From Frateuria sp. Soil773 (GTDB taxonomy: Bacteria > Pseudomonadota > Gammaproteobacteria > Xanthomonadales > Rhodanobacteraceae): a DNA stretch of 64,000 bases. Every line of letters starts with the position of its first letter. Position 1 is the stretch's first letter. The stretch is taken from positions 445,844-509,843 of the forward strand of contig NZ_LMSL01000041.1 in the NCBI RefSeq assembly GCF_001428405.1, given 5' to 3'. Under the pieces are notes generated by a model, which was not told the DNA's origin, ran no database searches, and saw only the letters and a program-made list of their open reading frames with translations. Shown here in pieces: positions 1-64,000 of the stretch. A program made the position numbers and the translations under genes.

Positions 1-66
1 GCTCGGGGCTCGGGAAAGCGGACAGTGGCGGGCTTGCCTGCCGCCGTCCACCGACACCCAGGGCAC

Positions 67-147
67 CGTCACCCCAGCGAAAGCTGGGGTCCAGCGCCTC
101 CGCTGCGCAGGAAGGGCACTGGATTCCTGCCTGCGCAGGAATGACGA
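67..147. repeat. Dispersed palindromic repeat, copy 1
   Basis: Two hairpins, one built on CCCCAGC/GCTGGGG and the other on TTCCTGC/GCAGGAA, are joined by a CCAGCGCC...CACTGGA linker and end in ATGACG. The same architecture recurs about ten times in the window, always between genes. No gene is visible in positions 1-319 apart from this element. Confidence 0.8.
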
Positions 148-319
148 GCGGTAAAGTCGCCGGCCACAGCAAGTGATGCGCCCCCGGCAACCATAGGCCG
201 CAGCGAGCGCGAGCCCACGGAAGCCCCAGGCCACCGGACCCAGGAACGGCAAGCGGAACGCCCCTCACTTCTCACTTCTCACTTCTCGCCCACCCACTCA
301 CTCCCGACCGGAGACCCCC

Positions 320-1132
320 ATGCACTTCATGCAAACCCTGCAAGCCGCATGGCAGCGCAACGACTCCCTGGTCTGCGTGGGCCTGGACCCGGAGCCCGCG
401 AAATTTCCCGCCCACCTGCGCGGCACGCCCGACGCGGTGTTCGCGTTCTGCCGCGCCATCGTGGACGCCACCGCCGACCTCATCTGCGCGTTCAAGCCGC
501 AGATCGCGCACTTCGCCGCGCTGCGCGCGGAAGACGCGCTGGAACGGCTGATCGCGCACATCCACGAGCGGCACCCCGGCGTGCCGGTGATCCTCGACGC
601 CAAGCGCGGCGACATCGGCTCCACCGCACAGCACTATGCCGCCGAGGCGTTCGAGCGCTACCGGGCCGACGCGGTCACACTCAACCCCTACCTGGGCCGC
701 GACTCGATCCAGCCCTTCCTCGACCGTGCCGACAAGGGCGTGATCCTGCTCTGCCGCACCTCCAACCCCGGCGGCGCCGACTTCCAGGCGCTCGACTGCG
801 GCGGCCGGCCGCTGTACCTGCGCGTGGCCGAGACCATCGCCCGCGACTGGAACGCCCACGGCAACTGCGCCCTGGTCACCGGCGCCACCTGGCCGGAAGA
901 ACTGGGCCGGGTGCGCGCCGCGGTCGGCGACATGCCGCTGCTGGTGCCCGGCATCGGCGCCCAGGGCGGCGACGTGGAGGCGGTGCTGCGCCACGGCCGC
1001 ACGGCCAATGGCACGGGCCTGATGATCAGCTCGTCCAGGGCCATCCTCTACGCCGGCCAGGGCGAGGACTTCGCGCTGGCCGCGCGCGCCGCCGCCAGCG
1101 AATTGCGCGACGCCATCAACCGGCATCGATAA
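320..1132 (+). CDS. pyrF: Orotidine 5'-phosphate decarboxylase (type 2)
   Basis: Catalyses the last step of de novo UMP synthesis, the decarboxylation of orotidine monophosphate to UMP in the cytosol. The 270-residue length fits the longer type 2 subfamily. The catalytic motif [12 protein letters not shown] is intact near residue 92, following an FKPQIAHF segment. The C-terminal phosphate-binding part ([11 protein letters not shown], then SSSRAILYA) is also present. The ATG at 320 is the first start in frame and matches the family N-terminus. The gene stands alone, with a non-coding repeat upstream and a membrane-protein gene 130 bp downstream on the same strand. Family assignment is firm. 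Confidence 0.97.
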
Positions 1133-1264
1133 GGCCGAGCGATCGCGCGCCGGCGCACGACCGCCGCGCCCATCCGGCGTCGCCACGCACGCGTTGTAAC
1201 CTGTGATCCTGCCCGGTGGCCGCTCCCGCCCCGCGCAGACTTCCCCACTCACAAGGAACAGCGC

Positions 1265-1996
1265 ATGTCCGAACAGACTGCCGTCCGCATCGAAGACTGG
1301 AACCGCCTGCAGCGCGAGGTAGGCCGCCTGCGCCTGCTGGTGATCGTCGCCCTGCTCGCCGTGATCGCACTGGCCGCCTTGCCCCTGCTGCGCAAGCCGG
1401 ACATCCCGGCCAAGCCCGATCCGGTCCTGCGCGCGCAGGGCCTGGTGATCACCGACGCCCAGGGGCACGACCGCATCCTGATCGGCGCCCCGGTCCCGGC
1501 CAGCAATGATCGCACCCGCAAGGACAGCGCCTCCGACGGCATCGTCTTCCTCGGCAAGACCGGCGCCGACCGCCTCGCGGTGGGACAACTGCCCACGCTG
1601 CACATCAATGGCAAGACCTACAAGCGCCGGGGCGACGACGACAACTACGGCATGACGCTCTACGACACCAAGGGCAGCGAGCGCGGCGGCCTGGCCTCCA
1701 TGGGCACCGGGCGCGTCGGGCTCGCACTCGACCGCGCCACGCCCCCGTACGAGGCCATCGGCCTGATGATCGACGACTCGGAGAACTTCGCCGGGATGTA
1801 CATCAATTACGGCGATCCCAAGGCACGGGACTCCGCCATCGAATTGGGCACCGGCACGGACAAAGTCAGCATCGCGCTCAAGGACAAGGACGGCCACCCC
1901 CGCGCCCGACTGGGCCTCGACGGAGCGAACAAGCCCGCGTGGCAGTTCGACGACGCCGCATCCGCCGCGAAGGCCGCACAGGACTCAAAGCACTGA
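1265..1996 (+). CDS. Single-span membrane protein of unknown function
   Basis: 243 residues with a short charged N-terminus, one hydrophobic helix at about residues 22-42, and a long polar remainder. The most likely topology is an N-terminal anchor with a periplasmic domain. The domain contains repeated short segments of the style LGKTGADRLAVG, YDTKGSERGGLASM and LKDKDGHPRARLGLD, which suggests a small beta-rich repeat fold. I do not recognise a named family. AAGGA lies 7 nt before the ATG at 1265. The protein ends in a lysine-rich tail. The downstream neighbour is convergent, so this is probably a single-gene unit. Confidence 0.75.
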   Translation: MSEQTAVRIEDWNRLQREVGRLRLLVIVALLAVIALAALPLLRKPDIPAKPDPVLRAQGLVITDAQGHDRILIGAPVPASNDRTRKDSASDGIVFLGKTGADRLAVGQLPTLHINGKTYKRRGDDDNYGMTLYDTKGSERGGLASMGTGRVGLALDRATPPYEAIGLMIDDSENFAGMYINYGDPKARDSAIELGTGTDKVSIALKDKDGHPRARLGLDGANKPAWQFDDAASAAKAAQDSKH

Positions 1997-2032
1997 CCGC
2001 AACCCATGCGCAGCCATGGCTGCGCATGGGGA

Positions 2033-3217
2033 TCATTCGACCGCGGCGTCCGCCGGCAGGCGCGCCTCCGCGGCCGGGGCGCGCATCAGCCTGGCACGCA
2101 GCCAGCGCTCGCACGGCAGCGACAACCCGCGCTCCACCGCTGCGCCCAGCAGCCAGCACAGTGGCAGGGCCAGCAGGTACCACAGGAAGCCGAGCCGCAA
2201 GTCGCCGCCGGTGGATTTGAACAGGCGCACCGCCGCGAACACCACGAACATGTGGCTGAGGTAGATCTCGTAGCTCAGCCGGCCGCACGAACGCAGCCAG
2301 CCTAGCCCCGGAACGGTCCAACAGCCGCGCAACTGGCGCTGGTGGCTGGCCAGGACCAGGCACAGCGACGACAGCGTCAGCACCAGCATGTAGCCGTCGC
2401 GCAGCCAGTGCCACAGCGCCCCGCCGTCCAGCAGCACCGCGAGCAGCCCCACCGCGCCCAACGCGCCCAGCAAGGCGGTGGTGCGCGCGGGCGGCACGCC
2501 CCAGCGCTGCGCCAGCAGCGCGCCCAGCACGCCCGTGGCGATCGCCGCCATGCCGGGCAGGTAGGCCTTCTCCAGCCAGATCTCGTTGCCGTGCAGCGCG
2601 GCGCGCGCCCATGGCAGCGACAGCGCCAGCACGGAGAGCGACGTCACCAGCACGGCACGGCGGCGCAGCAGCAGGCAGGCGACCGGAAAGCCGAGGTAGA
2701 ACACTTCCTCGATCGACAGCGACCACAGCACGTCCCAGTTGCCGGGCAGGTAGCCGGTGCGGCCCTCGTACCAGTTCAGGTGCAGTCCCAGCACCGCCAC
2801 GATCGCCCGCGGCAGCGACTGCCCCTCGCGCACGATCGTGTAGTCCGGCACGGCCAGCAGGTGCAGCAGGCTCAGCACCGCCAGCAAGGCCAGCAGGCAG
2901 GGCATGATGCGGGCGAAGCGGCGCGCGTAGAAGGCGCGCAGGTCGATCCGCTCCAGGCTGCCCCAGCGGCGCAGCGCGTTGGCGGTGATCAGGAAGCCGG
3001 AGATCACGAAGAAGACGAACACCCCTTCGTAGCCGTTGTAGTTCAGCCGGACCAGCAGCCAGGCCGGCAGCACGTCGGCCAGCGCGGTGGCCTTCAGCGG
3101 GATGCGCAGGCCGAGGTGGTTGAGGATCACCAGCACGATCGCCAGCCCGCGCAGCAGGTCGATGCCCGGATTGCGCCCGTCCTGCGCCTGCCCCGTCGCG
3201 CACGGCGTGTTTGCCAT
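2033..3217 (-). CDS. Acyltransferase family 3 membrane protein
   Basis: 394-residue polytopic membrane protein of the acyltransferase-3 (OafA/YrhL) family, which O-acylates surface sugars of LPS, exopolysaccharide or small glycans. Near the N-terminus are the family signature GIDLLRGLAIVLVILNHLG (about residues 16-34, containing the catalytic-site histidine) and FVFFVISGFLITANALRR (about 67-84), followed by roughly ten predicted membrane spans. There is no fused periplasmic SGNH domain, so it is the short form. The substrate cannot be read from sequence, and no polysaccharide cluster adjoins it. The ATG at 3217 has a GGAG about 11 nt upstream. Confidence 0.9.
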   Translation of the reverse strand: MANTPCATGQAQDGRNPGIDLLRGLAIVLVILNHLGLRIPLKATALADVLPAWLLVRLNYNGYEGVFVFFVISGFLITANALRRWGSLERIDLRAFYARRFARIMPCLLALLAVLSLLHLLAVPDYTIVREGQSLPRAIVAVLGLHLNWYEGRTGYLPGNWDVLWSLSIEEVFYLGFPVACLLLRRRAVLVTSLSVLALSLPWARAALHGNEIWLEKAYLPGMAAIATGVLGALLAQRWGVPPARTTALLGALGAVGLLAVLLDGGALWHWLRDGYMLVLTLSSLCLVLASHQRQLRGCWTVPGLGWLRSCGRLSYEIYLSHMFVVFAAVRLFKSTGGDLRLGFLWYLLALPLCWLLGAAVERGLSLPCERWLRARLMRAPAAEARLPADAAVE

Positions 3218-3510
3218 CGTCTAGTTCGCTCCCCGGTTGGATGCGGCATCCTCGGCCAGCACGGCACCGCGCGCAAGCCGCCCGGCAGCACCACCGTGGA
3301 ACCATCGAAGCCACGCATGTCGCGGGAAGCACGATTCGTGGCGCCGCGCGGCATACGCGTCGTGCACGGCAAGCGCCGATAGCCCGGCAGCCGGCCGGCG
3401 GCGACGCCAGTCCCAGCAGCACGCCGGCCCTGCTGCACGCCGACCTGGATCGACGTCATTGCCCGACCATCGACGAACAGCCTTGCCTTGAACTGCGCTG
3501 TACCCTGAAA

Positions 3511-3721
3511 GCCTGTTCAAAGCCTCCCAAGTATCCCTGCAACGCGTCATCCCAGCGGCTTTCAACGGCCGAAGGGCCGGTCAAGCTGGGATCCAGTGTC
3601 TCTAGGTTTCGGAAAGGGGAAGCCGCTGAATTCCTGCTTGACCGGCCCTTCAGCTGTTGAAAAGCGTCTCGCAGGAATGACGAGCGAGGGATTTCAGTCC
3701 GGCGGGAGACTTTGAACAGGC
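3511..3721. repeat. 211-bp nested palindromic element with 12-bp terminal inverted repeats
   Basis: The sequence GCCTGTTCAAAG at 3511-3522 is repeated in perfect inverted orientation (CTTTGAACAGGC) at 3710-3721. Inside lies a copy of the dispersed palindromic repeat (3545-3684). Both of its hairpin tips carry the same insert, centred on GAAGGGCCGGTCAA and its complement. The element fills most of the 537-bp gap 3218-3754 and contains no credible reading frame. No target-site duplication is evident. Confidence 0.7.
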
Positions 3722-3754
3722 CCCAAGCCGCAGAGCAAGTCCTCGCGCGGGGTT

Positions 3755-4630
3755 TCAAAGCGTGCGCAGGAACGCCTCCAGCAAGGCGCCGCGGTATTTC
3801 TGCCGATGCAGCAGCAACGACAGCTTGCGGCGCAGGTCGAGGAACGGCGTGTTCAATGCCTTCAGCCGGCCGGTGGCCAGGGCGTCGCGCACCGCCACCT
3901 CGGGCAGGCAGGCGATGCCGAGGCCGGCGGCGACCGCCTGCTTGATCGACTCGATCTGGTCCAGTTCCAGCACCGTCTCGCCCGGCGGCAACTGCGCCAG
4001 TACGCGCTCGCTGGTGGCGCGCGTGGCCGAGCCCGGCTCGCGCAGCACCCAGCGGGCGCCGGCGAAATCGGCCGGCTTCAGGCCGCGCTTGCGCGCCAGC
4101 GGATGGTCCGGCGGCGCACACACCCGCAGCACGTCGTCGCGCCACGGGCGCAGTCCCAGCATCGGATGCGCCACCGGCCCTTCGACGCAGCCCAGGTCGA
4201 GCGCATGGTCGAGCAACGCGGCGGCGATCGTGTCGGTATTGGCCACGCGCAGGCGGATCGCCACCTGCGGCTGGGTGCGCACGAAGTCGCCGAGCAGTTC
4301 GCCGACGCGGTAGTTGCCCACGGTATTGCTGGCGCCGATGCGCAGCTCGCCGGACAGCGCCTCGGCCTGCCCGCTGCCGAGCCGGCCGAACTCCGCGTGC
4401 CGCTCCAGCAGCTCCTGCGCGCGCGGCAGCAGTTCGCGGCCGCGCGCGTTCAGGCGCAGGCGGCCGCGCTCGCGGTCGAACAACGGCGCGCCGAGCTGCC
4501 GCTCCATCTCGGCCAGCGCCATGCTGGCGGCGGGCTGGGTCAGGTGCACGTGTTCGGCGGCGGCGCGCACGCTGCCGTGCAGGGCCGTCTGCACGAACAC
4601 CTCGAGCTGGCGCGGGCTGATATTGAACAT
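3755..4630 (-). CDS. LysR-family transcriptional regulator
   Basis: 291 residues with the LysR layout: winged helix-turn-helix at about residues 1-60 (SPRQLEVFVQ, HLTQPAASMALAEMERQLG, FDRERGRLRLNARG), a linker helix, then a two-lobe effector domain. In the effector domain, IGASNTVGNYRVGELLGDF begins lobe I. It is transcribed divergently from a YeiH-type exporter gene across 62 AT-rich bases, the classic arrangement for a LysR protein controlling its neighbour and itself. CbbR/CysB-like regulators are often paired with YeiH proteins. The co-inducer is unknown. Confidence 0.93.
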   Translation of the reverse strand: MFNISPRQLEVFVQTALHGSVRAAAEHVHLTQPAASMALAEMERQLGAPLFDRERGRLRLNARGRELLPRAQELLERHAEFGRLGSGQAEALSGELRIGASNTVGNYRVGELLGDFVRTQPQVAIRLRVANTDTIAAALLDHALDLGCVEGPVAHPMLGLRPWRDDVLRVCAPPDHPLARKRGLKPADFAGARWVLREPGSATRATSERVLAQLPPGETVLELDQIESIKQAVAAGLGIACLPEVAVRDALATGRLKALNTPFLDLRRKLSLLLHRQKYRGALLEAFLRTL

Positions 4631-4692
4631 CAGCAGATCTTATACCCTCGATCAGATATTCAAAGTTTTATTGATCTTCCGGTGCCGGGACA
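4631..4692. promoter_or_regulatory. Shared AT-rich regulatory region of the lysR/yeiH divergon
   Basis: The gap is markedly AT-rich compared with its surroundings. It contains the dyad GATCA (4650-4654) - 17 nt - TGATC (4672-4676), and a second dyad, ATCT-13-AGAT, that overlaps it. Spaced dyads of this kind are usual LysR binding sites. Assignment as the operator is inference from position and symmetry. Confidence 0.45.
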
Positions 4693-5763
4693 ATGACGGC
4701 TCTCCCAGAAGCGCACCTTCCCATGTCAGCCACCGCCGCCGTCGCCATCGCCAAGCCCTCCCTGCGCCAACGCCTGCCCGGCCTGCTGCTGGCGCTGGGC
4801 ATTGCCGTCGTCGCGCTGGGGCTGGGCCGGCTGGCGCCGCTGGTGGGTGGGCCGGTCTGCGGCATCGTGCTGGGCATCCTGGTGCGCAACCTGGTGTCGC
4901 CGGGCGCGCAGTTCGCGCCGGGCATCCAGTTCGCCGGCAAGCAGGTGCTGCAATGGTCGATCATCGCGCTCGGCTTCGGCCTCAGCCTCGACCAGGTGGC
5001 TAAGACCGGCCTGGAATCGCTGTCGGTGACCCTGATCACGATGACCGTGGCCTTCCTTTCCGCCCGCGCGCTCGGCCGCCTGCTCGGCGTGCACGACAAG
5101 CTGAAGATACTGATCGGCGTGGGCACGGCGATCTGCGGCGGCTCGGCGATCGCCGCGGTGACGCCGATCATCAAGCCGGACGACCACGACACCGCGTTCG
5201 CGATCTCCACCATCTTCCTGTTCAACCTGGTCGCGGTGCTGCTGTTCCCCCTGCTCGGCCACCTGCTGCACCTGTCCGACCTCGGCTTCGGCCTGTGGGC
5301 GGGCACCGCGATCAACGACACCTCGTCGGTGGTCGCCGCCGGCTACAGCTTCAGCAAGACCGCCGGCGACTACGCCACCATCGTCAAGCTGACCCGCGCC
5401 ACGCTGATCATCCCGATCTGCCTGGCGCTGGCGGTGATGGTGGCGATGCGCGAGAAGCGCAAGTCGAACGCGGGCGGCGGCACCGGCGACTTCAGCCTGG
5501 CGAAGATCTTCCCGTGGTTCATCCTGTGGTTCCTGGTGGCCTCGGCCATCCGCACCGCCGGGCTGGTGCCGGCGGCGATCCAGCCGGCGATCCATGCGGC
5601 GGCGGAATTCCTGATCATCGTCGCGCTCACCGCGATCGGCCTGTCGGCGAACCTGCGCAAGATGGCCTCGACCGGGCCGCGGCCGATCCTGCTGGGGCTG
5701 GGCGTGTGGGCCGCCGTGTCGGTGAGCAGCCTGGTGGTGCAGTTGCTGATCGGGCAGTTGTAG
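4693..5763 (+). CDS. YeiH/UPF0324-family putative anion exporter
   Basis: 356-residue polytopic inner-membrane protein of the YeiH (UPF0324) family, annotated in databases as putative sulfate exporters. About ten hydrophobic segments are visible. Conserved features include GPVCGIVLGILVRN, IGVGTAICGGSAIAAVTPII (about residues 139-158) and AGTAINDTSSVVAAGYSFS (about 205-223). The divergent LysR gene probably regulates it. The start at 4693 is the first in frame; an ATG at 4723 is also possible, and neither has a strong ribosome-binding site. The transported substrate has been little tested, so the function remains a family-level inference. Confidence 0.9.
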   Translation: MTALPEAHLPMSATAAVAIAKPSLRQRLPGLLLALGIAVVALGLGRLAPLVGGPVCGIVLGILVRNLVSPGAQFAPGIQFAGKQVLQWSIIALGFGLSLDQVAKTGLESLSVTLITMTVAFLSARALGRLLGVHDKLKILIGVGTAICGGSAIAAVTPIIKPDDHDTAFAISTIFLFNLVAVLLFPLLGHLLHLSDLGFGLWAGTAINDTSSVVAAGYSFSKTAGDYATIVKLTRATLIIPICLALAVMVAMREKRKSNAGGGTGDFSLAKIFPWFILWFLVASAIRTAGLVPAAIQPAIHAAAEFLIIVALTAIGLSANLRKMASTGPRPILLGLGVWAAVSVSSLVVQLLIGQL

Positions 5764-5843
5764 GAACCGCGCCGCTGAAGAAGGCGCGCGATGCGCGCCC
5801 GCATTCAGACTTGTTCAAAGCCGCTCGGGTATCTCCTATGAAG

Positions 5844-5950
5844 CGTCATCCCAGCCAAAGCTCGGATCCGGTGCCTCTAGGTTTTGGGGAAAGGGAAAGT
5901 CGCTGGATTCCTACTCTTGCCCCCTTCTCGGGGTTCGCAGGAATGACGAG
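5844..5950. repeat. Dispersed palindromic repeat, copy 3
   Basis: It begins CGTCATCCCAGC and ends GCAGGAATGACGAG. The second hairpin carries a long loop (CTTGCCCCTTCTCGGGGTTC). The 5' flank TTGTTCAAAG at 5811-5820 matches the terminal repeat of the 3511-3721 element, but the matching right end is missing. It lies between the convergent yeiH-like and tsaB genes. Confidence 0.75.
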
Positions 5951-6009
5951 CAGGCGCAGCAATGACGAGCGGAGCGCGTGAGGGGATTCCAGTCCGGCAG
6001 GGAGGGCTC

Positions 6010-6699
6010 TCAGGCCTTGCCCTGCTCCGCCAGCGTCAACGCGACCTTGTCGCGCAGGTACACCGGCAACGCCAGTTCCGGCGCATGCGCGCGGCCGGCC
6101 TGGAACTCGCGCACGGCCAGCTCTGCGACATGGCGCGCCTGCGGATAGCACGCGCCGTCGGCGGCCTGCAGGGGGCCGGTCAGCCGCCCGCGCAGCACGT
6201 CGGCATAGGCGGCCCAGCCGCTACCGACCACCTGCCACTGCGCCGCATCCGGCAACGACAGCGCCTGCGGATGGCAGACCCGCTCGTCGTCCAGCGGCAC
6301 CAGGCCGCCGGCGCCGTCGCGGCGATAGCTTGCGGCGTAGATCTCGCCCATGCGCGCGTCGATCACGGCGAGGATCGCCGCGTCTTCGTCCTGCGCCTCC
6401 AATGCCAGTGCGGCCAGCGAAGACACCGTCACCACCGGCACGTCCAGTGCCAGCGCCATGCCCTGCGCCAGCGACACGCCCAGCCGCACGCCGGTGAACG
6501 CGCCCGGCCCGCGCCCCACGGCGATCGCATCCAGCGCATGCCGGCCGATGCCGGCCTCGGCGAGCAGCGCGTCGGCCATCGGCAGCACCAGTTCGGCATG
6601 CCGGCGCGGCGCCAGCTCGCTGCGCGCGATCACTTCCTGCCCGTGGACCAGGGCGACGGAGCAGGCTTCGGTGGCGGTTTCGATGGCTAGCAGGTTCAT
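6010..6699 (-). CDS. tsaB: tRNA threonylcarbamoyladenosine biosynthesis protein TsaB
   Basis: Acts with TsaD and TsaE to transfer the threonylcarbamoyl group to A37 of ANN-decoding tRNAs. TsaB is an ASKHA-fold partner that dimerises with TsaD. The 229 residues match the family length. The N-terminal LAIETATEACSVALV phosphate-loop motif is present, followed by PRRHAELVLPM and the conserved GRGPGAFTGVRLG stretch (about residues 67-79). The start at 6699 overlaps the stop of the upstream creD remnant by 4 nt (ATGA), so the two were probably translationally coupled. The assignment is confident. Confidence 0.95.
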   Translation of the reverse strand: MNLLAIETATEACSVALVHGQEVIARSELAPRRHAELVLPMADALLAEAGIGRHALDAIAVGRGPGAFTGVRLGVSLAQGMALALDVPVVTVSSLAALALEAQDEDAAILAVIDARMGEIYAASYRRDGAGGLVPLDDERVCHPQALSLPDAAQWQVVGSGWAAYADVLRGRLTGPLQAADGACYPQARHVAELAVREFQAGRAHAPELALPVYLRDKVALTLAEQGKA

Positions 6700-7448
6700 G
6701 GCCGCTCCATGATAGCGGCTGCCGGCGCTGCCGCGGCCGGCGCGCAGCCATACCAGTCGATACGGCGGGTGAGGTACATCATCAGCGCCACCGTGGCCGG
6801 CAACGCCATCGAGCCGATCGGCAGCACGTACTGCCCGTAGAGCATCGCGTACGCCATGCCGGGCACGCCGCCGAGCAGCGAGCCCGCGCGCCGCGCCGGC
6901 AGCACCGCCGTCGCGCAGCCGGCGACGATCGGCACCAGTGCGGCTTCGGCCACGGCGTAGGCGGGGCCGAAGCCGATCTGCTCGGACAGGGCCAGCAGCA
7001 GCACGTAGAAGGTCGCCAGCGCGGCGCCGATCAGCAGGTACTGCACCGGGTGCACGCGCAACCGCCTCAACATCTCGAACAGGAAGAACGCCACGAAGGT
7101 CATCGCGATGAACAGCAGGCCGTACTTCCCCGCCCGCTCGTTGCGCTGGCAGAGGCCCGCCGGCCGGTACGGCTCAACGCCGGACGCCGAGGCGCGCAGG
7201 GCATCGTCGATGCGGTCGCTGCCCGCGTCCCGATGCTGGCCGTAGCTGCGGCTGGAGTCGAGCATGTGCCAGTGCGCGGTGAATCCCTGCACCGTGACGC
7301 TGCGCTCCAGCGGCAGCGTCGCCCCGCCGAAGCCTGGATCGGGCCACGGCGCGCGCATGCGCACACCGGTGCTGCGCGCCAGCGACAGCAGTCGCAGCGA
7401 GCCGTTGCCGGCCACCTTCGCCATCAGGCTTTGCATCCACGTCCTCAT
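6696..7448 (-). pseudogene. creD: CreD-family inner membrane protein, N-terminally truncated
   Basis: The 250 residues match only the C-terminal half of CreD, an inner membrane protein of about 450 residues. Recognisable segments are WPDPGFGGATLPLERSV, then ERAGKYGLLFIAMTFVAFFLFE, then RVHPVQYLLIGAALATFYVLLLALSEQIGF, followed by the remaining spans. The N-terminal transmembrane helix and roughly 200 residues of periplasmic domain are absent, and no frame upstream encodes them. An ATG at 7448 could still allow translation of the remnant, and the reading frame is open. Genes creBC are not in the window. I read it as a deletion remnant that may retain membrane insertion. Confidence 0.65.
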
Positions 7449-8155
7449 CGCGCCGCCCCCAAGTAACCGGAGCCTCGATCACACCAGTACGCCGGGCACC
7501 GCAGCGGGCGCGCCAGGGCGAAACGCGGGCGCCGCGGTGGCCGGCGGGAGCCCTCGTGCCGGCCGACGCGAACCGGGCGGCCATCCAGCACGGGCGATAC
7601 CCTCCCGCTCACGACCCCGGAATCCTTTTGCCAGCGGAAGCCCTCGGCCGCTCGTCGCCGCGCGGACTCACCGGTCGATTTCGCCGTGGCGGGCAGCATC
7701 CGTCGCACCGATACGACCGGCGACGCGCCTACGCCCGATGGCGACACGACCTTCGGCTCTCTCCTGGACCGTGCCAACCCTGCCGATCCGGAAGCCGGTC
7801 ATGCGTGGCGATGCATGCCGCATGTCCCGGCACGCAGGCGAAGCCGCTTCGTTTGGACGTCCATTCCGGACCCTCCCATCCTGCCGTGCATCGGGGCCGC
7901 GGCACGCGGACGGCTCCATCGCCAGGCGCCAGGCCATCCGGAGCCGGCGATCCACTTCGCGTACAGCACGGCTTCGCACTGCTACACACTGCTCAATATC
8001 GGCGCCATAGGACACTTTCCGATCAATGTTGCCGACGCGTAGGCTTGCTGGGCCGGCATGTCGCCGGCGACCGCAATACCGGTCCTTGGTCGCAATAAAG
8101 GACGCCGCGCGGCGGCGTCCTAGATAAACCATTGTCTCAAACGAGGGGAAAACCT
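7449..8155. other. Gene-free stretch of about 0.7 kb
   Basis: No reading frame here has family resemblance, a plausible start with ribosome-binding site, or normal codon use. GC content is lower and more even by codon position than in neighbouring genes. The missing half of creD is not found. The only clear structure is a perfect 10-bp stem with a 3-nt loop (AGGACGCCGC/GCGGCGTCCT, about 8099-8121) some 35 nt before the next gene. That stem has no T-run. Confidence 0.5.
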
Positions 8156-8623
8156 ATGTACCAGATATCGAATCGGTGGATCGCGAAATTTGCGGCGGCT
8201 GGACTGCTGGCAGTGTCCGCGGCCTGCACGGGTGCCTTCGCGGCGGAGTCGGCGCCGTCCACCGGCCTCGGCCAGGCCTGGCCGAACGCTCCGGACGTCA
8301 GCGCCAGCCCGCATTGGCACGTATACGCCTTCCAGCGCGCGGGCATTCGCTACATCCAGGTCAACGACCTGAACGGCAACGTCCGCGCCGCCTTCGCGAC
8401 CTCGGGCGAGGATTTCCTGAGCCTGCCGATCGGCCTCGACGCCTCGCGCCTCGCCACGCCGCAGGATCCGCTGCCGCCGCCGGCGAGCGGCGCCGGGGAG
8501 ATCGTCTACCACGACGGCGCCGTCCAGGTGCTGGTCGCGCCGCAGACCGACGGCACCGTCCAGTTGCGCGCGGCCCCGGGCACGTGCAACGACCCTATCG
8601 AGTGCAGCTCACACCTGAACTGA
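8156..8623 (+). CDS. Small secreted protein of unknown function
   Basis: 155 residues starting with a typical Sec signal peptide: charged NRWIAKF, hydrophobic AAAGLLAVSAACTG, and a probable cleavage after AFA at about residue 28. The mature part includes WHVYAFQRAGIRYIQVND, NVRAAFATSGEDFLSLPIG and a C-terminal pair of cysteines (GTCNDPIECSS) that could form a disulfide in the periplasm. I do not recognise the family. GAGGGG lies 7 nt before the ATG at 8156, which decides this start over an in-frame TTG 24 nt upstream. Its 3' end overlaps the convergent sensor gene by 29 bp. Confidence 0.75.
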   Translation: MYQISNRWIAKFAAAGLLAVSAACTGAFAAESAPSTGLGQAWPNAPDVSASPHWHVYAFQRAGIRYIQVNDLNGNVRAAFATSGEDFLSLPIGLDASRLATPQDPLPPPASGAGEIVYHDGAVQVLVAPQTDGTVQLRAAPGTCNDPIECSSHLN

Positions 8624-10310
8624 CCCGCACGCCTCGCTTCCGGTCGCTCCCGCGCGGAGCGACACGGGCGCCCGTCCCCTCGGCCACGGGCGCGACGCGC
8701 AAGGCATCCTGCAGCAGCAGCGTGGCGCGCGTCCCCCCGGCGAAATCGCGCAGGTACGCCTTGCCGCCGTAGATCTGTGCGCGATCGGAGATCGGCGCGA
8801 TCTCCAGGCCGCTGGCGCCCAGCAGCGACATCACCTGCTGCCACGCATCCGAATCGGGCTGCATCGGGCTGCTGGCCGGATCGGGATGCTTCGTGCCGAC
8901 CAGCCGCATGACTACCCAGCGCCGTCCGTCGCGGCTGCCGCTGCGGAGCTGGAGCCGCACGTGCCCGACGGGATGGCCGGTCAGCAGAAGCACCAGCATT
9001 TCGCACGCCAGCCGGTAGAGCGCCATCTGGACGTCGGCCGCGAACTGGTCCAGCCCGCCTCCCGCGAGGCGGCAGCGATAGCTCGCGCCCGCCATCGCGA
9101 TCGCGCGCGCGAACGAGCCGTCCTCGAAGGTGGCGGACAGGCCGCGCTCCAGCACCGCGCGCGGATAGAGCGCCTTCGCCAGGCGATGCATCTCGTGCTG
9201 GGTGACCGCGGCGCGGCGGAAATACGCGCGCTCCTCGCTCGCCGAAAGGCTGTGCCGCAGGCGTTCGAGCAGGCGCCCCTGATGCTCGCTTACCGACTGG
9301 CCGATGTGCTCGAGCGTCTCGGCGAAATGCCGCAGGCGCATCTCTTCCAGATAAAGGCTCTGCTGCGCCTGCCGCAATCCGAACGAAGCGGTGTCGGCGC
9401 CCTTTCCCTGCGTCGCGCGGACGGCCTTCTCCTGCGCGATGCGCGCGCCGAAGATGAGCAGGGTGGAGATCACGAACGCGATGAGCGCCTGGGCCTGGAT
9501 CACCGCCGGGTCGCGGGCCGTGGTCGAGGTGATCGCCACCGCCACGCTCGCCAGCATGCCGCCGAAGGCCGCACCCTGCCATCCGTGCCGCAGCGCCAGC
9601 CACGCGACCGGCAGGAACATCAGGATGCGGCAGATCTGCATGGTGTCGAAATCGTCCGTGGACGCCAGCCACGTCAGCACGGCCAGCGAAGGCACCAGCC
9701 CGATCGCGCAGTCCCGGGCGAGCGCGCTGCCGCGAACCGCCGGCCACGCCGGTTCGTGCAGGCGTTCGGCGAGCCACAGCCGCAGGGCCAGGGCCGCCGG
9801 CGCCAGCGTGAGCGCGCCGAGGTAGTTGCCGAGGAAATAGACGAACACGACCTGCACCGTGACCGCCGGCGGCAATGCCCCGCCGGGCAGGTGCACGAGC
9901 GACAGCGCCGCGGAATTCCGGATTGCCGTGATCGCGGCAAAAGCCAGGGCGGACAGGAGCACCGCGGCCATGCTGGCCTGGCTGCCGCCGTCGAACAGGC
10001 CGCCGCGCCGCCGGAACCAGGCCACTACCGGCGCGCACAGCACGATCGGCGGAATCGCGGCGATGCTCGCCCAGCCGGCGCCGAACTGGTCGTAGCAGGA
10101 CCAGACCTCGTGTCCCACCGGGATGGCCTCGCCGAGGATCAGCGCCGGCCAATAGCGATATGGCATTAGCAGGAGGCACGCCAGCCGCAGGCCGGCAGGC
10201 AGGTTCCAGTTCGAGACCGACACGCTCCGGAGCAACGCGTAGCACACCGCATAGGCGGCTACGATGGCCAGATGGCGCCACCAGGCATGTCGTCCGGTTC
10301 CCTGCCCCAT
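8595..10310 (-). CDS. MASE1-domain membrane protein with degenerate histidine-kinase C-terminus
   Basis: 571 residues. The first ~270 form a MASE1-type integral membrane sensor with about eight spans (WNLPAGLRLACLLLMPYRYWPALILGE is characteristic). After a helical linker comes a module resembling NarX-type kinases: HEMHRLAKALYPRAVLERGL recalls the dimerisation helix and its LxPxxL turn, and ALYRLACEMLVLL sits where the ATPase N-box should be. The N-box asparagine is absent, and no G1/G2 glycine boxes are visible, so ATP binding is doubtful. The ATG at 10310 has AGGGGA 9 nt upstream, preferred over a longer start at 10406. No response regulator is adjacent. Confidence 0.8.
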   Translation of the reverse strand: MGQGTGRHAWWRHLAIVAAYAVCYALLRSVSVSNWNLPAGLRLACLLLMPYRYWPALILGEAIPVGHEVWSCYDQFGAGWASIAAIPPIVLCAPVVAWFRRRGGLFDGGSQASMAAVLLSALAFAAITAIRNSAALSLVHLPGGALPPAVTVQVVFVYFLGNYLGALTLAPAALALRLWLAERLHEPAWPAVRGSALARDCAIGLVPSLAVLTWLASTDDFDTMQICRILMFLPVAWLALRHGWQGAAFGGMLASVAVAITSTTARDPAVIQAQALIAFVISTLLIFGARIAQEKAVRATQGKGADTASFGLRQAQQSLYLEEMRLRHFAETLEHIGQSVSEHQGRLLERLRHSLSASEERAYFRRAAVTQHEMHRLAKALYPRAVLERGLSATFEDGSFARAIAMAGASYRCRLAGGGLDQFAADVQMALYRLACEMLVLLLTGHPVGHVRLQLRSGSRDGRRWVVMRLVGTKHPDPASSPMQPDSDAWQQVMSLLGASGLEIAPISDRAQIYGGKAYLRDFAGGTRATLLLQDALRVAPVAEGTGARVAPRGSDRKRGVRVSSGVSCTR

Positions 10311-10557
10311 ACCTTCCTTCCCCTTCGTTGCCGTTGCTCCCCGCAACCCGATTGCCGCCGAGCACTGACGTGCCGGCCACGGACGGCCTCCTGCCGCCCG
10401 TGGCACTGCAACATGATCGGACGGAACGGGTATTTTCCGCTACATCACTTTTGGAAGGGCGCGCGCCGGAACGTCAAGGAAACGTGATTTTCATCACGAT
10501 TTCATCGTTTTGCGGCCTTCTTGCGGCCAGCCGGCAGAACTTTGCGCCGGGGCGTCT

Positions 10558-11427
10558 TCATTCCGCCGCGGCGGCGGCCGGTGCGTCGTCCCGCGCCAGC
10601 GCGCGGCAGAGTTCCGCCGTCGCCTCGTCGACCGGGAAGCAGCACTCGATGTGCAGCTCGTCGACGGTCACGTCGCGCGGCGTTCCGAAGGTGGTGATGG
10701 TCGAGAAGAAACGCAGTTCGCGCTCGCCTCGCCGAAGCACGGTGGTCAGCAGCGGCGAAGGCGCCGCTTCCAGTTCGCGCATGCGCCAGTGCGCCGGCAC
10801 GCCGGGATAGCCGAGCACCTCGTCGAGCAGGGCGCGCGCGCCGGCATCGGCCGGGTCCGCCGCGACCGCCTGGTGGAGATGGCGCAGCAGGTCGCTGGCG
10901 ACTTCCTCCCAGTTCGCCACCGCCATGCGCAGGTCCTCCGGATCGAAGAACTGCCGCAGCATGTTGGCGTGCCTGGCGGGACGACCGTCCATGACGAAGC
11001 GGTTCACCCGCATCGCGGCGCGGTTCGCCATCAGCACGTCCCAATGCCGGTTGAGCAGGAAGGCCGGGTACGGCTCCTGCTGGACGAGGATGAATTCGAT
11101 CGCGCGCCGCACCTGCGCCAGCTCCGGCGTAGCGAGTGGCGTCTCGGCATAGCCCGGCGCGAAGCCGGCGGCCGCCAGCAGCGCATTGCGCTGGCGCAGC
11201 GGCATTCCCAGCGCGTCGGCGAGCCGCACCACCATCTCGCGGCTCGGCTGCGCCTTGCCCGTCTCGATGCAGCTCAGGTGCCGCGCCGAGGTGCCCGCAT
11301 CGAGCGCGAGCGCGAGCTGGCTCAGCCGCCGCGCCGCGCGCCATTCGCGCAGCAGGTTGCCCAGCCGGCCGGCCGGCACGGGCCGTGGCGGATGCGTGTC
11401 GATGCTGTCCAAGCGCGGTCGCCCCAT
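10558..11427 (-). CDS. XRE-family regulator with MmyB-like ligand-binding domain
   Basis: 289 residues. The N-terminal helix-turn-helix (about residues 20-75) contains LREWRAARRLSQLALALDAGTSARHLSCIETGKAQPS. The remainder matches the MmyB-like domain: EPYPAFLLNRHWDVLMANRAA and the C-terminal LRFFSTITTFGTPRDVTVDELHIECCFP are the usual blocks, and this domain is thought to bind fatty-acid-like ligands. It is divergent from an alpha/beta-fold gene whose promoter region holds two dyads. Regulators of this type commonly activate the gene beside them, so regulation of that neighbour is a reasonable inference. Confidence 0.92.
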   Translation of the reverse strand: MGRPRLDSIDTHPPRPVPAGRLGNLLREWRAARRLSQLALALDAGTSARHLSCIETGKAQPSREMVVRLADALGMPLRQRNALLAAAGFAPGYAETPLATPELAQVRRAIEFILVQQEPYPAFLLNRHWDVLMANRAAMRVNRFVMDGRPARHANMLRQFFDPEDLRMAVANWEEVASDLLRHLHQAVAADPADAGARALLDEVLGYPGVPAHWRMRELEAAPSPLLTTVLRRGERELRFFSTITTFGTPRDVTVDELHIECCFPVDEATAELCRALARDDAPAAAAAE

Positions 11428-11488
11428 GCAGGTTCCTGCACGGATGCTACGGCCAGCCGCCTGCGCAGGCCATGACTTCGCAGGTCAT
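11427..11488. promoter_or_regulatory. Candidate operator dyads between mmyB-like regulator and hydrolase
   Basis: TGCAGG-TT-CCTGCA (11427-11440) overlaps the regulator's start codon, and ATGAC-7-GTCAT (11472-11488) lies between the two divergent genes. Both are perfect inverted repeats. Their role as binding sites is inferred from location only. Confidence 0.4.
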
Positions 11489-11556
11489 TGAGCGCGGGCG
11501 ACGCGGCGCGAATCATGGCCGGGCAGCGGCAAGCGGCCGCCCCACGAGGACACCCC

Positions 11557-12534
11557 ATGCATCGCAGAGCATTCATCCAGCTGACGGCAGGCGTGCTGGC
11601 CGGCAGCCTGTTCGCCCGATACGCGGCGGCCGCGGGCAAGGCGGTCGCCGCGGCCACCGGCCCGCTGGACGCGGCGGCCTATCGCGCCCGTCGGCGGTTC
11701 GCGCCGACCCGGTTCGGCCGCATCGCCTACGTCGAGCGCGGCGCCGGCGATGCCGCGCTGTTCCTGCACGGCTTCCCGCTCAACGGCTTCCAGTGGCGCG
11801 GCGCGCTCGACCGCCTGTCCGCGCATCGCCGCTGCATCGCGCCGGACTTCATGGCGCTGGGCCATACGGAAGTGGCCGACGGCCAGAGCGTCGCGCCCGA
11901 CGCGCAGGTGGCGATGCTGGCGACCCTGCTGGACACCCTGGCGATCCGCAGCGTCGACCTCGTCGCCAGCGACAGCGGCGGCGCGGTGGCCCAGTTGTTC
12001 GTCGCGCGCCATCCCGGGCGCGTGCGCAGCCTGCTGCTCGCCAACTGCGACACGGCGATCGACAGCCCGCCGCCGGCCATGCGGCCGGTCATCGCGCTGT
12101 CCCATGCCGGCACCTTCGTCGACCGCTGGCTGGTGCCGTGGCTCGCCGACAAGGCGCTCGCCCGCTCGCGCGAGGGCATCGGCGGCATGTGCTACGCCGA
12201 CCCGGCGCATCCCACCGACGAGGCCATCGAGCAGTACTTCGCGCCCCTGGTCGCCTCGCCGCGGCGCAAGGCGCTGGTGCATGCGTATGCGATCGGGCTG
12301 GAACGCAATCCGCTGGTCGCCATTGAGCCAGCGCTCAAGCGCTCCACCGTGCCCACGCGCATCGTGTGGGGCATGGGCGACACGATCTTCTCGCCGGAGA
12401 ACGCCGACTACCTGGACCGCACCTTCGGCAATTCGCGCGGCGTGCGCCGGCTGGAAGGCAGCAAGCTGTTCTGGCCCGAGGAGCGCCCCGGGGTCATCGC
12501 CGAGGAGGCGCGCCGGTTGTGGGGCGTCGCCTGA
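11557..12534 (+). CDS. Exported alpha/beta-hydrolase-fold protein, haloalkane-dehalogenase-like
   Basis: 325 residues. The N-terminus (MHRRAFIQLTAGVLAGSLFA) resembles a Tat signal with twin arginines. The fold is alpha/beta hydrolase: HGFPLNGFQW supplies the oxyanion region (H71-G72), and LVASDSGGAVAQLF is the nucleophile elbow with Asp139 in the nucleophile position, as in dehalogenase-like members whose motif is usually GNDxGG. At the expected catalytic-histidine site the sequence reads GSKLFWPEERP with no histidine, so the mechanism is uncertain. ACGAGGA stands 8 nt before the ATG at 11557. It is divergent from the MmyB-like regulator. Confidence 0.85.
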   Translation: MHRRAFIQLTAGVLAGSLFARYAAAAGKAVAAATGPLDAAAYRARRRFAPTRFGRIAYVERGAGDAALFLHGFPLNGFQWRGALDRLSAHRRCIAPDFMALGHTEVADGQSVAPDAQVAMLATLLDTLAIRSVDLVASDSGGAVAQLFVARHPGRVRSLLLANCDTAIDSPPPAMRPVIALSHAGTFVDRWLVPWLADKALARSREGIGGMCYADPAHPTDEAIEQYFAPLVASPRRKALVHAYAIGLERNPLVAIEPALKRSTVPTRIVWGMGDTIFSPENADYLDRTFGNSRGVRRLEGSKLFWPEERPGVIAEEARRLWGVA

Positions 12535-12635
12535 GGCTTTTCACGGCGCGCGCGCCGCCGCGTCCGGTGGCGTGAGGCGTATGGCTGAAGCCTTCTGCGG
12601 GCCGCTTCAAGATCTTCGGGCTTCATCCATCGAAA

Positions 12636-12784
12636 CGTCATCCCTGCGAAGACAGCACAAAAGCGAGCTTGCGAGCGCCGAACAACCGAAGGCTGGCCCC
12701 GCAGGGGCGAACGTAGCGAGTCATCCAGCGATTAAATGCTTCAAGAACAGAGGCGCTGATCCCTGCTTTCGCAGGGATGACGGG
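12636..12784. repeat. Dispersed palindromic repeat, copy 4 (expanded)
   Basis: It opens CGTCATCCCTGCG and closes with the hairpin CCCTGCTTTCGCAGGG followed by ATGACGGG. The left hairpin is interrupted by about 80 nt of extra sequence containing CCGAAGGCTGG. It lies between the convergent hydrolase and NTF2-like genes and fills most of the 295-bp gap. Confidence 0.65.
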
Positions 12785-12829
12785 ATAGAACCCAAGATCC
12801 GGTCCGGCGGATGGATCTCGAGCAGGCGC

Positions 12830-13222
12830 TCAGGGATCGCCCACCGGCGTTCCCTGGTGGAACAGCACCTGCCAGTCGTCGCCGGTGCGGCGCCAGATCG
12901 TCGTACGCCGGCTCAGGCGTTCCTGCTGGCGCAGGGTGTAGGTGAGCAGGTAGGTGGACGGCCCCAGCTCGCGGCAATGGAAGTCGCATGTCTCCCACCC
13001 GGCCTCGGCCGGGTCGGCTTCGCGCTGCTCCAGCACGTCCAGCACGTATTGCCGGCCGTAGCGGCGGCCGGACGCGCCGACCTCCCAGAAATCGTCCGCC
13101 GTCATCCGCTCGAAATCCGCGCGCGTGCTGGCGAAGGCGGGGCGATGGAAGATCGGCTCGCGCCGGCTCAGCTCGTCCAGCACGGACGCCAGCCGCGGAT
13201 CGTTGACGAGGTCCGGCTCCAC
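12830..13222 (-). CDS. NTF2-like (DUF4440-type) protein
   Basis: 130 residues with the cone-shaped NTF2/DUF4440 pattern: an N-terminal helix (LASVLDELSRREPIFHR), ERMTADDFWEVGASGRRYGRQYVLDVL, and paired strands ending in RTTIWRRTGDDWQVLFHQGTPV. Members include small hydrolases and accessory domains, and the function here is not predictable. It starts with GTG at 13222, preceded by AGGAGCG at 5-6 nt. It is third in a probable dinG-VOC-NTF2 transcription unit, 73 nt after the VOC gene. Confidence 0.8.
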   Translation of the reverse strand: MEPDLVNDPRLASVLDELSRREPIFHRPAFASTRADFERMTADDFWEVGASGRRYGRQYVLDVLEQREADPAEAGWETCDFHCRELGPSTYLLTYTLRQQERLSRRTTIWRRTGDDWQVLFHQGTPVGDP

Positions 13223-13295
13223 GAACGCTCCTATGCCGCCGCACCGGCCTGGTGCCGCCGGCGCGGCGATGGAGCGTGCGACGGAGCGACGGCGC

Positions 13296-13664
13296 TCACG
13301 CCGGCGGCTGCCACAGCTCGATCCGCGTGCCTTCCGGGTCCATGATCCAGCCGAAGCGGCCGAACTCGCTTTCCTCCACGCGCTCGTCCACCGCCACGCC
13401 GTCGGCGCGCAACTGCGCCAGCAGGGCGTCGAGATCGTCGACGCGGAAGTTCACCATGTACGGCTGCGTGCTCGGCGCGAAGTAGCCGGTGTCGGCGGCG
13501 AACGGCGACCACAGCGTATAGCCGGCACGCGACGCGTCCTCCGCGAAGCGCGCCCCGCCCCAGTCGTCCACGTCGAGCCCGAGATGCTTCGCGTACCACG
13601 CGCCGAGCGCCGCGGGGTCGCGGGCCTTGAAGAAGATGCCACCCAGTCCGGTCACTCTTGCCAT
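13296..13664 (-). CDS. VOC-family (glyoxalase/bleomycin-resistance fold) protein
   Basis: 122 residues of the vicinal-oxygen-chelate fold with two beta-alpha-beta-beta-beta modules: TGLGGIFFKARDPAALGAWYAKHLGLDVD at the N-terminus, then YMVNFRVDDLDALLAQLRADGVAVDERVEESEFGRFGWIMDPEGTRIELWQPP. The C-terminal metal-site glutamate in RIELWQ is conserved. Single-fold VOC proteins usually act as dimers, and the substrate is unknown. The ATG at 13664 lies 2 nt after the dinG stop codon, so it is co-transcribed and probably translationally coupled. Confidence 0.9.
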   Translation of the reverse strand: MARVTGLGGIFFKARDPAALGAWYAKHLGLDVDDWGGARFAEDASRAGYTLWSPFAADTGYFAPSTQPYMVNFRVDDLDALLAQLRADGVAVDERVEESEFGRFGWIMDPEGTRIELWQPPA

Positions 13665-13666
13665 CG

Positions 13667-15616
13667 CTACTCTCCCGCGGCGGCGATGCGCGGCGTCGCC
13701 GCGTCGCCAAAGAAGGCCCGCACCTCGGCCGGTTCGCGCGTACGCGGCATCGGCGGCAGGCTGGCGAGGAACAGCTTGCCATAACCCTTCGTGGTCAGGC
13801 GCGGGTCGCACAGCACCAGCACGCCGCGGTCGTGCACGTCGCGGATCAGGCGGCCGGCGCCCTGCTTCAGCGCGATCGCCGCGCTCGGCACCTGCCAGCC
13901 CATGAACGGGTTGATGCCCGACTGCTCCAGCGCGTCCAGCCGCGCCTGCAGCACCGGGTCGTCCGGCGCGGCGAACGGCAGCTTGTCGATCACCACCACC
14001 GACAACGCCTCGCCGGCCACGTCGACGCCTTCCCAGAAACTCGCCGCGCCCAGCAGCACGCCGTGGCCGGAATGGCGGAACTCCTCCAGCAGCCGGTGCC
14101 GCGGCGCACTGCCCTGCACGAACAGCGGCCACGGCACGCGGTCGGCCAGCAGCTCGGCGGCGCGGCGCAGCGCGCGGTGCGAGGTGAACAGCAGGAAGGC
14201 GCGCCCGTTCGACGCCTGCAGCACCGGCAGCACCGCATCGAGCACGCGGTCGGTGTAGTCGCGCGCGGCCGGGTCGGGCAGGCCCTGCGGCAGGTAGCAC
14301 AGCGCCTGGCGGGCGTAGTCGAACGGGCTGTCCAGGCTCAGCGTCTGCGGGTCGTCCAGCCCGAGCTGGCGCGCGAAGTGGTCGAACCGGCCGGCCACCG
14401 ACAGCGTCGCCGAGGCATGGATCCACGCCGCCTGGGTGCGCTCGCGCATCGCGCGCAGCGGTGCGGCCAGGTCCAGCGGCGTGGCGTACAGCGCGAAGCC
14501 GCGCGGGAACAGTTCGTACCAGCGCACGTCCTGCTCGGACGATTGTTCGGCGATCCGTTCGAGCCGCTCGCACAACTGCGCTGCGCGCTCGTATACGTTG
14601 GCGAAGCCGCGCGAGCGCTCGGCCTGCGAGGCGAGCAGGTCGGTCAGCGCGGCCAGCAGCTCGCCCAGCCCGTGCAGGCCCTCGCGCACCGCCGCGACGC
14701 CTTCGAGCTGGTGGAACGGGCCACGCGGCGGCAGCGGGTCCATCGCCAGGCGCAACTGGCGCACGGCGTCGTGCAGCGCCTCCACCGGCTCCAGCAGCAG
14801 GCCGGCCGCGCCGGTGACGCCGCCGCACTCGCGCAGCGCGTCCTGCGCCAGGTCGCCAAGCTGGCGCGCGCTGACGCTCTGCGAGAAGAACTGGCCGGCC
14901 AGCTCGGGAATCTGGTGCGCCTCGTCCAGGATGAAAGCCTGCGCGCCCGGCAGGAGTTCGCCGAAACCTTCCTGCTTCAGCGCGAGATCGGCGAACAGCA
15001 GGTGATGATTGACCACCACCAGGTCCGCCTCCTGCGCCTCTCGGCGCGCCTTCACCACGTGGCAGTCCTCGAAGAACGGGCACTCCGCGCCGAGGCAGTT
15101 CTCAGCGGTCGAGGTGACCCGCGGCCACAGCGGCGACTCCTCCGGCACCTCGGCCAGCTCCATCCGGTCGCCGCGCCGCGTGCGCGCCGACCAGGCGCGG
15201 ATCGCGGCAAGCTGCGACGCCTGCGCGCGGTCGAAGCTGGCGCCCTCGCGCACGGTCTGGTCGAGCCGGTACAAGCACAGGTAGTTCGCGCGCCCTTTCA
15301 GCAGTGCCGTCTTCAGCCGCGCGCCGAGCACCGAATGCACCTTCGGAAGGTCGCGGAAATACAACTGGTCCTGCAGCGCCTTGGTGCCGGTGGAGACGAT
15401 CACCCGCTCGCCCGAGAGCAGCGCCGGCACCAGGTAGGCGTAGGTCTTGCCGGTGCCGGTGCCGGCCTCGGCGATCAGCGTCTCGCGCTCGGCGATGGCG
15501 TGCTGCACGGCCCGCGCCATCGCCTGCTGCGCCTCGCGCGGCGCGAAGTTCGGCAGCTCGCGGGCGAACGGGCCATCGGCGCCGAGCAGCGCGGCAACGT
15601 CATCGGGATCGGTCAT
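13667..15616 (-). CDS. DinG/YoaA-family ATP-dependent DNA helicase
   Basis: A 649-residue XPD-like superfamily 2 helicase, close in length to E. coli YoaA. Walker A is AGTGTGKT (residues 51-58). Four cysteines that would hold a 4Fe-4S cluster are C114, C174, C179 and C185. The DEAH box is in LDEAHQIPELAG, and ASFWEGVDVAGEALSVVVIDKLPF is helicase motif V. The C-terminal QGAGRLIRDVHDRGVLVLCDPR carries the motif VI arginines. Such proteins unwind 5'-tailed and blocked replication structures. It heads a three-gene unit with the VOC and NTF2-like genes. Whether dinG or yoaA is the better name is unclear, so no symbol is given. Confidence 0.93.
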   Translation of the reverse strand: MTDPDDVAALLGADGPFARELPNFAPREAQQAMARAVQHAIAERETLIAEAGTGTGKTYAYLVPALLSGERVIVSTGTKALQDQLYFRDLPKVHSVLGARLKTALLKGRANYLCLYRLDQTVREGASFDRAQASQLAAIRAWSARTRRGDRMELAEVPEESPLWPRVTSTAENCLGAECPFFEDCHVVKARREAQEADLVVVNHHLLFADLALKQEGFGELLPGAQAFILDEAHQIPELAGQFFSQSVSARQLGDLAQDALRECGGVTGAAGLLLEPVEALHDAVRQLRLAMDPLPPRGPFHQLEGVAAVREGLHGLGELLAALTDLLASQAERSRGFANVYERAAQLCERLERIAEQSSEQDVRWYELFPRGFALYATPLDLAAPLRAMRERTQAAWIHASATLSVAGRFDHFARQLGLDDPQTLSLDSPFDYARQALCYLPQGLPDPAARDYTDRVLDAVLPVLQASNGRAFLLFTSHRALRRAAELLADRVPWPLFVQGSAPRHRLLEEFRHSGHGVLLGAASFWEGVDVAGEALSVVVIDKLPFAAPDDPVLQARLDALEQSGINPFMGWQVPSAAIALKQGAGRLIRDVHDRGVLVLCDPRLTTKGYGKLFLASLPPMPRTREPAEVRAFFGDAATPRIAAAGE

Positions 15617-15702
15617 CGCGCAAGTATGGCCGAGTGGGTGCGCGCGACAAACCCGCCGCCGCGCGGATGCCGCAGAATGGCCTCCCCCGGCAGGAGCCGC
15701 AC

Positions 15703-15953
15703 ATGAGCGAAACCACGGTCAGCGACTGGTAATGTGCCGCCGGCCGGCCCGACGTCTATCCCGAAATGCCGGTCACGCTGCAGGGCTGGGGCGACGCCAT
15801 CGGCGCCGTCGAGTGGATCATTACCCGCGCCACGCATCGACTGGACGGCAACGGCGGCTACACCACCGTGCTGGAACTGGAAACAAGGCCACCGCCGCCG
15901 ACCATCCGGCCAGGGACGACGACGGCAACGACGACGACGAGGCCAACGCGTGA
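15703..15953 (+). pseudogene. Remnant of phage late control gene D (tail protein) C-terminus
   Basis: The reading MPVTLQGWGDAIGAVEWIITRATHRLDGNGGYTTVLELE matches the C-terminal block of phage late-control D proteins, where a W..T...H.LDGNGGYTT.LELE pattern is typical. The frame is broken twice: an in-frame TAA at 15730 after MSETTVSDW, and a shift near 15885. After the shift, the tail continues as GNKATAADHPARDDDG...EANA to a stop at 15951-15953. The upstream body of the gene (about 300 residues) is missing. It is a decayed prophage fragment next to dinG. Confidence 0.6.
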
Positions 15954-16109
15954 CGCAACCGCCAGAACCTCCAACGCGGCCCGCCACGGCCCGCCGGCCG
16001 CGCGGCCCATACGTGACCGACCACACCTGTGCGCGTGCCCCATTCGCTATTGGATCAGGTGCGCGCCCTGCTCGCCGACCACCAGCGGCAGACGCAGGCG
16101 CCGCGGTAG
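15954..16109 (+). pseudogene. Possible second decayed phage-associated short gene
   Basis: Directly after the D-gene remnant, a frame starting at about 15952 reads TQPPEPPTRPATARRPRGPYVTDH. After a one-base shift another continues as RVPHSLLDQVRALLADHQRQTQAPR to a TAG at 16107-16109. The second part has normal-looking helix composition. This looks like a short gene of about 50 residues with one frameshift. No family is recognised and the interpretation is tentative. Confidence 0.3.
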
Positions 16110-16316
16110 TCAGCGCGGGTCGACGCCCTGTCGCTCGCGCAGTTGCCGGCGCAACCGCCGGTTGTCGAGGATCAGGCTGGCCAGCACGATCACCAGCAGC
16201 ACCAGCGTAGCCCACTCGACGCCGAGGTAATGCCAGAACGCCCACGCCAGCGCGCTCACCACCAGGGCGGCGGCCAGCAGCAGCGCCTCGTCTTTCCGGT
16301 TCGGTGCCTTGTTCAT
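16110..16316 (-). CDS. Small two-helix membrane protein
   Basis: 68 residues: a charged N-terminus (MNKAPNRKDE), two adjacent hydrophobic segments at about residues 11-30 and 33-50, and a strongly basic tail (DNRRLRRQLRERQGVDPR). Size and topology resemble phage holins or small immunity-type membrane proteins, but no family is recognised. Its ATG overlaps the stop of the upstream gene (ATGA at 16313-16316), so the two are translationally coupled. It sits beside a phage tail-gene relic, which suggests accessory origin. Confidence 0.65.
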   Translation of the reverse strand: MNKAPNRKDEALLLAAALVVSALAWAFWHYLGVEWATLVLLVIVLASLILDNRRLRRQLRERQGVDPR

Positions 16317-16660
16317 GCCTGCAACCGCATGCGTGCCGCGTACGAGCGTCGGGAAGGATGCCCCGGCGTGTAGACCTCCGGGTGCACCTGGAAATGCCGC
16401 ACCAGCCAGGGCGCGCCGGGATAGTGCTGGCGGGCGTAGCTGATCGCATCGAGCATGCTGCTGCCGCAGGACAGGTATCGCCCGGTGGCCACGGCCGCGC
16501 TGCCGACCACGCCGCCGGTGTACCAGGCCGCGCCGCCGGCGCCGACCACCATCAGGATTTCGCTGGTCTTGCCTGCAAAGGCCAGTTCGCGCACCGTCAC
16601 GAGCGGCCCGAACTCCTCGATCACGCCGACGATGCCGCCCGTGGTGGTGGCACTCGTCAT
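16313..16660 (-). CDS. Small membrane-associated protein, partner of the 68-residue gene
   Basis: 115 residues from the ATG at 16660. After a polar start (MTSATTTGGIVGVIEEFG) there is a glycine/alanine-rich hydrophobic stretch (about residues 36-60, SEILMVVGAGGAAWYTGGVVGSAAVATG) that would span the membrane. A hydrophilic C-terminal half follows with two distinctive patches, SMLDAISYARQHYPGAPWLV and EVYTPGHPSRRSYAARM. No known family is evident. An upstream extension of the frame beyond 16660 looks non-coding. It is coupled to the downstream small membrane gene by a 4-nt overlap. Confidence 0.6.
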   Translation of the reverse strand: MTSATTTGGIVGVIEEFGPLVTVRELAFAGKTSEILMVVGAGGAAWYTGGVVGSAAVATGRYLSCGSSMLDAISYARQHYPGAPWLVRHFQVHPEVYTPGHPSRRSYAARMRLQA

Positions 16661-17029
16661 CAGCCTTGCGTAAAGCGTTTGCGGCACCGCGAGCCCAGCC
16701 CGTCCATGTTCTCCCTGGAGTACGCGCCCCAGTTCGATTGGTCCGGGCAACGTTCCATGACATGCGCTCCTTGCGTTGTAGTGGCCCGATGCTACGGCAC
16801 CTACGCGGTGGACGGCGTGGCGTGGCGCCCAATTACAGCCGAGCATTGAAAAGGATCGCGCGTCGGTTCCACTGGACCCCGAAGTTGGCCAAAGGGCCTG
16901 GCACCTGTCGGTTCGTGCCTGATTGCGCGATGAAGGCAGCATGCCGCATGTAGCGGCGCGGCGCTGTAGGGGAATGCCACCTGCGTAGGAGTGCCGCGGC
17001 GGCGGCCGACGCGTCCTGTCAGCCGGCCG
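16661..17029. other. Gene-free stretch of 0.37 kb
   Basis: I see no supported gene here. It contains the presumed promoter region of the two-gene membrane module on the minus strand and degraded sequence leading into the DUF4166 remnant. No repeat of the dispersed family is present. Confidence 0.4.
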
Positions 17030-17290
17030 CTGGCCCGCGATGGCTGCTGGATCGAGGAAACCGCCCCGGCCGCCTTGCTGCTGCAGGTGGACGTGGTCGA
17101 CGGCGGCTGGCAGTGGCGCTGCGTCGGCGCGCGGCGCGGCGCGTGGCGGGTCCCGCGCTGGCTGTTGCCGCGCAGCCGGGCCGGCAAGCGCATCGAGGAC
17201 GGCCGCTACCGCTTCGAGGTCGGCTTTTCGCTGCCGCTGTTCGGCGAGGTGCTCGCCTACGAAGGGTCGCTCGAAGGGTGCCGGCGACGC
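17030..17290 (+). pseudogene. DUF4166-domain C-terminal remnant
   Basis: One frame reads DGCWIEETAPAALLLQVDVVD, then GGWQWRCVGARRGAWRVPRWLLPRSRAGKRI, then EDGRYRFEVGFSLPLFGEVLAYEGSLEG. The order of a hydrophobic lipid-like strand, a P..LLPR segment, and GRYRF.V...LP..G....Y.G.L is characteristic of the end of DUF4166 proteins. There is no start codon and no N-terminal half, and the frame runs on without a sensible stop. It is a fragment left by deletion at the edge of the accessory patch. Confidence 0.45.
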
Positions 17291-17315
17291 CCGTCCGCGC
17301 CGGATCAGGGTCCGC

Positions 17316-17867
17316 TCAGTAGCGCGGGATGCCTTCCTTGTGGCACCCCTGCACGCCCTTGCGCGCATTGGCGGCGCCGGCCTGGTCGCCGGCCTGCAGG
17401 CGCATCTCCACGATGGTCTGCCAGTTGCGCGCGCACAACGGGCCGAGCTTGGGGCCGAGCGACCACGACTGGTGGGCGAGCTTCTCGGCCGTGGCGTAAT
17501 CCTTCAGGCGCACGGCGATCTCGGCGCGGTCCTGCAGCAGGTCGGGCGACTCGGGATTGAGCTTGAGCGCCTGGTCGAGCCTGGCGGCGGCATCGGCGTA
17601 GCGGCCGGCGCGCTCGTCGGCCCGCGCGGCGTCCTGCCACGCGCCGACGCCGGGATCGCGCAGGGGCGCGACGTCGATCACCGACTTCTCGCGGTCGCCC
17701 GCCGCGCGGATCGCCGCCACCTGGTCGTAGGCCGGGCGCGCCGGGCGGACGGGCTGGGTCGGCGCCGGCGCCTCGAAGCAGCCGGCGAGCGCAAGTGCGG
17801 CCAGCACGGCGCATGGCCCGAGGATCGTTTTGCCGGAAAGGCCCGGCGCGAAGAAGCGGTACGTCAT
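17316..17867 (-). CDS. lpoP: TPR lipoprotein, probable PBP1b activator LpoP
   Basis: 183 residues with a lipoprotein signal (hydrophobic GPCAVLAALALAGC, lipobox LAGC, lipidated cysteine at about residue 30), a proline-rich linker (APAPTQPVRPARPAY), and then TPR-type helices including GRYADAAARLDQALKLNPESPDLLQDRAEIAVRLKDYATAEKLAHQSW. Two cysteines near the end may pair. The ATG at 17867 is 2 nt after the stop of the PBP1b gene. In Pseudomonas a TPR lipoprotein (LpoP) encoded in the same position activates PBP1b from the outer membrane. Synteny and architecture support the same role here. Confidence 0.75.
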   Translation of the reverse strand: MTYRFFAPGLSGKTILGPCAVLAALALAGCFEAPAPTQPVRPARPAYDQVAAIRAAGDREKSVIDVAPLRDPGVGAWQDAARADERAGRYADAAARLDQALKLNPESPDLLQDRAEIAVRLKDYATAEKLAHQSWSLGPKLGPLCARNWQTIVEMRLQAGDQAGAANARKGVQGCHKEGIPRY

Positions 17868-17869
17868 CG

Positions 17870-20197
17870 TCAATTCCGGATGGGAGCGGTGGTGGCCGGG
17901 GCGGGGTGGTTGCCGTCGCCGCCGAAGAAGTCGCCCACGCGCTGCCAGAAGCAACCTTCCGTGTCCTGTGGGAGGGAGCCGGAAACTACCGGCACTTGCC
18001 GCGCGCCTTCGCACTCGGGCTGGGTGCGCCGGCCGTCGGAAGGATTGATCCAGGCCAGCTCCAGGCCGTCGCCCGGCGCGGCGGAAAGCGGCATCGAGGG
18101 AAGCTTGCGGAACAGCTCCTGCCATGCGCGCAGGGCGCCGCTGGCGCCGTGCAGGCTGGTCTGCTTGTTGTCGTCGCGGCCCATCCAGAACACCGCCAGG
18201 TGCTGGCCGGTGAAGCCGGCGAACCAGCTATCGCGCTGGCTGGTGCTGGTGCCGGTCTTGCCGGCGGCGTTGAGGAAGGACAGGCCGACGCGGCCGATCG
18301 AGGCCGCCGTGCCGGTGCGCGCCACCTGCTGCATCGCCCAGGTCGTCAGCCGCACCGCTTCCTGGTACTCGCCCTTGCCGGCCTGCACTTCGTAGCGCTT
18401 GATCGTCTGGCCCTTGCCGTCGACCACGCCGCGCACCGCGACCAGCGGCAGCGCATGGCCGTCCGCGGCGATGTACTGGTACAACTGCGCCACCTGCAGC
18501 GGCGCCAGGTCGATCGCGCCGAGCAGCAGCGACGGGCTCGGGTTGACGCCGGTGAGGCCGAACGATTCCAGGAACGCCTTGATCCGGCCCACCCCGATGT
18601 CCATCCCCAGGTGCACGCTGGCGAGGTTCCACGAGCGGGTCAGCGCGTCGATCATCGGCACCTGGCCGTGGCTCTCGCGGTCGTCGTTCTGCGGCGTCCA
18701 CAGGCTGCCGTCCGGCTGGCGCAGCGCCACCGGCGAATCGTCGACCAGGCTGGCGAGGTTCCAGCGCTGCGGCTGGCTCAATGCCACGAGGTAATAGAGC
18801 GGCTTGATCAGCGAGCCGATCGGCCGGCGCGCGTCCAGCGCGCGGTTGAAGCCCTGGTCGCCCGGGTCCTTGCCGCCCACCACCGCGAGCACGCTGCCGC
18901 TGTGCGCGTCGGTGACCACCGCGGCCGCCTGCACGTTCTGGCCGCGCTTGCCCAGGTCGTCCAGGGTGCTGCGGATCGCCTGCTCGGCGTAGAGCTGCGC
19001 GGCGGGATCGAGCGTGGTGAAGATCGACAGGTTGCCGGCGCTCAGCGTCTGGTCGTCGAAGTCGCTGATGATCTGCGTGCGCACCAGTTGCATGAAGGCC
19101 GGGAAGCGGTTGTGCGGCAACTGCCCGTTGCCGACGATGCCCAGCGGCGCCGCCTCGGCGGCGTTGGCCTGGGCGGCGCCGAGCAGGCCGGTCTCGACGA
19201 ACTGCTGCAGCACCAGGTTGCGGCGCGCCAGCGCGTGCTCCGGATAGCGGCGCGGATCGTAGTAGCTCGGCCCCTTCACCATGCCGACCAGCAGCGCGAT
19301 CTCCTGCGGCCGCAGGTCTTCCAGCCGGCGGCCGAAGTAGAACTCCGCCGCCGCCGCGAAGCCGTGCACCGCCTGGTTGCCCTGCTGGCCGAGGAACACC
19401 TCGTTGACGTAGGCCTCCAGGATGCGGCTCTTCGGGTAGTGCGCCTCGATCAGCAACGACAGCAGCGCCTCGTTGAACTTGCGCGTGAGGTTCTGGCCGC
19501 GGTCGAGGAACAGGTTGCGCACCAGCTGCTGGGTCAGCGTGGAGCCGCCCTGCACCGTGTGCCCGGCGCGCAGGTTGGCGAAGCTGGCGCGCAGGATCGC
19601 CGAGAAATCGATGCCGATGTGGTGCTTGAAGTCGCGGTCTTCCACCGCCTGCAGGCCCGCCACCAGCAGCGGCGGTACGTCGCCCAGGCGCACGATGCGC
19701 CGCTCTTCCTGCTGCGCGCCGTACAGCGTGGCGATGCGCGCCGGGTCCAGGTGCGCCAGTTTGACCGGCTTGCCGCTGGCCTCGTCCACGACCGAGCCGA
19801 CCTGGCCCCGGGCGAGGGTCACGCGCAGGCGCTTGGGCAGCTCGCCGCCCTCCGGTCCGGCATAGCCACGCGAAGAGATCAGGAAACGCGAGCCCTCGCG
19901 CGCCCAGGTACCGGGCACCTGGCCGTGTCCGTCGTTGCCGTAGCCGGCGAAGGTCAGCTCCAGCTCCAGCGCCGCCGGAGACATCGGCGTGCCGGCTGCC
20001 AGCGCCAGCGGCCGCGCGTAGACGCGGGTGGGCACGGCGAACACGAGGTCGTTGAAGCGGTCCTGCACGCGCTTGTTGAGGATCAGCGTGTACGGCAGCA
20101 GGAAACCGAGGAACAGGCCGGTGCAGACCCAGAACGGGATGCGCAGCCAGGGCCAACTGCGGCGAAGGAGCGAGCCGAATCGTCTGATCAGTTCCAA
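17870..20197 (-). CDS. mrcB: Penicillin-binding protein 1b (bifunctional)
   Basis: A 775-residue bifunctional peptidoglycan polymerase and cross-linker. The order is: short cytoplasmic tail, one membrane helix (about residues 20-40), a UB2H-like domain (about 60-150), the GT51 glycosyltransferase with EDRDF (Glu186) and GGSTLTQQLVRN, and the transpeptidase. In the transpeptidase the motifs are SLIK (nucleophile Ser462, Lys465), SWN (522-524) and KTG (647-649), all intact. It polymerises lipid II and cross-links stem peptides in the periplasm. A TPR lipoprotein gene follows 2 nt downstream and is likely its activator. Confidence 0.96.
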   Translation of the reverse strand: MELIRRFGSLLRRSWPWLRIPFWVCTGLFLGFLLPYTLILNKRVQDRFNDLVFAVPTRVYARPLALAAGTPMSPAALELELTFAGYGNDGHGQVPGTWAREGSRFLISSRGYAGPEGGELPKRLRVTLARGQVGSVVDEASGKPVKLAHLDPARIATLYGAQQEERRIVRLGDVPPLLVAGLQAVEDRDFKHHIGIDFSAILRASFANLRAGHTVQGGSTLTQQLVRNLFLDRGQNLTRKFNEALLSLLIEAHYPKSRILEAYVNEVFLGQQGNQAVHGFAAAAEFYFGRRLEDLRPQEIALLVGMVKGPSYYDPRRYPEHALARRNLVLQQFVETGLLGAAQANAAEAAPLGIVGNGQLPHNRFPAFMQLVRTQIISDFDDQTLSAGNLSIFTTLDPAAQLYAEQAIRSTLDDLGKRGQNVQAAAVVTDAHSGSVLAVVGGKDPGDQGFNRALDARRPIGSLIKPLYYLVALSQPQRWNLASLVDDSPVALRQPDGSLWTPQNDDRESHGQVPMIDALTRSWNLASVHLGMDIGVGRIKAFLESFGLTGVNPSPSLLLGAIDLAPLQVAQLYQYIAADGHALPLVAVRGVVDGKGQTIKRYEVQAGKGEYQEAVRLTTWAMQQVARTGTAASIGRVGLSFLNAAGKTGTSTSQRDSWFAGFTGQHLAVFWMGRDDNKQTSLHGASGALRAWQELFRKLPSMPLSAAPGDGLELAWINPSDGRRTQPECEGARQVPVVSGSLPQDTEGCFWQRVGDFFGGDGNHPAPATTAPIRN

Positions 20198-21037
20198 CGC
20201 GGGATATCCGGGCCAAAAGTGCGTCGATCATAGGGCCTGCCACCCGGCGGGCATATGAACACCGGGAGCGGAGGGTGGCGAAACGCGGGCAATCCACTGC
20301 CTTCGCGCGGGCGGTTCCGGGGCCTGGCCACGATCCCTCTCCCGGCCGGCGTTGCCTTGCCCTGGCCGCCGGGAGCCATGCACGGCGAAGCACCCGGCAT
20401 GGATCAGAGGCGCTGGGTTCCGGCTTGCGCCGGGACGACGGGCAAAATCGGACCTTGAGGCGACGGCCCACTACACGTTCGTCATTCCTGCGCAAGCAGG
20501 AATCCAGCGCCTTCATTCGACGGCCCGGAGGCACTGGATCCCGGCCTGCGCCGAGATGACGGGCAAAGTCGAACCTTGAGGCGACGGCCAACTACACGTT
20601 CGTCATTCCCGCACAGGCAGGAATCCAGCGCCTTCATTCGACGGTCCGGAGGCATTGGATCCCGGCCTTCGCCGGGACGACGGGCAAAGTCGGACCTTGA
20701 GGCGACGGCCAACTACACGTTCGTCATTCCTGCGCAGGCAGGAATCCAGCGCCTTCATTCCAACGGTCCGGAGGCATTGGATCCCGGCCTTCGCCGGGAT
20801 GACGGGCAAAGTCGGACCTTGAGGCGACCTGCCTTCGCCGGGATGACGGGCAAAGTCGGACCTTGAGGCGGCGGCCTACTACACGCTCGTCATTCCTGCG
20901 CAGGCAGGAATCCAGCGCCTTGGCGTTCGACGGCTAGGAGGTGCTGGATCCCGGCCTGCACCGGAATGACGATGGGATACCGGGGCCGGGACCGGAGATG
21001 ACAACAATGCCGGGGCGACAGATGACGGGCAAGAGCC
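20198..21037. repeat. Tandem array of the dispersed palindromic repeat, ~121-bp period
   Basis: Units starting GAGGCG begin at 20457, 20578, 20699, 20821 and 20865, giving periods of 121, 121, 122 and 44 bp. The fourth unit is an internal deletion. Each full unit has two hairpins, TTCCTGC...GCAGGAA and ATCCCGGCC...GCCGGGAT, with a linker CCAGCGCCTTCATTCGACGG. A partial unit lies before 20457, and the array decays by about 20980. The 840-bp gap between PBP1b and the SDR gene holds no gene. High identity between units points to recent unequal recombination. Confidence 0.85.
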
Positions 21038-21874
21038 CTAGGGCGCCGGCCAGCAACCGGCGTCCGGGCGGAACGGGCGCGGCGCCACGCCGAGCAGCCG
21101 TTGCAGCTCGGCGTTGTCGGCCACCAGGTCGGTCTCCAGCCGCGTCAGCGGCCCGCGCAGGCGCGGCACCGCGCGGCGCCCGGCCCGCAGCAGCCATGCC
21201 GGCAGCGGCAACGGCAACGTCGCCACCGGCAGGCTGCGGCGCACCCGCGCGAACATCTCGCCGGCCGGCAGCCGCTCGCCGCCGCCCAGCGCCAGCACCT
21301 TGCCGGCGGCCTGCGGCGCATCCAGCGCGGCCAGCACCGCCTGTGCGATGTCGTCCGCATGCACCGGCTGGCGCAGGCCACTGCCGGCCGGCAGCGGGAA
21401 CAGCCGCGTGCGCATCGCGCGGCGGGCGATCGGCGAGAGGCTCTTGTCGATGCCGGCGCCGTAGATGATCGTGGGACGCAGCACCGTCCACGCGCAGCCG
21501 AGGCGCGCACAGGCTTCCGCCAGGGCGGCCTCGCCGTCGCGCAGTTGCCGCGAGATGGCGCGCTCGGCCGGCACCTGCGAATCGCGCTTGCTGTCGGCGC
21601 TCATCGAGCTGGTGGCGACGATCCGCGGCGCGCCGGCCGGCGCCGCCCGCTCCAGCCAGCGGGCGAACGGCTGCAGCGGGCCGAAATTGACGATCGCCGA
21701 GACCGGCGGCAACGCCGGCACCGCGTCGGGCAACTGCCCGACCAGCCATCGCAGCCCCGCCTGGCCCGGCCGCTGCACGCGGCTGACCGCCAGCACGTCG
21801 TCGCCGCGCGCGCGCAGCCGCGGCAGCAGGAAATGGCCGATCTGGCTGCTGCCGCCGAAAACGAGGACGGTCAT
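21038..21874 (-). CDS. NAD(P)-dependent epimerase/dehydratase-like SDR protein
   Basis: 278 residues of the extended SDR (NAD-dependent epimerase) type. The nucleotide-binding start is VLVFGGSSQIGHFLLPRLRARGDDV. SSMSADSKRDSQVPAERAIS occupies the active-site region, without a clean YxxxK motif. WTVLRPTIIYGAGIDKS and GLRQPVHADDIAQAVLAAL are typical of the C-terminal half. The lack of the catalytic tyrosine-lysine pair suggests an atypical member closer to NmrA-like or complex I-assembly proteins. It is last in a relA-TPR-SDR series on one strand, 7 nt after the TPR gene, and probably co-transcribed. Confidence 0.82.
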   Translation of the reverse strand: MTVLVFGGSSQIGHFLLPRLRARGDDVLAVSRVQRPGQAGLRWLVGQLPDAVPALPPVSAIVNFGPLQPFARWLERAAPAGAPRIVATSSMSADSKRDSQVPAERAISRQLRDGEAALAEACARLGCAWTVLRPTIIYGAGIDKSLSPIARRAMRTRLFPLPAGSGLRQPVHADDIAQAVLAALDAPQAAGKVLALGGGERLPAGEMFARVRRSLPVATLPLPLPAWLLRAGRRAVPRLRGPLTRLETDLVADNAELQRLLGVAPRPFRPDAGCWPAP

Positions 21875-21881
21875 GGCGCCG

Positions 21882-23585
21882 TCAGCGGGCGGCCTGCAGC
21901 CGCGCCGCCACGTCCTGCAGGCGCGGCAGGTTCGGCGCGACCTTGCGCGCCTGCTCCACCGACTGCGTGGCGTTGGCGCGGTCGCCGCGGGCGAGCTGCT
22001 GCTCGGCCTGGTCCAGCCACGCACCGGCCAGGCGCTGGCGCCACTGCTCCTGGCCGGCGTCGCCCGGCGCCAAGTCGGAGAGGTCGGCCAGCAGTTCGCC
22101 GGCCTGCGCCAGGTTGCCGTTCGCCAGCGCCTGCTCGAGCTGGCGCGAGACCAGGTTGGGCAGGTTCTGCAGGCCCTGTCGCGCCGGGCCGTTGTTGCCG
22201 TCGATCGCCAGCGCGCTGCGGTACAGGTCGTAGGCGCTCTCGCCAGGCGGCAGCATGATCTGGCCGCGCCGGGCCGCGGTCTGCGCCCGCGTCACCAGCG
22301 ACGCCACTTCGGCGCTCTGCGCCGGCGTCAGCATGGCCGGAACGGTCGCTTCCGCATCCGGCGCCTGCGCATCGCTGCGGCCGCCCGCGCTGCCCGTGCC
22401 TTCGCTCGCATCGCTGCCCAGCCGCGCGCGCGCCGCCGCGAGGTCGGCGGACCGGGGGGCCAGCGCGGCCGCCGCGTCGAGCAGGCGCGCGGCCGCGGCG
22501 CGGTCGTCGCCGTCCAGCGCGGCATTGGCCTGCACGATCAGCGCCTGCGCCACCTGGCCCAGGCCGGCGCGAGCCTCCGCGTTGTCCGGATCGAGCGCCT
22601 GCGCACGCTTGAAGTAGGCCAGCGCGGTGTCGTCGCCTTCGCCGCCGATGCGGCCGGCGCGCAACGCCTCCTGGCCCTGCTTCAGCGCGGTGGCCAGTGC
22701 GTCGCTGTCCTGCTTCCGGCCCTGCGCCAGCGCGGCGCGCAGCGACGGCAGCTCGCCGTAGTTCGGCAGCAATGCGGCCAACTGGTCGATGCCGGCACCG
22801 GCAGCGGCGAGGTCGTTCGCGGCCAGCGCGGCGCGCGCCTTCGCGGCCAGCGCCGCGCCCACCTTGTCCAGGCCGTGCGCGGCCACCGCGTTGCCGGGGT
22901 CGCCGGCAAGCACGCGCCGGTACAGCGCGCCGGCGCCGTCGCTGCCGTCCAGCCTGCCGGCGGCGAGCGCCTGCTGCGCCTGTTCGATCAGGCCGTCCGC
23001 CTGCGTCGCTGCGCCGCGCGCCCGGGCGATCGCGGCATCCAGCCGGTCGACGTCGCTGCCGCCGCCGAGCAGCTCGCGCGCGGCGTCCAGGGTGCGGCCG
23101 GCCTCGTCCAGCTTGCCGGCGTTGAGCGCCGCATCGGCGCGGGCCAGCTCGGCCATGCCGACCTTGCGCAGGCCGTCGCGCGCGCGGTCGTTGTCCGGCT
23201 CCTGCGCGCGCGCCGACTCGAACAGTTCGCGCGCGCCGTCCGGGCCGTCGAGGCGGCCGTCCTGCAAGGCCAGCTCGGCGCGGCTGAGCGTGTCGTTGAG
23301 CCCGGTGCTCGGCACCAGCCCGCGCAGGCGGTCCTGGTTGAGCCACAGCACCAGCAGCAGGCCGAGCACGGCCAGCAGCAACAGCCACGGCCAGCGCCGC
23401 GGCGCGGCGGCGCGCGACGCCCCCGCGCCGTGCGAAGCGCGGCGGCGCTCCGGCTCGATGGTGAGCTGCGGCAGGTCGTCCCGCGGCGGGCCGGCCGGCG
23501 GCGGCGCGTCCAGGTGGTCCAGGTCGCCCAGGGTGGGCTCGGTGCGACTGCGTGGCCCTTCGTGCTGGTCTCGACGTCCGCTCAT
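21882..23585 (-). CDS. Membrane-anchored protein with TPR-like repeats
   Basis: 567 residues: an acidic/proline-rich cytoplasmic N-terminus (about 1-65), one membrane helix (RRWPWLLLLAVLGLLLVLWL, about residues 63-82), then a long alanine-rich alpha-helical domain. The domain contains at least six TPR-like units. Each has the pattern LxxGQxALxAGRLxGxxGA..LYxRxLAxDPGNAxAxxGLxxV, with related units around residues 105, 205, 315 and 430. The topology places the repeats in the periplasm. The function is unknown; such proteins usually scaffold envelope complexes. It is flanked on the same strand by relA (76 nt upstream) and the SDR gene. Confidence 0.8.
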   Translation of the reverse strand: MSGRRDQHEGPRSRTEPTLGDLDHLDAPPPAGPPRDDLPQLTIEPERRRASHGAGASRAAAPRRWPWLLLLAVLGLLLVLWLNQDRLRGLVPSTGLNDTLSRAELALQDGRLDGPDGARELFESARAQEPDNDRARDGLRKVGMAELARADAALNAGKLDEAGRTLDAARELLGGGSDVDRLDAAIARARGAATQADGLIEQAQQALAAGRLDGSDGAGALYRRVLAGDPGNAVAAHGLDKVGAALAAKARAALAANDLAAAGAGIDQLAALLPNYGELPSLRAALAQGRKQDSDALATALKQGQEALRAGRIGGEGDDTALAYFKRAQALDPDNAEARAGLGQVAQALIVQANAALDGDDRAAAARLLDAAAALAPRSADLAAARARLGSDASEGTGSAGGRSDAQAPDAEATVPAMLTPAQSAEVASLVTRAQTAARRGQIMLPPGESAYDLYRSALAIDGNNGPARQGLQNLPNLVSRQLEQALANGNLAQAGELLADLSDLAPGDAGQEQWRQRLAGAWLDQAEQQLARGDRANATQSVEQARKVAPNLPRLQDVAARLQAAR

Positions 23586-23661
23586 GCCTGCATGCTGTTC
23601 CGGTGACCGCGGCAGCTTAGCATCGCGCTGGCGCGGCCCCCGCCCGAGCCCTCGCCAGCGT

Positions 23662-25788
23662 TCAGCTTGCGCTGACGCGCCGCGCCTCGGTCACGTTGGG
23701 CAGCGCCACCAGCTTGCCGAGCAGGGTGGACAACTGCTCGAAGTCGCGCACGCGCAGGGTGAAGCGCATCTCCGCCACGCCGGTATGCGGCGACACCCGG
23801 TTGGTGAAGGCGATGATGTGGGTGCCGCTGTTGCTGATCACTCCGGTGACGTCCTTCTGCAGGTCCTTGCGGTCGTAGCCGTGCAGCTCGACGTCCACCT
23901 CGTAGGATTGCGCGGCCGCGCCGCTCCAGCTCACCTCGATCACCCGGTCCGGATCGCGCTGCGCCAGCCGCGCCAGGCTGGCGCAGCCGGCGCGGTGCAC
24001 CGACACCCCGCGACCGCGGGTGATGAAGCCGCGCACCGCGTCGCCGGGCAGCGGCTGGCAGCAGCGCGCCAGCACGGTGAGCAGGTTGCCGACGCCCTCG
24101 ATGCGCAGCGCGCCGCCGTCCGGCGCGGGCTGGCGCGCCGCCAGCGGAGGCCGCTCCGGCTCCACCGGCTGCGCCGCCTCCTGCAGCAGGCGCGCGATCT
24201 GGCCGGGCGTCACCTCGCCCAGCGCCAGCGCGACCAGCAACTCGTCGTGGGTCTTCAGGTGGAACTGCGCCGGCAGCCGCGAGACGTCGGCCTGCGGCAG
24301 CGCCAGCCGCTTCAGCTCGCGCTCGAACATCGCGCGGCCGGCGGCGAGGTTGGCGTCGTGCGCGATCCGGCGGAACCACGCGCGCACCTTGTCCCTGGCG
24401 CGCGAGGTGTTGAGGTAGCCATGGTGCGCGGAAAGCCAGTCGCGGCTCGGCTCGGCCATCTTGGCGGTGATGATCTCCACGCGGTCGCCGCTGGAGGGCT
24501 GGAAGGTCAGCGGCACGATGCGTCCGTTGACCTTGGCGCCGCGGCAGCGGTGGCCCACCTCGGTATGCACGTGATAGGCGAAATCCAGCACGGTCGCGCC
24601 GTGCGGCAGGTCGAACACCTCGCCCTTGGGGGTGAGCAGGTAGACGCGGTCTTCCAGCAGCTCGGTGCGCAGCTCGGCGGCCAGCTCGCCTTCGTCACCG
24701 CCGCGCGGCTCCAGCAGCTTGCGCATCCAGGCGATCTTCGCCTCGAACTCGGCGTCGGCGCCGCCGCCTTCCTTGTAGCGCCAGTGCGCGGCGACGCCCA
24801 GCTCGTTGGCGCGGTGCATCTCGTGGGTGCGGATCTGCACTTCCAGCGTCTTGCCGCGCGGGCCGACCACCGCGGTGTGCAGCGAGCGGTAGCCGTTGCC
24901 CTTGGGCCGCGCCAGGTAGTCGTCGAACTCGCGCGGCAGGTGCGGCCACAGCGTATGCACCACGCCCAGCGCGGCGTAGCAGTCGGCCACGCTGTCCACC
25001 AGCACGCGCACCGCGCGGATGTCGTACAGGTCGGAGAAGTCCAGCGACTTGCGCTGCATCTTCTTCCAGATCGAGTAGATGTGCTTCGGCCGCCCGGCCA
25101 GCTCGGCGCGGATGCCGGCCGCGTCGAGCGCGCGTTGCAGTTCGTCCAGCGATTCGCGGATGAAGGCCTCGCGGTCGGCGCGCCGCTCGTCCAGCAGCCT
25201 GGCGATGCGCCGGTAGATGTCCGGCTGCAGGTGGCGGAACGCCAGGTCTTCCAGCTCCCACTTCAGTTGCCAGATGCCCAGCCGGTTCGCCAGCGGCGCG
25301 TGGATGTCGCGGGTCAGCCGCGCCAGCGCCAGCCGCTCCGGCTCCGGCAGGGCCGCCGCCGCGCGCATCTTCGCCAGTTGGCGCGCCAGCAGCACGAACA
25401 CCACGCGCAGGTCGCGGATGATCGCCAGCAGCAGCCGGCGCAGCCCCTCGGAGCCGCCCTCGGGAGCGCGCTGCGCGTGCAGCGTCCATACCTTCCCGGC
25501 GGCGCGCTGGCCTTCCACCAGCCGGCGCAGTTCTTCCGGCAGCTTCGCTGCGTGCGCCTCCCACGCGGCCGCATCCATCCGCGCCAGCTCGAACCACAGC
25601 GCGGCCGCCTGGGTCTGCGCGTCGCAGCCGAGCATCGCCAGCAGGTCGAGCACGTCGGCGCATTCGTCCGGGTTCGCCAGCCGCCCGGTGCAGGCCGCCA
25701 GCGCCTCGGCCAGCGCGCCCGGCAGCGGCTCGGCGCGGGCGCGCCAGGCATCCAGGGCAGAACTTGCGGGGGCGGGGACTTGCGCCAT
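23662..25788 (-). CDS. relA: RelA-type (p)ppGpp synthetase
   Basis: 708 residues with the RelA/SpoT layout: pseudo-hydrolase domain (about 20-190), synthetase (about 220-370, with GRPKHIYSIWKKM, DIRAVRVLV and HWRYKEG), TGS (VYLLTPKGEVFDLPHGATVLDFAYHVHTEVGHRC), helical and conserved-cysteine region (ARCCQPLPGD), and a C-terminal ACT domain. The hydrolase HD motif is replaced (ALWFELARMD), so this is the monofunctional, ribosome-activated synthetase of the stringent response. The ATG at 25788 has GAGGAG 9 nt upstream and is preferred to one at 25812. It heads a three-gene series. Confidence 0.93.
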   Translation of the reverse strand: MAQVPAPASSALDAWRARAEPLPGALAEALAACTGRLANPDECADVLDLLAMLGCDAQTQAAALWFELARMDAAAWEAHAAKLPEELRRLVEGQRAAGKVWTLHAQRAPEGGSEGLRRLLLAIIRDLRVVFVLLARQLAKMRAAAALPEPERLALARLTRDIHAPLANRLGIWQLKWELEDLAFRHLQPDIYRRIARLLDERRADREAFIRESLDELQRALDAAGIRAELAGRPKHIYSIWKKMQRKSLDFSDLYDIRAVRVLVDSVADCYAALGVVHTLWPHLPREFDDYLARPKGNGYRSLHTAVVGPRGKTLEVQIRTHEMHRANELGVAAHWRYKEGGGADAEFEAKIAWMRKLLEPRGGDEGELAAELRTELLEDRVYLLTPKGEVFDLPHGATVLDFAYHVHTEVGHRCRGAKVNGRIVPLTFQPSSGDRVEIITAKMAEPSRDWLSAHHGYLNTSRARDKVRAWFRRIAHDANLAAGRAMFERELKRLALPQADVSRLPAQFHLKTHDELLVALALGEVTPGQIARLLQEAAQPVEPERPPLAARQPAPDGGALRIEGVGNLLTVLARCCQPLPGDAVRGFITRGRGVSVHRAGCASLARLAQRDPDRVIEVSWSGAAAQSYEVDVELHGYDRKDLQKDVTGVISNSGTHIIAFTNRVSPHTGVAEMRFTLRVRDFEQLSTLLGKLVALPNVTEARRVSAS

Positions 25789-25862
25789 CGGTGGGGACTC
25801 CTCGCCCGCCATTCTAGAGGCTGGCCGCCTCGCGGTCCCGTGCGGCGCGGCGCCGCGGCGGC

Positions 25863-25887
25863 GGCGGGCGGGAATAAAACGCCCGCC
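25863..25887 (+). promoter_or_regulatory. Hairpin with ECF-like -35 element upstream of the metallophosphoesterase operon
   Basis: GGCGGGCG (25863-25870) and CGCCCGCC (25880-25887) form a perfect 8-bp inverted repeat. The loop contains GGAATAA at 25871-25877, which resembles the -35 of several ECF sigma factors. A candidate -10 lies about 14-16 nt further on, in CGATCTTG. Because the operon encodes its own ECF factor, this may be the autoregulated promoter. Inference from sequence pattern only. Confidence 0.35.
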
Positions 25888-25927
25888 CGATCGATCTTGT
25901 GATCCACCTACCCCCGGAACCGCCGCC

Positions 25928-26887
25928 ATGACCGACCACGACTTCGACCCTTCCCACGACCCCGGCCGGCGCCAGGCGCTGGGCTGCCTCGCCGCCTGGA
26001 CCGGCGCCGCGGTGCTGTGGAGCGTCGCCGGCGGCGTGCCGCGCGCGCTGGGCATGGCGGCCGGCGGCGAGGCCGCCGCGGCGCCGCCCGGCGCCCTGAG
26101 CTTCGTGCAGATCAGCGACACCCACATCGGCTTCAACAAGGCCGCCAATCCCGACGTGGTCGGCAGCCTGCGCCGCGCCATCGCGGACATCAACGCGCTG
26201 CCGCAGCGCCCGGCCTTCGTGGTGCACACCGGCGACATCAGCCACCTCTCGCGCGCCGACCAGTTCGGCCAGGCGCGCGAGCTGTTCCAGGAAATCCGCA
26301 CCGACCGCCTGCACACCGTGCCCGGCGAGCACGACGCGATCGACGACGGCGTGGCCGGCTACCTGCGCGTCTTCGGCGCCGACGGCAGGGGGCGCTCCTG
26401 GTACAGCTTCGACCAGGGCGGCGTGCACTTCGTCGGCCTGAACAACGTGCAGAACTTCAAGGCCGGCACGATGGCTGCGCTGGGCGACGAGCAACTGGCC
26501 TGGCTGAAGGCGGACCTGGCCGGCGTCGCGCATTCCACGCCGGTGGTGGTGCTGGCGCACATCCCGCTGTGGACGATCTGGGCGCCGTGGGGCTGGGGCA
26601 CCTCCGACGCCGACGCCGCGCTCGCGCTGCTGCGCCCGTTCGGCTCGGTCACCGTGCTCAACGGACACATCCACCAGGTGATGCAGAAGGTGGAAGGCCA
26701 CGTGGCGCTGCACACCGCCATGTCGCTGGCCTATCCGCTGCCCACGCCGGGACAGGCCGGCATCGGCGAGCCGGGGCCGGTCACCGTGCCGCCCGGCCAG
26801 CTCGGCAGGCTGCTCGGCACCCGGCGGGTCTCGCTGGTGCGCGGCAACCGCCCGCTCGCCCTGATCGACACCCCGCTCGACCGCTGA
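25928..26887 (+). CDS. Exported calcineurin-like metallophosphoesterase
   Basis: 319 residues. An N-terminal Tat-like signal (PGRRQALGCLAAWTGAAVLWSVAGG) indicates export in folded form. The metal-site motifs of the calcineurin fold are complete: QISDTHIGF (D-x-H), VHTGDISH (GD), a histidine in VPGEHDAID where the family usually has GNHD, LAHIPL, and LNGHIHQV (GHxH). The Asn-to-Glu change in the GNHD box is notable. It is first in a four-gene unit with a cupredoxin, an ECF sigma factor and an anti-sigma factor, 28 nt before the cupredoxin gene. The natural substrate is unknown. Confidence 0.88.
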   Translation: MTDHDFDPSHDPGRRQALGCLAAWTGAAVLWSVAGGVPRALGMAAGGEAAAAPPGALSFVQISDTHIGFNKAANPDVVGSLRRAIADINALPQRPAFVVHTGDISHLSRADQFGQARELFQEIRTDRLHTVPGEHDAIDDGVAGYLRVFGADGRGRSWYSFDQGGVHFVGLNNVQNFKAGTMAALGDEQLAWLKADLAGVAHSTPVVVLAHIPLWTIWAPWGWGTSDADAALALLRPFGSVTVLNGHIHQVMQKVEGHVALHTAMSLAYPLPTPGQAGIGEPGPVTVPPGQLGRLLGTRRVSLVRGNRPLALIDTPLDR

Positions 26888-26914
26888 TCCCGCTCCCACC
26901 CCAGAGACCCGACC

Positions 26915-27256
26915 ATGAACCTCGACAAGACCGCCCGCCTGGCCCTGGCCGGCATCCTGGCCTGCCTCGCCGCCCCGCTTGCCGCCACGGCCGCCGCGCC
27001 CGCGCCGGTCGTCGTGTCCATCACCGGCTTCGCTTTCGGTCCGGCCCAGCTCACGGTGCGGCCCGGCACGCAGGTGACCTGGATCAACCACGACCAGGTG
27101 CCGCACACGGTGACCAGCCGGCAGGGCAAGCTGCTGGACTCGCCGGCCCTGGACACCGACGACCGCTATTCGCACACCTTCACCGAGGCGGGCGATTTCG
27201 AGTACTACTGCACCGTGCATCCGTTCATGACGGGAGTGGTCCATGTGCGCAAGTGA
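26915..27256 (+). CDS. Periplasmic cupredoxin (plastocyanin/amicyanin-like)
   Basis: 113 residues with a signal peptide (about residues 1-26, ending ATAAAPA) and one cupredoxin domain. Type 1 copper ligands are visible: His in VPHTVTSR, then Cys, His and Met in the loop YYCTVHPFMTGVVHV. This is the short amicyanin-like loop spacing. It would bind one copper and carry electrons or buffer copper in the periplasm. It lies between the metallophosphoesterase and the ECF sigma genes on the same strand, which suggests that the sigma factor responds to a copper, redox or envelope signal. Confidence 0.93.
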   Translation: MNLDKTARLALAGILACLAAPLAATAAAPAPVVVSITGFAFGPAQLTVRPGTQVTWINHDQVPHTVTSRQGKLLDSPALDTDDRYSHTFTEAGDFEYYCTVHPFMTGVVHVRK

Positions 27257-27286
27257 CGTCCCCGCCCTTCGCCGGGCCTGAGCGCG

Positions 27287-27853
27287 ATGGACGCTACGGA
27301 CCCGCGCGGCCTCGTCGGCGAACTCGCCCTGCGCCAGCTCGACGCCGCCTACAACCTCGCGCGCTGGCTGCTCGGCAACGACGCCGACGCCGGCGACGCC
27401 GTGCACGACGCCTTCGTGCGCGCGCTGCAATCGGCGCACACCTACGCCGGCGGCAACGCCAGGGCGTGGTGGCTCACCATCGTGCGCCACTGCTGCTTCG
27501 CGCGGCTGAAGGAGCGCAGCGACGGGCGGCGCTTCGTCGCCATCGACCAGCTCGCCGCCGACCTCGGCGAAGCCGCCGTGCAGCGCATCCTGCCGAAGAG
27601 CGCGGCCGACGGGCCGGAACAGGGCGCGGCGTCCGCCCAGGAACGCGCGCGGCTGCACCGGCAGTTGCACGAGCTGCCGCCGGAGTACCGCGAGGTGCTG
27701 GTCCTGCGCGAGATCGAGGAGCTGTCCTACCGTGAGATCGCCGAAATGCTGTCGATACCGATCGGCACCGTGATGTCGCGCCTGTCGCGCGGGCGCGAAC
27801 GGCTGCTGCACGCCCTCCGCGCCGACGCGGCGCGCAGCGGAGAACGCCCATGA
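27287..27853 (+). CDS. ECF-type RNA polymerase sigma factor
   Basis: 188 residues with regions sigma2 (NLARWLLGNDADAGDAVHDAFVRALQSAHTYAGGNARAWWLTIVRHCCF, about residues 22-72) and sigma4 (LPPEYREVLVLREIEELSYREIAEMLSIPIGTVMSRLSRGRERLLHAL, about 128-175). The sigma3 region is absent, as in group IV factors. It directs transcription of a small regulon when released by its anti-sigma factor. The stop overlaps the start of the anti-sigma gene (ATGA), giving the usual coupled pair. The upstream metallophosphoesterase and cupredoxin genes are probable targets. Confidence 0.94.
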   Translation: MDATDPRGLVGELALRQLDAAYNLARWLLGNDADAGDAVHDAFVRALQSAHTYAGGNARAWWLTIVRHCCFARLKERSDGRRFVAIDQLAADLGEAAVQRILPKSAADGPEQGAASAQERARLHRQLHELPPEYREVLVLREIEELSYREIAEMLSIPIGTVMSRLSRGRERLLHALRADAARSGERP

Positions 27854-28614
27854 ACTGCGAATCGTCCCGCCACCTGCTGCCGCTGTATTTCGACGGCGAA
27901 CTGGACCCGGCCGCGAGCCGCGCCTTCGAGTCGCACCTGGACGGCTGCGCCGCGTGCCGGCAGGCGCTGCACGAGCTGGAGACGCTGCGCGCGCGGCTGC
28001 GCGACCCGGCGGCGCGCTTCGCCGCGCCCGCCGCGCTGCGCGCCCGCCTCGCCGCCACGGCGCCCGCCCGCCCGCGCATGCGGAACCGTCCATGGCTGGC
28101 GCTTGCCGCCTCTTGGCTGGCCGCCGCCGCCGTCGGCGCCGGCTCGGCCGGGCTGTGGCAGGACCGGCAGCACGCCGTACAGGCGCAGGCACAGCTCACC
28201 CGCGACCTGTTCGCCGGCCACTGGCGCGCGCTCGCCGCCGCCTCGCCGGTGGATGTGGTCTCCACCGACCGGCATACCGTCAAGCCCTGGTTCGCCGGCA
28301 AGGTGGCCGAGTCGCCGCCGGTGCACGATTTCGCCGCGCAGGGCTTCCCGCTCGCGGGTGGGCGCATCGACTACGCCGGCAGCGCGCGCGTGCCGGTGCT
28401 GGTCTACCGCCACGGCGGGCACCTGATCGACGTGTTCGTGCTCGCCTCCGCCGATCCCGGCCTGCCGCGGCAGGCGCAGATGCGCGGCTACGGCCTGCGC
28501 ACGCTGGCGCTTGGCCATGCCACCGCGGCGGTGGTGTCGGACATGGACGAGGCCGAGCTGGACCGTTTCGCGCAGTTGCTGGCACAGGGCGAAACCGCCG
28601 CGCCGGCGCGCTAG
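27850..28614 (+). CDS. Zinc-finger transmembrane anti-sigma factor
   Basis: 254 residues. The N-terminal ZAS domain has H29-x3-C33-x2-C36 plus Cys3, the zinc motif of many anti-ECF factors. One membrane helix follows at about residues 80-102 (WLALAASWLAAAAVGAGSAGLW). The periplasmic part includes DVVSTDRHTVKPWFAGKVAESPPVHDFAAQGFPLAGGRIDY and GGHLIDVFVL, a pattern common in anti-sigma factors beside such ECF genes. It should hold the sigma factor at the membrane until a periplasmic signal arrives. Its TAG shares the CTAG at 28611-28614 with the convergent hrpA stop. Confidence 0.92.
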   Translation: MNCESSRHLLPLYFDGELDPAASRAFESHLDGCAACRQALHELETLRARLRDPAARFAAPAALRARLAATAPARPRMRNRPWLALAASWLAAAAVGAGSAGLWQDRQHAVQAQAQLTRDLFAGHWRALAAASPVDVVSTDRHTVKPWFAGKVAESPPVHDFAAQGFPLAGGRIDYAGSARVPVLVYRHGGHLIDVFVLASADPGLPRQAQMRGYGLRTLALGHATAAVVSDMDEAELDRFAQLLAQGETAAPAR

Positions 28615-31600
28615 CCCGGCGCCAGCGTTTCCAGCGCGCGTGCCAGCCGCTTGGCCGAGACCGGCTCGGCGGTCTTGAGCTCCTGCGCGAACAGCGACAC
28701 GCGCCATTCCTCGATCAGCCACCGCAGCTCGTCCAGCGCCGCGGCATCGGCGCCGGCGGCGCGATGCTGCAACCAGGCGCGCCAGTACGGCAGCACCTGC
28801 AGCATGCGCTGCTGGTCCTTCGCCGGGTCCTGGCGCAGGCGCTCGGCGCGCAGGCGCATCGCCTTCAGGTAGCGCGGGTAGTGCGCGAGCCGCGCGGGCG
28901 GCAGCTCGCGCAGGAAGCCCGGCACCAGCAGGCCATCCAGTTGCTCGCGCAGGTCGTCGTAGCTGGCCCTCGCGAAGCCCAGCAGCGGCGGCTGCAGCCA
29001 CGGCTTCAGTTCGGCCTGCGCCTCGATGACCGGCTCGGCCAGCTTCAGCCGCTCCACCGCGCTGGCGAACAGCTCGCGCGCGGCCTGCGTGCGCAGCGCC
29101 TCGAACGCGCCGGCCGTGCGCACGTCCAGCGCGTGCCGTTCCAGCAGGTCGGCGAAGCCACCCTCGACCAGGTCCTCGCGCAGGCCCTCCACGCTGCCCA
29201 GCGGCGCGTACTTCAGCGACAGCGAGTTGGCGATCGGCAGGCGGCGGCGCGCCTGCTTCATGTCGCTCGCCAGCGCGTTGCGCAGCAGACGCACCACGCC
29301 GTCGCGGTGCGCCGCGCGCGCCTCGTCGCCGCGCTCGAACACGCGCAGCGCCACCGTCTCGCCGAGGTCGACCAGCGCCGGGAACGCCGTCAGGCCGCCC
29401 TCGGAGCGCACCTGGGCGGGGATCTCCTCGAAGTCCCAATGGGCGACTTCCTCGCGGGTCAGCTCGATGTCGGTCTTGCGCGAGAACGCCTCGCGCGCCT
29501 GGCCTTCCCACTGGCCGCGCAGGGCGGCGAGGTCGCGCGAGGCGCCGAGCGTTTTGCCCCGGCCCGCGTCGTCGCCGTCGTGCAGGCGGTAGCGCATCAG
29601 GAAATGCGGCGGAAGTTCGACCGTATCGAACTCGCCGGCGGCGATCTCGACGCCGGTGGTGCGCCGCAGGAACGCCGCCAGCGCCTTCGCCAGCGGCTCG
29701 TCGCGCGACGCCTCGGCCTCGACGAAGGCGCGCGCGAAGTCCGGCGCCGGCACGAAGTTGCGGCGCAGCGCCTTGGGCAGCCCGCGGATCAGCTCGGCCA
29801 CCTTGTCGCCGAGCAGGCCGGGCACCAGCCATTCGCAGCGCGCCGCCGGCAGCGCGTTGAGCATCGCCAGCGGCAATTGCAGGGTGACGCCGTCGGCCTC
29901 GTCGCCGGGCACGAAGCGGTATTCCAGCCGGTAGCGCTTGGGCGGCAGTTCAAGCGTGGCCGGGAACGCCTTCGGGTCGAGCCCGGCGCCGCCGGCCATC
30001 ACGTCGTCGATCGACCAGCGCAGCGCGGCCTGCTCGGCCGGTCGCGCGCGGGCGTACCACGCATCCAGCGCGCGGCTGCTGGCGATGTCCCCGGGCAGCT
30101 TGCCGCGGAAGAAATCGACCAGTTCGTCCTCGTGGCGGATCAGCCCTTCGCGCCGCTGCTTGGCCTCGATGCCTTGCGCATCCTCCAGCACGCGCCGGTT
30201 CGCGCGCACGAAGTCGGCGCGGCTGTCGAGGTCGCCGCGCACCAGCGCCTCGCGCAGGAAGATCTCGTGCGCCAGCGCCGGGTCCTGCTGCTGGAACGTC
30301 ACCGGCCGCCGCTCGACCAGGGTCAGCCCGAACAGGCTGACCTGCTCGTAGGCCACCACGCAGCCGCGCTTGCGCGACCAGTGCGGCTCGCGGCAGCTCG
30401 AACGCAGCAGGTGCGCGGCCTGCTGCTCGATCCACAGCGGCTCGACGCGCGCGTTCGCCATGCCCCACACCTTGCCGCCCACGTCGAGGATCTGCGCCGC
30501 GAACACCCAGTTCGGCGGCACCTTCGACAACGCCGAGCCGGGGAACAACTGGAACTTGCGCTCGCGCGTGCCCTGGTAGACGCCCTTCTCGTCCTTGCGC
30601 CCGACCTGGGTCGGCAAGCCGGCCAGGAGGGAACGATGGATGGCCTCGAAGAGACCGTCCGTCGCTCCCTGTCGATCCACGGCCGGCTCCTCGCGCTCGC
30701 CTCCCCTCCCCTCGGGAGAGGGGATCGAGGTGACGGGCCGGGGCTCGCCAGAGCGTGCAGGCGAAGCGCGCCCGCGCTTTCCGGCGCCCCGCGAAGCGCC
30801 CCCCTCGCCCCGGTGAGAGGGAGAAACCGCATCGCGTCCTGCCTTTCCCTTGCCTACAGGAGAAGACGCAGGCCGCGCGGCATCCAGCTTCCAGCCCAGC
30901 TCCTGCACCACCAGCAGCAGCTGCCGGTGCAGCTCGCGCCATTCGCGCATGCGCATGAAGCTGAGGAAGTGCCGCGAGCACCAGTCGCGCAGCTTCGACT
31001 GGGTCAGTTCCTCATGCGCCTCGTGATAAGCGCGCCACAGGTTCAGCACGCCGACGAAGTCGGATTTCGGGTCGGCGAAGGCGGCGTGCGCGGCGTCGGC
31101 CTGCTGGCGCGCGTCGGCCGGGCGCTCGCGCGGGTCCTGGATGCTGAGGAAGGACACCACCGTGAGCAGCTCGCGCAGCGCATGCAGCTTCTCGCCTTCC
31201 ACCAGCATGCGCGCCAGTTGCACGTCGATCGGCAGGCGCGCGAGGGTGTGGCCGATGGCGGTCAGCCTGCGCGCCTCGTCGATCGCCGAGATCTCGGCGA
31301 GCCGGCGGTAGCCGTCGGCGACCACGCGCGGGTCGGGCGCGTCGAGGAAGGGGAACTCGTCCACCTCGCCGAGCCTGAGCGCCAGCATGCGCAGGATCAC
31401 GTTGGCCAGCGACGAGCGCAGCAGCTCCGGATCGGTGAACGCGGCGCGGCCGGCGTAGTCGGCCTCGTCGTAGAGGCGGTAGCAGATGCCCGGGCCGACG
31501 CGGCCGCAGCGCCCCTTGCGCTGGTCGGCGGCGGCCTGCGAGACGGGCTCCACGTGCAGCCGCTCGAGCTGGCTGCGCTGGCTGTAGCGCTTCACCCGCG

Positions 31601-32771
31601 CGCTGCCGGTGTCGACCACGTAGCGGATGCGCGGCACGGTGAGCGACGTTTCGGCCACGTTGGTGGCGAGCACCACGCGGCGCTTGCTGCCGGGCTTGAA
31701 CACGCGGTCCTGGTCGCCCGCCGAGAGGCGCGCGTACAGCGGCAGGATCTCGGTCTCGCGGTACTGCCTGCGCGACAGCAGCAGGTGCGCGTCGCGGATC
31801 TCGCGCTCGCCCGGCAGGAACACCAGCACGTCGCCTGGGCCGCCGCCGAGGCTGCGGTCGGCCATGATCTCGTCCACCACCGCGGCGACGTGCTCGGCGC
31901 TGCCCTGCTGCATGTCCTGGCGGAAATTCCGCGCCGGCGGCCACGGCTCCGGCGCTCCCGCGGCGGGCTCGCCCACCGGCCGCCAGCGCAGCTCGACCGG
32001 ATACGCCCGCCCTTCCACCGACACCACCGGCGCGCCGCCGAAGTGCTCGGCGAAGCGCGCGGTGTCGATGGTGGCCGAGGTGACGATGATCTTCAGCTCC
32101 GGCCGCTTCGCGGCGAGCCGCTTCAGGTAGCCGAGCAGGAAATCGATGTTGAGGCTGCGCTCGTGCGCCTCGTCGATGATGATCGTGTCGTAGGCCGACA
32201 GCCAGGGATCGCCCTGGGTCTCGGCGAGCAGGATGCCGTCGGTCATGAACTTGACCAGGGTGCGCTCGGACACCTGGTCGTTGAAGCGCACCTGGAAGCC
32301 GACCTGCTCGCCGAGCGCGCTGCCCAGCTCCTCGGCGACGCGGCGCGCCACCGAGCGCGCGGCCAGCCGGCGCGGCTGGGTGCAGCCGATCATGCCGGCC
32401 TCGCCGCGGCCGGCGGCCAGGCACAGCTTGGGTAGCTGGGTGGTCTTGCCCGAGCCGGTCTCGCCGGCGATCACCACCACCTGATGCTCGCGGATCAGCT
32501 TGACGATGTCGTCGGCGCGCGCGGCGATCGGCAGCGACTCGTCGATCCGGATCGCCGGCTTGGCGGCGACCCGCGCCTGGCGCACGGCGGCCGAGCGCGC
32601 GATGTCGGCGGCCAGCTTCTCCAGCTTCGCCTCGTCCGGCTGCCGCGACAGCCCGCGCCAGCGCCCCAGCAGGCGGCCGAAGTCGCGGCTGCACGCGCCG
32701 TCGAGCGCCTTGCGCAAGGCGCGCAGGCGGGCATCCGGGGAAACGGGAGGCGTGCGTGGCGTGTCGTTCAT
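28611..32771 (-). CDS. hrpA: ATP-dependent DEAH-box RNA helicase HrpA with repeat-derived insertion
   Basis: 1386 residues. Helicase core: Walker A GETGSGKTTQ, DEAH in IIIDEAHERS, motif III TSATID, and motif VI QRKGRCGRVGPG. The HA2/OB-like region and the long HrpA-specific C-terminus follow. HrpA acts on RNA, including stalled ribosomes and mRNA processing in E. coli. Residues about 633-703 (positions 30660-30875), rich in Gly/Arg/Ser/Pro, interrupt a conserved segment and look like a translated palindromic repeat. The start is placed at 32771; in-frame starts at 32783 and 32834 are possible, none with a strong ribosome-binding site. The gene is convergent with the anti-sigma gene. Confidence 0.93.
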   Translation of the reverse strand: MNDTPRTPPVSPDARLRALRKALDGACSRDFGRLLGRWRGLSRQPDEAKLEKLAADIARSAAVRQARVAAKPAIRIDESLPIAARADDIVKLIREHQVVVIAGETGSGKTTQLPKLCLAAGRGEAGMIGCTQPRRLAARSVARRVAEELGSALGEQVGFQVRFNDQVSERTLVKFMTDGILLAETQGDPWLSAYDTIIIDEAHERSLNIDFLLGYLKRLAAKRPELKIIVTSATIDTARFAEHFGGAPVVSVEGRAYPVELRWRPVGEPAAGAPEPWPPARNFRQDMQQGSAEHVAAVVDEIMADRSLGGGPGDVLVFLPGEREIRDAHLLLSRRQYRETEILPLYARLSAGDQDRVFKPGSKRRVVLATNVAETSLTVPRIRYVVDTGSARVKRYSQRSQLERLHVEPVSQAAADQRKGRCGRVGPGICYRLYDEADYAGRAAFTDPELLRSSLANVILRMLALRLGEVDEFPFLDAPDPRVVADGYRRLAEISAIDEARRLTAIGHTLARLPIDVQLARMLVEGEKLHALRELLTVVSFLSIQDPRERPADARQQADAAHAAFADPKSDFVGVLNLWRAYHEAHEELTQSKLRDWCSRHFLSFMRMREWRELHRQLLLVVQELGWKLDAARPASSPVGKGKAGRDAVSPSHRGEGGASRGAGKRGRASPARSGEPRPVTSIPSPEGRGGEREEPAVDRQGATDGLFEAIHRSLLAGLPTQVGRKDEKGVYQGTRERKFQLFPGSALSKVPPNWVFAAQILDVGGKVWGMANARVEPLWIEQQAAHLLRSSCREPHWSRKRGCVVAYEQVSLFGLTLVERRPVTFQQQDPALAHEIFLREALVRGDLDSRADFVRANRRVLEDAQGIEAKQRREGLIRHEDELVDFFRGKLPGDIASSRALDAWYARARPAEQAALRWSIDDVMAGGAGLDPKAFPATLELPPKRYRLEYRFVPGDEADGVTLQLPLAMLNALPAARCEWLVPGLLGDKVAELIRGLPKALRRNFVPAPDFARAFVEAEASRDEPLAKALAAFLRRTTGVEIAAGEFDTVELPPHFLMRYRLHDGDDAGRGKTLGASRDLAALRGQWEGQAREAFSRKTDIELTREEVAHWDFEEIPAQVRSEGGLTAFPALVDLGETVALRVFERGDEARAAHRDGVVRLLRNALASDMKQARRRLPIANSLSLKYAPLGSVEGLREDLVEGGFADLLERHALDVRTAGAFEALRTQAARELFASAVERLKLAEPVIEAQAELKPWLQPPLLGFARASYDDLREQLDGLLVPGFLRELPPARLAHYPRYLKAMRLRAERLRQDPAKDQQRMLQVLPYWRAWLQHRAAGADAAALDELRWLIEEWRVSLFAQELKTAEPVSAKRLARALETLAPG
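30660..30875 (-). repeat. GC-rich palindromic repeat inserted in frame within hrpA
   Basis: The DNA contains matching G/C tracts typical of intergenic palindromes: CCCCTCCCCTCGGGAGAGGGG near 30711-30731 and CCCCCTCGCCCCGGTGAGAGGG near 30800-30822. It is translated on the hrpA strand as low-complexity SPSHRGEGGASRGA and IPSPEGRGGERE. It keeps the reading frame and contains no stop. Confidence 0.6.
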
Positions 32772-32807
32772 GGAACCGCGCATGATAACCGCTGGCGGCG
32801 ATCCGTC

Positions 32808-32850
32808 CCGATAGCCGGCGGCTATCGGCGGCATCGGCAGGATTCATTTC
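32808..32850 (+). promoter_or_regulatory. Candidate OxyR binding site upstream of dps
   Basis: ATAG-7-CTAT (32811-32825) is an exact match to the OxyR half-site and lies within a 9-bp perfect dyad, CCGATAGCC-GGC-GGCTATCGG. Seven bases further on, ATCG-7-TCAT is a weak second half-site at the correct spacing. dps is a known OxyR target in E. coli. The match is direct, and the function is inferred. Confidence 0.5.
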
Positions 32851-32915
32851 CCCTGCATCGCAGGCGTCGCTAAGCTGCATGCCAGACGCACGACTCACCC
32901 CCGAAGGAGCACTCC

Positions 32916-33383
32916 ATGGCCCTGAACATCGGTATCGCCAAGAAGGACCGCGAGGCGGTCGCCAAGCACCTGTCCAAGCTGCTCGCCGACACCTATTCGT
33001 TGTACCTGAAGACCCACAGCTTCCACTGGAACGTCACCGGCCCGCAGTTCAACAGCCTGCATGCGATGTTCGAGACCCAGTACAACGAGCTGTGGCTCGC
33101 CGCCGACGAAGTCGCCGAGCGCATCCGCACGCTCGACGTGTTCGCGCCGGGTTCCTACAGCCAGTTCGGCAAGCTCACCTCGATCAAGGAAGAACCCGGC
33201 GTGCCGGACTGGAAGGAGATGGTGAGCCAGCTGGTCGAGGGCCACGAGATCGCCGCCCATACCGCGCGCCAGACCATCAAGGCCGCCGATGGCGCCGGCG
33301 ACGAAGGCACCGCCGACATGGTCACCGGCCGCCTGAAGGAACACGAGAAGACCGCCTGGATGCTGCGCTCGCTGCTGAAGTAG
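32916..33383 (+). CDS. dps: Dps-family DNA-protecting ferritin
   Basis: A 155-residue four-helix mini-ferritin that stores iron and uses hydrogen peroxide to oxidise Fe(II), protecting DNA. The inter-subunit ferroxidase ligands are present with exact family spacing: His37 (SFHWN), His49, Asp64 and Glu68. The N-terminus is short with few lysines, so DNA binding may be weak. AAGGAG precedes the ATG at 32916. A candidate OxyR site lies about 90-105 nt upstream, and a strong terminator follows 43 nt after the stop. Confidence 0.96.
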
Positions 33384-33425
33384 GCCCGCCCGCGTTCCAC
33401 GGCAAAAGAACCACGGCAAAAGAAG

Positions 33426-33463
33426 AAAAGGGCCGGCCCGTCCTGCGACGGGCCGGCCCTTTT
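33426..33463. terminator. Strong rho-independent terminator, bidirectional
   Basis: A 17-bp perfect stem (AAAAGGGCCGGCCCGTC with its complement) closes on the 4-nt loop CTGC. An A-run on one side and a TTTTCTTT run on the other allow termination of dps and of the convergent transferase gene. Confidence 0.9.
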
Positions 33464-33488
33464 CTTTCGATGCCCTCGCGTGCCGCGG

Positions 33489-35429
33489 CTAGGGCCGCGC
33501 CGTGCTGGCGGACGCGGCGGGCGCCGCTGGCCGCTGCATGCTCTCGGGCGGCAGCTTGTAGCGCTGGTTGGCATAGGCCCAGCTCGGCCACAGCGCGTGC
33601 GCCAGGGCTTCCTTCGCCAGCGCGGGATCGACCGCCTCCGGCGTGAGCTTCTCGGCGGCGACGTCGTAGCGGAACTCGGACGCCGGCTTCTGCGGCAGCA
33701 GCACCAGCAGCCTGTCGCCCTTGAGGTAACCGTAGTTGTCGCCGTACTGCATGATCGCGCGGTCGGGATAGCGCCGGGTCAGGTCGGCGCCGAGCATCGG
33801 ATGCACGCTGCTGATGCCGATCAGCGACAGCAGGGTCGGCGCGAGGTCGACCTGGCTAACCAGATGCTCGTCGCGCCGCACCGGCACGCCGGCGCCCAGG
33901 ATCAGCGCCGGGATATGGAAGTGCCGCACCGGCACCAGGCTGGCGCCGAACACGCGCGCGTCGTGGTCGGCCACCACCAGGAACACGGTGTGGTTCCAGT
34001 ACGGCGATTTCTTCGCGCGCTCGAAGAACTGCCCGATCGCCCAGTCCGCATAGCGCACGCTGTTGTCCACGCTGGCCGGGTCGCCCTGGGTCTGGATGCG
34101 TCCCTTCGGATACTCCCACGGCGTGTGGTTGGACACGCTGAAGGCCAGCGTGAAGGTGGGCTTGTCGCCGTCCTGCATCAGCCGGTGGTGCAGCTCGTTG
34201 AACATGTCCTCGTCGGCGGCGCCCCAGGAGCCGACGAAGCCGGGCTGGAGGTCGAACTTCGGCTGGTCGATCACTTCCTTGAAGCCGTTGCCGAGGAAGA
34301 AGCCCTTCATGTTGTCGAAGTGCGCCTCGCCGCCATAGATGAAGCGCGTGTGGTAGCCGTACTGGTCAAGCAGGCCGGCGATGGTGAAGAAACCGCGCTG
34401 GCTGCGCGGCAGCTTCAGCACCGCCTCGGCCGGGGTCGGCAGGAAGCCGGTGGTGAGCGCCTCCAGCCCGCGCACCGAACGGGTGCCTGTGGCATAGGTG
34501 CGCGCCAGCATCCAGCCCTGCGTGCCCAGCGCGTCGAGGTTGGGCGTGAGGTCCTTGCCGCCGAGGCTGCCGACGAACTGCGCACCCAGGCTTTCCTCGG
34601 CGATGATCACCAGGTTGTACGGCCGCGCCGGCGTGGCACTGGCCTGCTGCCGGTGCAGGCTGGGCATCGCCGGGTCGAGCGGCGCGCCGTCGAGGCCCGC
34701 GGCCCGGCGCACGATGGCCTGCATTTCCGCTTCCGGCATCTTGCCGTACACCGCCGAGGCGGAGCGCTCGTTCCCCATCGCCCAGATCGCGCTGCTGACG
34801 TTGTAGGCGGAGTTGAGCGGCAGCGTGTTGATCATCGCGTCGTCGCTGAAGGCCACCTGCGCGGCATTCAGCGGGCGATGCTCCAGCGTGCCGCGCCCGG
34901 CCAGGAACAGCACGGCGAACGCCACCACCGTGAACACCGGCCGCAGCCACAGGCGCATGCGCGCGTCCACCCTGCGCCACGACAGCAGGCGGAAGCCGAA
35001 CCAGCCCAGCGCGGCCAGCACCAGCACGCCGGCCAGCAGCACGCCCTTGTAGCCGTGCCACAGCATCGCCGAGACCTCGCGCGGGCTGGTGAGGTATTCG
35101 ATGAACAGGCGGTTCGGGCGCGTGTCGTACTCGATGATGAACTGCGGCGTGGAGACTTCCAGCAGCACCAGCAGCAACCACCACAGGCGATACCAGTAGG
35201 CGCTGAGCCGCACCGCCAGCGGGCGATGGCCCAGCCACGGCGACAGCAGCACCGGCCAGGCGCAGATCATCGCCAGGTAGCTCAGGTCGATGCGCCAGCC
35301 GCCGAGCAGGATCGGCCACAGCCCGCCGACCGGCTGCACGCGCGGCCACAGCCACAGCGACAGGCCGATCCGGCTCAGGGTGAGCAGGACGAAGGCCGCC
35401 GCAAAGAAACGCCATGACAAACGCCGCAT
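33489..35429 (-). CDS. LTA-synthase-family membrane sulfatase-fold transferase
   Basis: 646 residues: about five N-terminal membrane helices (residues 8-180), then a periplasmic sulfatase-fold domain. Metal and nucleophile motifs are visible: IIAEESLGAQ (metal-site Glu), TYATGTRSVRGLEALTTG (nucleophile Thr in GTRS), and VADHDAR (Asp-His). Family members transfer phosphoglycerol or phosphoethanolamine from lipids to glycans, as in osmoregulated periplasmic glucans in Gram-negatives. The ATG at 35429 matches the start of the first helix; a longer start at 35471 adds a non-membrane leader. The specific acceptor is unknown. It ends 25 nt from the shared terminator. Confidence 0.9.
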   Translation of the reverse strand: MRRLSWRFFAAAFVLLTLSRIGLSLWLWPRVQPVGGLWPILLGGWRIDLSYLAMICAWPVLLSPWLGHRPLAVRLSAYWYRLWWLLLVLLEVSTPQFIIEYDTRPNRLFIEYLTSPREVSAMLWHGYKGVLLAGVLVLAALGWFGFRLLSWRRVDARMRLWLRPVFTVVAFAVLFLAGRGTLEHRPLNAAQVAFSDDAMINTLPLNSAYNVSSAIWAMGNERSASAVYGKMPEAEMQAIVRRAAGLDGAPLDPAMPSLHRQQASATPARPYNLVIIAEESLGAQFVGSLGGKDLTPNLDALGTQGWMLARTYATGTRSVRGLEALTTGFLPTPAEAVLKLPRSQRGFFTIAGLLDQYGYHTRFIYGGEAHFDNMKGFFLGNGFKEVIDQPKFDLQPGFVGSWGAADEDMFNELHHRLMQDGDKPTFTLAFSVSNHTPWEYPKGRIQTQGDPASVDNSVRYADWAIGQFFERAKKSPYWNHTVFLVVADHDARVFGASLVPVRHFHIPALILGAGVPVRRDEHLVSQVDLAPTLLSLIGISSVHPMLGADLTRRYPDRAIMQYGDNYGYLKGDRLLVLLPQKPASEFRYDVAAEKLTPEAVDPALAKEALAHALWPSWAYANQRYKLPPESMQRPAAPAASASTARP

Positions 35430-35584
35430 GCCGGGATTCCGATGGAAAGGGGAAGCACACCGGCGCAGCACGGCGCGCCGGACACGGGGCGCAGTCTAGC
35501 GCGTCGCCGTGCATGCGGCCCCGGAAGGTGCATGCGCACGGCCATCTCCCGCACAATGGCGATCCCTCGAACGGTGCCGCATCC

Positions 35585-36202
35585 ATGCTCGAACTCCGCC
35601 ACGCCACGCCGATCGCCAGCGGCCAGCACCGCCTGGTGTACCAGCATCCGCACGAGCCGGATTTCCTGGTCAAGGTGATGCGCGCCGAGGAACTGGAGGC
35701 GCACCGCCGCGCGCCGTGGTACCGGCGCCTGGCGCGCACCGGGCCGTACCGCGGCTACCTGCGCGAACTCAAGGAATACCTGGCCTCGCGCTGCGCCTCC
35801 GACGGCGTGTCGCCGCTGGCGCGCGTGGTGGGCCTGGCCGAGACCGACCTCGGCCCCGGCCTGGTGGTGGAGAAGGTCTACGGCGCCGACGGCGGCCTGG
35901 CGCCCAACCTGGACAGCTGGGTGCGCCGCGACGGCTTCACCGCCGAGATCCAGGCGGCGATGGACACGCTGCTGGCGCAGCTGCTGGAGCACGACGTGAT
36001 CGCCGCCGACCTGCACGCCTGGAACCTGGTCTACGGCAGCGATTCCCAGGGCGGCACGCGGCTGGTGATGATCGACGGCTTCGGCGAGAAGAACATGATC
36101 CCGCACTGCTCGATGAACCGCCGCCACAACGCCAGCCGCACCCGCCACAAGTTCCGCCGGATGCTCGCGCGCACGCGGGCCACGCCGCGCTCGGCGGAAT
36201 GA
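35585..36202 (+). CDS. YrbL-family protein (PhoP regulatory network protein-like)
   Basis: 205 residues resembling YrbL, a kinase-fold protein named for control by PhoP/PmrA in enterics. Recognisable are HRLVYQHPHEPDFLVKVMR (N-lobe strand with lysine), WYRRLARTGPYRGYLRELKEYLASR, VVEKVYGADGGLAPNLDSW, a catalytic-loop-like HDVIAADLHAWNLVYG (D-x-x-x-x-N), and LVMIDGFGEKN (DFG-like). The C-terminus is basic (NRRHNASRTRHKFRRMLARTR). It is divergent from the LTA-synthase-like gene and near lipid A modification genes, consistent with a PhoP/PmrA-type theme. Biochemical function is unknown. Confidence 0.85.
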   Translation: MLELRHATPIASGQHRLVYQHPHEPDFLVKVMRAEELEAHRRAPWYRRLARTGPYRGYLRELKEYLASRCASDGVSPLARVVGLAETDLGPGLVVEKVYGADGGLAPNLDSWVRRDGFTAEIQAAMDTLLAQLLEHDVIAADLHAWNLVYGSDSQGGTRLVMIDGFGEKNMIPHCSMNRRHNASRTRHKFRRMLARTRATPRSAE

Positions 36203-36264
36203 ATCTGGCGGCGCGCCGCCTGCCTCAGTACCTATTCACGATCTTCGGGTATCTCCACATCGGA

Positions 36265-36352
36265 CGTCATCCCAGCGAAAGCTGGGATCCAGCGTCTTTG
36301 GAGCTTGGGAGCATCAAGTCACTGGATTCCTGCTTTCGCAGGAATGACGACG
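36265..36352. repeat. Dispersed palindromic repeat, copy 6
   Basis: Simple form: CGTCATCCCAGCGAAAGCTGGGATCCAGCG, a short spacer, then ACTGGATTCCTGCTTTCGCAGGAATGACGA. The 5' flank GATCTTCGGGTATC resembles that of copies 3 and 4. It lies between the convergent yrbL-like and eptA-like genes. Confidence 0.85.
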
Positions 36353-36388
36353 AAGCTATCGGACGACCGCTGAATCGCGAACACGCAC

Positions 36389-38050
36389 TTACGTCGCGTT
36401 GTCCCGACGGCAGCCCGCCAGCATGTCCAGCGGCCGGCGGTAGACGCCGGTCTGCACGTCGAACATGCCCAGCACGGTGTGGAACAGGTTGTCCTGGCTC
36501 AGCCGCTGCGCCTGCAGCGCGTCGAGGCAGGCGGGCTTGAGCTCGCTGTCCTGCCGCCACTGCGGCGACAGCCACAGCAGCATCGGGATGTGCTTCTGCT
36601 GGGAGGGCGCCTCGTTCCAGTCGGCGCCGTGCAGGTACAGGTTGTTCTCGCCCAGCGACTCGCCGTGATCGGACAGGTACAGCATGGCCGTGTCGACCTG
36701 CGGTTGCGCGGCAAGCATGTCGACGACGCGGCCAAGGATGTGGTCGGTGTAGAGGATGGTGTTGTCGTAGCTGTTGACCACCTGCGCGTAGCTGCAGGTC
36801 TGCAGCTCGGCGGTGTTGCAGCCCGGGCCGAAGCGGGCCATGTCGGCCGGATAGCGCTTGTAGTAGGCCGGCCCGTGGCTGCCCTTGATGTGCAGCACGA
36901 TCAGCGCCGGCGAGCGCATCGAGGCCAGCCGCTGCGGCAGGCCGTCGATCAGCACCTGGTCGAGGCAGCCGTCGCCGTCGCACAGGCCAGCGATCTTCGC
37001 CGCGGTCAGGTCCTCGTTGGGCACCCGCGCGCAGACGCCCTTGCAGCCTTCGTCGTTGTCGCGCCAGAACACGTCCACGCCGGCGTGCCGCAGCACGTCG
37101 AGCAGGTTCCAGCGCGCCTTCGCCGTCGCCTTGTCGAAATGCGCGCGGCCCAGGTCGGAGAACATGCACGGCACCGAGACCGTGGTGGCGGTGCCGCACG
37201 ACCAGGTGTCGCGGAAGTAGTACACGCCGCGCTGCTTCATCTCCGGGTTGGTCTCGCGCGGATAGCCCTGCAGCGAGAAGTTCTCCGCCCGCGCCGTCTC
37301 GCCCACCACCAGCACCAGCACCCGCCTGCGGCCGTCGGCGGTCGCCGCCGGGGCCAGCCGCGCGTCGGTGCCGATCGGCACCAGCGGCCGCTGGCGGCGG
37401 AACACGTCGCGCTGCAGGTAGTGGAAGGTGCCGCTCAGCGCCGCGTACGGGTTGAACACGTCGTACATCACGCGATGGTTGCGGAAGTAGTACACGTAGG
37501 TGCGCCCGGCCAGGTATGCCGACGCGCCCATCGAGGCCAGCACCAGGCCCACGATCACCGCCCGCCGCAGCAGCTCGCGCCGCCACGGCGCGAAACGCAC
37601 CGGCACGCACAGCACGATCGCCGCCGGCAGCACGCCGGCCAGCGCGAACCAGCCCAGCGCGCCGCGCGTCAGCAGGGCGCCGGCCTCGGCCCGGCTGGTC
37701 TCGAAGATGCTCTGGATCACTTCCTGGTTGAGCCAGGCGCCGAAGTTGTCGATGTAGTAGGCGCTGGCCGCGCTGACCAGCACCAGCAGCGCCAGCAGCG
37801 GCTTGCCCACGCGCGGCCACAGCACCGCCGAGACGATCACCACCACCATGCCGACCAGCCGCAGGCACACCGACAGCGCGAACGGCCACTGCTGCAGCAT
37901 GCCGCCCGAGGCGGCGAACGACGCCACCACCTGCCGCCACAGCGTCTGGTTGAGGAAGGCCAGCAGGTACGCCGCCACCAGCAGGCCCAGCGCCCACGCG
38001 GGCATCGCCCGGCGGCCCGTGCCGGGCAACGCGTCGATCCGATCCGTCAC
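36389..38050 (-). CDS. Phosphoethanolamine transferase, EptA-like
   Basis: A 553-residue inner membrane enzyme that transfers phosphoethanolamine from phosphatidylethanolamine to lipid A or a related acceptor. Five N-terminal helices (about residues 15-185) precede a periplasmic alkaline-phosphatase-fold domain. VLVVGETARAENFSLQGYPRETNP contains metal-site Glu251 and nucleophile Thr252, and YLSDHGESLGE and QQKHIPMLLW provide further metal ligands. Several paired cysteines (TWSCGTATTVSVPC, EGCKGVC, LCDGDGC, CNTAELQTC) match EptA disulfides. It is codirectional with the ArnT-like gene 99 bp upstream. It is an intrinsic chromosomal homologue with no mobile context. Confidence 0.92.
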   Translation of the reverse strand: MTDRIDALPGTGRRAMPAWALGLLVAAYLLAFLNQTLWRQVVASFAASGGMLQQWPFALSVCLRLVGMVVVIVSAVLWPRVGKPLLALLVLVSAASAYYIDNFGAWLNQEVIQSIFETSRAEAGALLTRGALGWFALAGVLPAAIVLCVPVRFAPWRRELLRRAVIVGLVLASMGASAYLAGRTYVYYFRNHRVMYDVFNPYAALSGTFHYLQRDVFRRQRPLVPIGTDARLAPAATADGRRRVLVLVVGETARAENFSLQGYPRETNPEMKQRGVYYFRDTWSCGTATTVSVPCMFSDLGRAHFDKATAKARWNLLDVLRHAGVDVFWRDNDEGCKGVCARVPNEDLTAAKIAGLCDGDGCLDQVLIDGLPQRLASMRSPALIVLHIKGSHGPAYYKRYPADMARFGPGCNTAELQTCSYAQVVNSYDNTILYTDHILGRVVDMLAAQPQVDTAMLYLSDHGESLGENNLYLHGADWNEAPSQQKHIPMLLWLSPQWRQDSELKPACLDALQAQRLSQDNLFHTVLGMFDVQTGVYRRPLDMLAGCRRDNAT

Positions 38051-38149
38051 GCCCTGTTCCTCCGCGGTGCCGACGACCGCGCAAAGCGTTGATTTTAGTC
38101 GATCCGCCCCCTGCGCGACAGCGCGATGGCAAGCGGATGACAGGCCCGT

Positions 38150-39838
38150 TCAGCGGATCGACGGACAGCCCGGCAGCACCGCCGCCGCATCGAACATCCA
38201 CCACTCGTTGCGGTTGGCCGTACCCACCCGCAGCGCCCTCGAACGGTCCACGCAACCGTCCATGACCTTGCCGTCGATCAGGATCCAGCGCCGTTGCGGC
38301 GCCTGCGCCTGCCACGCCAGCGCGTCGTGCAACTGCTGCCGCGCCGGGCGCGAGAAGCCGAACTCGCGCACCGGGCGCAGCGCCTGGAGCAGCAGTTCCT
38401 CGCGCCACTGCACCAGGGCCAGCTCGCCCTGCGGGCCGATCCGCGCATCGGCGCGGCGCATCAGGGCGCGGGCCGACTGGTTGTCGTCGAGCAGCAGGGC
38501 GGTGGCGCAGCTCCACGCCACCCAGGCGGCCGCGATGCCGGCCAGCAGCCCGGCCACGCCGCGGACGGGGCGGAACCAGGCCGCCGCCAGCAGGATCAGC
38601 GCGCCCACCGCGATCGCCGCCAGCCACAGCGGCCGCCCCTGCGCCGCCAGCTCGTAGCCGTCGGCGATCCGCTGGGCCGCGCGCGGATGCGCCAGCAGGG
38701 CCCACAGGCCGGCGCCGGCGAACAGCAGCCCCATCAGCACCGCCAGCGCGAACGCCGACCGCTGCAGCCAGCGCGCGCGCAGCAGCGGCTCCAGGTACGG
38801 CGCCAGCGCCAGCGCCGCCATCGGCAGCGCCGGCAGCAGGTAGATCTCGCGCTTGCCGCCGGGAATGCTGAAGAACAGCAGGGCCAGCAGCCACCAGGCC
38901 AGCGGCAGCAGCAGGCGCGGCTCGCGCCCGCGCAGGGCTCGGCGCCAGGCCGGGACGGCCAGCGGAATCAGCAGGCACACCGGGAACCAGTCGCGCAGCA
39001 TCACCAGCCCGAAGAACCAGAACGGCTCCACGTGCGTCCACGAATTGGCGTAGCGCTCGGCGGTCTGGCGGAACAGCAGGTCGTGCACGTAGGCCTGGTA
39101 CTCCGGCGAACGCTGGCCGTAGGCCACCGCCAGCATCGGCACCAGCCACAGCAGGATCGGCAGCAGGAAGGCCAGCGCGCCGCCGGCCCAGCGCCAGCCG
39201 TCGCCGCGGGTGCGGGTGATCCCGGGCCATTGCCGCCACCGCGCATAGGCGTACGGCAGCAGCATCAGCAGCGCCAGCACGCCGACGCCCTTGCTGATCA
39301 CGCCCATCCCCGCCGCGAGGCAGCCCAGCCAGTACGCGCGCCAGTCCGGCCCGCGCAGGCAGTGCACCAGCAGGCCAGCGTTGCCCAGGGTGATCCACAG
39401 CAGCAGCAGCGGATCGATCTGCGCGTGCCTGACCACGTCGACGAACTGCATGGCGGCCAGCAGCGCGATGGCGGCATGCAGGCCGGTCCGCTCGTCCCAC
39501 AGCCGCCGGCCAGTGCGGTAGACCACGGCCAGGGTCGCCAGGCCGGACAGCAGCGACGGCAGCAGGAAGGCGCCGCGCCAGCCGCCGGTCAGCCAGGACA
39601 CGGCCGCCTCGCACCACATCAGGAGCGGCGGCTTGTCCGAGTACAGCTCGATCCCCCGGTGCGGGAACAGCCATTGCCCGGAATCGAGCATCTGCCGCGC
39701 GATCAGGGCGAAGCGCGGCTCGTCCGGCGGCCACGGATGGCGCAGGCCGATCCCTGCCGCCAGCACCACGAACGCCACCAGCATGAACCACCCGAAGGCC
39801 CGGCGGGCGGCCCCGTCATCGGCAGTCTGAGGACTCAT
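38150..39838 (-). CDS. ArnT-like glycosyltransferase family 39 membrane protein
   Basis: 562 residues with about twelve membrane helices. The GT39/ArnT signature is present at the N-terminus: RHPWPPDEPRFALIARQML (the catalytic-type DEPR) and YSDKPPLLMWCEA (DKPPL) in the first periplasmic loop. ArnT enzymes move aminoarabinose or other sugars from undecaprenyl-phosphate to lipid A. No arnBCAD genes are in the window, so the donor sugar is unknown. The ATG at 39838 has GAGGG 7-10 nt upstream. Its promoter region is shared with a divergent glucan synthase gene and holds a palindrome. Confidence 0.9.
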   Translation of the reverse strand: MSPQTADDGAARRAFGWFMLVAFVVLAAGIGLRHPWPPDEPRFALIARQMLDSGQWLFPHRGIELYSDKPPLLMWCEAAVSWLTGGWRGAFLLPSLLSGLATLAVVYRTGRRLWDERTGLHAAIALLAAMQFVDVVRHAQIDPLLLLWITLGNAGLLVHCLRGPDWRAYWLGCLAAGMGVISKGVGVLALLMLLPYAYARWRQWPGITRTRGDGWRWAGGALAFLLPILLWLVPMLAVAYGQRSPEYQAYVHDLLFRQTAERYANSWTHVEPFWFFGLVMLRDWFPVCLLIPLAVPAWRRALRGREPRLLLPLAWWLLALLFFSIPGGKREIYLLPALPMAALALAPYLEPLLRARWLQRSAFALAVLMGLLFAGAGLWALLAHPRAAQRIADGYELAAQGRPLWLAAIAVGALILLAAAWFRPVRGVAGLLAGIAAAWVAWSCATALLLDDNQSARALMRRADARIGPQGELALVQWREELLLQALRPVREFGFSRPARQQLHDALAWQAQAPQRRWILIDGKVMDGCVDRSRALRVGTANRNEWWMFDAAAVLPGCPSIR

Positions 39839-39870
39839 CTCGCACCCTCGGCTGAAATCCAGCTCGGCAG

Positions 39871-39890
39871 GATAGGAAGGCTTCCTTATC
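39871..39890. promoter_or_regulatory. Near-perfect palindrome in the arnT-like/glucan-synthase intergenic region
   Basis: GATA-GGAAG-G-CTTCC-T-TATC is symmetrical apart from one extra T. It lies 33-52 bp upstream of the ArnT-like start and about 130 bp upstream of the divergent GH17-GT2 start. It is a candidate operator; the cognate regulator is unknown. Confidence 0.35.
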
Positions 39891-39917
39891 ACCGGATTAC
39901 ACGCCTCCGGCCTGACC

Positions 39918-39947
39918 TTGCGCTGACCGCTCCGGGCACGCTTTATT
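39918..39947 (+). promoter_or_regulatory. Weak sigma-70-like promoter for the glucan synthase
   Basis: TTGCGC (39918-39923) and TTTATT (39942-39947) are spaced by 18 bp, each matching 4 of 6 consensus bases. They lie 72 nt before the TTG start. Confidence 0.25.
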
Positions 39948-40018
39948 GAGCCGCCTGCCCCGCCTCAGTAAGCTCCACAGGCTTTTCGGCCTCGTGTGAG
40001 GCACCCACGGGGATCGTC

Positions 40019-42616
40019 TTGAGCGCCACAGCCACCACCCGCGACAGCCGCTATCCGCTGTTCACAGCCATCCTGCTCGCCGTGATCGTGGCGGCCATGA
40101 ACATCGGCCTGTGGTGGTGGAGCAACCTGCCGCACGGCCCGGAGGACTGGCACGGCAAGATCGGCGGCTTCGCGCTGTCGCCGTTCCAGCGCTACCAGGA
40201 CCCGCTGAAGAAGGACTTCCCCAGCGACGACGAGATAGCCGGCGACCTGAAGCTGGTGGCCCGCTACAGCGACCGCATCCGCACCTATTCGATGCAGGTC
40301 AACCCGCAGATCTACCGGCTGGCCGAGAAACAGGGCCTGCAGGTGATGGCCGGCGCCGAGATCGACCGGCGCATGGACAACAACGAGCGCGAGATCGAGG
40401 CGCTGATCGCGCAGGCGCGACGCTACCCCAACTCGATCAACCGGGTGGTGGTCGGCAACGAGGTGCTGTTCCGCAACGACATCCCGCCGGAGCAGTTGAT
40501 GGCCTACGCCGACCGCGTGCGCGCGGCGGTGCACCAGCCGGTGACCATCGCCGAGCCGGCGCACATCTGGGTCAAGTACCCGGAACTGGTGCGGCACGTC
40601 GACTTCATCACCGTGCACCTGTTCCCGTACTGGAACGGCGTGGACCGCAAGAACGCCATCGACGACGCGCTCGGCAGCTACCAGCAACTGCAGCGGCTGT
40701 ACCCGGACAAGCACATCGTGATCGGCGAGATCGGCTGGCCGTCCAACGGCAACCGCTTCCAGTACGCCGACCCGTCGGTGTCGAACGAGGCGATCTTCCT
40801 GCGCCAGTGGTTCAACGTCGCCAAGCAGTTGCACATCGACTACTACGTGATGGAGGCGTTCGACCAGCCCTGGAAGGAGCAGCTCTCGGGCCGCACCGAA
40901 GCCTACTGGGGCATGTTCAACGCCGACCGCCAACTGAAGTTCCCGTTCACCGGGCCGGTCACCGAGGACGTCGGCTGGCCGTGGAAGGCGCTGGCGGCGA
41001 GCCTGCTGGCGCTGATCCCGATGGTCTGGTTCGCGCGCCGCTTCAGCCGCTTCAAGCTGATGGGCCGGTTCTTCTTCGCCGCGCTGATCCAGCTCGCCTG
41101 CGGCCTGGTGGTGTGGTCGGCGACGCTGCCGTTCAACTTCTACCTGAGCTGGATCGACTGGACCATGCTGGTCCTGCTGTTCCCGGCGCAGATCGCGATC
41201 CTCGCCATCCTGCTGATCAACGGCTTCGAGTTCACCGAGGTGCTGTGGCGGCGCAACTGGGTGCGCCACGCCGGCATGCTGCGGCCCGACCGCCCCGAGA
41301 AACAGCCGTTCGTGTCGATTCACCTGGCCTGCTACAACGAGCCGCCGGAGATGGTGATCGTCACGCTCGATTCGCTGGCCGAGCTGGACTACCAGAACTA
41401 CGAAGTGCTGGTGATCGACAACAACACCAAGAACCCGGACGTGTGGAAGCCGGTGCAGGCGTACTGCGAGAAGCTCGGCCGCCGCTTCCGCTTCTTCCAC
41501 CTGGAGCCGTGGCCCGGCTTCAAGGCCGGCGCGCTGAACTTCGGCCTGAAGGAGACCGCGCCGGAAGCCGAGGTGGTGGCGGTGATCGACGCCGACTACG
41601 TGGTGCGCCCGGACTGGCTGGCCACCCTCACCGGCCACTTCCACGACCCGAAGGTGGCGGTGGTGCAGTGCCCGCAGGCGCACCGCGACTTCGAGCACAA
41701 CCGCTTCCGCCGCATGACCGCGTGGGAATACGACGGCTTCTTCCGCATCGGCATGCACCATCGCAACGAGCGCAACGCGATCATCCAGCACGGCACCATG
41801 ACCATGGTTCGCCGCTCCGCGCTGGAAGGCACCGGCGGCTGGTCCGAGTGGACCATCTGCGAGGACGCCGAGCTGGGCCTGCGCCTGATGCATGCCGGCT
41901 ACGAGCTGGTCTACGTCGACGAGCTGATGGGCAAGGGCCTCACCCCGGCCGACTTCAAGGCGTACAAGAGCCAGCGCTACCGCTGGGCGTTCGGCGCCAT
42001 GCAGATCCTCAAGGGCCGCTGGGACTGGATGACCAGGAAGGGTCCGCTCTCGGCCGGCCAGCGCTTCCACTTCCTCACCGGCTGGTTCAGCTGGTTCGCC
42101 GACGCGCTGCACCTGATCTTTACCATGATGGCGATCTACTGGACCGCCGGCATGATCGGCCTGCCCACCCTGTTCAGCCTGCCGATGCAGTTGTTCCTGA
42201 TCCCGGTGATCGGCTTCTTCTTCGCCAAGGCGATCTTCGGCATCGTGCTGTACCGCGCCCGCGTGCCCTGCGGCTGGTACGACACGCTGATGGCGTCGCT
42301 GGCCAGCATGGGCCTCAGCCACGCCATCGCGCGCGGCATCCTGCACGGCCTCACCCGCGAGAAGACCGCCTTCGTGGTCACCGCCAAGAGCCGGCGCCTG
42401 GGCGAATCGGGCTTCGCCGCGTTCGCGCCGGTGCGCGAGGAGCTGCTGATGGCCTGCGCGCTGACCCTGTGCGTGATCGGCATGGCGATCGGCTTCGGCA
42501 CGCGCTACGTCGAGGGCACCCTGTGGATGATCATCCTCGCCGCGCAGTCGATCCCGTACTTCTCCGCCGTGGTCGGCGCGTGGATCGCGCACAAGGCCGG
42601 CGACAAGGCCGGCTGA
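40019..42616 (+). CDS. Fused GH17-GT2 membrane beta-glucan synthase
   Basis: 865 residues. A first membrane helix (about 15-35) leads to a GH17 domain (about 60-300) with VVVGNEVLF (acid/base Glu) and IVIGEIGWPSNG (nucleophile Glu). Several helices follow, then a GT2 domain (about 420-680) with CYNEPPEMV, IDADYVV (DxD), EDAELGLRL and QRYRW (QxxRW), then more helices. Such fusions resemble the Bradyrhizobium NdvB/NdvC-type enzymes that make beta-1,3-linked glucans, where the GH17 part remodels the product. The start is TTG at 40019 with GGGGA 6-7 nt before it. It is divergent from the ArnT-like gene. Confidence 0.9.
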   Translation: MSATATTRDSRYPLFTAILLAVIVAAMNIGLWWWSNLPHGPEDWHGKIGGFALSPFQRYQDPLKKDFPSDDEIAGDLKLVARYSDRIRTYSMQVNPQIYRLAEKQGLQVMAGAEIDRRMDNNEREIEALIAQARRYPNSINRVVVGNEVLFRNDIPPEQLMAYADRVRAAVHQPVTIAEPAHIWVKYPELVRHVDFITVHLFPYWNGVDRKNAIDDALGSYQQLQRLYPDKHIVIGEIGWPSNGNRFQYADPSVSNEAIFLRQWFNVAKQLHIDYYVMEAFDQPWKEQLSGRTEAYWGMFNADRQLKFPFTGPVTEDVGWPWKALAASLLALIPMVWFARRFSRFKLMGRFFFAALIQLACGLVVWSATLPFNFYLSWIDWTMLVLLFPAQIAILAILLINGFEFTEVLWRRNWVRHAGMLRPDRPEKQPFVSIHLACYNEPPEMVIVTLDSLAELDYQNYEVLVIDNNTKNPDVWKPVQAYCEKLGRRFRFFHLEPWPGFKAGALNFGLKETAPEAEVVAVIDADYVVRPDWLATLTGHFHDPKVAVVQCPQAHRDFEHNRFRRMTAWEYDGFFRIGMHHRNERNAIIQHGTMTMVRRSALEGTGGWSEWTICEDAELGLRLMHAGYELVYVDELMGKGLTPADFKAYKSQRYRWAFGAMQILKGRWDWMTRKGPLSAGQRFHFLTGWFSWFADALHLIFTMMAIYWTAGMIGLPTLFSLPMQLFLIPVIGFFFAKAIFGIVLYRARVPCGWYDTLMASLASMGLSHAIARGILHGLTREKTAFVVTAKSRRLGESGFAAFAPVREELLMACALTLCVIGMAIGFGTRYVEGTLWMIILAAQSIPYFSAVVGAWIAHKAGDKAG

Positions 42617-42745
42617 CGCCCGCGCGCCCGGCCCGGCGCGCGCGGCGCCCGCGCCGGGGTTGGCCGGGCTTCATACGATGCCGACGCCAACTTGGGTAAG
42701 CTGCCCCTACCCGTGTACCCGCATTCAAGGATGGAACCCCCGCGC

Positions 42746-44515
42746 ATGCGCCGAGCCCGACGACGCCTGAGCCTCCTGCCGCCGTTGCTGTTGCTGCTGG
42801 CGTCGCAGGCCCATGCGGGCGTGCAACTGGTGGTGGACGGCGTCGACGACTCCATGAAGGGAGCGGTGGCGGCCAGCGTGGAGCTGTCGCAGTACGCCAG
42901 GCGCGATGTCAGCGACGCGCAGCTGCGGCGACTGTACGAGCGCGCGCCCGACCAGGCGAAATCCGCGCTGGAGCCCTACGGCTACTACGACGCCACGGTC
43001 ACCGGCGACCTGCAGCAGACCGGCAAGGACTGGAAGGTGACCCTGCACGTGAAGCCGGGCGAGCCGGTGAAGGTCACCGCGGTCGACGTGCGGCTCGACC
43101 CGGCCGCCGCCGCGATCGGCCCGATCCGCCGCGCCCGGCGCGCGATCGAGAAGCTCAAGGACCAGCCGCTGAACCACGGCACCTACGACGCCGCGCGCGA
43201 CGCCCTGAGCAGCAGCCTCACCGCCAACGGCTTCCTCGGCGCCAAGCTGCTCACCCACCGGGTCGAGGTCAGCCGCGCCAACCGCAGCGCGGCCATCCAC
43301 CTCGCCTGGGAGGCCGGGCCGCGCTACCGCTTCGGCCAGGTGCACTTCCAGGGTTCGCAGTTCGACGAAGGCTTCCTCGACCGCTACGTGCCGTTCAAGC
43401 GCGGCGACTACTTCTCCCAGGACCAGTTGCTGCAGTTGCAGCAGGCGCTGAACGGCGCGGACTATTTCTCGGTGGTCAACGTGCTGCCCGACGTGGACGA
43501 CGCCCGGGACGGCACCGTCGATGTCGACGTGCAACTGGCGCCGGCCAAGCGCACGATCTACACCGGCGGCCCGTTCATCGGCACCGACACCGGCTTCGGC
43601 GTGCGCGGCGGGATGGAGCGGCGCTGGGTGAACCGGCGCGGCCACAAGTGGAAGAACGAACTGGTGCTGGCGCAGAAGCTGAAGACACTGTCCACGCTGT
43701 ACTCGATCCCGATGCCCGGCGACAACCAGCGCAGCTACAACTTCGGCGCGAACTTCCGCGACGCCGACACCGCCACCTCGCAGTCGCGCACGCTGGAGCT
43801 GGTCGCCAACGAGACGCGGCTGTGGCACGGCTGGACCCGCACGCTCGGCGTGCACGCGCTGTCGGGCACCTTCACGGTGGGCAAGAAGGGCGGCGAGTCG
43901 GACAACACGCTCGGCATCGAGCGCGGCAACAGCACCGAGGTGTTCGCCGAGGCGGCGCTCTCGCGCAAGCAGGGCGACAACCCCACCTTCGTGCGCCGCG
44001 GCTGGTCGGTGAACATCGCCGCGCGCAGCACCGCCGGCACCCTGCTCTCCGACGCCAGCTTCAGCCAGATCCTGGGCGACGTGAAATGGATCCGCGCGTT
44101 CGCCGGCCGCAACCGGCTGATCCTGCGCGGCAGCGCCGGCTACACCTGGACCAACGACTTCGCCGCGCTGCCGCCGCAACTGCGCTTCTTCGCCGGCGGC
44201 GACCGCTCAGTGCGCGGCTACGGCTACCAGTCGATCGGGCCGCGCAACAGCTACGACCGCGTCATCGGCGGGCGCAACCTGCTGGTCGCCAGCACCGAGG
44301 TGGAGCACTACTTCACCCGCAACTGGGGCATGGCCGCCTTCGTCGATGCCGGCAACGCCTTCAACGGCACCGACTACCGCCCGAAGATCGGCGCCGGCCT
44401 GGGCCTGCGCTGGCTGTCGCCGGTGGGCATGATCCGGCTGGACCTGGGCACGCCGGTCCACAACAAGGACGAGCACGGCGTGGAACTGCACATCGTGATC
44501 GGCCCGGACCTCTGA
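42746..44515 (+). CDS. tamA: Translocation and assembly module subunit TamA
   Basis: An outer-membrane Omp85-family protein of 589 residues with a signal peptide (RRARRRLSLLPPLLLLLASQAHA), three POTRA domains (about residues 25-250; YYDATV and RFGQVHFQGSQF are typical) and a C-terminal 16-strand barrel. The barrel contains the conserved RFFAGGDRSVRGYGYQSIGP and the final VGMIRLDLGTPVHN. With TamB it supports insertion of outer-membrane proteins and lipid transport. The ATG at 42746 begins a standard signal peptide; ATGs at 42731 and 42692 are in frame. It ends 3 nt before tamB, and the two are clearly an operon. Confidence 0.95.
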   Translation: MRRARRRLSLLPPLLLLLASQAHAGVQLVVDGVDDSMKGAVAASVELSQYARRDVSDAQLRRLYERAPDQAKSALEPYGYYDATVTGDLQQTGKDWKVTLHVKPGEPVKVTAVDVRLDPAAAAIGPIRRARRAIEKLKDQPLNHGTYDAARDALSSSLTANGFLGAKLLTHRVEVSRANRSAAIHLAWEAGPRYRFGQVHFQGSQFDEGFLDRYVPFKRGDYFSQDQLLQLQQALNGADYFSVVNVLPDVDDARDGTVDVDVQLAPAKRTIYTGGPFIGTDTGFGVRGGMERRWVNRRGHKWKNELVLAQKLKTLSTLYSIPMPGDNQRSYNFGANFRDADTATSQSRTLELVANETRLWHGWTRTLGVHALSGTFTVGKKGGESDNTLGIERGNSTEVFAEAALSRKQGDNPTFVRRGWSVNIAARSTAGTLLSDASFSQILGDVKWIRAFAGRNRLILRGSAGYTWTNDFAALPPQLRFFAGGDRSVRGYGYQSIGPRNSYDRVIGGRNLLVASTEVEHYFTRNWGMAAFVDAGNAFNGTDYRPKIGAGLGLRWLSPVGMIRLDLGTPVHNKDEHGVELHIVIGPDL

Positions 44516-44518
44516 CCG

Positions 44519-47500
44519 ATGAACGCCACCGCCACGCCTCCCGCACCCGCTCCCCGTCGCCGCCGCTGGCCGCGCCGGCTGGCGGCCGCGCTGCTGATCC
44601 TGCTGGCGCTGCTGGCCCTCGGCGCCGGCTGGCTGCTCGGCACCGGCTCCGGGCTGCGCTTCGCGCTCGCGCGCGCCAGCGGCCTCACCGGCGGCGCGCT
44701 CAGCGTGCAGCAGGCGCAGGGCCGGCTGATCGGCCCGCTAGACCTTGCCGGCGTGCGCTACGCCGACGGCAAGGGGCTGGACGCGCGCGTGGGCAGGCTG
44801 CACCTGGACCTGCGCTTCTGGCCCCTGCTGGCCAGGCGCGTGCATGTGCTCGCGCTGCAGGTGGACGACGTGCGCGTGGCCCTGCCCGCCGCCAGCGAGG
44901 ACACGCACGAGAGCGGCGGCAGCTTCTCGCCGACCCCGCCGGTGGACCTGCTGCTCGACCGCGTGCAGGTGGGCAAGGTCGAGCTCGTGCAGGACGGCAA
45001 GCCGCTGTTCGCCTCCGACAGCCTCGCCCTGGCCGGTAGCTGGACCGCCAACGGCATTGCGCTGAAACGGCTCGCGCTGCGCGCGCCGGACGGCCACGCC
45101 GACCTCGACGGCCAACTGGCGATCGGCACGCGCAACCAGGGCGCCGGCGCCATCGACTTCGGCTGGAAGCTCGGCGGCGTCGACTACGCCGGCAAGCTCA
45201 GCGCCCGCAGCGACGGCCGGCAGAGCCACGCCGAGCTGGCGCTCGACCTGCCGATGGTCGCCCACCTGCAACTGGACCTCGCCCAGCACGACGCGAGCTA
45301 TCCGTGGACGGCGAAGCTGCTGGCGCCGAAGTTCGATCCCAAGCCGCTGCTCGGCGACAGCGCGCTCACCGCCCTCGGCATCGACCTGCAAGGCAGCGGC
45401 GACCGCCGCGGCGGCAGCCTGCAGGGGCGGCTCGACCTCAACGACTACCAATTGCTGCTGCAACCGCTGCGCGCGCACTTCAGCGACGACTTCGGCACCC
45501 TGACCCTGGACGAACTCGCGCTGGGCTCGCCGCAGGTCAAGGGCCGGGTGGAAGCGAACGGCACCGTGCGGCTCGACGCCAAGCCGGTCGGCGGCGACCT
45601 GGCGATCCGCTGGAAGGACCTGCTGCTGCCGCCCGAACTCGCCGGCCAGGCGCTCGCCAGCCAGGGCCGCCTGCAGGCGAAGGGCAACGCCGAACAGTTC
45701 CATGCCGAGGGCGACGTCGACGTCGGCCCGCCGGGGCAACTGGCCAAGCTCGCGCTGAACCTGGACGGCACCCGGCAGCAGATCGCCCTGCATTCGCTGG
45801 CGCTGAAGCAGCCGCAGGGCGGCCTGCAGGCGAAGGGTACGCTGACCCTGCAACCGGAGCTGGGCTGGCAGCTCGAAGCCACCGCCAACCGGCTCGATCC
45901 GGGCCAGTTGTTCGCCGGCTGGAACGGCGCGCTCGACGCCGACATCGCCACCCACGGCACGCTGCCGAAAGACCGGCCCGACGCCAGCATCGAGATCCGC
46001 AAGCTCGGCGGCCGGCTGCGCGACCGCGCACTGCGCGGCAGCGGCCAGTTGCACCTGGCGCCGAGCCAGGTGATCGACGGCAAGCTCGAACTCGCCTCCG
46101 GCGGCAGCACCGTGGCGCTCGCCGCCAGGCCGGGCAGCCGCAACGACATCGACCTGACCCTGGCTATCGCCTCGCTCGGCGACTGGCTGCCGAACGCCGG
46201 CGGACGCCTCGACGGACGATTCAACGTGCGCGGCCTGATGCCGAAGCTCAGCGTGGACGGCAACCTGCGCGGCCAGGCGCTGGCCTACCAGGGCAACACC
46301 GTCGACGGCCTGCAATTGAACGCGCACCTGCCGGACGTCAGCCAGCCCGGCGGCAAGCTCGACCTGGCGGCCAGCGGCGTGCACGCCGGCGGCCTGGCGT
46401 TCCAGCAGATCCGCCTCGACGGCGACGGCACCGAGGCCAGGCACAGCCTGCGGCTCGACGCGCGCGGCACCCAGCTCTCGGCCGAGCTCGCGCTGAGCGG
46501 CGGCCTCAAGGGCCAGGCATGGAACGGCACGCTGTCCACGCTCAACCTCGATCCGCAGGGGCTGCCGCGCTGGCGCCTGCGCCAGCCCGTGCAACTGGCC
46601 TACAACGACGGCGCGGCCTCGCTGTCCGAGCTGTGCCTGACCGCCGGCGATCCGCTGCTGTGCCTCGCCGCGAAGCAGGACAAGGCCGGCAACCTCGACG
46701 CCAGCTACCGGCTGCAGGCCCTGCCGCTGGCCCTGCTGCTCAACGCCAGCGGCAACGCCGACCTGCCGGTGCGCGCCGACGGCACCCTGGAAGGCAGCGG
46801 CAAGCTGCACCGCACCGCCGCCGGTGCGCTCAGCGGCAACGCCTCGATCACCTCGGCGCGCGGCACGGTCACCTATACCGACCGCGCCGACCAGCCCCTG
46901 CTCGGCTGGCGCGACCTCGCCGTCAACGCCGAGCTGAGCCCGCAGCGGCAGCAGGCCAGCGTGCGCGCCAGCCTCGACGACGGCGGCCGCCTGGACGGCC
47001 AGCTCAGCCTCACTGGCGCGCAGCAGGCGCTGGGCGGCCAGCTCGCGCTGCACCTGGCCAGCCTCGCCCCGCTGGAACTGCTCACCGCCGAGCTGGCCAA
47101 CGTGAAGGGCGGCCTCGACGGCAATTTCCATTTCGCCGGCACGCTGGCCCAGCCGGCGATCACCGGCCAGGCCACGGTGCAGGGCTTCGCCGCCGAGGTG
47201 CCTTCCGCCGGCCTCAAGCTGAGCCAGGGCCGGCTCGCGGTCAGCACCGCCGACGCGCGCCAGTTCCGCATCGACGGCAGCGTGCAGTCGGGCAAGGGCA
47301 CGCTCACCGTCGGCGGCAGCGCCGGGATCGGCGAAGGCGCGCAGACCGCGATCACGCTCAAGGGCAGCGAATTCACCGCGGCCGACATCCCCGCCGCGAA
47401 GGTGGCGATCTCGCCCGACCTGGTGATCCGCCAGGACGCCAAGGGCCTGGACGTCGGCGGCTCGGTGACGCTGGACAGCGCCGACGTGAACCTGGAGAAG

Positions 47501-48313
47501 CTGCCCGGCGCCGGTGCCACCCAGACCTCGCCCGACGTAGTGGTGATCGACCAGGAGCAGCAGGAGAAGGCCGCCAGCAAGCTGCCGGTCCGCGCGCAGG
47601 TCAAGGTCGACCTCGGCCGCAAGACGCACCTGATCGGCATGGGCCTGGACGGCCGCCTCACCGGCACGCTGACGGTGAGCGAACGGCCCGGCCGCGACAC
47701 CACCGGCCAGGGCCAGATCGGGGTGGACGGCACCTACAAGGCGTACGGCCAGAACCTGCACATCGAGCGCGGCCAACTGCTGTTCGCCAGCACGCCGATC
47801 GACAACCCCGGCCTGAACATCCGCGCGGTGCGCAAGCTCAACCCCAACGCCACCATCGACGAGGGCCAGGAAGTCGGCCTGCTGGTCTCCGGCACCGCGC
47901 AGCGGCCGATCCTCACGGTGTTCTCCAACCCGGTGATGGAGCAGTCCGACGCGCTGTCCTACCTGGTCACCGGCAAGCCGCTGTCGCAGGTGAAGGGCGG
48001 CGAAGGCGACATGGTCGGCGCCGCCGCACAGGCGCTTGGCTCGGCCGCCGGCGACCTGCTCGCCAAGAGCGTGGGCTCCAAGCTCGGCGTGGACGAGATC
48101 GGCGTGTCCAGCAACGAGGCGCTCGGCGGCAGCTCCGCCTTCACCGTCGGCAAGTACCTGTCGCCGCGGCTGTACCTCAGCTACGGCGTCGGCCTGTTCG
48201 AGCCGGGCCAGGTGATCACCCTGCGCTACCGCCTCAGCCACCGCTGGAACTTCGAAGCCCAGCAGGCCACCGAATTCAGCCGCGCCAGCTTCAACTACCG
48301 GATCGAGAAATAG
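44519..48313 (+). CDS. tamB: Translocation and assembly module subunit TamB
   Basis: A 1264-residue AsmA-like bridge protein anchored in the inner membrane by one N-terminal helix (about residues 18-42). Its long beta-rich periplasmic part is built of repeating 'L.LDG...G...L..' strands, and the conserved TamB (DUF490) domain fills the last ~350 residues. The end reads YLSPRLYLSYGVGLFEPGQVITLRYRLSHRW...NYRIEK, typical of TamB contacting TamA. The protein forms a hydrophobic groove between the membranes, implicated in phospholipid transport and outer-membrane protein assembly. The ATG at 44519 is 3 nt after the tamA stop. Confidence 0.95.
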   Translation: MNATATPPAPAPRRRRWPRRLAAALLILLALLALGAGWLLGTGSGLRFALARASGLTGGALSVQQAQGRLIGPLDLAGVRYADGKGLDARVGRLHLDLRFWPLLARRVHVLALQVDDVRVALPAASEDTHESGGSFSPTPPVDLLLDRVQVGKVELVQDGKPLFASDSLALAGSWTANGIALKRLALRAPDGHADLDGQLAIGTRNQGAGAIDFGWKLGGVDYAGKLSARSDGRQSHAELALDLPMVAHLQLDLAQHDASYPWTAKLLAPKFDPKPLLGDSALTALGIDLQGSGDRRGGSLQGRLDLNDYQLLLQPLRAHFSDDFGTLTLDELALGSPQVKGRVEANGTVRLDAKPVGGDLAIRWKDLLLPPELAGQALASQGRLQAKGNAEQFHAEGDVDVGPPGQLAKLALNLDGTRQQIALHSLALKQPQGGLQAKGTLTLQPELGWQLEATANRLDPGQLFAGWNGALDADIATHGTLPKDRPDASIEIRKLGGRLRDRALRGSGQLHLAPSQVIDGKLELASGGSTVALAARPGSRNDIDLTLAIASLGDWLPNAGGRLDGRFNVRGLMPKLSVDGNLRGQALAYQGNTVDGLQLNAHLPDVSQPGGKLDLAASGVHAGGLAFQQIRLDGDGTEARHSLRLDARGTQLSAELALSGGLKGQAWNGTLSTLNLDPQGLPRWRLRQPVQLAYNDGAASLSELCLTAGDPLLCLAAKQDKAGNLDASYRLQALPLALLLNASGNADLPVRADGTLEGSGKLHRTAAGALSGNASITSARGTVTYTDRADQPLLGWRDLAVNAELSPQRQQASVRASLDDGGRLDGQLSLTGAQQALGGQLALHLASLAPLELLTAELANVKGGLDGNFHFAGTLAQPAITGQATVQGFAAEVPSAGLKLSQGRLAVSTADARQFRIDGSVQSGKGTLTVGGSAGIGEGAQTAITLKGSEFTAADIPAAKVAISPDLVIRQDAKGLDVGGSVTLDSADVNLEKLPGAGATQTSPDVVVIDQEQQEKAASKLPVRAQVKVDLGRKTHLIGMGLDGRLTGTLTVSERPGRDTTGQGQIGVDGTYKAYGQNLHIERGQLLFASTPIDNPGLNIRAVRKLNPNATIDEGQEVGLLVSGTAQRPILTVFSNPVMEQSDALSYLVTGKPLSQVKGGEGDMVGAAAQALGSAAGDLLAKSVGSKLGVDEIGVSSNEALGGSSAFTVGKYLSPRLYLSYGVGLFEPGQVITLRYRLSHRWNFEAQQATEFSRASFNYRIEK

Positions 48314-48368
48314 GGCTGTTGTGTTGGCCCGAAGGCAGGGAAGTCCGGGAACAACCCAGTTCACCATT

Positions 48369-48660
48369 CCTGCGGCTCTCAACGGCCGCAGGGCCGGTCA
48401 AGCGGGAGGCGCTTTAACAGTCGAAGGACTGGTCATCCCGCGCCTTTCAAGTCGCTGGATCCTCGCTTTCGCGAGGATGACGAGCAAAAGCTCGCCGGCT
48501 TCGGAAGCCGGCGCCAAATCCAGAGCAGTCCGTCTCTAGAACAACAAGCCGTCCTCAGAACAACCAACCGTCATTCCTGCGAAAGCAGGAATCCAGTGCC
48601 TTTCAAAGTCACAGGATTCCCGCTCTCTTACCCCTTTTCTCGGGGCTCACTGGGATGGCC
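48369..48660. repeat. Cluster of dispersed palindromic repeats, copy 7 and copy 7b
   Basis: Two repeat copies, at 48432-48484 (hairpin CCTCGCTTTCGCGAGG then ATGACGAG) and 48569-48660 (TTCCTGCGAAAGCAGGAA). Just before them, at about 48372-48431, are two direct copies of the CGGCCG.AGGGCCGGTCAA motif found in the tips of the 3511-3721 element. The 405-bp gap 48314-48718 contains no gene. Confidence 0.75.
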
Positions 48661-48718
48661 GGCGAAAAACTCCCAAGCCATAGCCCAGGCCATTCCGCCC
48701 GAGCAAAACCCCGCCGGA

Positions 48719-49510
48719 TCAGTTCGCAGCCGCCGCCGCAGGCAACTCCGCAATCATCCGCGCGGCAAGCGCACCGTAGTCACCACCGAGGTGGTGGTCG
48801 CCGGCCATCGCGTGCACGCGCACCCACGCGGGCAGGCGCGGTTCGGTGCAGACGGTGTCGTCGGCCTCGTCGGCGCCGTAGTAGCACGCCACCGGCGGGT
48901 GCGCGTCCAGCGCCAGCAGCGGCGGCAGCGCGGGATAGTGCGGCACCGGGTGGACCCGCTGCTTGATCGACTTCAGCGTCGATTGCAGCCAGCCCAGCCG
49001 CTGCTGCATGTAGCCCTCCAGCTCGATCTCGAAGTTGAGGTCGCGGGTGGGCGAGAGCAGCACCAGTTGGGCGATGCGCGCCCGGTGTTCCGGCGCGAGC
49101 CGCCCGATCACCGTGGGCAGCACGTCGGCGCCGAAGGAGAAGCCGACCAGCCACAGCCGCCGCTTGTGCGTGCGCGCCAGTTCGCCGTCGATCAGGGCGT
49201 CGAGCTCGCGCGCGGTCTTTTCGGCCGAGCCGCCGTGCCAGTAGTACTCCAGCATGCTGACGCCGAGCACCGGGAAGCCGCTGGCGTTGAGGTGCGCGCC
49301 CAGTTGCTGGTCCAGGTCGCGCCAGCCGCCGTCGCCGGAGAACACGATGGCGAGCACGTCGTCGCGCCCGGCCGGCGGCGCCACGCCCGCGGGCGCGGGC
49401 AGCACCGTGGTGGTCTCGGCCAGGCCCGGGTGCGACCACGGCCGCCAGGCGAGCAGCACGGCCGCCGCCAGCGCCAGCAGCACATACAGGATTCCGCGCA
49501 GCCATTTCAT
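48719..49510 (-). CDS. virJ: VirJ/AcvB-family serine hydrolase, probable aminoacyl-phosphatidylglycerol hydrolase
   Basis: 263 residues: an N-terminal membrane helix or uncleaved signal (about 5-24), then a VirJ domain. IVFSGDGGWRDLDQQLG, VLGVSMLEYYW, LVGFSFGADVLP (G-x-S-x-G nucleophile elbow) and AGDHHLGGDY (catalytic His) are all present. The protein is the short, single-domain form. Agrobacterium AcvB, encoded with the lysyl-phosphatidylglycerol synthase LpiA, hydrolyses that lipid in the periplasm. Here the gene overlaps mprF by 4 nt (ATGA), so the same synthase/hydrolase pairing is inferred. Confidence 0.88.
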   Translation of the reverse strand: MKWLRGILYVLLALAAAVLLAWRPWSHPGLAETTTVLPAPAGVAPPAGRDDVLAIVFSGDGGWRDLDQQLGAHLNASGFPVLGVSMLEYYWHGGSAEKTARELDALIDGELARTHKRRLWLVGFSFGADVLPTVIGRLAPEHRARIAQLVLLSPTRDLNFEIELEGYMQQRLGWLQSTLKSIKQRVHPVPHYPALPPLLALDAHPPVACYYGADEADDTVCTEPRLPAWVRVHAMAGDHHLGGDYGALAARMIAELPAAAAAN

Positions 49511-52140
49511 CGACGAACCACTCCCCCCAGGCCGCCCGCGATCAGGCTGGCCACGTTCGCAAGCACCACCGGCAGCGCCACGCCCGCAGGCACGGCGAGA
49601 TAGCGCGGCTCCCATTCCGGATCGAACTTGTCCTTGTAGCGATGCAGCCCGCGGAAGTTGTAGAAGCGCTCGCCGCGGCCGAACACCAGCGCGCCGAAGC
49701 GCATCCACAGCGGCGCCAGCCGGCGGTTCTGCAGGCCCGACAGCGGCGCCATGCCGAGGTTGAACCAGCGGTAGCCCTCGCCGCGCGCCCACTGCATCAG
49801 CTCCACGAACAGGTAGTCCATGATCCCGGCCGGCGCGTCGGGCAGGTGGCGCATCAGGTCCACCGAGGCCTCTTCCCTGGTCTCGTTGAGCAGCAGGTTG
49901 GCGAACGCCACCGGCTCATCGTCCAGCCATGCCACCGCCATCGGCGTGCGCGCGAGGTAGTCGGGCCGGAACGCGCCCAGCGAGAAGCGCTTCTCGCGCA
50001 CCTTCTTGCCGGCCATCCACGCATCGGAGACCGGCTTCAGCCGTGGCAGCAGCGCGGGCACCCCGTCCGCCGGCACGATCTGCAGGCGCAGGCCGTCGCG
50101 GTTGAGCTTGTTCACCGTGTTGCGCAGCACCTTCTTGGACTTGCCGTCGAGGTTGAAGCCGGCCAGCGGCACGCGCGCCTCCTCGCCGATCTTGAGCAGG
50201 TTCATGCCTACTTCCAGGTACAGGTCCAGGTCTTCCGGGCGCACCTGGTAGAACACCGGCCAGCCGCCGGAACGCTCGCACAGCTCGCGGAAGCTCCACA
50301 CCAGCTCGCGTCGCGCGTCCTCGTCGGCGCCGACCGGGTCGCCCATCGCCACCCAGCTCCGTCCCTCGGTGTCGTACATCACGAAGGCGCGGTCGTCCGG
50401 ATCGAACAGCAACGCCTTGTCGCCCATCAGCGCCAGGTGCGCCTGGGTCGAGGGGAACCGCTTGATCAGCGGCCATGCGCGGGCCAGTTCCTCCTCGCTC
50501 GGCGGCCGGTGGCGCGGCCGCACGGCGCGGATCAGGTGCGCCAGCGCGAACAGCAGGCCGACCGCCGCCGCGCCCACCAGCGCGCGCAGCGCGCGCGGCG
50601 CGCCGCCGTGGCGGAAGCTGAACTCCCACCACAGGCTACTGCTGTACTCGACGTGCTTGAAGCTGAACATCACCAGCCAGCCGGCGCAGCCCAGCACGGC
50701 GAGGATCGCCACGATCCAGCCGGCCGAGAAGCTCGCGCTGAACAGCGAGGCGCGCCGGTAGAAATGCCGGTGCGCCGGCGCCAGCGCCAACGCCAGCAGC
50801 GACAGCAGCGCGGCCTCCTCGTAGTCGATGCCCTTGAGCAGCGAGAACACCGCGCCGGCCACCAGCAGCACCAGGGTCAGCACGTAGGCCGCGTCGAGCC
50901 GGCGCTGCAGGCCGCGCGCGAGGATCAGCAGCAGCATGCCGATCACGCTGCTCATGAAATGCGAGACCTCCAGCACCGGCAGCGGCAGCAGCTCGCGCAG
51001 GATCGCCATGCGGCCCGGCAGGGCCAGGGTCGCGCCGGAGAACAGCAGCACCGCGCCGCAGACCAGGGTGAGCCCGGCGAAGAACGGCGGCAGCCACGCG
51101 GTGAACCACGGCGCCAGCAGCGCCCGGCGGCGCAGGCCGCGCGCCTCGCGCCACACCACCGCGAGCGTCGCCACGCACAGCGGCAGCAGGTAGTAGATCG
51201 CGCGGAACGCGGCCAGCGAGCCGAGGATCGGCGCCTCCAGCCCCTGGTTGCCGGCCACGCCGAAGCCGGCCAGCATCACCGCCTCGAACACGCCCAGGCC
51301 GCCGGGCACGTGGCTGATCAGGCCGGCCATCTGCGCCAGCACGAAGATCGCCAGGAAATGCCCGAAGCCACCGGAGATCGCCTCGGGCATCAGCACGTAC
51401 AGCACGCCGGCAGCAAGCCCCCAGTCCAGCGCGCCCACCAGCACCTGCCGCGCCGCCTGCGCGGGGCCGGGCAGCTCGACCTGCCAGCGCCACAGCCGCA
51501 ACGGCCGGCGCACCAGCAGCCCGCCGCCCAGCCAGGCCAGCGGCACCAGCGCCAGCAGCGCACCCAGCGGCCGCGCCGCGGCGGCCAGCGGCAGCTCCGG
51601 CGGCACCGGCACCAGCAACAGGGTCGTGCCGGCCAGCGCGCACAGGCCGAGCCAGAAGCCGGCGGTGCAGTACAGCACCACCCGCGCGATCTCGCCGGTG
51701 GACAGCCCGGCCTGCACGTAGAAGCGGTAGCGGATCGAGCCGGACACCAGCAGGGCCATGCCCAGCGTGTTGCTGAAGGCGTAGCTGATGAAGGCGATCA
51801 GGCCGACCCGCCGGTACGGCAGCCGGCGCCCGATCGCCGCCAGCGCGAAGCCGTCGTACAGCGTCATCACCGCGTAGCCGCCTGCGGTCAGCGCCAGCGC
51901 CAGCGCGATCTGGCCGGCCCGCAGCCCGTGGAAGTAGCCGCGCACCTCGTGGTAGCTCACCGCGCCGAGCAGGCGGTGCAGCGCCCACAGCGCCAGGCAC
52001 AGCATCGACGCCGACAGCAGCGGGCCGGCAAGGCGGCGCGCCACGCCGGCCGCGGCGCTCAACGGCGCCGGCCGGACCGCGACGGGATCGTCCGCGCCCG
52101 GCTCGCCCGCAACGGCCCCTGTCCCCTTGGACTGCTCCAC
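49507..52140 (-). CDS. mprF: Phosphatidylglycerol lysyltransferase/flippase MprF
   Basis: 877 residues. The first ~520 form the polytopic flippase (UPF0104-like; LISHVPGGLGVFEAVMLAGFG is characteristic). The last ~330 form the cytosolic DUF2156 synthetase, with KFPSTQAHLALMGDKALLF-like and FVMYDTEGRSWVAMGDPVG blocks, GKSKKVLRNTVNKLNRDGL, and KGEYRWFNLGMAPLSGL-type C-terminal motifs. It transfers an amino acid from aminoacyl-tRNA to phosphatidylglycerol and flips the product, lowering surface negative charge. It starts with GTG at 52140, with GGAGG about 12 nt upstream. It is translationally coupled to the downstream VirJ-family hydrolase. Confidence 0.93.
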   Translation of the reverse strand: MEQSKGTGAVAGEPGADDPVAVRPAPLSAAAGVARRLAGPLLSASMLCLALWALHRLLGAVSYHEVRGYFHGLRAGQIALALALTAGGYAVMTLYDGFALAAIGRRLPYRRVGLIAFISYAFSNTLGMALLVSGSIRYRFYVQAGLSTGEIARVVLYCTAGFWLGLCALAGTTLLLVPVPPELPLAAAARPLGALLALVPLAWLGGGLLVRRPLRLWRWQVELPGPAQAARQVLVGALDWGLAAGVLYVLMPEAISGGFGHFLAIFVLAQMAGLISHVPGGLGVFEAVMLAGFGVAGNQGLEAPILGSLAAFRAIYYLLPLCVATLAVVWREARGLRRRALLAPWFTAWLPPFFAGLTLVCGAVLLFSGATLALPGRMAILRELLPLPVLEVSHFMSSVIGMLLLILARGLQRRLDAAYVLTLVLLVAGAVFSLLKGIDYEEAALLSLLALALAPAHRHFYRRASLFSASFSAGWIVAILAVLGCAGWLVMFSFKHVEYSSSLWWEFSFRHGGAPRALRALVGAAAVGLLFALAHLIRAVRPRHRPPSEEELARAWPLIKRFPSTQAHLALMGDKALLFDPDDRAFVMYDTEGRSWVAMGDPVGADEDARRELVWSFRELCERSGGWPVFYQVRPEDLDLYLEVGMNLLKIGEEARVPLAGFNLDGKSKKVLRNTVNKLNRDGLRLQIVPADGVPALLPRLKPVSDAWMAGKKVREKRFSLGAFRPDYLARTPMAVAWLDDEPVAFANLLLNETREEASVDLMRHLPDAPAGIMDYLFVELMQWARGEGYRWFNLGMAPLSGLQNRRLAPLWMRFGALVFGRGERFYNFRGLHRYKDKFDPEWEPRYLAVPAGVALPVVLANVASLIAGGLGGVVRR

Positions 52141-52552
52141 TCGACGACAACCTCCAGAGCACGGACAACGATCGGGACGCGCGCGACCGGATGCCGCGGA
52201 CGGGGCATTCTACTGCGCGACCGCCGGCGCGGCGGCACCTTCGTCGAAACCGTACAGGCGGCGGCAGGCAAGCCCGCGCCGACGCACGGGTGCCTGCCCC
52301 GTCCATCGCCTCGCGGCCCGCCTTGCCGGCTGGCGGATGGCAGTACGCGACGCCGCGCCGGCTTGAGCCTGCGCAAGCACGCTGGCGCCCGGTCCACATC
52401 GCAAGGCGCCTGCACCCATCGCTGCCGGACCGAACCTGACTCGCCCATGGGCGGCGTCGCCGCCCAACCATGGACGGACGTCCGCTCCTCCGCTCTTCCC
52501 GGCCCGTACGCAGGCAGCGCCGGCGGCGGGTCACGGGAGACCGGGGCGGATG
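52141..52552. other. Gene-free stretch upstream of mprF
   Basis: No gene is supported in these 412 bp. A bulged hairpin, GGCAGGCA-AG-CCCG...CGGG-TGCCTGCC (52263-52298), lies in the probable mprF leader, about 120 nt before its start. It has no T-run and is of unknown function. Confidence 0.4.
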
Positions 52553-53911
52553 TCAGGCGATGCCCAGCCCGTCGATGCCGGCGATCGCGCCGCCGTCGAA
52601 ACCGGCCAGCTCGGCGAAGTGGCGGCCGCGGTCGGCGTAGTCGCGGAACTGGTCGAAGCTCGGCGCGCCCGGCGACAGCAGCACCACGCCGCCTTCGGGC
52701 GTGACCGTGCGGGCCATCGCCACCGCTTCGTCCAGGCCGTCCGTCTCGCCCAGCGGCAGCTCCGGCGCCGCCTTGCGCAGGGCCATCGCGATGCGCGGCC
52801 CGTTGGCGCCCTGCGCCACCACGCGCAGCGAGCTGCGGACGGCGACGGCGCGCACGAAATCCGACCAGTCCAGGCCGCGGTCGTGGCCGCCGACGATCAC
52901 CGTGACCTCGCGGCCCGGCAGGCTGTCCAGCGCCGCCAGCGTGGCCTGCGGCGTCGTGCTGATCGAATCGTTGATCCAGTGCAGGCCGTCGCGCTCGCCG
53001 AGCGGCTGCAGCCGGTGCGGCAGCGGGCGGAAGCTCGCCAGCGCCGGCGCCGCGGCCGCCGCGTCGTGGCCCATGAGCTCCAGCGCCGCCAGCGCGGCGC
53101 AGGCGTTCAAGGCGTTGTGCGCGCCGGGGGCCGACAATGCCGTCACCGCCATCACCTCGGCCTCGCCGCGGCGGATGAAACCGTCGCGCACGTGCCAGCC
53201 GTCCGGCCCGCCGAAGATGCGCCGCGCGGGATGCCCGGCGGTCAGCTCCAGCAGCTCCGGCTGCAGGCCGTTCACCAGCAGGGTCCGCGCCGCGTCGGCG
53301 AGGCGCAGCTTGTCCGCCACGTAGCGTTCGCGCGAGCCGTGCCAGTCGAGGTGTTCCTCGTACAGGCTGGTGATCACGCCCAGCTCCAGCGGCCCGGCTT
53401 CGCCGGTCTGGAAGCTGGACAGCTCGACCGCCCACAGCGCCGCCTCGCCGTCGAGCAGTTCCAGCAGCGGCATGCCGATGTTCCCGGCCAGCGCCGTGCG
53501 CACGCCCAGCGCGCGGGCGAGGTGCGCCAGCAGCGCGGTGGTGGTGCTCTTGCCCTTGGTGCCGGTGACGGCCGCCACGCGCGCCTGCGGGTGCTCGCCG
53601 AACCACAGCGCGGTGCCCGAGGTGAAGCGGGTGCCCTGCGCCTGCGCGGTGAGGATCGCCGGCTTGTAGGCCGAGATGCCCGGCGACTTCACCACCACGT
53701 CGTACGCGGCCAGCGTCACCGCATTGGGCTCGCTGCCGTGGACGGTCAGCGCCGGATCGAACGCGCGCGCCGCATCGACCTCGGCGGCGTGGCAGTACAG
53801 CGCCAGCGGCTGCCCCGGCAGGCGCCGGCGCAAGGCGCCGATCGCCGCCCGCCCCTCGCGCCCGAAACCCCACACCGCGACCCGCTGGCCGGACAGTTCA
53901 GCGATGCGCAT
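52553..53911 (-). CDS. murD2: UDP-MurNAc-L-alanine--L-glutamate ligase MurD2
   Basis: A 452-residue Mur ligase with the MurD layout: N-terminal Rossmann-like domain (GQRVAVWGFGREGRAAIGAL, VVVKSPGIS), ATP-binding central domain (AAVTGTKGKSTTTALLAHLAR, AVELSSFQ, NALNACAALAAL), and C-terminal domain (INDSISTTPQATLAALD, VIVGGHDRGLDW). Next to murL it is expected to be the MurD2 type, which adds L-Glu rather than D-Glu to UDP-MurNAc-L-Ala; MurL then inverts the Glu. The ATG at 53911 has GGAGG 8 nt upstream. It is separated from murL by 111 bp on the same strand. Confidence 0.9.
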   Translation of the reverse strand: MRIAELSGQRVAVWGFGREGRAAIGALRRRLPGQPLALYCHAAEVDAARAFDPALTVHGSEPNAVTLAAYDVVVKSPGISAYKPAILTAQAQGTRFTSGTALWFGEHPQARVAAVTGTKGKSTTTALLAHLARALGVRTALAGNIGMPLLELLDGEAALWAVELSSFQTGEAGPLELGVITSLYEEHLDWHGSRERYVADKLRLADAARTLLVNGLQPELLELTAGHPARRIFGGPDGWHVRDGFIRRGEAEVMAVTALSAPGAHNALNACAALAALELMGHDAAAAAPALASFRPLPHRLQPLGERDGLHWINDSISTTPQATLAALDSLPGREVTVIVGGHDRGLDWSDFVRAVAVRSSLRVVAQGANGPRIAMALRKAAPELPLGETDGLDEAVAMARTVTPEGGVVLLSPGAPSFDQFRDYADRGRHFAELAGFDGGAIAGIDGLGIA

Positions 53912-54022
53912 GCGGGCATCCTCCCCAGCCATTCCTGCGCGGCTTTGCGAGGGCGACTGCAAGAGCGGTTTCGGCCGCGGCACTCCGCTCCCGCAACGAG
54001 CCGGGACGCTTGCGCAAATCGC

Positions 54023-55384
54023 TCATCCGCCGATCGCCGCCAGCGCCGGCTGCAGCCGCGCCGGTACGCGATGCTCGCTGGACGGCGCCAGCCACGGTTC
54101 CAGCGCGAGCTGCGCGGGATCGAGCTGGGGCAATATCTCGCGGATGAAGCGCGCGACCAGCGCGTCCTCCTGCCACTCCGGGCGCTGGCTCAGCGCATAC
54201 ATCGCCGCGCGCGCCTCGGCGCCCTCGCCCACGCATTCGAACGGCTTGTGGTCCTGGAACTCCAGCAGGGCGTCGAAACCGGCCGCCTGCGCCTCGTCGT
54301 CCAGCAGGTTGCGCCCGAAGATCGACAGCAGCCGCGGCTTGGGCAGGAACGGCGCCAGCGCGAGGAACACGAAATGGCACTTCGGGCACTGCCCGCACCA
54401 TCGGTCGGCCGGCTTCGGGCCGAGCAGGCGGAAATTGCGGTTGCAACTGGAGAACGCGTCGAAGTACGGGGTCAGCTTCGCGAACGCGCGGGTGATCGCC
54501 AGCTCCGAGTACGGCCGCAGCAGCGAGCAGTAGTCGAGGTCGGCGGTGACGTGGCCGTGCAGCCAGTCCGACAGCAGCACCTCGAAGGCGTAGCCCTTGC
54601 TCCACTGGTGGTTCACCTGCTGGCCGTCGTACTCCAGCGTGGCGGCCGAGGCGGACCGCTCGTTGGCGAAGGCGATCGAGTCGTAGCCGTACAGGATCGC
54701 GGCCACGGCGAGGATCGCCGAATTCACCGCGGTCACCGGGATGTGCCCGTTCCACGCGCCCAGCCGGTTCAGCTCGAACAGCCCGGGCGCCAGTTCGCGC
54801 TGGATGTTCAACGTGGGCAGGCCGGTACGCTCGGCGCAGGCCGCGATCAGCGGCGAGTTGCCGACCCACACCGCCGTGGCGTCGCCGCCGATCGACTTGA
54901 TCGCCTCCACCGCCACCAGCGAATCCTTGCCGCCGCCGATGGGCACCAGGGTGCGCCTGGGCAGGCCAAGGCCGGGGGCCATATTCGACGGTGGGTTCCC
55001 GGGCGAGGGAGCGCGGCGCGGGAAGGCGATCCGCCCGCGCAGGTCCAGCCCGTTGCGGTAGGCGAACTCGGCCAGGCCGTGCAGGTACAGCGCGTCGAGC
55101 AGGCCGGCGGTGGCGTCGTCGAGCGGGCCGTCGGCCACCTCGATCTTCGGCGGCACGCCGGCCTTGTAGTAGCTGATGCCGGCGACCAGGTGCAGCAGCT
55201 TCAGCGCGGCGTCGAAGGCGGCCTGGCGCTCGCGCGGCAGCGGCGGCGCGGCAGGGAAGCGGATGCGCTCCACCAGCGGCTCGCCCTCGTCGAAGGCATA
55301 GGCCAGCTCGGCCACGCCGTCGGCGTAGCGTGCGTGAAGGAAGCGGAACACCCGGGTCAGGCGCGGTTGGATGGTCGTCGTCAC
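54023..55384 (-). CDS. murL: UDP-MurNAc-L-Ala-L-Glu epimerase MurL
   Basis: 453 residues matching MurL, described from Xanthomonas, which epimerises the terminal L-Glu of UDP-MurNAc-L-Ala-L-Glu in an ATP- and Mg-dependent reaction. The central PP-loop-like motif TLVPIGGGKDSLVAVEAIK (about residues 142-160) is intact. Further conserved blocks are FANERSASAATLEYDGQQVNHQWSKGYAFE and CNRNF...WCGQCPKCHFVF, with three cysteines in a probable metal site. It starts with GTG at 55384. Together with murD2 it replaces the usual MurI-MurD route. Confidence 0.92.
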   Translation of the reverse strand: MTTTIQPRLTRVFRFLHARYADGVAELAYAFDEGEPLVERIRFPAAPPLPRERQAAFDAALKLLHLVAGISYYKAGVPPKIEVADGPLDDATAGLLDALYLHGLAEFAYRNGLDLRGRIAFPRRAPSPGNPPSNMAPGLGLPRRTLVPIGGGKDSLVAVEAIKSIGGDATAVWVGNSPLIAACAERTGLPTLNIQRELAPGLFELNRLGAWNGHIPVTAVNSAILAVAAILYGYDSIAFANERSASAATLEYDGQQVNHQWSKGYAFEVLLSDWLHGHVTADLDYCSLLRPYSELAITRAFAKLTPYFDAFSSCNRNFRLLGPKPADRWCGQCPKCHFVFLALAPFLPKPRLLSIFGRNLLDDEAQAAGFDALLEFQDHKPFECVGEGAEARAAMYALSQRPEWQEDALVARFIREILPQLDPAQLALEPWLAPSSEHRVPARLQPALAAIGG

Positions 55385-55408
55385 TCGTCAGTCTCCGCGA
55401 CGTGCTCC

Positions 55409-55428
55409 CTTCCCCCGCGGAGGGGAAG
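55409..55428. repeat. Short GC-rich hairpin upstream of murL
   Basis: CTTCCCC and GGGGAAG pair around the 6-nt loop CGCGGA, 25 bp before the murL start. The flanking GCGGGCGAGGAACC resembles pieces of the repeat inside hrpA. It may be an intergenic palindrome or a leader structure. Confidence 0.4.
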
Positions 55429-55617
55429 CGGGCGAGGAACCGGGCTGGCCGAAGCCTCCGGAATCACTCCAAGCACGCCCTCGCTATTCGTCAATGCGTC
55501 ATTGTCCCAGAAACCATGGTCCACGGCCGGCGCAGTCTTCAAGCCGGGACACCCCCGGGTCCTTTTCTCGCCGTCGCCGCCCCGGGCCCGAAAACTGCCT
55601 TCCGGCAAAATGCAACG

Positions 55618-55732
55618 CCGTCATCCCGGCGAAATGCAGCACCGTCATCCCGGCGAAAGCCGGGATCCAGCGCCTTCGCATCTGCGGCCGCCCCGGAGTC
55701 GCTGGATCCCGGCCTTCGCTGGGGTGACGAGC
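55618..55732. repeat. Dispersed palindromic repeat, copy 8 (with partial duplicate)
   Basis: A short CGTCATCCCGGCGAAA start at 55618 is repeated at 55643 as a full copy. The full copy has ATCCCGGCC...GGGGTGACGAG as the second hairpin. It lies in the 424-bp gene-free gap between murL and the lysA/aspartate kinase gene. Confidence 0.75.
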
Positions 55733-55808
55733 CATCGGCAGATGACGGGCCATCGGCAGTCGCCCTACAGGGAAAGGCACGAAACCCGGGACCACCGAAG
55801 CCCGGAAC

Positions 55809-58442
55809 TCAGTCGTCCAGCACGATCTCCCCGGCCTCGTCGCGCAGGTTGTAGGGCGAGGACATCACCTTGCCGTAGGCGCCTGCCTGGGCGATCAGCA
55901 TCACGTCGCCCTCCTGCGCCTCCGGCAGGCGGCGGTCGGTACCCAGCACGTCCCCGCTCTCGCAGATCGGGCCGACCACCTGGTACAGCGCGGTGGCCGG
56001 CTCGTCGAGCCGGGTGAGGTTCACGATCTCGTGCCAGGCGTCGTACAGCGCCGGGCGGATCAGGCTGTTCATGCCGGTGTCCACGCCGAGGTAGCGCAGC
56101 GCGCCCTTGCCCTTCTGCTGGGTGGCCCGCGCCAGCAGCACGCCGGCGTCGGCGACCAGGTAGCGGCCCGGCTCCATCCACAGCCGGTAGTGCGGATAGG
56201 CCGCCTTGACCTCGCGCAGCACGCGGTCGAGCGCCGCCACGTCCAGCCGCGCCTCGCCCGGATGCGAGGGCACGCCGAGGCCGCCGCCGATGTTGAGGAA
56301 GGCGATGCTGCCGATCCGCTCGGCCAGGCTGGCGAGCTGGCCGTAGACCTCGCCCCAGTGCGCCGCGTCGAGCACGCCCGAGCCCAGGTGCGCGTGCAGG
56401 CCGCGCACGGTCACGCCGTGCGCGTCGGCCAGCCGCAGGAAGGCATCGACCTGCTCCACCGGCAGGCCGAACTTGCTGCCGGTGCCGCCGGTGCGCACCT
56501 TCTCGTGGTGGCCCAGGCCGCGGCCCAGGTCAACCCGCAGCACGATCTCGCGGCCGCGGAACAGCTCGCCCCAGTGCTCCAGCGGGTACAGCGCGTCGAG
56601 CGTGACCGTGGCGCGGGTGGCGAGCGCGGCCACGTAGTCGGCCCGCGCCGCGAAGTTCGGCGTGAACAGCAGCGGCGTCGACGCCGGCACCAGCGCGTCC
56701 ACCGCCTTCAGCTCGCCGGGCGAGACGCACTCGAACGCGTAGCCCTCTTCGGCCAGCGCGCGCACGATCGCCGGATGCGTGTTCGCCTTCACCGCGTAGT
56801 GCAGCCGGTCCACCGCGGCCAGCGACTTCAGCTCGCGCGCCTGCGCCCGCACGGTGGGCAGGTGGTAGACGTAGCGCGGCGTCGCCTCCGCGCCCAGTTG
56901 CAGCAGCCGCGCGCGCTCCTCCTCGCCGCGCCACCACGCGGCGGCCGGCGCCGACGCCTCGCCGCTGCCGTACAGCGCCTGCCAGCTCGGCCCGAACAGC
57001 GCGCTGTCGTCGGTGCGCAGGGCGCCGGCGCCGATCAGCAGGTCGTGCAGGTGCGGCAGCAGGTCGTCCACCACGCTCTCGTCCACCACGAAGGTGAGGT
57101 TGAGGTTGTTCGACGACTGCGAGATCAGGTGCACGCGCAACTGGCCGAACTCGGCCAGCACGCCGGACAGCGTGTGCAGCATCGAGCGCATGCCGCGGCC
57201 GACCAGGGTGATCGCCGCGCACGGCGCGATCACCTTCACCCGGCACACCTTGGCCAGGTCGCTGGCGAGCGCGGCGACGGCATCCGAATCGAGCAGGTTC
57301 TCGGTGGGATCGAGCGACACGGTGACATTGGTCTCGGCCGAGCCGATCAGGTCGACCGACAGGCCGTGCTGCTTGAAGTGCGCGAACACGTCGGCGAGGA
57401 AGCCGACCTGCTGCCACATGCCCACCGACTCCATCGAGACCAGGGTGATGCCCTTGCGCGCGCTGATCGCCTTGACGCTGGGCGCGTGCTCGCGCACCTC
57501 CGGGCCGATCACCGTGCCGTCCAGCTCGGGCCGGTTGGTGTCCTTGATAAGCAGCGGCACGCGCGGCTCGCGCAGCGGCGACAGGCAGCGCGGGTGCAGC
57601 ACCTTGGCGCCGGTGGAGGCGATTTCCTGCGCCTCCTCGTAGTCGAGCTTCTGCAGCAGGCGCGCGCCGGGCACCTGGCGCGGGTTGGCGGTGAACATGC
57701 CGGCCACGTCGGTCCAGATCTCCACCCGCGCCGCCTTCAGCAGCGCGCCGAAGTAGGACGCCGAGGTGTCCGAGCCGCCGCGGCCGAGCAGCACCGTGCG
57801 GCCTTCCGCCTCGCGCGCGATGAACCCCTGGGTGATGAACACCTCGCCCTGCCCGGCCAGCCGCGCGGCCAGCGCCGGGTCCGGCCGCGAATCGACCATC
57901 GACGACAGCAGCCGGGTGCGCTCGTTCTGGTTCGGCAGCGCCACCGCGGCGAGGCAGTCGCGCGCATCCAGCCACTGCGTGGGCAGCCCGCTGTGGCTGA
58001 GGAAGGCGGCGCCCAGCGCGCTGGACATCAGCTCGCCGTGCGCCTGCACCTGCGCCTGCCAGGCCAGCTCGCCGAGCGCGCCGGGGCCCTCGTGGGCGAG
58101 CCGGGCCAGCTCGTCCAGGCGCGCGCCCAGCGTGTCCGGCAGCGCCAGTTGCATGTGCTCGAGCAGCTCGTAGTGCCGCTGCGCGATCGCCTTGGCCGCC
58201 TCGTCGCGTTTGTCCTGCCCGTCCTGCGCGCACAGTTGTTTGAGCGCGTCGGTGATGCCGGTGAGCGCGGAGACGACCACCAGCACGCGCGCGCCTTCGG
58301 CGCGGCGGCTGGCGACCAGCTCGCGGATGTTCTGCCAGCGGGGAAGCGTGGCGACACTGGTGCCGCCGAACTTCATCACGATCCAGGATGCGTCGGGAGC
58401 GGGTGCGTCGGAGGGACGCGACGCGGGGGCGTTCGAGGTCAC
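55809..58442 (-). CDS. Bifunctional aspartate kinase/diaminopimelate decarboxylase
   Basis: An 877-residue fusion of the first and last enzymes of the lysine pathway. The N-terminal aspartate kinase (about 20-470) has VMKFGGTSV, GRGGSDTSASYFGALL, VWTDVAGMFTANP-type motifs and two ACT modules (LVSMESVGMWQQVGFLADVF; VTLVGRGM-like). The C-terminal fold-III PLP decarboxylase (about 510-877) has the PLP lysine in LHYAVKANTHP, GSGVLDAAHW, NIGGGLGVP and PICESGDVLG. It supplies lysine and controls meso-DAP use for peptidoglycan. The start is GTG at 58442 with a poor ribosome-binding site. Such fusions are characteristic of Xanthomonadales. Confidence 0.94.
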   Translation of the reverse strand: MTSNAPASRPSDAPAPDASWIVMKFGGTSVATLPRWQNIRELVASRRAEGARVLVVVSALTGITDALKQLCAQDGQDKRDEAAKAIAQRHYELLEHMQLALPDTLGARLDELARLAHEGPGALGELAWQAQVQAHGELMSSALGAAFLSHSGLPTQWLDARDCLAAVALPNQNERTRLLSSMVDSRPDPALAARLAGQGEVFITQGFIAREAEGRTVLLGRGGSDTSASYFGALLKAARVEIWTDVAGMFTANPRQVPGARLLQKLDYEEAQEIASTGAKVLHPRCLSPLREPRVPLLIKDTNRPELDGTVIGPEVREHAPSVKAISARKGITLVSMESVGMWQQVGFLADVFAHFKQHGLSVDLIGSAETNVTVSLDPTENLLDSDAVAALASDLAKVCRVKVIAPCAAITLVGRGMRSMLHTLSGVLAEFGQLRVHLISQSSNNLNLTFVVDESVVDDLLPHLHDLLIGAGALRTDDSALFGPSWQALYGSGEASAPAAAWWRGEEERARLLQLGAEATPRYVYHLPTVRAQARELKSLAAVDRLHYAVKANTHPAIVRALAEEGYAFECVSPGELKAVDALVPASTPLLFTPNFAARADYVAALATRATVTLDALYPLEHWGELFRGREIVLRVDLGRGLGHHEKVRTGGTGSKFGLPVEQVDAFLRLADAHGVTVRGLHAHLGSGVLDAAHWGEVYGQLASLAERIGSIAFLNIGGGLGVPSHPGEARLDVAALDRVLREVKAAYPHYRLWMEPGRYLVADAGVLLARATQQKGKGALRYLGVDTGMNSLIRPALYDAWHEIVNLTRLDEPATALYQVVGPICESGDVLGTDRRLPEAQEGDVMLIAQAGAYGKVMSSPYNLRDEAGEIVLDD

Positions 58443-58621
58443 GGGCTATCGGGCCATGGTTGCGGGAAAAAACGATCCCGCCAGTGTTGCGCTGCCGCAA
58501 CGGGAATGCAACCGGATTCGGACGAAGCGCGATTTTGGACGTCCAGACGTCCGCTTGGCGAGGCGGCCGGGGCGCCGGCCGGCACTGCTACACTGCGCCA
58601 CCCCGGAGGAGCCGGCCGACC

Positions 58622-60064
58622 ATGACCATCGCGTTTCCCGCCCCTGCACGCGGCTGCGCCGCCGCGCTGCGCGCGCTGCCCGAGGCGGTCGTGGCGCTGG
58701 CCTCCGCCCTGCTCACCCTGGCCTGCGCGCAATGGCTGGCGCCCGGGCCGGGCAGCGCGGTACTGGCGGTGGTGCTGAGCCTCTCGCTCGCGCGCAGCCG
58801 GCTCGACCGCGACCGCCGCGGCCGGCTGGAAGCGGCGATCGCCCTGCCGGCGGTGGGCCTGGCCGCCACCGGCGTCGGCCTGCTGCTGCGCGACCTGCCC
58901 TGGCTCGGCGCCGCCGCGTTCACCGCCGGCGTGGCGCTGTCGGTATGGCTGCGCCAGTTCGGCGAACAGGCGCGGCGCGCCAGCCGGCTGATCGCGCTGC
59001 CGTTCGTGACCGTGCTCACCGTGCCGCACCTGTCCGGCGCGCAGCGCGGGCCGCTGCCGGCCATCCTGGTGCCGGTGGCGGTGGCCCTGCTGGCGCTGGC
59101 CTGGGTGTCGGCGCTGGACGCGCTGGGCCGGCGGCTGCGCCTGTTGCCGGCCATCGTGCAGCCGGCGCATCGCACGCCGGCCCGCGCGGTGCCGGACCGG
59201 ACGCGGACCTCGGCCACCACGCGCATGGCGCTGCAGATGGCGGCGGCACTGGCCTGCGCCTTCGCCGTGGGCCATGCCTGCTTCGGCCCGCACTGGCCGT
59301 GGGTGGTGCTGACCGCCTTCATCGTGCACAGCGGCAATCGCGGCCGCTGGGAAGTGGCGTACAAGAGCCTGCAGCGCCTGGGCGGCGCGGCCATCGGCAC
59401 CCTCGCCGCGGCCGTGCTGGCCCCGCTGGCCGGCACGCACGGCAGCGGCAGCGCGGCGTCGATCCTCGTCGCGGTGTTCCTGGGTACCTGGCTGCGGCCG
59501 CTCAACTACGCGTGGTGGGCCTTGTTCGTCACCGTGGCGCTGGCCCTGCTGCAGGATTACGCCGGCCTCCCCGCGACGGCGGAAATGGGCCTGCGCCTGG
59601 CGGCGATCCTGGCCGGCGCCGCGATCGGCGTGGCGGTGGCCTGGCTGGTGCTGCCGGTGCGCTCCACCGACGTGCTGCGCCGGCGCCTGGCCGACGCACT
59701 GGCGGCGCTCGGCGAGGCACTGGACCCGGCGACCGCGCCGCACGACACGACCGCCTTCATGCATGCGCTGGACGCGGTGGATGCGCTGGCGCCGGCCTTC
59801 CGCACGGCCCGCACGCTCGGCCGGCGGCCACGCTGGCGGCTACCGGCCGACTGGATCGATGCGCTGGCTGCCTGCCGTGCGCCTGCGGTGGCGCTGATCG
59901 ATCGCGGCGCCACGCCCGGCGCGGTACGGCGCGCCGTCGGCGCGGCGCGGCAGGCCCTGCGCGAGCCGGAACGGTTGCTGCCGGCGCTCGAAGCGTTGCG
60001 CGGGGCGCTGGAGGCGGCCGATGCGCCGTCCACGTCGCCCTTGCGGGAAAGCAGCGCGGGCTGA
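58622..60064 (+). CDS. FUSC-family (aromatic acid exporter-like) membrane protein
   Basis: 480 residues with two blocks of membrane helices: about residues 20-165, then 200-345 after a short linker. The second block, with HWPWVVLTAFIVHSGNRGRWEVAYKSLQRLGGAAIGTLAAAVL, is the FUSC_2 signature. The C-terminal ~130 residues are cytoplasmic and helical. Relatives include AaeB/YccS-type proteins linked to export of aromatic carboxylic acids; the substrate here is unknown. The ATG at 58622 has GGAGGA about 11 nt upstream. It is divergent from the lysA/aspartate kinase gene, and no AaeA-like partner is present. Confidence 0.88.
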   Translation: MTIAFPAPARGCAAALRALPEAVVALASALLTLACAQWLAPGPGSAVLAVVLSLSLARSRLDRDRRGRLEAAIALPAVGLAATGVGLLLRDLPWLGAAAFTAGVALSVWLRQFGEQARRASRLIALPFVTVLTVPHLSGAQRGPLPAILVPVAVALLALAWVSALDALGRRLRLLPAIVQPAHRTPARAVPDRTRTSATTRMALQMAAALACAFAVGHACFGPHWPWVVLTAFIVHSGNRGRWEVAYKSLQRLGGAAIGTLAAAVLAPLAGTHGSGSAASILVAVFLGTWLRPLNYAWWALFVTVALALLQDYAGLPATAEMGLRLAAILAGAAIGVAVAWLVLPVRSTDVLRRRLADALAALGEALDPATAPHDTTAFMHALDAVDALAPAFRTARTLGRRPRWRLPADWIDALAACRAPAVALIDRGATPGAVRRAVGAARQALREPERLLPALEALRGALEAADAPSTSPLRESSAG

Positions 60065-60094
60065 CCCCGGTTGCGTCAGGGAATCCCAATATCT

Positions 60095-60283
60095 CGTCGT
60101 TCCTGCGGAAGCAGGAACCCAGCGCCTCTAGTTCGTGAGCCCCAAGGCACTGGATCCCGGCCTTCGCCGGGATGACGAGCGGGCGTCCCGAAAACTCCGT
60201 CGTTCCTGCGGAAGCAGGAATCCAGTGACTTCTAGCTCGTTAGGTCCCAAGGCACGGGATCCCGGCTTTCGCAGGGATGACGG
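60095..60283. repeat. Two dispersed palindromic repeats in direct tandem, copies 9 and 10
   Basis: Copies at 60095-60179 and 60198-60283 share CGTCGTTCCTGCGGAAGCAGGAA, a TCTAG-TCGT linker, and the hairpin ATCCCGG...ATGACG. They fill the gap between the convergent FUSC and fumarase genes. The first bases read CGTCGTT rather than CGTCATT in both copies, suggesting local duplication. Confidence 0.85.
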
Positions 60284-60306
60284 GCCGGCGTCCGATGGTT
60301 CGCGTC

Positions 60307-61824
60307 TTATTCGACGACCACGGGAATCTTGCCGATCTTGGCGCGCCATTCCTTCGGCCCGGTCTGGTGCACCGAGGTGCCTGCGCTGTCCACCGCGACG
60401 GTCACCGGCATGTCCTTCACCTCGAACTCGTAGATCGCCTCCATGCCGAGGTCGGCGAAGCCGACCACGCGCGAGGCCTTGATCGCCTTGGAGACGAGGT
60501 AGGCCGCGCCGCCCACGGCCATCAGGTACACCGACCGGTGCCGCTTGATCGCCTCGATCGCCGCCGGGCCGCGCTCGGCCTTGCCGACCATGCCGAGCAG
60601 GCCGGTCTGCGCCAGCACCTGCTCGGTGAACTTGTCCATGCGGGTGGCGGTGGTGGGGCCGGCCGGGCCGACCACCTCGTCGCGCACCGGATCGACCGGA
60701 CCGACGTAGTAGATGAAGCGGCCCTTGAAATCGACCGGCAACGGCTCGCCCTTGTTCAGCATGTCCACCATGCGCTTGTGCGCGGCGTCGCGGCCGGTGA
60801 GCAGCTTGCCGTTGAGCAGCAGCACCTCGCCCGGCTTGAAGCTGGCGACCTCCTCCTGGGTGATCGTGTCGAGGTCGATGCGGCGCGCGTTGGTCGGGTT
60901 GTAGGTGAGCTTGGGCCAGTCCTCCAGCGACGGCGGATCGAGCGCGACCGGGCCGGAGCCGTCGAGCACGAAGTGCGCGTGGCGGGTGGCGGCGCAGTTG
61001 GGGATCATCGCCACCGGCAGGTTGGCGGCGTGGGTCGGGTAGTCCTTCACCTTGATGTCGAGCACGGTGGTGAGGCCGCCCAGGCCCTGCGCGCCGATGC
61101 CCAGCGCGTTGACCTTCTCGTACAGCTCGATGCGCAGTTCCTCGGCGCGGTTCTGCGGGCCGCGCGCGATCAGCTCCTGGATGTCGATGTGCTCCATCAG
61201 CGATTCCTTCGCCAGCAGCATCGCCTTCTCGGCGGTGCCGCCGATGCCGATGCCGAGCATGCCCGGCGGGCACCAGCCGGCGCCCATCGTGGGCACGGTC
61301 TTGAGCACCCAGTCCACGATCGAGTCGGACGGGTTGAGCATGGCGAACTTGGACTTGGCCTCCGAGCCGCCGCCCTTGGCCGCGACGATCACGTCCACGG
61401 TGCCGCCCGGCACGATCGAGACGTTGATCACCGCCGGCGTGTTGTCCCTCGTGTTCTGCCGCTTGCCGGCCGGGTCGGCCAGCACCGAGGCGCGCAGCTT
61501 GTTGTCCGGGTCGTTGTAGGCGCGGCGCACGCCTTCGTTCACCGCGTCCTCCAGCGAGCCGGTGAAGCCTTCCCAGCGCACGTCCATGCCGACCTTGAGG
61601 AAGACGGTGACGATGCCGGTGTCCTGGCACAGCGGGCGATGCCCTTCGGCGGCCATCCGCGAATTGATCAGGATCTGCGCCATCGCGTCCTTCGCGGCCG
61701 GCGATTCCTCGCGCTCGTAGGCGGCGGCGAGGTTGGTGATGTAGTCGACCGGGTGGTAGTAGCTGATGTACTGCAGCGCGTCGGCGACGGACTGGATCAG
61801 GTCTGCTTGCTTGATGATGGTCAT
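60307..61824 (-). CDS. fumA: Class I (4Fe-4S) fumarate hydratase
   Basis: A 505-residue iron-sulfur fumarase of the TCA cycle, interconverting fumarate and malate. Both halves are present: the alpha part with GHRPLCQDTGIVTVFLKVG (cluster cysteine), GAGWCPPGMLGIGIGG and MIPNCAATRHAHF (cluster cysteines), and the beta part with GEVLLLNGKLLTGRDAAHKRM, YYVGPVDP, GPTTATRMDKF and GKAERG. Length and single-chain form match fumarase A/B. The ATG at 61824 starts the conserved TIIKQADLIQSVADALQYISYYH. Class I enzymes are oxygen-sensitive. The gene stands alone. Confidence 0.95.
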   Translation of the reverse strand: MTIIKQADLIQSVADALQYISYYHPVDYITNLAAAYEREESPAAKDAMAQILINSRMAAEGHRPLCQDTGIVTVFLKVGMDVRWEGFTGSLEDAVNEGVRRAYNDPDNKLRASVLADPAGKRQNTRDNTPAVINVSIVPGGTVDVIVAAKGGGSEAKSKFAMLNPSDSIVDWVLKTVPTMGAGWCPPGMLGIGIGGTAEKAMLLAKESLMEHIDIQELIARGPQNRAEELRIELYEKVNALGIGAQGLGGLTTVLDIKVKDYPTHAANLPVAMIPNCAATRHAHFVLDGSGPVALDPPSLEDWPKLTYNPTNARRIDLDTITQEEVASFKPGEVLLLNGKLLTGRDAAHKRMVDMLNKGEPLPVDFKGRFIYYVGPVDPVRDEVVGPAGPTTATRMDKFTEQVLAQTGLLGMVGKAERGPAAIEAIKRHRSVYLMAVGGAAYLVSKAIKASRVVGFADLGMEAIYEFEVKDMPVTVAVDSAGTSVHQTGPKEWRAKIGKIPVVVE

Positions 61825-62226
61825 GGCGATGGCTTTCGACGCGTGGAGAGGGACGGCTCCGCGGAAAACCGCGGCGCACAACCCCGTCATTGTGCCGCAA
61901 GCGGGCACGGCCTCAAAAAAGCCGCCCCGGCGCGGGCACGCGATGGCCGTTCCGACCGCGCAAGAAAGACGCGATCCACCCTCGCGTCATCGCAAGAAAT
62001 TACTTGCGCGGCGGCACTTCCCGCCGTTTCCGACCGCGCGCATGCTTGCCCGACCCGCCGCCCTCCGTCTTCAGGGGGGCGACCGGCGGCGGGGCAGCAA
62101 AGTGGGGCAGCACGTCTCGATGAAAACGCTTTACGGCCTGGCCGGAAGGCGAGATGGCGGTGTCGGTTCGCGCAACCGGCAGCCCGCCGCTTCGGCCAGC
62201 GTTCTTCGCTTCCTGGAGAAACTCAC
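61825..62226. promoter_or_regulatory. Divergent intergenic region of fumA and protease with an 18-bp palindrome
   Basis: CGCAAGAAATTACTTGCG (61991-62008) is symmetrical except for one base pair and has an AT core in a GC-rich setting; it is a good operator candidate. Further on, CCGCCGCC (62055-62062) pairs with GGCGGCGG (62085-62092). No gene is supported in these 402 bp. Confidence 0.45.
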
Positions 62227-64000
62227 ATGCTCGCGACATCGCATCGCAAAACCCTCGCGGCTTCCCTGGCACTGATCCTCGCCGGCGTCGTTCCGGCCAG
62301 TTGGGCCGGCGGCCTGCAGCGGAACACCGACATGGGCCTGGCGGCCACCGGCCAGCGCGCCACGGTGACGCTGGTGCTCCGGCTGCACGACCAGGCCGCG
62401 CTGGAGTCGTACATCCGGCAGACCGTCACGCCCGGCAGCCCGCACTACCACCAGTTCCTGAGCACCGGCCAGTTCGCCGACAAGTACGGCGCCAGCGATG
62501 CGCAGATCGCGCAGGTGCAGGCGTTCCTGCGCGCGCAGGGCTTGCAGGGCACCGTGCTGCCCAACCGCATGGCGATCCGGACCAGCGGCACGCTGGGCCA
62601 GTTCGGCCGCATCTTCCAGGCGCCCATCCACAGCTACGTCTCGCCCGCCACCGGCCGTACCTTCCATCGCCCGGCGACCGCGCTGGTGCTGCCGCCCGCG
62701 CTGGCCGGCACCGTGCTGCTCGCCACCGGGCTCGACAACGAGCGCGCCTACCTCTCGCACCGCATCAGCGCGCCGAAGATCGCCGGCCGGCAGCCGTCGC
62801 TCAACGCGCTCGCCAGGAAGGCGGGCAGCGGCAACCCCACCGCCACCGGCGAGCCGGGCAACTACACCGTGGGCGACGTGGCCAACCTGTACGACATCAA
62901 TCCGCTGTACGCGCGCGGCATCACCGGGCGCGGTTCGACGATCGCGATCGTCACGCTGTCCAATTTCGACCCGGCCGACGCCGAGGCCTACTGGAGCGGC
63001 ATCGGGCTCGCCACCAAGCCGCACCGCATCACCCAGATCCACGTCGACGGCGGCGGCGCGATCGACGGCGGCAGCGGCGAGACCGCGCTCGACGTGGAGC
63101 AGTCCGGCGGACTCGCGCCGGATGCCGACGTGCTGGTCTACGACGCGCCCAACGCGGGCAACGGCTTCACCGACGCATTCATGCAGGCGGTTGCCGACAA
63201 CCGCGCCGACAGCATCTCGACCAGCTGGGGCAGCCCGGAGATCTTCAACTTCGCCGCGCTGAACGTCGACGGCGCCAGCAATACCGACACCACCGACGTG
63301 GGCGACCTGCAGACCTTCCACCAGATCCTGCTGGAAGCCGCCGCGCAGGGGCAGTCGGTGTTCGCCGCCACCGGCGATTCGGGCGCCTACGACACGGTGC
63401 GCCCGCTCGGCCACGGCAGCGGGCCCGGCCAGTTCAGCGCGCCGCTGACCGTCGACTCGCCGGCCTCCGACCCCTACATCACCGCCGCCGGCGGCACCAC
63501 CGTGCCCTACAGCTTCAGCTTCGCCAGCGGCCCGACCGCATCGATCACCCAGGAAAGCGTGTGGGGCTGGGACTATCTCCAGAACTACCTGGACAAGATC
63601 AAGCCCGGCGCCTACGACCTGTTCGCCGGCGGCGGCGGCGGCGGGGTCAGCGTGTACTGGCGCATGCCGTTCTACCAGTGGTTCACCCAGGGCATGCGCA
63701 CCAGCGAGAAGAACCAGTCGCTGGTCTACAACGATCCCCAGTCCGGCCCGTTCACCTACCTCAAGCTGCCCGGCCATTTCAGCGGCCGCAACCTGCCGGA
63801 CATTTCGTTGAACGCCGACCCGGAAACCGGCTACATCGTCGTATCCAGTTCCGACGGCGGCGTGATCTCGGAGGGCGGCACCAGCTTCGTCGCGCCCCAG
63901 CTCAACGGCATCAGCGCATTGCTCGCGCAGAGCGCGCACCACCGGATCGGCTTCTGGAATCCGCAGCTCTACCTGCTGCAGAACGTGTTCGGCTACGGCC
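62227..64000 (+). CDS. Sedolisin (S53, kumamolisin-like) secreted protease, truncated by window end
   Basis: 591 codons are visible and the stop lies beyond the window. A signal peptide (about residues 1-27, ending ASWA-G) precedes the pro-kumamolisin activation domain (about 30-175) with SPHYHQFLSTGQFADKYGAS. The S53 catalytic domain follows. Catalytic Glu285 and Asp289 are in SGETALDVE, and the nucleophile Ser553 is in GGTSFVAP. A calcium-site-type segment had not yet appeared at the window edge. Sedolisins are secreted acid-active proteases that self-process. TGGAG lies 8 nt before the ATG at 62227. Confidence 0.93.
   Translation, partial: MLATSHRKTLAASLALILAGVVPASWAGGLQRNTDMGLAATGQRATVTLVLRLHDQAALESYIRQTVTPGSPHYHQFLSTGQFADKYGASDAQIAQVQAFLRAQGLQGTVLPNRMAIRTSGTLGQFGRIFQAPIHSYVSPATGRTFHRPATALVLPPALAGTVLLATGLDNERAYLSHRISAPKIAGRQPSLNALARKAGSGNPTATGEPGNYTVGDVANLYDINPLYARGITGRGSTIAIVTLSNFDPADAEAYWSGIGLATKPHRITQIHVDGGGAIDGGSGETALDVEQSGGLAPDADVLVYDAPNAGNGFTDAFMQAVADNRADSISTSWGSPEIFNFAALNVDGASNTDTTDVGDLQTFHQILLEAAAQGQSVFAATGDSGAYDTVRPLGHGSGPGQFSAPLTVDSPASDPYITAAGGTTVPYSFSFASGPTASITQESVWGWDYLQNYLDKIKPGAYDLFAGGGGGGVSVYWRMPFYQWFTQGMRTSEKNQSLVYNDPQSGPFTYLKLPGHFSGRNLPDISLNADPETGYIVVSSSDGGVISEGGTSFVAPQLNGISALLAQSAHHRIGFWNPQLYLLQNVFGYG

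Follow-up and report, generated by a model that had tools for sequence, protein, structure and literature searches.

Four open reading frames lie at positions 25928-28614 (+) of the window, the 64,000-nucleotide stretch of the Frateuria sp. Soil773 genome analysed here; they encode, on one strand and in this order, a metallophosphoesterase (MPE), a cupredoxin, an ECF sigma factor and a zinc anti-sigma factor, separated in turn by 27 nt, 30 nt and, between the sigma and anti-sigma genes, a 4-nt overlap. The MPE (25928..26887, +; 319 aa; PF00149, E 2.9e-12) is predicted from a twin arginine in its sequence to be exported by the twin-arginine type of route; the type-1, amicyanin/plastocyanin-like cupredoxin (26915..27256, +; 113 aa; PF00127, PF13473) also has an N-terminus that suggests export. 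The sigma factor (27287..27853, +; 188 aa) carries the Sigma70_r2 and Sigma70_r4_2 domains, and the membrane anti-sigma factor (27850..28614, +; 254 aa) combines a zf-HC2 domain, a long, putative transmembrane helix and an RseB-like periplasmic domain that contains the motif D-x-HTVKPW. An earlier note on this DNA had described four tightly spaced genes that pair an ECF system with two exported metalloproteins; open reading frames, spacing and Pfam domains agree with this description, with export read from the N-termini. No published description of this operon was recognised among the literature matches listed; the Bradyrhizobium sigma factors EcfQ and EcfF are encoded at different loci according to the portions of the sources available.

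The earlier note had proposed a survey of the co-occurrence of the four gene families, and had made its reading depend on conservation of gene order in relatives. Among 113 unique loci with an MPE relative, 111 encode a cupredoxin and 96 both sigma and anti-sigma factors; gene content is kept, and the order found in the window (MPE-cupredoxin-sigma-anti-sigma, 63 loci) is the commonest of three arrangements, the others being divergent (28) or sigma-first (5). Cupredoxin and MPE share a strand in 114/114 rows. By comparison of these predicted genes, sigma factor, anti-sigma factor, MPE and cupredoxin are shown to constitute a conserved module. Its MPE occurs in 51 of 147 genomes of Frateuria's family and in 18 of 398 genomes of the phylum, three of the latter belonging to subfamily 2. 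Five Chromobacterium loci have kept MPE and cupredoxin, but without GGAATA and without a nearby sigma gene; a plasmid locus (L092) has retained MPE and GGAATA without the cupredoxin. Additional clusters of open reading frames near the module occur mainly in Bradyrhizobium and its kin, judging from cluster sizes and examples. The gene upstream of the module in locus L010 is not the same as in the window.

Promoter, sigma factor and anti-sigma factor

The MPE gene is preceded by an ECF-type promoter with the -35 element GGAATA (25871..25876, +) and the -10 element GATC (25893..25896, +), 22 nt from the start of GGAATA, a spacing common to most relatives. GGAATA stands before the MPE gene in 101/113 unique loci, against a chance level of 5% of random stretches; in 92 loci it is followed by 16 bases and [AG][AG]T[CA], and where the sigma gene has its own promoter, GGAATA precedes that gene in 32 of 33 loci. 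Within the Frateuria genome the full motif occurs once, at the module, and an anti-sigma factor of the module type is encoded once; a relaxed motif gave five sites, and no convincing context was seen at the other four within the 200 bases inspected. A wider regulon in this genome was rejected, since the strict motif yields the module locus only. The strict pattern overlooks some real module promoters (for example in genome G466); applied to 17 other module-bearing genomes, it gave a single copy in nine, and seven of these copies were at the module. The sole copy lay away from the module in G012 and G479, and G499 had seven copies versus seven for a reversed control. Among three genomes examined in which MPE-cupredoxin and sigma-anti-sigma are unlinked, each pair has its own motif in two (G466 and G468), and a matching sigma promoter was not seen in the third (G399). 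The proposal of the earlier note that the operon is autoregulated by its own sigma factor, with MPE and cupredoxin as output, is well supported by the conserved promoter motif, by the one full motif and by the one such anti-sigma factor in the genome.

The -35 element is flanked by an 8-bp inverted repeat (25863-25887; arms GGCGGGCG / CGCCCGCC, with GGAATAAAA in the loop) that is probably incidental. An equally long stem arose in 25/20000 shuffles of the hairpin's own flanks and the hairpin is therefore unusual, but an 8-bp stem was present in just 3/103 promoters, namely those of the window, of its duplicate row L097 and of L098, a 95%-identical relative in which the stem has one compensating pair change. 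The GGAATAA in a hairpin loop that had been reported is thus present; a regulatory role was rejected, since among unique loci the stem is confined to the window and L098.

With regions 2 and 4 only and a length of 188 aa (about 190 aa is expected), the sigma factor is of the ECF type. GGAATA is the consensus of ECF26 sigma factors in the portion of the source available (PMC6180224), and its occurrence in 101/113 loci agrees with the -35 element of that group; as for the group's -10 GT, module promoters have GATC, GGTC or GGTA, and the RpoE6 locus has GTTC. The sigma factor of this RpoE6 locus, the only ECF26 sigma compared, is 35% identical (E 2.5e-15), and differs in that the adjoining anti-sigma factor lacks HTVKPW. 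Copper-responsive ECF factors of the CorE type have a Cys-rich C-terminal extension and no anti-sigma factor (PMC10141476); the sigma factor of the module ends without Cys and is encoded with an anti-sigma factor, and does not belong to this type.

The anti-sigma factor has the H-x3-C-x2-C motif and zf-HC2 domain of zinc-binding (class I) anti-sigma factors; zf-HC2 was found in 50/50 members, and the motif residues C33 and C36 are conserved in 87/90 and 88/90 sequences. In one predicted structure (AlphaFold2, pLDDT 89.9), the periplasmic domain matched the small domain of RseB/MucB (2p4b) with Z 8.2 over 97 residues at 2.9 A; identity was 13-17%, and the tool warns that such Z values may reflect a common arrangement. 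Further fold matches of the periplasmic part were 1vr8 (Z 8.3) and 4n7s (Z 5.5). The 25 Pfam families listed for 50 members (E cut-off 1) did not include an RseB/MucB profile. The predicted sensor thus resembles the RseB/MucB small domain, and the module has in common with RseA-RseB and MucA-MucB a membrane anti-sigma factor and, according to the model, this periplasmic fold; it differs in that the sensor domain lies inside the anti-sigma factor and that the sigma-binding domain is a zinc finger. The periplasmic part contains no conserved Cys or Met, and Cys is entirely absent from it in 66/90 sequences; a signal that acts through oxidation of thiols or Met is therefore disfavoured. Three His residues (124, 142, 191) are near-invariant and might serve to sense a metal. 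The suggestion that the anti-sigma factor senses copper or oxidants has consequently become doubtful: conserved Cys or Met residues are missing, and the conserved residues persist in L091 and L147, where no cupredoxin was found nearby; sensing of a metal by the three His residues is possible.

The GEHD box of the metallophosphoesterase

The MPE has the metal motifs of calcineurin-like phosphoesterases (PF00149; D-x-H, GD, His, GHxH) and aligns to GpdQ; its predicted structure, a model of moderate quality (pLDDT 72), matched GpdQ (Z 16.8) and Rv0805 (Z 14.9). In place of the canonical Asn ligand of the GpdQ-type GNH[DE] motif it has GEHD (codons 26324..26335, +), with Glu134 at the GNHD Asn of GpdQ in the alignment to 2dxl. 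The same box was found in 115/115 full-length rows of relatives. One of six peptides in an earlier search held GEHD, and loci recovered by whole-protein search without any GEHD pattern were therefore counted separately; all of them (30/30 and 17/17, thus 47/47) carry GEHD, and a search artefact was rejected. A broken active site was rejected as well, since the remaining metal ligands are invariant; D64, H66, D103, E134, H135, H211, H247 and H249 were unchanged in 49 MPE sequences. The changed GNHD box pointed out in the earlier note is therefore real, yet it is not the oddity of one gene; GEHD marks a clade of MPEs. Relative to the glycerophosphodiesterase GpdQ and to Rv0805 (class III cyclic phosphodiesterases), the module MPE shares the fold and all metal-site motifs but one; it differs in its Glu, in its predicted export and in the adjoining carrier gene.

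Electron carriers beside GEHD proteins

The cupredoxin retains the type-1 copper ligands H64, C99, H102 and M105 (His-Cys-His-Met) in 114/114 rows. It shares these ligands and the fold family with amicyanin and plastocyanin, but scores below the amicyanin equivalog TIGR02657 of NCBIfam (60.3 bits, cut-off 110.2), and its gene stands together with those of an MPE and of an ECF switch. In two further GEHD subfamilies the neighbour is of another kind: a CuA cupredoxin adjoins the MPE gene in three of four subfamily 2 loci (CuA motif in L145, L146 and L203), and a CxxCH protein lies downstream in eight of nine subfamily 3 loci; the two of these proteins that were scanned with Pfam matched SoxA/TsdA cytochrome c. 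In Phyllobacterium, Rhizobium, S. fredii and genome G361, the subfamily 3 genes are part of a larger cluster that also encodes SCO, subunits of a cbb3-type oxidase and an FAD oxidoreductase. No carrier was found beside the MPE at L147 and L204. In six genomes selected for carrying the module, with 30 loci examined of 61 matches, a cupredoxin adjoins 4/4 GEHD loci versus 0/26 other MPE loci (Fisher 3.6e-5); this association is not independent evidence, since GEHD proteins form one clade.

The varied carriers beside MPE relatives hint at an uncharacterised enzyme with an electron partner; because the carrier type varies among type-1 copper, CuA and c-type cytochrome, what the subfamilies share is most probably a requirement to exchange electrons with the enzyme, rather than to buffer copper. 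The evidence speaks for a periplasmic enzyme with redox coupling more than for copper detoxification, given that GEHD neighbours include CuA proteins and CxxCH cytochromes and that, among the 30 loci examined in the six genomes, a cupredoxin stands only beside those with GEHD. It is accordingly unlikely that periplasmic copper frees the sigma factor, that the cupredoxin binds copper and that the phosphoesterase serves to repair damaged phosphodiesters or to scavenge them, although the intact type-1 ligands and the near-invariant His residues of the anti-sigma factor would suit such a copper stress response. The copper output of the earlier note is weakened because relatives encode the CuA protein or CxxCH cytochrome at the equivalent place; moreover, the sensor His residues recur in the two cases where no cupredoxin was found nearby, the sensor is devoid of conserved Cys or Met, and neither a copper exporter nor a multicopper oxidase is among the four genes of the module.

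Candidate functions of the module

The explanation preferred here, with a probability of roughly 55% for the whole, is a self-contained envelope-response module with a redox-paired periplasmic output. The zinc-finger domain of the anti-sigma factor would hold the sigma factor at the membrane until a periplasmic cue on the RseB-like domain releases it, probably by proteolysis; the released sigma factor would then turn on the operon and amplify its own production. The output would be two periplasmic proteins, an exported GpdQ-like phosphoesterase with Glu for Asn in a dinuclear metal site, and an electron carrier that may keep the metal pair in its active oxidation state or take part in a true redox step. 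Signal, substrate and electron transfer of the module are the parts that we infer.

Alternatively, the MPE might be a plain envelope-stress phosphodiesterase that cleaves a lipid-linked or nucleotide phosphodiester, with the cupredoxin as an independent, co-induced periplasmic redox protein. The GpdQ/Rv0805-like fold and the RseB-like sensor are consistent with this proposal, and UpsH (YpbG) of the B. subtilis SigM regulon offers a precedent, an MPE under an ECF envelope-stress sigma factor for which hydrolysis of lipid-linked or nucleotide phosphodiesters was proposed; UpsH differs in working at the cytoplasmic face, and a cupredoxin partner is unmentioned in the portion of the text covered (PMC11898649). 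That GEHD proteins recur next to an electron carrier, whose type varies, makes this alternative improbable, as does the lack of a cupredoxin beside any of the 23 GNHD/E loci examined.

SoxB has a metallophosphoesterase fold, and the MPE could be a distant functional counterpart of SoxB with reactive sulfur species as its substrates; the carrier would accept the electrons, and a sulfite-like signal would free the sigma factor. In four records subfamily 3 has TauE and an FAD oxidoreductase nearby, soxYZ is annotated in Phyllobacterium and two S. meliloti records, and in locus L093 of Mycobacteroides the second gene upstream from the sigma gene encodes a molybdopterin oxidoreductase (PF00174), a relative of sulfite oxidase. 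According to the available portions of PMC3511301 and PMC6180224, RpoE1 and RpoE4 of S. meliloti, both ECF26 sigma factors, respond to sulfite, and the group recognises GGAATA; the RpoE4 system (rpoE4-anti-sigma, sorT-sorU-azu2) shares with the module an ECF factor with membrane anti-sigma factor, a small regulon with a periplasmic cupredoxin and its enzyme, and the GGAATA consensus of its group, and differs in that its enzyme is a sulfite dehydrogenase instead of an MPE. Against a sulfur function, neither the 80 loci L009-L088 nor the window gave a match to soxY, soxZ, the FAD oxidoreductase or the subfamily 3 cytochrome, and the subfamily 3 loci L205 and L244 are without the FAD-oxidoreductase cluster; the probability of this reading is accordingly low.

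Beyond the window, an ECF sigma factor and an anti-sigma factor with RseB-like sensor appear, from promoter motifs, to control the MPE/cupredoxin pair in most sampled relatives of its subfamily. A tentative and as yet rather doubtful extension of the redox-paired reading is that GEHD MPEs are a redox-coupled family, in which the Asn-to-Glu change would give a carboxylate-rich dinuclear site exchanging electrons with a dedicated carrier of the periplasm, of which the type (type-1 copper, CuA or c-type haem) changed in the course of evolution, the pair being mostly ECF-switched through an RseB-like sensor. The module is a compact signalling unit, with one sigma factor, one anti-sigma factor and one full promoter motif in Frateuria, and a clade set apart by a single metal-ligand change with three kinds of carrier allows a direct prediction on the effect of that change. 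Metallophosphoesterases are common bacterial hydrolases, and a need for an electron carrier is unexpected; if the redox-coupled reading is true, the GEHD MPE would be an enzyme of calcineurin fold that relies on electron transfer or carries it out itself.

Operon layout and conservation of the module

In the 4.55-Mb genome containing the window, a short promoter region lies 5' of four genes on the forward strand, which encode an exported metallophosphoesterase (MPE, 25928-26887; Pfam PF00149), a type-1 cupredoxin (26915-27256; PF00127 and PF13473), an ECF sigma factor (27287-27853; sigma-70 regions 2 and 4) and an anti-sigma factor (27850-28614; zf-HC2). By recognition, we take the divergent gene upstream of MPE to be RelA/SpoT-like, and the convergent gene downstream (28611-32834), whose 3' end overlaps the end of the anti-sigma gene, is presumably helicase-like. 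The N-terminus of the MPE appears by eye to carry a twin-arginine stretch; within its export signal (residues 14-36, window 25967-26035), Cys20 is invariant and Trp24 nearly so among 49 aligned relatives, a pattern that would be unusual for a cleaved signal; the segment may instead stay in place as a functional membrane anchor.

The proposal of the earlier note that the four families form one operon is borne out by their conservation as a unit. Across 113 unique MPE loci (a named-genome set, a host-family set and one further set, duplicates removed), the cupredoxin is present at 111 and sigma and anti-sigma at 96, in the window's gene order (63, the commonest), a divergent arrangement (28) or with sigma first (5); Bradyrhizobium and its kin are over-represented among these loci, and the counts do not equal independent events. 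Within the named-genome set, the best 80 of 422 MPE relatives, a cupredoxin relative lies near MPE in 79/80 and both sigma and anti-sigma in 67/80; some absent genes fall at contig ends (L048, L054, L068), and a complete sigma/anti-sigma pair was not found in the stretches examined at L009, L011, L017, L018, L020 and five Chromobacterium loci. In the host's family, MPE occurs in 51 of 147 genomes (E up to 1e-50), and all four genes are present at 29 of 30 loci examined, the window included; at the remaining locus (L099) the stretch ends before the anti-sigma gene. Phylum-wide, 18 of 398 genomes yielded an MPE match (E up to 1e-40); besides the window's own there are 14 close loci, with cupredoxin in 14/14 and sigma plus anti-sigma in 11/14, and three distant ones with sigma and anti-sigma and no match to type-1 cupredoxin. 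Since betaproteobacterial MPEs of the named-genome set are 69-79% identical to that of the window, while the host family splits into groups of 75-95% and 50-57% identity, horizontal transfer appears likely.

Promoter motif, regulation and the anti-sigma sensor

The promoter region of MPE contains the -35 element GGAATA (25871-25876) and the -10 element GATC (25893-25896), both on the forward strand. GGAATA is found upstream of MPE in 101/113 unique loci (background: 302 of 5650 random 250-base stretches from the same loci), and GGAATA followed by exactly 16 bases and [AG][AG]T[CA] in 92/113; where sigma lies outside the MPE operon (33 loci), GGAATA precedes the sigma gene in 32. Three genomes of family f19 have MPE and cupredoxin without a nearby sigma gene, with the motif upstream of MPE in all three; the anti-sigma gene that matches best in G466 and in G468 sits on a separate contig beside a sigma gene with its own motif upstream, and G399 yielded only a weak match, without the motif. 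The strict motif occurs once in the window's own genome (reversed controls, 0), which has one anti-sigma of the module type. Among 17 other module genomes, eight have two to seven copies and nine a single copy, located at the module in seven and elsewhere in G012 and G479; in G499 the reversed-control count equals the strict-motif count. Together these patterns are strong comparative evidence that the operon would be autoregulated by its own sigma factor, as previously supposed, with a very small predicted regulon. The 8-bp hairpin described at window 25863-25887 is present; in the promoters examined, its stem around the -35 element recurs only in L098, a 95%-identical relative, through one compensating pair change.

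At a Sinorhizobium (S.) meliloti locus that we take to be that of RpoE6, recognised, in a record that carries no annotation, from its divergent protease-like gene, the promoter reads GGAATA-N16-GTT and the sigma factor is 35% identical to that of the window. The module's motif is similar to GGAATA/GT, the consensus given for ECF26 sigma factors in PMC6180224. Related literature includes PMC3511301, PMC3420878, PMC11898649, PMC10141476 and PMC7406223; no publication among the literature matches listed was recognised as describing this operon.

The module also varies in its regulators. In five Chromobacterium genomes (L021-L025), MPE and cupredoxin are kept with neither GGAATA upstream nor sigma/anti-sigma in the stretch examined; the pair can thus exist without a nearby switch. 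Six Burkholderia/Caballeronia plasmid loci have GGAATA upstream of MPE (6/6), the cupredoxin in 5/6 and sigma plus anti-sigma in 3/6; on a conjugative Burkholderia vietnamiensis plasmid (L092:4875-5924), MPE follows GGAATA and no cupredoxin or sigma was found nearby. On Actinomycetota plasmids, other regulators accompany the MPE-cupredoxin pair. In a Mycobacteroides plasmid (L093:2161-4900), the sigma gene, with a molybdopterin oxidoreductase two genes upstream, overlaps the gene of a Rieske 2Fe-2S protein, followed by cupredoxin and MPE; this protein, with a long N-terminal extension, occupies the place of the anti-sigma and is possibly an iron-sulfur anti-sigma. In Streptomyces plasmids (L096:1195-5391 and L148), cupredoxin and MPE are joined by a small membrane protein and a divergent, different ECF/zf-HC2 anti-sigma pair; no regulator was found beside the pair in L095.

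In the predicted anti-sigma model (mean pLDDT 89.9), a zinc-finger domain is followed by a long helix and then by a periplasmic domain. The periplasmic domain comes closest to 1vr8 (Z 8.3); six RseB/MucB entries score Z 7.9-8.2 (95-104 residues aligned at 2.9-3.8 A and 13-17% identity), and the next match of a different fold is 4n7s (Z 5.5). Since Z near 8 may, by the search tool's own warning, reflect a common arrangement, and no RseB/MucB profile was among the 25 Pfam families listed of 36 matched by any of 50 anti-sigma members (E up to 1), the model suggests a resemblance in fold only. Almost all members conserve the stretch D-x-HTVKPW and the histidines at 124, 142 and 191, and so do the anti-sigmas of L091 and L147, near which no cupredoxin was found; none of the Cys or Met residues in the aligned sensor sequences is conserved. 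For these reasons a general envelope signal is a likelier cue than copper or thiol oxidation, which counts against the copper or oxidant sensing first suggested.

GEHD phosphoesterases and neighbouring electron carriers

The predicted MPE model (pLDDT 72) resembles GpdQ (Z 16.8) and Rv0805 (Z 14.9), followed by purple acid phosphatases and others (Z 11-14); in a profile alignment with GpdQ it keeps the metal motifs, except that GNHD becomes GEHD. This altered box, already pointed out, is present and is not peculiar to this gene: 115/115 full-length rows read GEHD. As one peptide of the named-genome search contained GEHD, host-family and phylum loci were counted apart (30/30 and 17/17). All four copper ligands of the cupredoxin are conserved in 114/114 rows.

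More distant MPE relatives also read GEHD (10/10 loci, L203-L212, plus L145-L147), and most adjoin an electron carrier of another kind than type-1 cupredoxin. In subfamily 2, the neighbour at L145, L146 and L203 (Cupriavidus) is a CuA-motif cupredoxin, which Pfam assigns to COX2 in the two scanned; no carrier was found at L147. For subfamily 3, nine loci were picked by hand (L204-L212, including two from S. meliloti); a small CxxCH protein lies downstream of MPE in 8/9, assigned to Pfam SoxA/TsdA cytochrome c in the two scanned. In Phyllobacterium, Rhizobium, S. fredii and genome G361, the MPE-cytochrome pair belongs to a common cluster whose other genes encode SCO, a CarboxypepD_reg protein (in L247 this contains a C-x2-H-x2-M stretch), TauE, an FAD oxidoreductase, a P-type ATPase and subunits of a cbb3-type oxidase; the cluster spans L247:8300-20866, is shared with L243, L245 and L246, and was not found at L205 and L244. 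In L247 soxZ and soxY follow the cluster; they come next in the longer Phyllobacterium stretch and are annotated also in two S. meliloti records.

As a control, 30 of 61 PF00149 matches from six module-bearing genomes were examined with 1500 bases on each side: a cupredoxin, detected with a profile of module cupredoxins, adjoins 4/4 GEHD loci vs. 0/26 others (Fisher 3.6e-5), the latter comprising 23 with GNHD or GNHE and three without a recognised box. CxxCH, counted as a bare string, occurs at 4/26 non-GEHD and 2/4 GEHD loci.

Possible function of the enzyme-carrier pair

A sulfur-related role is suggested by part of subfamily 3 and, by analogy, by sulfite-responsive ECF26 systems; the window's own subfamily, however, gives no such sign, soxY, soxZ, the FAD oxidoreductase and the subfamily 3 cytochrome having no match in the window or in the 80 loci L009-L088. 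Copper buffering by the carrier is spoken against by its exchange in relatives, where a cytochrome replaces the copper carriers; this replacement favours electron exchange. Purple acid phosphatases are active with a mixed-valent metal pair, and the carrier might exchange electrons with the MPE, either keeping such a pair active or taking part in catalysis. The best account of the module is a dedicated ECF switch that would direct synthesis of a periplasmic pair, the phosphoesterase and its electron carrier.
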